Positions 1 to 21,472 of a stretch of DNA of 21,472 bases are shown here, piece after piece (within the stretch, counting starts at the first letter, position 1; the number at the start of each line of letters is the position of its first letter). The stretch lies in the IMG/VR virus record IMGVR_UViG_3300006737_000268, positions 1 to 21,472 of that record; one strand, 5' to 3'. The notes beneath the pieces are model-generated. The model did no database searches. It was not told the DNA's origin and was given only the letters and a program-made list of their open reading frames with translations. The stretch comes from a virus. Both the position numbers and the translations under genes were made by a program.

Positions 1-1
1 C

Positions 2-214
2 CCAGACACGCAGCGTGAGCGCATCACGGTGGGTCATATTACGTTTGAGTTGTCGTCTAGGGATAAAACATTTGCCTTGGTTGCTGGTGACGCAGAACAA
101 GCCAAAGACAGAAGACCATTATTTACGGGGTTTATCGAGCCAGAGATGGAAAAAGAACTACGCAGAGTAGCATTCCGCATGAAAACAATCTTGGGAGATA
201 AAGATGAAAGTTAA
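2..214 (+). CDS. Unidentified protein, 3' end only (cut by left edge)
   Basis: The reading frame is open to the left edge of the window: codons from position 2 read P-D-T-Q-R-E-R-I-T before the GTG at 29. The GTG is therefore probably not the true start and this is the last 70 or so residues of a longer gene. I do not recognise the product. The visible part is soluble and mixed charge, with an acidic-basic helix near the end (E-P-E-M-E-K-E-L-R-R) and no membrane segment. The stop codon lies 8 bases inside the next gene, whose ribosome binding site is within this frame, which suggests translational coupling. Confidence 0.6.
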   Translation, partial: PDTQRERITVGHITFELSSRDKTFALVAGDAEQAKDRRPLFTGFIEPEMEKELRRVAFRMKTILGDKDES

Positions 215-446
215 TAGTAAGTTAGATTCTGATTTAAACAGCTGGATTATGGAATTTAATATTGAGGAACTTCTTTTTATTCAGTGGGCAATAAAAAACA
301 AACTTGCTGACATGGAAATAGATTTTTCGATGATGCCATCTGATAAAAAAGATAAAGCAAAATACCGAAAAGGTTTAGAATTAGAAGGTCGTTTTAAAAT
401 AGCATTCGAAGATCTTGCTAGGAAAGTTATGGATGATGATGGATAG
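204..446 (+). CDS. Small unknown protein, 80 residues
   Basis: The ATG at 204 is preceded by GGGAG at 194-198, a good ribosome binding site, and overlaps the end of the upstream gene. The product is a small, probably helical and soluble protein: hydrophobic and aromatic in the first half (W-I-M-E-F-N and L-L-F-I-Q-W-A-I-K), lysine-rich in the middle (D-K-K-D-K-A-K-Y-R-K), and acidic at the C-terminus (M-D-D-D-G). I do not recognise the family. It overlaps the next gene by 14 bases, so these three genes read as a tight run of small accessory genes of the kind found between replication and virion modules. Confidence 0.6.
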   Translation: MKVNSKLDSDLNSWIMEFNIEELLFIQWAIKNKLADMEIDFSMMPSDKKDKAKYRKGLELEGRFKIAFEDLARKVMDDDG

Positions 447-606
447 AGAAGTCGATAGTGTAGCCGAAATAGTGCGTTTGTTTCGTTTATTAGATCCATA
501 CGATAAGTGTTTAACCAAGGGTTTGCTGGATGAAATGATTGCCATTGAGGAATTTAAAGTAAAAAAAGTTTCTCCGTTATCGCCTCAAGACGTTGCTGAT
601 CGTTAG
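433..606 (+). CDS. Small unknown protein, 57 residues
   Basis: The frame can be opened from a TTG at 415, but AGGAAAG at 420-426 is a ribosome binding site that fits the cluster of in-frame ATGs at 433, 436 and 439. I choose 433; 436 or 439 are nearly as good. The product is short, soluble and probably helical, with a hydrophobic N-terminal stretch (A-E-I-V-R-L-F-R-L-L) and a Lys/Val-rich stretch near the end. No family is recognised. It overlaps the preceding gene and is the last gene before the control-like region at 607-820. Confidence 0.5.
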   Translation: MMMDREVDSVAEIVRLFRLLDPYDKCLTKGLLDEMIAIEEFKVKKVSPLSPQDVADR

Positions 607-633
607 TCATCGCGTTGTTGATAATTTAGGGGA

Positions 634-663
634 TTGACGGGTTTTGAATCATGGTTTTAAAAT
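634..663 (+). promoter_or_regulatory. Candidate sigma70-like promoter
   Basis: TTGACG at 634-639 and TAAAAT at 658-663 each match the bacterial consensus at five of six positions, with an 18-base spacer. Transcription would begin near 670, about 15 bases before the first operator-like dyad, and would read into the DUF6362-like gene at 821. The assignment rests on motif match and position only. Confidence 0.4.
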
Positions 664-684
664 TGGCGTAGCCACTACATAGTA

Positions 685-777
685 TATCATAAGCGCTTAT
701 GATAAGCACTAATCATCAGTTAAATTTAAAGCACTTCAAAAGATCATCCATATGGATCTTTTGATAAGTGCTTATGA
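685..777. promoter_or_regulatory. Cluster of three operator-like dyads
   Basis: TATCATAAGCGCTTATGATA at 685-704 is a perfect 20-base palindrome. TGATAAGCACTAATCA at 700-715 and TGATAAGTGCTTATGA at 762-777 are imperfect versions of the same dyad, roughly TGATAAGYRCTTATCA. Sites 1 and 2 overlap, with centres 13 bases apart; site 3 is 62 bases beyond site 2. Repeated symmetric sites just downstream of a promoter are typical of a dimeric repressor's operators. A replication-initiator binding array is the main alternative. Confidence 0.55.
729..773. repeat. Long inverted repeat able to form a hairpin
   Basis: The left arm, AAGCACTT-C-AAAAGATC at 729-745, pairs with GATCTTTT-G-(AT)-AAGTGCTT at 755-773. 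This gives 17 base pairs with a two-base bulge on the right arm and a 9-base loop. The right arm overlaps dyad site 3. It is followed after about 22 bases by a run of eight T (796-803), which is too far away for a standard terminator. Confidence 0.55.
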
Positions 778-820
778 TTATCATAGTATAGATCATTTTT
801 TTTCTTTGGGATAATTCTCT

Positions 821-1252
821 GTGGATAAACCAGACGTAGCGCAGCTTAATGATTTGTTCTTCGAGGCAGCTGAGACAGAGCGTAAACTACCAGCTGCTAT
901 TCGTAAGCAAAAGATGTGTAGTTGGCCAGAGTATCCGCAGTCATGGAAAGCATACGGATACAGTGAGTTCCAACCAGGATTACCCAGAGCTACACCGAAA
1001 CAAGTAGATGACTTTGATAAGGCTTTGTCTTTAGGCATAAAGCACATGGATGCAGATGATAGACGCCTGGTATGGGCAGTAGCACACTCAGCAGCATTCA
1101 GAGAACGTGGGGCTAAGTGGGATCAGATAGCAAGGATGAGAGGCTTACGAGATGGTAGGCAGATTAAACGTAGGTATATGGATGCACTCATTCGCACCTG
1201 GTATAATATGAAGTACTACGAAGAAGATGAATTGTTAGCTTCAGTGTTTTGA
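821..1252 (+). CDS. DUF6362-like helix-turn-helix protein
   Basis: The start is GTG at 821, with GGGA at 808-811 as a modest ribosome binding site. The layout recalls the DUF6362 family of small proteins from alphaproteobacteria and their phages: an N-terminal helix with E-T-E-R-K-L-P, a central S-W-P-E-Y followed by A-Y-G-Y, a D-D-R-R-L-V-W segment, and a C-terminal helix-turn-helix (about residues 95-130) that includes K-W-D-Q-I-A-R and R-Q-I-K-R-R-Y. The function of that family is not established; a DNA-binding or packaging-accessory role is inferred from the fold pattern and from its place before the small terminase. The gene sits directly downstream of the dyad cluster, so it may be regulated by those sites or may bind them. 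The family call is from memory and unverified. Confidence 0.6.
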   Translation: MDKPDVAQLNDLFFEAAETERKLPAAIRKQKMCSWPEYPQSWKAYGYSEFQPGLPRATPKQVDDFDKALSLGIKHMDADDRRLVWAVAHSAAFRERGAKWDQIARMRGLRDGRQIKRRYMDALIRTWYNMKYYEEDELLASVF

Positions 1253-1567
1253 CACATACGGTCTAAAATGCATCAAATGCAAACTAGATGTTGTATGAAT
1301 GCGCGAAATGTAGTAAAGATTTAGTATAATGTGGCACAGTTATATTCATTGGAAAAAGCAGATCTCTACGAGTATTGTGCAGCCATAATAACTGGGTGGT
1401 CGAACATTAGTTCTCCAAGGTTGTCGCGATCTTTATTGTACCACCAAGCCACATTTACGAACTAGGAAACATCTCCCTGTTTCACTGCTCGATAACTGGC
1501 CCCGTAGTTTTAATAGTCCTTTTGCTTTCTTCCAGGATATTGCTACGGGGTATATTTTAGAGGTTCT
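1253..1567 (+). other. Gene-poor 315-base spacer with several inverted repeats
   Basis: There is no convincing gene here. A TATAAT is present at 1325-1330 without a clear -35. Inverted repeats follow: GCACAGT 1334-1340 with ATTGTGC 1374-1380 (one G-T pair); GGTGGT 1395-1400 with ACCACC 1440-1445; GAAACA 1466-1471 with TGTTTC 1478-1483; and CCCCGTAG 1500-1507 with CTACGGGG 1543-1550. A structured RNA is possible. The competing reading is a 44-codon frame at 1331-1465 (GTG start, no ribosome binding site) with plausible residue use. CxxC-coding fragments lie at 1263-1329 in two different frames. Confidence 0.35.
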
Positions 1568-1984
1568 ATGCCAAAGAGAAATATCACTGAAAAACAAATG
1601 GAAGAGATCTGTGATCGGATTGCGGAAGGTGAAAGCCTCACACGCATCTGTGATACATCAGATCATCTACCAGGATGGCGTACAGTACTGCGTCATGTTC
1701 GAGAGGATGATGATGCTCATGTGCAATACAGAACAGCTAGAAGCTTGCAGTGTGAGGTGATGAGAGATCAGATATTAGATCTAGTGCAAGCACCGTTGCC
1801 AGAGGATCCAAAGCTAGCAATGGCAGAGGTACAACGTAGACGCTTAGAAGCTGATCATAAGGATAAGCATATCAGGCAGATGCAACCGCTGGGCTTGAGA
1901 GACAAAGCAGATGATAAGCAGCAGACAGGCCAGATCACATTGAAGTGGGAAGGTGGAGAAGTTACTGCTGAAGCATCGGGATAA
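1568..1984 (+). CDS. terS: Terminase small subunit (Sf6 gp1-like)
   Basis: This is the DNA-recognition subunit of the packaging motor, which binds the packaging site and presents DNA to the large subunit. At 138 residues it matches the size of Sf6-type small terminases. It has an N-terminal helix-turn-helix with the family signature G-E-S-L-T-R-I-C and then W-R-T-V-L-R-H-V (residues 17-46). A long helical oligomerisation segment follows, with A-E-V-Q-R-R-R-L-E-A-D. Then comes Q-M-Q-P-L-G-L-R-D-K, equivalent to the 'NPrkYGdk' stretch of the family. The C-terminal tail is acidic. AGAGG at 1559-1563 sets the ATG start. It is followed two bases later by a 100-residue unknown and then by the large terminase, which supports the call. 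Confidence 0.82.
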   Translation: MPKRNITEKQMEEICDRIAEGESLTRICDTSDHLPGWRTVLRHVREDDDAHVQYRTARSLQCEVMRDQILDLVQAPLPEDPKLAMAEVQRRRLEADHKDKHIRQMQPLGLRDKADDKQQTGQITLKWEGGEVTAEASG

Positions 1985-1986
1985 GC

Positions 1987-2289
1987 ATGGCAGATATTAA
2001 TGATCTACCAGCCTGGGCGCAACGAGCGCTAGATCCTGATACACCAATGACTGAAGCGAGAGAGACAGTAAGGTCAGCATCGTTTGATGGTAAGCTAATA
2101 CCGCTTATAAGAATGATAGATGGTAAGCTAGTAGATATGCAGAACGATACAGACAGAGCGTATGATATGGCTATAGAGAAGGGCGATTACATACAGTTCG
2201 AGAGTGACGCAGCAGCTGATGCATTCAGCAAAAGACTAAGCAATATGATAGATCGTAAGCGTAGTATCATGGGCCAGATGGGTAAGTGA
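1987..2289 (+). CDS. Unknown protein between the terminase genes
   Basis: The ATG at 1987 is two bases after the small terminase stop, with GGGA at 1978-1981, so the two genes are probably co-translated. The product has 100 residues. A first part with a D-L-P-A-W-A-Q-R-A-L helix is followed by an I-D-G-K-L-V-D segment. The end, F-E-S-D-A-A-A-D-A-F-S-K-R-L-S, resembles a short 'FdtpeeAdaFAeelh' motif that recurs in small phage proteins and in segments of large virion proteins. That resemblance is from memory and gives no function. The position suggests a packaging or head-assembly accessory. Confidence 0.65.
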   Translation: MADINDLPAWAQRALDPDTPMTEARETVRSASFDGKLIPLIRMIDGKLVDMQNDTDRAYDMAIEKGDYIQFESDAAADAFSKRLSNMIDRKRSIMGQMGK

Positions 2290-2302
2290 TATTATATATA
2301 TA

Positions 2303-2520
2303 CCACAGCTTGTGGCAGGGGTCGCGCGCACAAGGCATACCCAAAGTTTCTTTTTGTTTTTGATATGTAAATCCACAGCGTTTGGCACCCAGCTTGGCAC
2401 CCGTTAAGCTAAGTGCTTGATATTATTATTCTACAGTGAGGGATAGCATCCCTACAGCGCCCATGAATTTACGGGTCGGCCACCCCCCACCCCCCGAAAA
2501 ACTGGCCGCCCGACTCTAAC
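2303..2520. other. Repeat- and hairpin-rich spacer; candidate packaging site
   Basis: This is most of the 263-base gap between the unknown gene and the large terminase. CCACAGCTTGTGGCA (2303-2317) recurs imperfectly as CCACAGCGTTTGGCA (2373-2387, 13 of 15). TTGGCACCC is repeated exactly at 2382-2390 and 2394-2402. Hairpins are CCACA-gct-TGTGG (2303-2315), AGCTT/AAGCT (2391-2410), AGGGAT-agc-ATCCCT (2439-2453) and CGGCCA (2477-2482) with TGGCCG (2503-2508). The last encloses a C-rich loop containing two CACCCCCC units. Many phages package from pac or cos sites in or near terminase genes, so that role is plausible but unproven. Confidence 0.4.
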
Positions 2521-2521
2521 G

Positions 2522-2527
2522 TATAAT
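2522..2527 (+). promoter_or_regulatory. Candidate -10 box upstream of the large terminase
   Basis: This is a perfect TATAAT, 25 bases before the large terminase ATG. No TTGACA-like box stands at 16-18 bases upstream, where the C-rich hairpin ends, so the promoter call is weak. Confidence 0.2.
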
Positions 2528-2552
2528 AACCCCAGATAAGATACTGTCCTTC

Positions 2553-3830
2553 ATGCACATCGAGATACCATACTCTCCCAGACCATTGCAGCAATCACTG
2601 CATAACGAGCTAGCACAGAAGCGCTGGGGCGTTGTGGTGTGTCACAGACGCTTTGGTAAGACGGTGATGGCCATTAATCATTTACTTAGGGATGCTATAC
2701 TTAACACAAAGCCTAACCCCAGGTACGCTTATATTGCCCCTACCTATAGACAGGCGAAGGCAGTAGCTTGGGATTATTTAAAGCAGTTTGCTGGTGCGAT
2801 ACCGATGGTGAGGTTTCACGAGACTGAATTGAGGGCTGACTTACCTAATGGTGCGAGGATACAGTTATTAGGATCTGAGAACCCTGACAGTTTGCGTGGT
2901 ATATATTTGGATGGCACATGTCTTGATGAGATGGCTGACATGCCTGAGAGTTTATTTCCTGAGATTATTCGCCCAGCGCTGAGTGATCGTAAGGGTTGGG
3001 CATTATTCATTGGAACGCCTAGGGGTCACAATTCGTTCTTTGATTTGTATGACGCTGCTGAAGGTCAGGCTGATTGGCACACGGCTTTGTATAAGGCCAG
3101 TGATACGGGGATATTGGATAAGGAAGAATTAGACGCTGCACAGTCTATGATGACGGCTGATCAGTATGCTCAAGAGTATGAGTGTAGTTGGGTAGCGAAT
3201 GTACCAGGTGCTGTGTATGGCAATGAATTGCAGGATGTGCATGAGGCTGGTCGCATAACGAATGTGCCGTATGATCCTAGTGTAAGGGTAGATACCTTTT
3301 GGGATCTGGGTGTGAACGACAGTACGGTGATTTGGTTTTTACAGAAGGTTGGCCGTGCAATACATATAATAGACTTCTATGAAAATAGGGGCGAGGGATT
3401 ACCCCACTATGTAAAGGTATTACAAGATAAGGGGTATTTATATGGGGAACACAATGCGCCCCATGACATTGAGGTACGCGAATTAAGTACAGGCAAGAGC
3501 CGCCGCGAAACGGCATATGACTTAGGAATTAACTTTAGGGTTGTTCCTAAGTTACCGTTAGAGGATGGCATACATGCGGCAAAGATGTTGCTGCCCAGGT
3601 GTTGGTTTGATCAGGATTTATGCAAGCCTGGATTAGAGGCACTAAGGCAGTATCATCGAGCATATAACGAAAGACTACGAAGTTTTAGAAATACACCAGT
3701 GCATGATTGGTCATCACATGCAGCTGATGGGTTTCGATATTTAGCGGTGGGTTTGCGTGAGACAAGATCATTTGATGGTCGGCCACCACAGAAAACAGCG
3801 ATCATGGATTATAATCCTTTCGCTGCATGA
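2553..3830 (+). CDS. terL: Terminase large subunit (packaging ATPase and nuclease)
   Basis: This is the motor that pumps DNA through the portal and cuts the concatemer. Residues 30-37 (C-H-R-R-F-G-K-T) are the Walker A loop. Residues 122-126 (T-C-L-D-E) are Walker B with its catalytic Glu. F-I-G-T-P-R-G is the coupling motif that follows. The C-terminal RNase H-like nuclease shows D-T-F-W-D-L-G (residues 247-253) and the closing H-D-W-S-S-H-A-A-D (384-392), whose acidic residues would hold metal. The length of 425 residues is normal. No good ribosome binding site precedes the ATG at 2553 (only weak AG-rich sequence), but no other ATG is available in the short upstream open frame. It is separated from the small terminase by one gene and the repeat-rich spacer. 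Confidence 0.95.
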   Translation: MHIEIPYSPRPLQQSLHNELAQKRWGVVVCHRRFGKTVMAINHLLRDAILNTKPNPRYAYIAPTYRQAKAVAWDYLKQFAGAIPMVRFHETELRADLPNGARIQLLGSENPDSLRGIYLDGTCLDEMADMPESLFPEIIRPALSDRKGWALFIGTPRGHNSFFDLYDAAEGQADWHTALYKASDTGILDKEELDAAQSMMTADQYAQEYECSWVANVPGAVYGNELQDVHEAGRITNVPYDPSVRVDTFWDLGVNDSTVIWFLQKVGRAIHIIDFYENRGEGLPHYVKVLQDKGYLYGEHNAPHDIEVRELSTGKSRRETAYDLGINFRVVPKLPLEDGIHAAKMLLPRCWFDQDLCKPGLEALRQYHRAYNERLRSFRNTPVHDWSSHAADGFRYLAVGLRETRSFDGRPPQKTAIMDYNPFAA

Positions 3831-3838
3831 GGTAAGAT

Positions 3839-4444
3839 ATGGGTATTAGAGATTTTTTTTCGGGTGTGAGAGATAGCTTTAGGGCTGCAACAAGTAGCAA
3901 CAGGGCTGCGTCTGATCGGAATACGAGTAGTAATAGGTCTAATCCAAGCACACGAACGGGTCGTGTAACGCAAAATATTTTATCAGATATTGCGCTCAGT
4001 TTTGGTAATACAGAGGGTGTTAGTCAGGCTGGTATAGATGATTATAACAAGCGAACTGAAGCATCAAAAGCAGCAATGGAAAAATTTCAAGCAAATAGAG
4101 ACAGTAATGATAGTGGATCATCAACACCCCCACCAGCGGCAGCTGCGCCCACTGTAGAAACAGTAGCAGATCGAGTAAAAGAACCACGACAATTACGAAC
4201 AGAAACACCAGTAGAGCCTGTTAAGTTAACGCCAGAGGGTGGATCTACCACAACATCTGGCAGTGCTGAAGCGGAAGCAGATATTTTAGAGGCTGGTGCA
4301 ACAGGTGATGCTGAAAAAGATGTAGCCGATACAATCCGTAAAAAAGGCAGAAGATCCACGATTAAAACCACATCGAAGGGTTTATTAACATCTGCACCCA
4401 CGAGATCCCGTAGGTCATTGATGGGCGGTGGATTGCTTACATGA
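3839..4444 (+). CDS. Low-complexity virion-region protein with conserved-type C-terminus
   Basis: The start ATG follows GAGG at 3830-3833, 8 bases after the large terminase. The 201-residue product begins with an amphipathic F-F-S-G-V-R-D-S-F-R segment. It then has a Ser/Asn/Arg-rich stretch (residues 18-40), a Ser/Pro/Ala-rich linker around residues 92-106, and an acidic Ala/Glu/Asp stretch. It ends in a basic tail with K-K-G-R-R-S-T-I-K, G-L-L-T and R-S-L-M-G-G-G-L. Tails of this 'GRrSTI...GLL...+slLGg' pattern occur in small proteins next to terminase or portal genes in many podophages. No function is known to me. A minor head component or assembly factor is inferred from position. Confidence 0.7.
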   Translation: MGIRDFFSGVRDSFRAATSSNRAASDRNTSSNRSNPSTRTGRVTQNILSDIALSFGNTEGVSQAGIDDYNKRTEASKAAMEKFQANRDSNDSGSSTPPPAAAAPTVETVADRVKEPRQLRTETPVEPVKLTPEGGSTTTSGSAEAEADILEAGATGDAEKDVADTIRKKGRRSTIKTTSKGLLTSAPTRSRRSLMGGGLLT

Positions 4445-4641
4445 TGTATAGAAATCAGGCTGGTAAGATGGGCGCTGCCTCTTCACAGCCAGCAAAACGA
4501 AAAATGGCGATGAATGTAGATCCCTTAGAGCGTCTTAATCAAAAGATGGCTGGTCGCACACATGGTAAATCTTTAGAAGGTTTAGCCCCTGGTTTGCGTA
4601 AAAAAAAGAAATCTATCATTGCTAGTTATGGATTGATGTAA
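4441..4641 (+). CDS. Small basic unknown protein, 66 residues
   Basis: The gene overlaps the previous one by four bases (ATGA) and shares a TAATG junction with the portal gene, so all three are probably co-translated. The product is strongly basic: K-R-K-M near residue 20, then G-R-T-H-G-K-S and R-K-K-K-K-S close to the end. It has no cysteines or membrane segment. A nucleic-acid-binding or head-assembly role would suit its charge and position, but I recognise no family. Confidence 0.6.
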   Translation: MMYRNQAGKMGAASSQPAKRKMAMNVDPLERLNQKMAGRTHGKSLEGLAPGLRKKKKSIIASYGLM

Positions 4642-6230
4642 TGCAAGTATCACCAAAGATTAAACAGCTGGATGAGCGTTTAAAAACGCTACAGACACAG
4701 AGATCAAATTGGGAAAAGCATTGGCAGGAATTAGCAGATTATATGCTGCCTCGTAAAGCTGACATTACAAAAAAACGAACACAAGGCGATAAACGTACAG
4801 AATTAATTTATGATGGTACGGCCATACATGCGGTAGAATTATTATCGTCTTCATTGCACGGTATGCTCACAAGCCCAGTTAGCCCGTGGTTTTCTATGCG
4901 ATATAGAGATCCAGCATTGCAAAAAGATGATGCGGCCAATGAATGGTTAGAATTAAGTCTAGATCAAATGTACCAGGCATTTAATAGATCTAACTTTCAG
5001 CAAGAAATACATGAGTTGTTTTATGACCTAGTGGTGTTTGGCACAGCGGCATTGTTTGTTGATTTTGATAAAGAAGGTCTAAGATTTAATACCAGGCACA
5101 TTGCGGAAATATGTATTAGTGAAAATGCCCAGGGCGAAGTTGATACGGTCTACAGAAAATTTGAAATGACGGCCAGAGCAATGGCACAACGCTTTGGTGA
5201 GGATAATTTACCAGACATAGCGAAAAAAGATGTTGAAAAAGACCCGTACAAAAAACACAAAGTTATTCATTCTGTTTTTCCTAGAGGGGAAAGCAAAGGC
5301 GGTGTTGGGAAACAAAAAGCCGTGGCATCGTTATATTATCATGCCGACACGCTCCAACAATTAGGCGAGGGTGGTTTTGATAGTTTTCCCTTTATGGTTC
5401 CGCGATTTGTAAAAGATAGCGTAAGTACCTATGGACGTTCACCGTCAATGAACGCACTGCCTGATGTTAAGATGCTTAACAAAATGTCTGAGGTTACAAT
5501 CAGAGCCGCGCAAAAGCAGATCGATCCACCAATGATGGCTCCCGATGATGGCTTTGTGTTACCTGTTCGAACCACACCAGGCGCAATAAATTTTTATAGA
5601 TCTGGAACTAGAGATCGCTTGGAACCGTTGCAAATCGGTGCAAACAACCCACTAGGGTTGGCAATGGAAAACGAAAGACGCAACGCCATTAATAAAGCGT
5701 TCTATGTTGACCAGCTAATGATGTCACCAGGCGCAACTATGACCGCCACAGAGGTGTTGCAGCGCAACGAAGAAAAGATGAGAATACTAGCGCCCGTGCT
5801 AGGAAGGCTCCAGAGTGAATTATTACAGCCGCTCATCGAGCGTAGCTTTAGTTTGCTGCTAGCAGCTGGCATGTTGCCGCAAGCGCCAGAAGAATTGCAA
5901 GGTCAGCAAATAGAAATAGAATACGTCAGCCCGATGGCTAAAGCGCAGAAATTGACAGATCTGCAATCTATGTTGCGTGGTTTCGAGGTTATGATGCAAG
6001 TCGCAGAAATAGCGCCCGTCATGGACTATTTAGACACAGACAAGCTTGTACAGTACCTGGTTGAAGTAACGGGTATACCAGCGCGTGTTATTCGTAGCCC
6101 AGATGAGGTTGCGGAGATCCGTGAACAGCAAGCGCAAGCTGCACAAACCCAAGCGCAACAGCAAGAGCAAATGATGGATGCTGAAATGGCAAATCAACTT
6201 GCGCCAATGGTCAAAGCTGTAGCGCAATAA
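4641..6230 (+). CDS. Portal (head-tail connector) protein, T7 gp8 family
   Basis: This forms the dodecameric ring at one capsid vertex through which DNA enters and leaves. The N-terminus (E-R-L-K-T-L, then W-E-K-H-W-Q-E-L-A-D-Y-M-L-P-R) and the following L-I-Y-D-G-T-A, A-V-E-L-L-S-S-S-L-H-G-M-L-T and P-W-F-S-M-R are typical of the bacteriophage head-to-tail connector family. Its length of 529 residues is normal. The middle has the expected P-F-M-V-P-R-F and Y-G-R-S-P segments, and M-T-A-T-E-V-L-Q-R, conserved near the crown. The C-terminal 40 or so residues are Gln/Ala-rich (Q-A-Q-A-A-Q-T-Q-A-Q-Q-Q). The start overlaps the upstream stop as TAATG. The neighbours (large terminase upstream, scaffold and capsid downstream) fit. 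Confidence 0.94.
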   Translation: MQVSPKIKQLDERLKTLQTQRSNWEKHWQELADYMLPRKADITKKRTQGDKRTELIYDGTAIHAVELLSSSLHGMLTSPVSPWFSMRYRDPALQKDDAANEWLELSLDQMYQAFNRSNFQQEIHELFYDLVVFGTAALFVDFDKEGLRFNTRHIAEICISENAQGEVDTVYRKFEMTARAMAQRFGEDNLPDIAKKDVEKDPYKKHKVIHSVFPRGESKGGVGKQKAVASLYYHADTLQQLGEGGFDSFPFMVPRFVKDSVSTYGRSPSMNALPDVKMLNKMSEVTIRAAQKQIDPPMMAPDDGFVLPVRTTPGAINFYRSGTRDRLEPLQIGANNPLGLAMENERRNAINKAFYVDQLMMSPGATMTATEVLQRNEEKMRILAPVLGRLQSELLQPLIERSFSLLLAAGMLPQAPEELQGQQIEIEYVSPMAKAQKLTDLQSMLRGFEVMMQVAEIAPVMDYLDTDKLVQYLVEVTGIPARVIRSPDEVAEIREQQAQAAQTQAQQQEQMMDAEMANQLAPMVKAVAQ

Positions 6231-6231
6231 C

Positions 6232-6447
6232 ATGAAGAAAATAGAAGACCTTAAATTAGCGTACCGTAGAACATTTAATACAGAGGACGGTGAGCAAGTT
6301 TTAGATGACCTCAAAACCAGATTTGGCTTTGAGACAACCACTTTTTCTGGCGATCCATATCAATCTGCATTTAATGAAGGACAACGCGCAACAGTGTTGC
6401 TGATCGTCAGGATGTTGTCCGACAAGAAGGAACCTAAAAATGAGTGA
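6232..6447 (+). CDS. Bbp19-like small phage protein
   Basis: This 71-residue protein starts two bases after the portal stop and overlaps the scaffold gene by 8 bases. The pattern Y-R-R-T-F-N-T-E-D-G-E-Q-V-L-D-D-L, then F-G-F and a C-terminal R-A-T-V-L-L-I-V-R-M-L helix, matches the small 'Bbp19' family, named after a Bordetella phage protein, found between portal and scaffold genes in podophages. Its biochemical role is not established; a head-assembly part is inferred from its constant neighbourhood. The family call is from memory. A clear ribosome binding site is not seen, so translation may be coupled to the portal gene. Confidence 0.72.
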   Translation: MKKIEDLKLAYRRTFNTEDGEQVLDDLKTRFGFETTTFSGDPYQSAFNEGQRATVLLIVRMLSDKKEPKNE

Positions 6448-7246
6448 CGAGGCAACCCAAGATACTGGATCTCAAGAAGTCGCAACGGAAGCAACAGAAG
6501 CTCCAGTAAGATTTGTTGATACATTAGATGAAAATTTAAGAGGCAATCCCAGTCTTCAAAACTTTGCTGACGCAAATGCTGTAGCAAAAGCGTATGTACA
6601 CGCCAGATCTCACATTGGTGCAGACAAAATAGTAAAGCCGCAAAGCAGCTGGACAGACGATCAATACAACCAATTCTATGCAGAAACTGGCCGTCCAGAG
6701 ACTGCAAACGATTATAATATAAAAATTAATGTTGAAGAGTCAGACGCTGAAGCTTGGAACAGTTTTAAAAATGCAGCGCATGGTGCTGGTCTAAACGGCA
6801 ACCAGGCGCAAAAGATGGCAGAGTATTTAGAAAATACTTTTAACGATGTTGATGAAAAATTTAACGCTAACGTTGACCAACTAAAGGATGCCACCATTCA
6901 AGAGCTACAACAAGAGTTTGGTCAGGCGTTAGAACAAAAAGTTAAATTAGGATATGCAGCCGCGCAAAAGTATTTTGATACAGAATTATTTGAAACAGTA
7001 AAATTAGAAGATGGTCGAAGACTTGGGGATCACCCAGCTATTGTAAAAATGTTTGCGTCTATTGCATCTGATATAGGTGAGGACACCCTAGCTGGTGAAG
7101 CCACTGAACTTATTATGACACCCGATGAAGCCATGTCTTTGGCTAAAGAAAAAATGAAAGAAGGTGTTTATCAAGACAAGTTTCATCCGCAACATGATGA
7201 AGCTGTTAAAGAGGTTCAAAGATTATTTGAACTTGCTAGTGGATAA
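6440..7246 (+). CDS. Capsid assembly scaffolding protein
   Basis: This is the internal scaffold that guides procapsid assembly and then leaves. AAGGAACC before the ATG at 6440 is the ribosome binding site. The 268-residue product is acidic and largely helical. It opens with a disordered Thr/Glu/Ala-rich segment (residues 1-22), then N-P-S-L-Q-N-F-A-D-A, V-A-K-A-Y-V-H-A-R and I-G-A-D-K-I-V-K-P. It then has the family's very recognisable Q-F-Y-A-E-T-G-R-P-E-T-A-N-D-Y, a long helical middle rich in Gln/Ala/Glu, and a C-terminal region that usually contacts the capsid protein. It lies directly before the capsid gene, as in T7-like phages. Confidence 0.87.
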   Translation: MSDEATQDTGSQEVATEATEAPVRFVDTLDENLRGNPSLQNFADANAVAKAYVHARSHIGADKIVKPQSSWTDDQYNQFYAETGRPETANDYNIKINVEESDAEAWNSFKNAAHGAGLNGNQAQKMAEYLENTFNDVDEKFNANVDQLKDATIQELQQEFGQALEQKVKLGYAAAQKYFDTELFETVKLEDGRRLGDHPAIVKMFASIASDIGEDTLAGEATELIMTPDEAMSLAKEKMKEGVYQDKFHPQHDEAVKEVQRLFELASG

Positions 7247-7254
7247 GCGAAAGC

Positions 7255-7311
7255 CCCACGCCGTCAAACTTGTGTGACAAGTAGAGTAACTGACTAAACA
7301 GTTAGCACGGC
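7255..7311 (+). promoter_or_regulatory. Structured leader of the capsid gene (three-way junction)
   Basis: The sequence folds simply: GCCGT (7260-7264) pairs with ACGGC (7307-7311) and encloses two perfect hairpins. These are ACTTGT-gtg-ACAAGT (7268-7282) and TAACTG-actaaa-CAGTTA (7287-7304). Together they form a compact three-way junction in the 122-base gap before the capsid start. It could be an RNA processing or stability element that raises capsid yield, or a translation control. All pairing was found by eye. Confidence 0.5.
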
Positions 7312-7368
7312 CTCACTGAGATAACCGCGCGCAGCAATCTGAAAACTTTAACTGTAGAGGAGAGACAA

Positions 7369-8226
7369 ATGTCTACTCAAATCACTACGGCTTTTGTCAA
7401 CCAGTTTAGCGCTAATGTCCAAATGCTTTCACAGCAAATGGGTAGTTTGCTGCGTAATGCAGTAGACATAGAAAGTGTTAACGGTGAGAAAGCTTTCTTT
7501 GATCAAGTTGGATCAGCAGCCGCTGTAAAACGAACATCAAGACATGGGGATACCCCATTAATCGAAACACCACACACAAGACGTATGGTGACAATGTCAG
7601 ACTATGAGTATGCGGATCTGATCGATGATCAGGATCGTGTAAGATTACTTATAGATCCAACTTCAACATATGGCCGTGCAGCTGCTGCTGCTATGGGTCG
7701 TGCTATGGATGATGAAATTATTGCAGCTGCGTTAGGTACATCCCTAACAGGCAAAGATGGTTCCACATCAACAGTGCTACCAGCTGGTCAGAAAATCGCA
7801 CACGGTTCTGCTGGTCTAACCATTGCAAAGCTCGTGTCTGCAAAAGAGTTGCTCGATGCAGCAAGTGTTGATCCGTCAATACCGCGCCACATCATTGTGT
7901 CTCCAAAGCAAGTCAGCGATTTGTTGAATAATACAACTGTGACTTCGAGCGATTTCAATACTGTAAAAGCTCTGGCTCAAGGTGAAATAAACACTTTCGT
8001 AGGGTTTAATTTCATTGTTTCAAACCGTTTAACCGATGACGGCACAAGCCGCCAGGTTATCGCGTTTGCATCAGACGGTCTTAAAGTTGCAATGGGCAAA
8101 GAGCCTAGCGCAAAGATCGATGAACGAGCCGATAAGTCATACGCAACGCAAGTCTACTACTGCCAAACTATGGGTGCTACACGCATGGAAGAAGCAAAAG
8201 TAGTCGAAATTGCATGTAACGAATAA
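7369..8226 (+). CDS. Major capsid protein (HK97 fold, podophage type)
   Basis: This is the shell-forming protein. AGAGGAGAG just upstream of ATG 7369 is the strongest ribosome binding site in the window, as expected for the most abundant product. The 285-residue sequence shows features of the phage capsid family typical of many podophages: N-terminal F-V-N-Q-F-S-A-N-V, R-H-G-D-T-P-L-I-E-T-P-H-T-R-R, and the strongly conserved Y-E-Y-A-D-L-I-D-D-Q-D. It continues with I-D-P-T-S-T-Y-G-R-A-A-A-A-A-M-G-R-A-M-D-D-E and late H-I-I-V-S-P-K-Q. No separate prohead protease or frameshifted longer form is evident. The upstream scaffold and the downstream decoration-like gene support the call. Confidence 0.94.
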   Translation: MSTQITTAFVNQFSANVQMLSQQMGSLLRNAVDIESVNGEKAFFDQVGSAAAVKRTSRHGDTPLIETPHTRRMVTMSDYEYADLIDDQDRVRLLIDPTSTYGRAAAAAMGRAMDDEIIAAALGTSLTGKDGSTSTVLPAGQKIAHGSAGLTIAKLVSAKELLDAASVDPSIPRHIIVSPKQVSDLLNNTTVTSSDFNTVKALAQGEINTFVGFNFIVSNRLTDDGTSRQVIAFASDGLKVAMGKEPSAKIDERADKSYATQVYYCQTMGATRMEEAKVVEIACNE

Positions 8227-8238
8227 GGAGATTGATCA

Positions 8239-8700
8239 ATGGCAACTGTTTATTCAACACAGCGTACTAATAACAGGGCATCACCTGTTGTTATGAACAA
8301 GGCAAATGAGCTTGGCGGTCGTGTCCGTGTGGCTCATGGTGTCTATGAAGCAGCTTCACTAGCATCAGGCGATGTTATTGAAATGTTCATCCTACCAGAC
8401 GGCGCAAGATTGCTTGAAGGGTCACTCGCACATGATGCTATGGGTTCATCAACAACCTTGTCAGTTGGCTATGCCGCGCACACAAATGCGGCTGGTACAG
8501 CGGTTGTGGCTGCTGCGGCGGCGTATAAGGCTGCTGCTGCGTCCACATCTGCCCAAAAGGTAGACATCCTCGCAACTTTGGCTCTTGGCTCAGGCACAGA
8601 GACAGACACTAACGAAGATGGTGTTGCTGTAACGGCAACAATGGGCGGTGCTGCTGGAACAGGCACTATCGAAGTAACCATCAAGTATGCGGTGGACTAA
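8239..8700 (+). CDS. Capsid decoration-like structural protein
   Basis: AAGGAG at 8225-8230 precedes the ATG at 8239, 12 bases after the capsid stop. The 153-residue product resembles small proteins that follow podophage capsid genes. It has N-terminal R-V-A-H-G-V-Y, a segment A-S-G-D-V-I-E-M-F-I-L-P-D-G-A-R and then S-T-T-L-S-V-G-Y. A long Ala-rich stretch follows (about residues 80-103), and it ends in a beta-rich G-T-G-T-I-E-V-T-I-K-Y-A-V-D. The pattern suggests a beta-sandwich that may sit on the capsid surface as decoration or cement. This is inference from position and sequence style. It is the last gene before the terminator at 8707, so it probably shares the capsid messenger. Confidence 0.65.
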   Translation: MATVYSTQRTNNRASPVVMNKANELGGRVRVAHGVYEAASLASGDVIEMFILPDGARLLEGSLAHDAMGSSTTLSVGYAAHTNAAGTAVVAAAAAYKAAAASTSAQKVDILATLALGSGTETDTNEDGVAVTATMGGAAGTGTIEVTIKYAVD

Positions 8701-8706
8701 TAGGTT

Positions 8707-8736
8707 GGGGCGCGCTTGCGCCCCTTCTTTTCTTAT
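8707..8736 (+). terminator. Rho-independent terminator after the capsid genes
   Basis: GGGGCGC (8707-8713) and GCGCCCC (8718-8724) form a perfect seven-pair GC stem with a four-base loop, followed by TTCTTTTCTTAT. The T tract is interrupted but strong enough to support termination. Its place just after the capsid module mirrors T7, where the late terminator lies between gene 10 and gene 11. Partial read-through would be needed for the tail genes unless they have their own promoter. Confidence 0.85.
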
Positions 8737-8747
8737 GGAGTTAAAAT

Positions 8748-9353
8748 ATGCCATCTACAGTTGATATTGCTAACTTTGCGCTAAACATGTTGGGCGCATC
8801 TAACATTTCTGCACTAGATGAAAACTCCAAAGTGGCGCGCATTATTAACCAGCGATACGAAAGTGCGCGTGATTTCGTATTTAGAGAGCATCCCTGGAAC
8901 TCTTTAATAAGACGGGCAACACTAGCGCAAGAAACAACAACGCCAGATTTTGGGTATGCATTTCAATATCCGCTGCCTGTTGATCCGTTTTGCTTGCGTG
9001 TATTAGAATTTAGTAATGGCGCTCTAAGCTATCCCCAGGACAACATGACATCTAATAGTGGCGCTCCAGTGTTCGTCATCGAGGGCAGAAAACTAATAAC
9101 CGATGAAGGCACAGCAAAAATAAAATATATCGCGCGTGTCACAGATCCTAACGAATACGATAGCGGATTAATCGAAGCGCTATCAGCTTACCTGGCATCA
9201 GAAATATCCTATGCGGTAACAGGCTCAACGACATTAGTGCAGCTGATGTATGCCAAGTACGAACAAGTGCTGAAACAGGCACGGCACACTGACGCGACTG
9301 AAGGCGCTCCACAACGATTTGAGGCGTCTGACTTTATCGAGAGTAGATTGTAA
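8748..9353 (+). CDS. Tail tubular protein A (gp11-like adaptor)
   Basis: This forms the ring that links the portal to the nozzle of the short tail. GGAG at 8737-8740 precedes the ATG at 8748. The 201-residue product has the family layout: D-I-A-N-F-A-L-N-M-L-G near the N-terminus, A-R-I-I-N-Q-R-Y-E-S-A-R-D, the hallmark E-H-P-W-N-S-L-I-R-R-A-T-L-A, then F-Q-Y-P-L-P-V-D-P-F-C-L-R-V. A C-terminal helical region follows, with E-A-L-S-A-Y-L-A-S-E-I-S-Y-A-V-T-G-S. The next gene, tail tubular protein B, starts at the following base, as usual for this pair. Confidence 0.94.
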   Translation: MPSTVDIANFALNMLGASNISALDENSKVARIINQRYESARDFVFREHPWNSLIRRATLAQETTTPDFGYAFQYPLPVDPFCLRVLEFSNGALSYPQDNMTSNSGAPVFVIEGRKLITDEGTAKIKYIARVTDPNEYDSGLIEALSAYLASEISYAVTGSTTLVQLMYAKYEQVLKQARHTDATEGAPQRFEASDFIESRL

Positions 9354-11357
9354 ATGGCAAGATCCGCACCCAGTTTTAGTGCGTTCACAGCTGGTGAGAT
9401 TAGCCCACGCCTCGAAGGTCGCACAAATTTAGAAAAGTATTCGCAAGGTCTGTCGGATCTTACGAATATGGTTGTCATGCCGCATGGCGGTGTCACCAGG
9501 CGTCCAGGCACAGAATATCTGGGCGAGGTCAAAAGCAGTTCTGTCAAAACAAGACTAATACCGTTTCAGTTTAAAACGTCTGATACTTATATTTTAGAGT
9601 TTGGTAATCAGATCATGCGTGTTTTTCGTAATGATCTACAAGTACTCACTAGCTCTGCAAAAACAATAACAGCAATCACAAAAGCTAATCCTGGTGTTTT
9701 AACAAGTAATAGCCACGGGTTTAGCAACGGCGATGAGATCTTTATCGATAGCGTTGGCGGCATGACAGAACTAAATGGCCGCAACTATCGAGTAGCGAAC
9801 TCAACAACAAATACATTTTCGTTGGTGGATCTGTTTGGAAATGCAATCAACTCTACCAGCTTTACAACATTTACATCTGGTGGAACTGCCACAGAAATTT
9901 ACGAAACGGCATCACCATACGCAGAGGCAGATCTATTTGATATTCGCTTTGTGCAATCAGCTGACACAATGTACCTGGTACATCCGTCATACGATATACG
10001 CACATTAACAAGAAGCGATCATAACAACTGGACGTTTGCTACGCTTTCAATCGGGGGATCTCCCAGCCCAGGATTAAGTGGCGCAAACAACAGGCCAAGC
10101 GTTGTCTCGTTTTTCGAGCAGCGCTTAGTATTCGGAAATACAAATAACAATCCGCAAACATTGTTCTTTAGCAAAAACGGTGATTACGATAATTTTGCAG
10201 TGGGAACAAATGACGATGACGCGCTTATCTATACGATTGCGTCAAACCAGGTAAACGCTATCCGTTATCTTTCAGCAACGAGAGTGCTTACTGTGGGTAC
10301 GTCTGGCGGCGAGTATGTGCTGACATCAACAAATGACGGGCCAGTAACGCCTACAACAACACTCATTAGGAAATACTCGAACTACGGAACATCTCAAATA
10401 GAACCCGTGCAAGTGGCCGATGTGACGCTTTTCGTCCAACGGGGATCAAGAAAAATTAGAGAGTTTAAGTTTGTCGGTGATGTAAACACGGGCGGCTATC
10501 AAGCGCCAGATATGACCATATTGGCTGAACATGTCACTAAGGGCGGCATTACTCAAATGGCCTATCAACAAGAGCCTGATAGTGTCGTTTGGTGTATTCG
10601 TGCAGATGGCACATTGCTGGGCATGACGTATCGCCGTGAAGAAGAAGTGGTTGCCTGGCATAAGCATGTATTAGGTGGTGCATTTGGATCTGGTCAGGCG
10701 GTAGTTGAGAGCATTGCAACGCTTCCAACGGACACTGGCGAAGATGCATTGTTTATGATTGTAAAGCGCACAATTGATAGCGTGACAAAAAGATATGTAG
10801 AAAAACTAAAACCGTTTGATTTTGGAAGTGTATCAACAGCGGCACATTTCGTTGATAGTGGTCTGTCGTATTCTGGTAGCTCTACAACAACGCTATCAGG
10901 GCTGTATCACTTGCGCGGTCAAACAGTAAATGTTCTGGCCAACGGGTCTAGCCATCCAACGGCAACAGTAAGCAGTGGCGGTATTACATTAAACTTCGGA
11001 GCAACAACAGCTGCTGTGGGTTACAGTTTTACCAGCGCAATGAAAACTTTGCGTATTGAGGCTGGTTCAGCTGATGGCACAAGCCAGGGTAAACCCAAGC
11101 GGATCCACGGCATTACACTGCGATTGTTTGAAACTGTAGGTATTGAGGTTGGTAACAGTCCAACAGATGTAGATCGGATCCCGTTTAGAGATAGTTCAAT
11201 GGCAATGGATGCCGCTGTGCCGTTATTTACGGGCGATAAAGATATAGAATTTAGAGGTGGTTTTGATGAGGATGACCGCATTTACATACAGCAAAGCCAG
11301 GCACTGCCGATGACCATCTTGGCCTTTTATCCTCGACTAAACACATTTGACATATAG
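9354..11357 (+). CDS. Tail tubular protein B (gp12-like nozzle)
   Basis: This is the nozzle protein at the end of the short tail. The 667-residue sequence opens with the typical S-F-S-A-F-T-A-G-E-I-S-P-R-L-E-G-R, then L-T-N-M-V-V-M-P-H-G-G-V-T-R-R-P-G-T, T-R-L-I-P-F-Q-F and Y-I-L-E-F-G. Residues about 103-183 form an inserted beta domain (S-H-G-F-S-N-G-D-E-I, then M-T-E-L-N-G-R-N-Y) of a kind often found in phage tail proteins and labelled FCCH-like. After it come the expected F-F-E-Q-R-L-V-F-G and F-F-S-K-N-G-D-Y-D-N-F segments. The ATG at 9354 follows the previous stop directly, so translation is probably coupled; GAGAG upstream is only a weak ribosome binding site. Confidence 0.94.
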   Translation: MARSAPSFSAFTAGEISPRLEGRTNLEKYSQGLSDLTNMVVMPHGGVTRRPGTEYLGEVKSSSVKTRLIPFQFKTSDTYILEFGNQIMRVFRNDLQVLTSSAKTITAITKANPGVLTSNSHGFSNGDEIFIDSVGGMTELNGRNYRVANSTTNTFSLVDLFGNAINSTSFTTFTSGGTATEIYETASPYAEADLFDIRFVQSADTMYLVHPSYDIRTLTRSDHNNWTFATLSIGGSPSPGLSGANNRPSVVSFFEQRLVFGNTNNNPQTLFFSKNGDYDNFAVGTNDDDALIYTIASNQVNAIRYLSATRVLTVGTSGGEYVLTSTNDGPVTPTTTLIRKYSNYGTSQIEPVQVADVTLFVQRGSRKIREFKFVGDVNTGGYQAPDMTILAEHVTKGGITQMAYQQEPDSVVWCIRADGTLLGMTYRREEEVVAWHKHVLGGAFGSGQAVVESIATLPTDTGEDALFMIVKRTIDSVTKRYVEKLKPFDFGSVSTAAHFVDSGLSYSGSSTTTLSGLYHLRGQTVNVLANGSSHPTATVSSGGITLNFGATTAAVGYSFTSAMKTLRIEAGSADGTSQGKPKRIHGITLRLFETVGIEVGNSPTDVDRIPFRDSSMAMDAAVPLFTGDKDIEFRGGFDEDDRIYIQQSQALPMTILAFYPRLNTFDI

Positions 11358-11364
11358 GTGATCA

Positions 11365-11892
11365 ATGGGCGCGTTTGCAGCACTTACAGCCTTTAAGATA
11401 GGTACAGATTTACTGGCTGGTTTTTCTTCTAAGAAAGCCTCTAACCGTGCCGCTGAACAGTCACAAGCAGCAGCAAATTTTAATGCTCAAATCATCGAGC
11501 GTGATATAGATCTGCTCACTAGGCAACGCCAGATTATCAATACAAACTTTGCTGCTTCCCAAGGTCGCAACGCACGGGCATTTGAGGGCGAGGTACAAGG
11601 TACAGCACGGTCTGGATATGCGTATGCTGGGTTTGATCTAAGCCAAGGAACGCCCATCGAAGTACTGCGAGAGAATGCGCGTGAGTTTGATTACGAGCAA
11701 GAAACTGAAGCTTTTAATAATTCAATTACAAATATGCAGATTGATGACGCAATAGAGGAGACTAAACTACAAGCTGAGTTAACACGCATGACAGGCCAAG
11801 CTAATGCAGCTGGTCTGCGCGCTAGCGGTACTGCAAGCCTGATAAAGTCTATTGGCCAGGCTGGTAGCACTGGTATGGAGTTTTATAAATAA
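11365..11892 (+). CDS. Internal virion protein, gp14-like position
   Basis: AGGTGAT just before ATG 11365 is the ribosome binding site. The product has 175 residues: a small hydrophobic N-terminal segment (A-F-A-A-L-T-A-F-K-I-G-T-D-L-L-A-G-F) and then a long helical, Ala/Gln/Arg-rich body including S-Q-A-A-A-N-F-N-A-Q and R-Q-R-Q-I-I-N-T-N. It continues with the conserved-looking A-R-S-G-Y-A-Y-A-G-F-D and Q-G-T-P-I-E-V-L-R, and a helical tail. Short Ala-rich proteins of this design directly after tail tubular protein B in T7-like phages are core or ejection proteins that enter the host envelope. The last base pairs overlap the next gene as TAATG. Confidence 0.7.
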   Translation: MGAFAALTAFKIGTDLLAGFSSKKASNRAAEQSQAAANFNAQIIERDIDLLTRQRQIINTNFAASQGRNARAFEGEVQGTARSGYAYAGFDLSQGTPIEVLRENAREFDYEQETEAFNNSITNMQIDDAIEETKLQAELTRMTGQANAAGLRASGTASLIKSIGQAGSTGMEFYK

Positions 11893-13745
11893 TGCAAATT
11901 CCAAGATACACAGCAAGGGTGCAGCGTACTAATGAAATGCCTGGTAAGCGTTTTGATGTTCGTAAAAATGCAGAACCTTTTATTCGCGCAGAGTTAGCCA
12001 AGGGTGAGGTTCAAACAACGCTATTGCAACAAGCTGGCGAGTTTGCTGCCCAGCGCTTAGAAATGATTGCGACAACAGAATACAATAACGCAGCTGTTAA
12101 AATAGAAGAAAATATGCGGCAAGCCTTGTCTGATTTTCAAAAAGACAACGATGTCAGAAATATAATTGACGGCAAAAACAAGTGGAGCCAGCGCATGAAA
12201 ACGCTGCGCTCTGACGTAATATCAGGCATTGATACGCCATCAGTACGCAAAAAAATTGGTCATCAGTTTGATCTTAATGAGGTTACAACACGATACAGTT
12301 TAAAAAGTGTTGTTGATAAAAAGATCATTGCGCTCGATGCACTAGCGCTTAAAACTAGGTTTGATCAAACGCGTTTTAAGTTAGGCGTATTGAATGGAAG
12401 CAACGCAACATATGAAAAAGAACTTAAATTATTAGAACAAGGTTATGCGCCAGGCGTAAAAAATGGTCGCTATAATCCTGAGACTACAAGTGCTGCTGTT
12501 TTACAACTAAAGAGAGATATTGCTACGGACGTTGTGTCAGAGTTTGTCACGCAAAATCCATATCGAGCATTTGAGCTTATGTTTAAGCTGGAAGAGCTAG
12601 CTGATCTTTCGATGGGTGAAATTATACCTAATGATAAATTAATTCAGTTAGATGCTGGTGGGGATTACGCTGCTTTTACGCTAGCAAATATACCAGCTGC
12701 AGAAGCACAAGAAATTCTAGAGGATGCCTTTGACCAGGCAAATAAATTTAGTTCTTTTCTAGATGGGTTAGAAGATAAAAAGCAAAAAGAAAGAATAGCA
12801 GATATTGCTTCACTGCAAAAAAGTTATCAGCGCCTAACAAACGCACTAGAGCCAGATGAAGAACTAGGCGTAGAAGACATGTTGCCAGCTGAAATGAAAG
12901 TTAAACAAATAAGAGATTTTTTCGAAGCAAATCCGCAAGGTAAACTAACAGCAGCTGAAGCAAGGCAAATGCTTGTAAATGGGTTGTATGAAAGAAACGG
13001 CGTAGATGAAGCATTTCAAAACGCTATGGATAAAGACAACGAAGACAAAACAAAATCTAATGATGGAAAGCCAAGAGTTACAAAAGATAACGCATTACGC
13101 GCCATCATGAACGCGCAAGCTGATGGCACGTTAACAGATGATTTAGTAAACAGTTATTTTAATGACTTATCGCAGTCTGATTTTAAAACTTTTATGAATG
13201 CGGCTTTTGCAGAAGCAACAAGAGAAGAAGCAGCAAACAGCGGTAAGCAAACAGCAGAAGAAAAGCAAGTAGATGAATATTTTGATTCAGCTCTGAAACT
13301 CGCAAGATCTAAATATCAGTATGATGCACTCAGTACGGATGATAGCAGTTTTGCAACGTCAAGTCGGGCAGCGTATTTTAAAGTAAATGAAAAATTGTAC
13401 CGTATGCTACTCGATAGCAAAAAAAACGGTGCAGAGCCGTTGACCGTAGCTAAAATCGAAGAAACATTACAAGCTGGTTTTAAAGAAAACGAACAGCTTT
13501 ATTTCGATGACGTAAAAGCAAATTTTGACAGTTACGTTATGACTAATCAGTCAGCCACAACAATTACTGGCAAGGGTCACATTTTTACGAGAAGTCCGAA
13601 TATGGTTCAAGAATTGGAAGATTGGTGGGGAACTTTGACACCAACACAAAGAGGCAACGGATTTTTATTAGCAGAATATAATCGAGTCATGTCGCGCCTT
13701 AGAATGTTTATGAAGTCAGGCGCTTTTGGTGAGCAAACGCAATGA
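11892..13745 (+). CDS. Large helical internal virion protein (gp15-like position)
   Basis: The gene is 617 residues long and joined to its neighbours by TAATG upstream and ATGA downstream. It is rich in Lys, Glu, Asp, Ala and Gln and looks almost entirely helical. Coiled-coil-like stretches lie near residues 50-110 and in the middle, with a charged segment D-K-D-N-E-D-K-T-K-S. There is no signal peptide or membrane segment. N-terminal I-P-R-Y-T-A-R-V-Q and a body of this size in the second slot after the nozzle gene fit the second core protein of short-tailed phages. I see no catalytic motif. The function is assigned by position and composition, so the family is uncertain. Confidence 0.62.
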   Translation: MQIPRYTARVQRTNEMPGKRFDVRKNAEPFIRAELAKGEVQTTLLQQAGEFAAQRLEMIATTEYNNAAVKIEENMRQALSDFQKDNDVRNIIDGKNKWSQRMKTLRSDVISGIDTPSVRKKIGHQFDLNEVTTRYSLKSVVDKKIIALDALALKTRFDQTRFKLGVLNGSNATYEKELKLLEQGYAPGVKNGRYNPETTSAAVLQLKRDIATDVVSEFVTQNPYRAFELMFKLEELADLSMGEIIPNDKLIQLDAGGDYAAFTLANIPAAEAQEILEDAFDQANKFSSFLDGLEDKKQKERIADIASLQKSYQRLTNALEPDEELGVEDMLPAEMKVKQIRDFFEANPQGKLTAAEARQMLVNGLYERNGVDEAFQNAMDKDNEDKTKSNDGKPRVTKDNALRAIMNAQADGTLTDDLVNSYFNDLSQSDFKTFMNAAFAEATREEAANSGKQTAEEKQVDEYFDSALKLARSKYQYDALSTDDSSFATSSRAAYFKVNEKLYRMLLDSKKNGAEPLTVAKIEETLQAGFKENEQLYFDDVKANFDSYVMTNQSATTITGKGHIFTRSPNMVQELEDWWGTLTPTQRGNGFLLAEYNRVMSRLRMFMKSGAFGEQTQ

Positions 13746-16474
13746 GTTTTTTAGAAGAAAGAGATACAGATGTAATATCTGCAAAATTTGCTGAAGCTAA
13801 GATGATGGCTGAAAACCATCCACCATTAGAAAGCATTCCAAACAAAAAGATATCGTATAACGAAGCGACAGGCAAAAATGATATCTTAATACCGAATGGA
13901 TCTGGTGGTCATATTATTGTTGGTGAAGCGCCAGAAAATCGCTCAAAAGAAATACAAGGTTATGCACATATTTTAAAAGATATGCCGTTTGATATCAAAG
14001 ATTATGAGGCAGCTGGTTATACGCTCGAAGAAGTTGAAGCAGCTGGTGTGATGCCGAAACCTCAAGAAAAAACAGGAAGAACAGAAACACTTAGACCAGG
14101 TGAAGAATTACTAGTAACGAGAACAGGTGGCGATTTAGCCAAGCCACCTTCTCAAGAAACATTGCCTGTTGTCAGTCAAAATGTAGCCAATGAAGCTATA
14201 GCTGAATTTTCAAAAGCATTAGTACGCGGTGGTGTCGTTAAGCCTACAAAATTTTTAGAAGATAACTTTGGTATTTATAATCCTTTACGTTTGCAAATCA
14301 TAAATCCAGACACGGGTGAGTTTGATTTAGATTTTAGGATCCTAAGTTTTGACGAGGTCATGCAAGAGCGTGATGAAAATAAAGGTAAGCAATTTTTCTT
14401 TGATATAGAGGAACTGGTAAACGAAAACGAAGACGCTAGCATAGTTGGTGGTTTGGCTGGTGGGTTTGGTCAATTTCTAGGGGCATACGTTGGCCTAGCT
14501 AAGTTTTTTAAATTTGGTCAAACAGTAATGGCTCAAGGTTTTACAAAAGGCGCAGCAGCCGACTTCTTAGCTTTTGAAGGTAATGAAGGGCGATTAACAG
14601 ACGTTCTTGTAGGGCTTGGTGTCGATGAAAAGTTTATACCGTCTTTCTTAGTAACAGATCCTAACGATCCAGATTATGTTGGCCGATTTAAAACAGCGCT
14701 TGAGGGTGGCCCGTTAGGTGTAGCAACTGAGGGTTTGTTGCTAGGAATTGGCAAAGTTTTTCGCGCAATAAAAGACCGCGATGTGCCAGCTGAAGAAGTA
14801 GCGCAAATAACGCAAGATGGTAAACGCTCTATAAAACAAATTATAGTAGATCGACTTAATCAGCCTGGCGATATGCCCACTGTCGGATCAATGGGCGGTA
14901 ACGCTGGTGAAGAAATTAACAAAGCAATACAGCTTTTCGATCAAGCAAAAATTAAAAGAGAGGGAACTACTGGTAGGTATGTTGGTGGGCCACCTGGCTT
15001 AGACACTCCACAAAAATTAGCATCGCTTCGAAAAAAAGTAGCTGATCTAACTTTAGAAGGTGAGCCTGGACGTTTTTGGTATGAGCGATCAGGAAAGGCT
15101 ATTCTTGATGCTGTAGGCGGTGATAAAGTTGAGGCTGAAAAAATAGCGCAAGCTATTGCCATTACTTCATCTGGTACACCTGTTAGCAGCAATTTTGATT
15201 ACGCATTGCAAGCTTATTTGCAAAACAAAGCTGGCCAACCGATAAATACTGGTAGGTTTCCAGCAGCAATGAGTAAAAGATTAACAGATATGTTTGATGG
15301 CACTCCGTGGGAAGGGCGCAAGACAAATAGCTTTTATGTCAACTTAATGAGAGAAATAGATCCAACGCTAGATCAACCTGTTACAGTTGATATCTGGATG
15401 CTGCGCGCGTTTGGTTATAAAACAGACAACCCAACCGATCAACAATACACCTTTGTAGAAAACGAAGTGAACAAGTTAGCCGATGAACTTGATTGGGAGC
15501 CGCAACAAGTACAGGCTGCCATATGGGTCAAAGCTAAAGCAGATGACGAAGGTATATCTGTATCCAAAGCAAAATTTGATTACGCTGATGCATTAGAAAA
15601 AAATAAAATGCAGATAAGCTGGGAAAGTATACCAGGGCGAACTAGCGGTCATATGTTGGAAATCTTTGATGCGCCTTACGAAGTGCAACAGCAATATCAT
15701 GTAGATATTTCCAAAGCCTTTCTAGATGATAATGGCAATGACATAGTAGCCCAGCGTTTGGGTATACCATCACCAGGTGATTTTGAAGCACCAGGATATT
15801 TTGAAGGTAAAGTAAGCCCAGGCACACAGACAGAACTAGCAGTGCCTAGACAATACAAAGGGCCAAAATACGGTGCTGTTGAACCAGCTGCTTTAGATCT
15901 AGTAAATGCTTACGCCGCTGTTCGAGGCATACTTATGAAGCAAGACGGCGTGGGGTTTCACAGGCCATTTTTTAATCCAGCTAAAAAAGATGCAAACGGC
16001 ATACAAGTTGATATAGGCCGAAATTTTAATGAAGAAGAAACCGCACAATTTGCACAAATATTATCTAAGTTGTCTGGTCATAGTGAATATAATCCTATCG
16101 GTTCAACAGGCGGTGTTAGAATAATTAACTTTGATTATCTTGAATTTGACAATAAAGAGTTTATAAAGTTAGTTGATCAGGCTTTAGATGAGCTAGATTT
16201 AGGCAATACAGAAGCAACCGTTAAATATTTTGCTAGTCAAAACGGTTACGCTGGTAACGATTGGAGTGTAAGTAAAAATGGTGAAGGTTATATCTCGCAG
16301 TTGGGCGGAGAAGGACGATCCGATATTCAACGGAAAATTCGTGATGTCATTACAGAACTCTCCCCAAGGATCGATGCAGTCGACTCAGAATACCAAATCA
16401 AGTACGGTTTCAAAGGAAACTCAGACATCAACGCAGAGTTCAGAACAGGAATAGAACCACCGACTGAACCCTAA
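13742..16474 (+). CDS. Large ejected virion protein with polyvalent-protein-type domain
   Basis: The product has 910 residues and overlaps the preceding gene by four bases (ATGA). Residues 1-230 are charged and probably extended. About 236-258 is a Gly-rich hydrophobic segment (G-G-L-A-G-G-F-G-Q-F-L-G-A-Y-V-G-L) that could enter a membrane. Residues about 443-600 contain E-K-I-A-Q-A-I-A-I-T-S, then N-F-D-Y-A-L-Q-A-Y, then D-I-W-M-L-R-A-F-G-Y (550-559) and Q-V-Q-A-A-I-W-V-K. From memory this matches a domain (DUF7178-type) found in phage polyvalent proteins; its activity is not known. The C-terminal third is soluble and mixed. Its place among ejection proteins suggests delivery with the DNA. 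The last 45 codons differ in codon style from the rest. Confidence 0.65.
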   Translation: MSFLEERDTDVISAKFAEAKMMAENHPPLESIPNKKISYNEATGKNDILIPNGSGGHIIVGEAPENRSKEIQGYAHILKDMPFDIKDYEAAGYTLEEVEAAGVMPKPQEKTGRTETLRPGEELLVTRTGGDLAKPPSQETLPVVSQNVANEAIAEFSKALVRGGVVKPTKFLEDNFGIYNPLRLQIINPDTGEFDLDFRILSFDEVMQERDENKGKQFFFDIEELVNENEDASIVGGLAGGFGQFLGAYVGLAKFFKFGQTVMAQGFTKGAAADFLAFEGNEGRLTDVLVGLGVDEKFIPSFLVTDPNDPDYVGRFKTALEGGPLGVATEGLLLGIGKVFRAIKDRDVPAEEVAQITQDGKRSIKQIIVDRLNQPGDMPTVGSMGGNAGEEINKAIQLFDQAKIKREGTTGRYVGGPPGLDTPQKLASLRKKVADLTLEGEPGRFWYERSGKAILDAVGGDKVEAEKIAQAIAITSSGTPVSSNFDYALQAYLQNKAGQPINTGRFPAAMSKRLTDMFDGTPWEGRKTNSFYVNLMREIDPTLDQPVTVDIWMLRAFGYKTDNPTDQQYTFVENEVNKLADELDWEPQQVQAAIWVKAKADDEGISVSKAKFDYADALEKNKMQISWESIPGRTSGHMLEIFDAPYEVQQQYHVDISKAFLDDNGNDIVAQRLGIPSPGDFEAPGYFEGKVSPGTQTELAVPRQYKGPKYGAVEPAALDLVNAYAAVRGILMKQDGVGFHRPFFNPAKKDANGIQVDIGRNFNEEETAQFAQILSKLSGHSEYNPIGSTGGVRIINFDYLEFDNKEFIKLVDQALDELDLGNTEATVKYFASQNGYAGNDWSVSKNGEGYISQLGGEGRSDIQRKIRDVITELSPRIDAVDSEYQIKYGFKGNSDINAEFRTGIEPPTEP

Positions 16475-16495
16475 TAAAATTAAATAGTTTGATTT

Positions 16496-16521
16496 AAGGA
16501 CGCTTAGTGCGTCCTTTTTTT
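16496..16521 (+). terminator. Rho-independent terminator
   Basis: AAGGACGC (16496-16503) pairs with GCGTCCTT (16509-16516), giving eight pairs with a five-base loop, and the T run extends to 16521. It lies 22 bases after the stop of the previous gene. It also covers the GTG at 16507, which could otherwise be read as the next gene's start. Confidence 0.85.
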
Positions 16522-16533
16522 ATGCGAGGCTTA

Positions 16534-19500
16534 ATGGCAATAGATCCGCAAGACATAGCAGAAGAAAACACACAACGGTCTGCGCTGGCTCAACAGGGGT
16601 CACCTACGGAGTTTGCCGAAGATCCTAAGAAGTCTATTCAGCTAGCTGGTAAATTAAACACAAAGGCTGTGTTAAATTTGCTAAAAGACTCTAAAGATGT
16701 AGAGACACCCAGCTTGCCACAAGAGAAAGTGTTATTACCAGATGACGGCACATATTCTGAAACAAAAATAAAAAAAGACGCAGCAAAAAAATTATTGTCT
16801 GATGAAGGTCAGGCAAAATTTAAAGAACAAGGTTTCTCTGCAAAACCCAATGAGGGCATAGAGGTTTTAAAAGAAGCAGAAGAAGCATTATCAACAGAGC
16901 AAGCTCTTACAGAACAAAGTGTTAAAAACCTACAAACCCAATCTAAGCAAGCTTTAACAGCCGATGAAAAAGGTTTTGATCTCACAACAGGAAATGTTGT
17001 TGATGAAGGTAAAGCAGATGAGGCGCTTAATTTAATTAACGCAACAGATGCTAGCATAGAGAAATTAAAAGCCACTACAGCAGATAACAACGGCGATTTT
17101 AATTTTGATTACATGAATACGGGCGATGACATTAACAAAACAATTACCGCTCTAAGCCAAGTTTACAAAGATGAAACGCAAATTGTTAAAAGAGGTCAGG
17201 CAACCAACCAGGTAACAATTGCCAGGGCTGCTGAAAGAATGCAGAACGAAGTTGGTTTTACGCGAAATACGGTCTTTGCTCGTAAGGAAGGTCAAACTTG
17301 GAACGCAGAAGAGTTTACTGCTGCCCGTGAATTATTAGTAAGATCTGCTGTAAAATTAACAGACTTAGCAACTAAATTAAAAAACGGTGGCGCTAACAAT
17401 GCAGACGGTGTTTTTGAGCCAGCAACAGATCTAGATCGTTTAGCCTTTCGTAGGCAAATGGCAATTCATGCCGCTATTCAGTTGCAGCTAAAGGGCGCGC
17501 AAACAGAAGCTGCGCGCGCACTGCAATCTTTTAAAATACAAGTTGGCGGTGAAGAAAGCGCTGTGCGCCAGGCACAAGAGGCCAAGCGATTAATTGATGA
17601 AGTTGGTGGTCTTGGTGTCACTGATAACATGGCGCGCAGATTTTTAGATATACAAGCAAGCAGAGGGTTGGCTGGTGTCAATAATATGGCGCGTGGTGGG
17701 TGGATAGCTAGAACCCGACAAGCTGTCGCTGATATGTATTTAGCTGGGCTTCTAAGCAATACAGCAACGCAAGTGAGAAACATTGTAGGTACAGCTAGTT
17801 TTATGGCTTATCAGCTGCCTGTTGAAGCATTAGCTGGGGTGTTTGGTACACTTAATAGGCAATCACAATTGTTTCTTTATCCAGAGACAAAATTTACTAC
17901 AGAGCAAGTTGAGATCGATGATTTCTTAATGCGCCTTAAGGGGTACAGTGATGCTTTTGTAGATGCCCTAAGAGTAGCTAATGTTGCCTTCAAAAGTAAC
18001 AAGCCAGCTGGTGCAAGTAAATTAGATTTAGAACGATACAACGCTGTTACGGGTACAAGCGATAGTTATTTTGGAAAGTCTATAGACTACCTTGGAATGG
18101 TTAGCGGTGTGCCGTTTCGATTGCTACTAGGTGGTGATGAGTTTTTTAAGACAATATCTCAGCGTGGTGAGTTTAATGTAAAAGTTAATCGTGCATATAA
18201 AAACGCCATAAGAAATGGGGCCACAGATGCAGAGGCACGCGATGCTGCCTCAATGGTTATTTTAGATCCTGGCTCAGTAGCAGACGATGTTATTGGTCAA
18301 TCTAAGTTTGATACATTACAAACTGACACGGGAAAGTTAGGAAAATTTTCTAGAGATCTTCAAGATATAAAACTTGGCCCTATACCTATTGGTCGATACA
18401 TGCTGCCCTTTGCAACAGCGCCAACGAACGACATGTTGCGCTCTGCTGAAATGATACCGTTTTTGACTATATTAGGCGAAAACACACAAAGAACTTTAAA
18501 AGGTGAAAATGGTGCAGCTGCTGCACAGATGGCATATGCAAGATACACTGTAAGCGCTTTAATGATGTATCAGGTTTCGCAGTTTGCCATGAATGGTCAA
18601 ATTACTGGTGCAACGCCACAAGATCCAAAGGTAAGAGAAAAATTACCAAAAGGATGGCAACCGTGGTCAATAGTTCAAAAGGGGGAAAACTGGCCAACAG
18701 ATGCTGATGGTAATGATTTGCCTTTATACGATATGTACGGTTCTCCAAACGGCACATTAAAATATTATAGTTATAATGGTTTTGGCCCTGTTTCTACAGT
18801 AATTGGTATTACTGCTGACACAGTGCAGCGAATGCATATGACCGATGACACAACATTAAGAAACAATATAGCGACAGCTGCTGCTGCGTCCGTTTATAAT
18901 TACTACAAAGAATTACCTATGCTTGAAGGTATGGCTAATTTTATATCGGTATTTAGTGATGAAGGTGAATCCATTAGATTTGATCCTGTTCGCTTATTTA
19001 AAAGCCCAGCTGAAGCAACATCTATAGTAGCTTTTCCAAATCCTTATTCGAGTATGCAAAATGCATTAGCGCGCGCAAAAGAGGGGTCTGGTATAAAGGA
19101 TGCCCGTGAGGATCTGGTCTATTATACAGAGCAAGACATTTTGCAAACCAACAAAGATGGATCCTTTGTCTATGCGCTTGGTGATGGAAGGGCTGACTAT
19201 TCCTTAATAGGCCAAGTCAAAAGAGAATTAAAGCCAGAGGCTTGGCGCGTCATTAACTTGTTAAGCTCTTACCAGGCAAAAAATTCAATGTTTCGTAATG
19301 ACGATGACAGGTATGCTAAAAGATATGATACGTTAGGTAGACCGCTAGGGGATGAAGATACAAACATTTATGTTCGCCCAGGGCGCGCAATATTTAATGC
19401 ATTATCAGGGTTTAGAATAAGTGAAGCACAGCCAGTAGAAGATTACGAAAAAGAACTAATGCGGTTGTCTATGGCTGTAGGTGGTTGGCCGTTGTCTAAT

Positions 19501-19833
19501 CCTAAAGTAAAAAGCGGAGTGCAGTTATCTCGCGGCGTTCAAAGTGATTGGGTTAATTTAGCTAAAAATGAAATTGAACTCGATATCGCTGGTTTAGGTC
19601 GTGTAAATTATAGAGACATGTTGAGATCCGTTTTGACCGATACGTCAAATCGATACGGCGCAAAATATGAAATGCTAGACGATATAGATCGCAAACAATT
19701 TATAAACAATATTGTTGAAAAGAGGTTTCGCGATGCAGCTTGGACAAAGCTTATGCAAGATCCAAAATACGCAAATCTAAACCGTACAATATTTGATCTT
19801 GAAAACGCTAGGAAAGAAGGAAGAATAGAGTGA
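16534..19833 (+). CDS. Giant internal/ejection virion protein (LPD38-like)
   Basis: The frame can be opened at GTG 16507, but that codon is inside the terminator stem. ATG 16522 has no ribosome binding site, whereas ATG 16534 follows GAGG at 16526-16529. I choose 16534, giving 1,099 residues. The first 380 are charged, helical and Ala/Gln/Lys-rich. L-A-G-L-L-S-N-T-A-T-Q-V-R-N-I-V-G (about 403-419) followed by a hydrophobic stretch, G-G-D-E-F-F-K (533-539), A-S-M-V-I-L-D-P-G-S-V, and L-P-F-A-T-A-P-T-N-D-M-L-R (about 624-636) are the pattern of the large polyvalent-protein-associated domain 38 seen in many phage ejection proteins (recalled, not searched). It occupies the slot of T7 gp16, the channel-forming ejection protein. 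No lytic transglycosylase motif was found at either end. Confidence 0.75.
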   Translation: MAIDPQDIAEENTQRSALAQQGSPTEFAEDPKKSIQLAGKLNTKAVLNLLKDSKDVETPSLPQEKVLLPDDGTYSETKIKKDAAKKLLSDEGQAKFKEQGFSAKPNEGIEVLKEAEEALSTEQALTEQSVKNLQTQSKQALTADEKGFDLTTGNVVDEGKADEALNLINATDASIEKLKATTADNNGDFNFDYMNTGDDINKTITALSQVYKDETQIVKRGQATNQVTIARAAERMQNEVGFTRNTVFARKEGQTWNAEEFTAARELLVRSAVKLTDLATKLKNGGANNADGVFEPATDLDRLAFRRQMAIHAAIQLQLKGAQTEAARALQSFKIQVGGEESAVRQAQEAKRLIDEVGGLGVTDNMARRFLDIQASRGLAGVNNMARGGWIARTRQAVADMYLAGLLSNTATQVRNIVGTASFMAYQLPVEALAGVFGTLNRQSQLFLYPETKFTTEQVEIDDFLMRLKGYSDAFVDALRVANVAFKSNKPAGASKLDLERYNAVTGTSDSYFGKSIDYLGMVSGVPFRLLLGGDEFFKTISQRGEFNVKVNRAYKNAIRNGATDAEARDAASMVILDPGSVADDVIGQSKFDTLQTDTGKLGKFSRDLQDIKLGPIPIGRYMLPFATAPTNDMLRSAEMIPFLTILGENTQRTLKGENGAAAAQMAYARYTVSALMMYQVSQFAMNGQITGATPQDPKVREKLPKGWQPWSIVQKGENWPTDADGNDLPLYDMYGSPNGTLKYYSYNGFGPVSTVIGITADTVQRMHMTDDTTLRNNIATAAAASVYNYYKELPMLEGMANFISVFSDEGESIRFDPVRLFKSPAEATSIVAFPNPYSSMQNALARAKEGSGIKDAREDLVYYTEQDILQTNKDGSFVYALGDGRADYSLIGQVKRELKPEAWRVINLLSSYQAKNSMFRNDDDRYAKRYDTLGRPLGDEDTNIYVRPGRAIFNALSGFRISEAQPVEDYEKELMRLSMAVGGWPLSNPKVKSGVQLSRGVQSDWVNLAKNEIELDIAGLGRVNYRDMLRSVLTDTSNRYGAKYEMLDDIDRKQFINNIVEKRFRDAAWTKLMQDPKYANLNRTIFDLENARKEGRIE

Positions 19834-21194
19834 CTGTAAGTAGCGCAACAAATAAGGTTAGCTATAACGGCAACGGCTCGACAACGGTCTTTGCCTATGG
19901 CTTCAAGATCTTTGATGAGGATGACCTCACTGTCATTATTCGTAATGCTAGTGGTGGTGAGACTACCAAAACAATTACCACACACTACACAGTGTCAGGG
20001 GTAGGGGCTGCAAGTGGTGGCAATGTCACAATGGGTACGGCTCCAGCATCTGGTGAAAGTCTAACAATAATTCGTGAGCAACCGCTTACGCAAGGTTTAG
20101 ATCTCGTACCTAACGATCCGTTCCCAGCGACACTCGTTGAGGATACGTTAGACAAGCTGACGTTCATGGTTCACCAGCATGAGGAAACATTAAACAGATC
20201 TATTAAGGGATCTAAGACAACCACAATTACAGATCCAAGTTTTACTGAGGATGCTACAGCCAGGGCAAACAAAGTCTTCGCTTTTGATGCTTCTGGAAAC
20301 ATCGACATTACGCAAGAGATTGGTGTTTATAAAGGTAACTGGGGGGCTGGTACAACTTATGCTGTGCGTGACCTGGTAAAAGATACAAGCACTAATAACA
20401 TCTTTATAGCTATTACTGCTCATACATCTAGCGGATCTCAACCCTTAACCACAAACACAGATAGCGCTAAGTGGGCATTAATTGTGGATGCTGCGTCAGC
20501 GACTGCTAGTCAAAATGCGGCGGCATCAAGTGCCACAGCAGCAGCGTCAAGTGCTACGGCGGCTGCGTCTAGTGCTACATCTGCATCGACATCAGCCTCG
20601 ACAGCGACAACAAAAGCATCTGAGGCATCAACGTCAGCTACATCAGCGGCTGCAAGTGCTGCTATTATTTCGCCAGTTCAAAACGAAATAACAACCATAT
20701 CGCAAAGTATTGCTACACTTAATGGCCTGGCTGCTATATTCTCAGGTACATCATCTATAACAGTGACAGTCGTAAGTTCGGGTGGCTCTAATTATTTCGC
20801 AATCAATGGAGTAACCGCACCAGCGCTAACGCTTGTTCAAGGCCACGTTTACACTTTCGATGTGAGTGACTCTTCGGTATCTGGACACCCATTAGTTTTT
20901 AAAGACTCTGGCGGTAGTGCATACACTACTGGAGTGACTACAACTGGTACGGCTGGAAGCACTGGGGCAACGGTTGTTATAGTTGTTCCTTCTTCGGGAA
21001 CTATGCCAGCAAGATACGCATGTTCAACGCATGGTAACGGCATGGGTAATACTATTGCCACCATAGATAGCGACATTAAAACGGTGGCTGATAACAGCGC
21101 CAACATCACGACAGTAGCAAGCAACATTTCAACAATAGCGCAAAAAGCAACGGTTGATGAGGCCACTGCATTAGCCATAGCGTTAGGAGGCTAG
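19830..21194 (+). CDS. Tail fibre with T7-type N-terminus and cupredoxin-like domain
   Basis: The start is GTG 19830, overlapping the previous stop by four bases, with AAGGAAG at 19817-19823. Residues 1-130 resemble the T7 fibre N-terminal attachment domain: Y-N-G-N-G-S-T-T-V-F-A-Y-G-F and later T-L-V-E-D-T-L-D-K-L-T-F. Residues about 175-216 form a small carbohydrate-module-like segment (Y-K-G-N-W-G-A-G-T-T-Y-A-V-R-D-L-V). Residues 217-278 are an Ala/Ser/Thr-rich stalk with three AAASSAT units. Residues about 310-412 look like a cupredoxin: Y-T-F-D-V-S-D, G-H-P-L (H353), then C398-S-T-H401-G-N-G-M405. The C-terminal N-S-A-N-I-T-T-V-A-S-N repeats suggest a coiled coil. At 454 residues it is short for a fibre, and receptor binding may be completed by a downstream gene. 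Confidence 0.86.
   Translation: MTVSSATNKVSYNGNGSTTVFAYGFKIFDEDDLTVIIRNASGGETTKTITTHYTVSGVGAASGGNVTMGTAPASGESLTIIREQPLTQGLDLVPNDPFPATLVEDTLDKLTFMVHQHEETLNRSIKGSKTTTITDPSFTEDATARANKVFAFDASGNIDITQEIGVYKGNWGAGTTYAVRDLVKDTSTNNIFIAITAHTSSGSQPLTTNTDSAKWALIVDAASATASQNAAASSATAAASSATAAASSATSASTSASTATTKASEASTSATSAAASAAIISPVQNEITTISQSIATLNGLAAIFSGTSSITVTVVSSGGSNYFAINGVTAPALTLVQGHVYTFDVSDSSVSGHPLVFKDSGGSAYTTGVTTTGTAGSTGATVVIVVPSSGTMPARYACSTHGNGMGNTIATIDSDIKTVADNSANITTVASNISTIAQKATVDEATALAIALGG
20517..20579 (+). repeat. Three 21-base repeats coding AAASSAT in the fibre stalk
   Basis: There are three adjoining 21-base units (20517, 20538 and 20559), each coding exactly A-A-A-S-S-A-T (residues 230-250). 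They differ only at synonymous third positions. Similar but degenerate Ser/Ala/Thr sequence continues to about 20660. Confidence 0.8.
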
Positions 21195-21197
21195 ACA

Positions 21198-21472
21198 ATG
21201 GCAAATACATTTAAAATTATTACAAGGGATGTAGCGCCAGCCACTGCTGGTACTCCCGAAACTATATACACTGTGCAGACAGGTAGCACGATAGTTATGC
21301 TGGGTATGACATTAGCTAACGTCCACACTGCTCAAGTCACTTGCAGTGTAACTCTTGTAAGCACGACAACGCAAACAGGGCAGACGCAAAACACTACAGC
21401 GCATTTAATTAAAGATGTTAGTATCCCTGCTGGCTCTACGCTTTCGCCACTCGAAGGTAAGATTAACATGAA
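21198..21472 (+). CDS. Structural protein, 5' part only (cut by right edge)
   Basis: AGGAGG at 21185-21190, overlapping the end of the fibre gene, is a near-perfect ribosome binding site for ATG 21198. The frame then stays open to the edge, giving 91 codons without a stop. The visible part is Thr/Val/Ser-rich and beta-like: T-I-Y-T-V-Q-T-G-S-T-I-V-M-L-G-M-T-L-A-N-V, then C-S-V-T-L-V, and H-L-I-K-D-V-S-I-P-A-G-S-T-L-S-P-L-E-G. This pattern recalls small virion proteins found beside fibre genes in marine phages, thought to be tail or capsid accessory proteins. The resemblance is from memory and the role is inferred. Confidence 0.7.
   Translation, partial: MANTFKIITRDVAPATAGTPETIYTVQTGSTIVMLGMTLANVHTAQVTCSVTLVSTTTQTGQTQNTTAHLIKDVSIPAGSTLSPLEGKINM

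Follow-up and report, generated by a model that had tools for sequence, protein, structure and literature searches.

The question raised by this locus is whether the tail fibre of a marine phage carries a type-1 copper site of the kind found in plastocyanin-like proteins. The window (the whole stretch of DNA that was analysed, 21,472 nucleotides, IMG/VR record IMGVR_UViG_3300006737_000268) contains the head-and-tail gene set of a podovirus, comprising terminase, portal, capsid, tail tubular proteins, and long internal virion proteins. The portal was matched by the Pfam Head-tail_con model (E 1e-144) and shares at most 59% identity with those of Pelagibacter (SAR11) podoviruses; the source is a podovirus of marine origin with kinship to the phages of SAR11. 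A preliminary description of the DNA had placed a copper-site motif in a phage tail fibre. The ORF matches PHROG tail proteins (13893, tail protein, E 4e-39; 1640, E 9e-37), and pelagiphage proteins annotated as tail fibres share 54-63% identity with its residues 1-220. In a separate tail protein at 9354-11357 of the window, residues 115-182 match the Pfam ubiquitin-activating enzyme FCCH domain (E 4e-10), which probably reflects a common beta-barrel fold.

The layout of the fibre is given in Table 1. Its N-terminal region also occurs in the pelagiphage isolates HTVC034P, Skadi, and others, and the CBM5/12-like stretch is strongly kept among relatives. The Ala/Ser-rich segment is probably a coiled-coil stalk, and residues ~309-412 are a discrete domain. 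Because the model of the full-length fibre, built with only six close sequences in the input, had a pLDDT of 39, the arrangement stalk, domain, stalk is a low-confidence reading.

Table 1. Features of the tail fibre gene, with coordinates in the window.
Feature	Position	Strand	Basis or conservation
Tail fibre ORF, 454 aa, GTG start	19830..21194	+	Last complete ORF of the window
N-terminal tail-attachment region, residues 1-125	19830..20204	+	PHROG tail protein N-termini
Weak CBM5/12-like stretch, residues 170-215	20337..20474	+	Pfam PF02839, E 0.094, under cut-off
Ala/Ser-rich segment, predicted helical, residues 217-304	20478..20741	+	Sequence; low-confidence model, helix 221-304
Cupredoxin-like domain, residues ~309-412	20754..21065	+	AlphaFold2, Foldseek PDB, profile-profile, family alignment
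C-terminal 42 residues, predicted helix 414-451	21066..21191	+	Low-confidence model
H353, first equatorial ligand candidate	20886-20888 CAC	+	50/51 representatives (60% clustering)
C398, thiolate ligand candidate	21021-21023 TGT	+	50/51 representatives; sole Cys of fibre
H401, second equatorial His candidate	21030-21032 CAT	+	50/51 representatives
M405, axial ligand candidate	21042-21044 ATG	+	49/51 representatives, exceptions E, Q

The motif residues of the fibre are Y341-T-F-D-V-S-D347, G352-H353-P-L, and Y396-A-C398-S-T-H401-G-N-G-M405. The four candidate ligands were found in the ORF translation at the positions originally assigned to them, and the C-x2-H-x3-M spacing gives a Cys-to-Met loop that is, as had been claimed, one residue longer than that of amicyanin and one shorter than that of plastocyanin. 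The residue order also falls within the His ... Cys-x(2-4)-His-x(2-4)-Met pattern of type-1 sites. An H...C-x2-H-x2-4-M arrangement arises in 0.023% of 100,000 shuffles of residues 290-454; ligand conservation is a stronger test than residue shuffling. Conservation was assessed with 208 complete distinct domains, which were reduced by clustering at 60% identity to 51 representatives with a mean pairwise identity of 39%. The full H/C/H/M set is kept in 202 of the 208; five domains vary the axial Met only (Q, Q, L, L, E), and one (the first copy in L248) is without both His and Cys together. All four ligand columns rank within the top seven of the family for conservation, in a group with F343, Y341, and Y396. 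As a control for seed bias, the scan was seeded with the N-terminal half of the domain only, which holds no ligand, and the outcome was the same: C-x2-H-x2/3-M is present in almost all complete domains, the sole complete viral exception being L099 (Met to Glu). Type-1 copper sites always require Cys and two His but accept Met, Gln, or Leu as the axial ligand, so the fixed Cys/His/His and variable axial position of the 208 domains form the pattern expected of such sites. The four residues, which the preliminary description had read as one metal site, are not varied independently, and H, C, and H are kept or lost as a group. Ligandless partial copies were found in cyanophage proteins (L177 and L206, from S-ShM2 and S-RIM2, and the second copy in L193). 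Those in L177 and L206, with the first copy in L248, are natural ligandless versions that would be useful as controls.

The domain was modelled with AlphaFold2 using an alignment of 44 diverse relatives, and residues ~309-412 were predicted to form a beta barrel (pLDDT 96.8, pTM 0.89). In this model, strand 50-53 (model numbering) comes just after H353, C398 terminates strand 90-93, and H401 precedes strand 97-107, which is opened by H401 to M405; the positions of the ligands relative to the strands are as in plastocyanin. When the model was compared with the PDB using Foldseek, the top matches were nearly all cupredoxins (probability up to 1.00, TMq up to 0.58), among them nitrite reductase 2dv6 (probability 1.00, TMq 0.58), pseudoazurin (TMq 0.57, probability 0.99), rusticyanin, and plastocyanin. 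The E-values of these matches are weak (best 7e-3) and the TM-scores moderate, and the SO1698 peptidase is interspersed among the cupredoxins. The plastocyanin-like reading thus agrees with the predicted barrel and with its best solved relatives. Among predicted viral structures, 61 matches with E <= 0.001 were obtained, showing the same fold in many tail proteins, including S-TIM5 H6WFV3 (TMq 0.89) and P-SSM2 fibres. The same fold was also seen in a 202-residue Marseillevirus LCMAC201 protein (BFVD A0A481YXP1, TMq 0.72).

These results bear on the reading in which the residues are kept for folding alone, within an apo beta domain (for example an immunoglobulin-like domain with a Y-Y-C motif) that binds no metal. 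Weak PDB sequence-profile matches to the domain are indeed mostly antibody chains aligned through 'YYC', but these fall short of significance (E 0.06 or worse) and were rejected; moreover, an immunoglobulin domain requires a second Cys, and a disulphide-paired domain of this type was ruled out by the single Cys of the whole 454-aa fibre. The fold search gives cupredoxins instead, the ligands are lost jointly with variation confined to the axial position, and the few members without the whole set (L248 and the S-ShM2 and S-RIM2 copies) still keep the domain. Conservation for folding alone is, on this evidence, most improbable.

Sequence relationships to plastocyanin-type cupredoxins were evaluated by profile comparison. 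Single-sequence searches of the window domain against Pfam and PDB sequences gave nothing useful; the domain has no match to PF00127, which its relatives approach with at most 20.8 bits (cut-off 21.2), and no Pfam or NCBIfam model was reached at cut-off by the domain family. A cupredoxin profile was built from PF00127 matches (three cyanophage plastocyanins plus cellular proteins), and its alignment by hhalign with a broad phage-domain profile had a probability of 91% and a score of 38.2, with all four ligands (His, Cys, His, Met) in register; the best of 200 column shuffles scored 18.4 and the reversed profile 10.95. The C-x2-H-x3-M spacing is present in the PF00127 (Copper-bind) members L229, L231, and L233. 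The two families are joined by intermediates: a tail fibre copy from P-SSM2 (PF00127, 19.8 bits), a MAG protein that scores 20.8 bits and is also matched by the phage-domain profile, and a secreted single-domain cellular relative whose six best PDB sequence matches are copper nitrite reductases (E 0.004-0.023). In plastocyanin-type sites the first His is usually followed by Asn; this PF00127-type Asn is absent from the representatives, in which the residue is Pro in 43 of 51 and otherwise Q, G, D, or T. Because the fold, the profile alignment, and the conserved ligand set agree, type-1 copper binding by the fibre domain is well predicted; the domain, its fold, and the ligand set are themselves computational results. 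PF25489 (At5g54830-like) matches 7 of the 44 members of the family alignment below cut-off (best E 5e-4), a hint that the eukaryotic At5g54830-like domain may also be cupredoxin-like.

A scan of viral contigs with the domain yielded at least 510 relatives, and 80 loci were kept. Using tblastn with a relative from L065 as the query, 335 of 50,697 phage records were matched; the matches listed carry the names Synechococcus, Prochlorococcus, cyanophage, Pelagibacter, Methylophilales, and marine or uncultured phages, and none of them belongs to the enterobacterial or any other terrestrial group. Existing annotations of the relatives are tail fibre, virion structural protein, baseplate wedge tail fibre connector, and hypothetical protein. 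Two loop classes were distinguished, C-x2-H-x3-M (HGNGM, as in the window) and C-x2-H-x2-M (HSGM). One copy of the domain is present in 164 of 196 ORFs and two in the other 32 (some contigs being counted twice), and in 23 ORFs from 20 distinct contigs, including the window and the isolates EXVC032P and HTVC028P, the domain is joined to the same fibre N-terminus.

Outside phages, the domain was found in 49 of 151 genomes of the SAR86 order and in only 1 of 397 other genomes of the phylum sample. A lipobox followed by a Gly run is present in 14 of the 16 SAR86 ORFs whose start lies in the locus; single-domain lipoproteins (L089:4878-5402 and L087:2536-3069) lie in a conserved chromosomal neighbourhood, adjoining a large secreted protein that is without a Pfam match, and other SAR86 carriers are large repeat-bearing proteins. 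Two adjoining short secreted single-domain proteins with the ligand set (L274, L275) were seen in one phylum-sample genome. Since it occurs in both SAR86 surface proteins and phage fibres, the domain is an extracellular module shared by marine bacteria and their phages. Electron transfer is the usual function of type-1 sites, and the export of lipoproteins with the same domain by SAR86 cells means that redox partners could exist, so a redox-active fibre domain, either exchanging electrons with host surface proteins or sensing redox state as a trigger, was considered. No redox partner gene was recognised adjoining the fibre, however, and the tandem and repeated copies of the domain, which occur in fibres and in giant surface proteins alike, point to a building block more than to a carrier; redox activity is judged very unlikely.

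The observations are best explained by a cupredoxin domain, most likely copper-binding, that forms a compact host-contact module near the distal end of the fibre, and this reading is held with considerable confidence. A Greek-key-type beta barrel would carry one type-1-like metal site, made up of H353, C398, H401, and the axial M405, and would be displayed near the distal fibre end between two predicted helical stalks. Because fibre assembly occurs in a cytosol that is nearly free of copper, the metal would probably be acquired outside the host cell after lysis, and it may then lock the two ligand loops to give a compact, stable host-contact module. Assembly in the cytosol is also the starting point for a different proposal, namely that another metal (zinc, iron, or nickel) is loaded at that stage and is used in the same way as the iron of the T4 fibre tip, or for binding to metal-uptake receptors of the host. 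The hosts inhabit iron-poor sea water, and metal-loaded phage fibres have a precedent in T4 gp37, with seven iron ions in HxH sites, and in an Alteromonas phage fibre with six such motifs (PMC11705849). Against this, a Cys/His2 set whose soft axial Met gives way only to Gln, Leu, or Glu fits copper cupredoxins better than zinc or iron sites, and a search for a T4 gp37-type HxH iron site gave only H115/H117, near the N-terminus, which is not kept in close relatives (L002, L003, L090, and L091); the HxH iron-site reading was rejected. Another metal is accordingly judged quite unlikely, and engagement of metal-uptake receptors is possible but unsupported.

For the copper-binding module, a part in attachment is suggested by its distal position, by exchange of the distal fibre, and by divergence that is faster than that of the attachment region. 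Pelagiphages have fibre residues 1-220 in common and exchange the distal part, and among close relatives the domain, its ligands excepted, is the most divergent part of the fibre (68-73% identity versus 85-94% for residues 1-125). Values of dN/dS in the domain are low (0.10-0.25), so rapid positive selection is not supported. We infer that the metal would be copper, that virions would carry it, and that the module would be active in attachment, its most likely role being that of a metal-stabilised host-contact module. A bolder version, in which the fibres of marine phages bear cupredoxins loaded with copper, either acquired from host surface proteins or common to both, and employ the metal for host recognition through redox state or metal-dependent docking, so that virions would constitute a copper-binding pool in sea water and infectivity would respond to copper, is considered unlikely.

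No description of a cupredoxin domain in a phage fibre was found in the open-licence literature; PMC8115048 deals with a viral nirK gene. Iron sites in phage fibres and phage plastocyanin genes are known, and the combination of a cupredoxin with a fibre appears to be new. If the site holds copper, phage fibres would possess another metal chemistry in addition to the iron HxH sites, and would do so in phages of SAR11, Prochlorococcus, and Synechococcus, some of the commonest in the ocean. It would also offer a handle on fibre attachment for hosts that are hard to grow. The idea of phages as trace-metal carriers, developed for iron, could be widened to include copper, and a name would become available for a domain whose current annotations go no further than tail fibre, virion structural, or hypothetical protein. 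Because the ligands are conserved in hundreds of relatives, metal-carrying phage fibres are directly testable in isolates that are already cultured.

Compared with known systems, the fibre domain resembles the PF00127 plastocyanin/azurin family in the order and register of His, Cys, His, and Met, in the beta barrel, and in the C-x2-H loop followed by Met; it differs in falling below the family cut-off, in having Pro in place of Asn after the first His, and in belonging to a phage fibre, where tandem copies are frequent, whereas plastocyanins and azurins are soluble carriers. The best fold matches, rusticyanin (1rcy), pseudoazurin (1paz), and the cupredoxin domain of the three-domain nitrite reductase 2dv6, are only 12-20% identical to it (TMq 0.48-0.58), and its ligand loop is shorter than that of rusticyanin. 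The metal sites of the T4 gp37 and Alteromonas phage R22Y fibres (PMC11705849) are likewise located in phage tail fibres, but hold iron between paired His and are without a cupredoxin fold, Cys, or Met. Cyanophage plastocyanin (petE) is also a marine-phage cupredoxin, sometimes encoded in the same genome as the fibre domain (P-SSM2, S-TIM5, Bellamy); unlike the latter, it is a stand-alone secreted electron carrier of host origin and no component of the virion. The cupredoxin lipoproteins of SAR86 (L087, L089, and loci among L246-L273) share the domain, the ligand set, and the profile matches with the fibre, but are cellular surface proteins with a lipobox and do not belong to phages.
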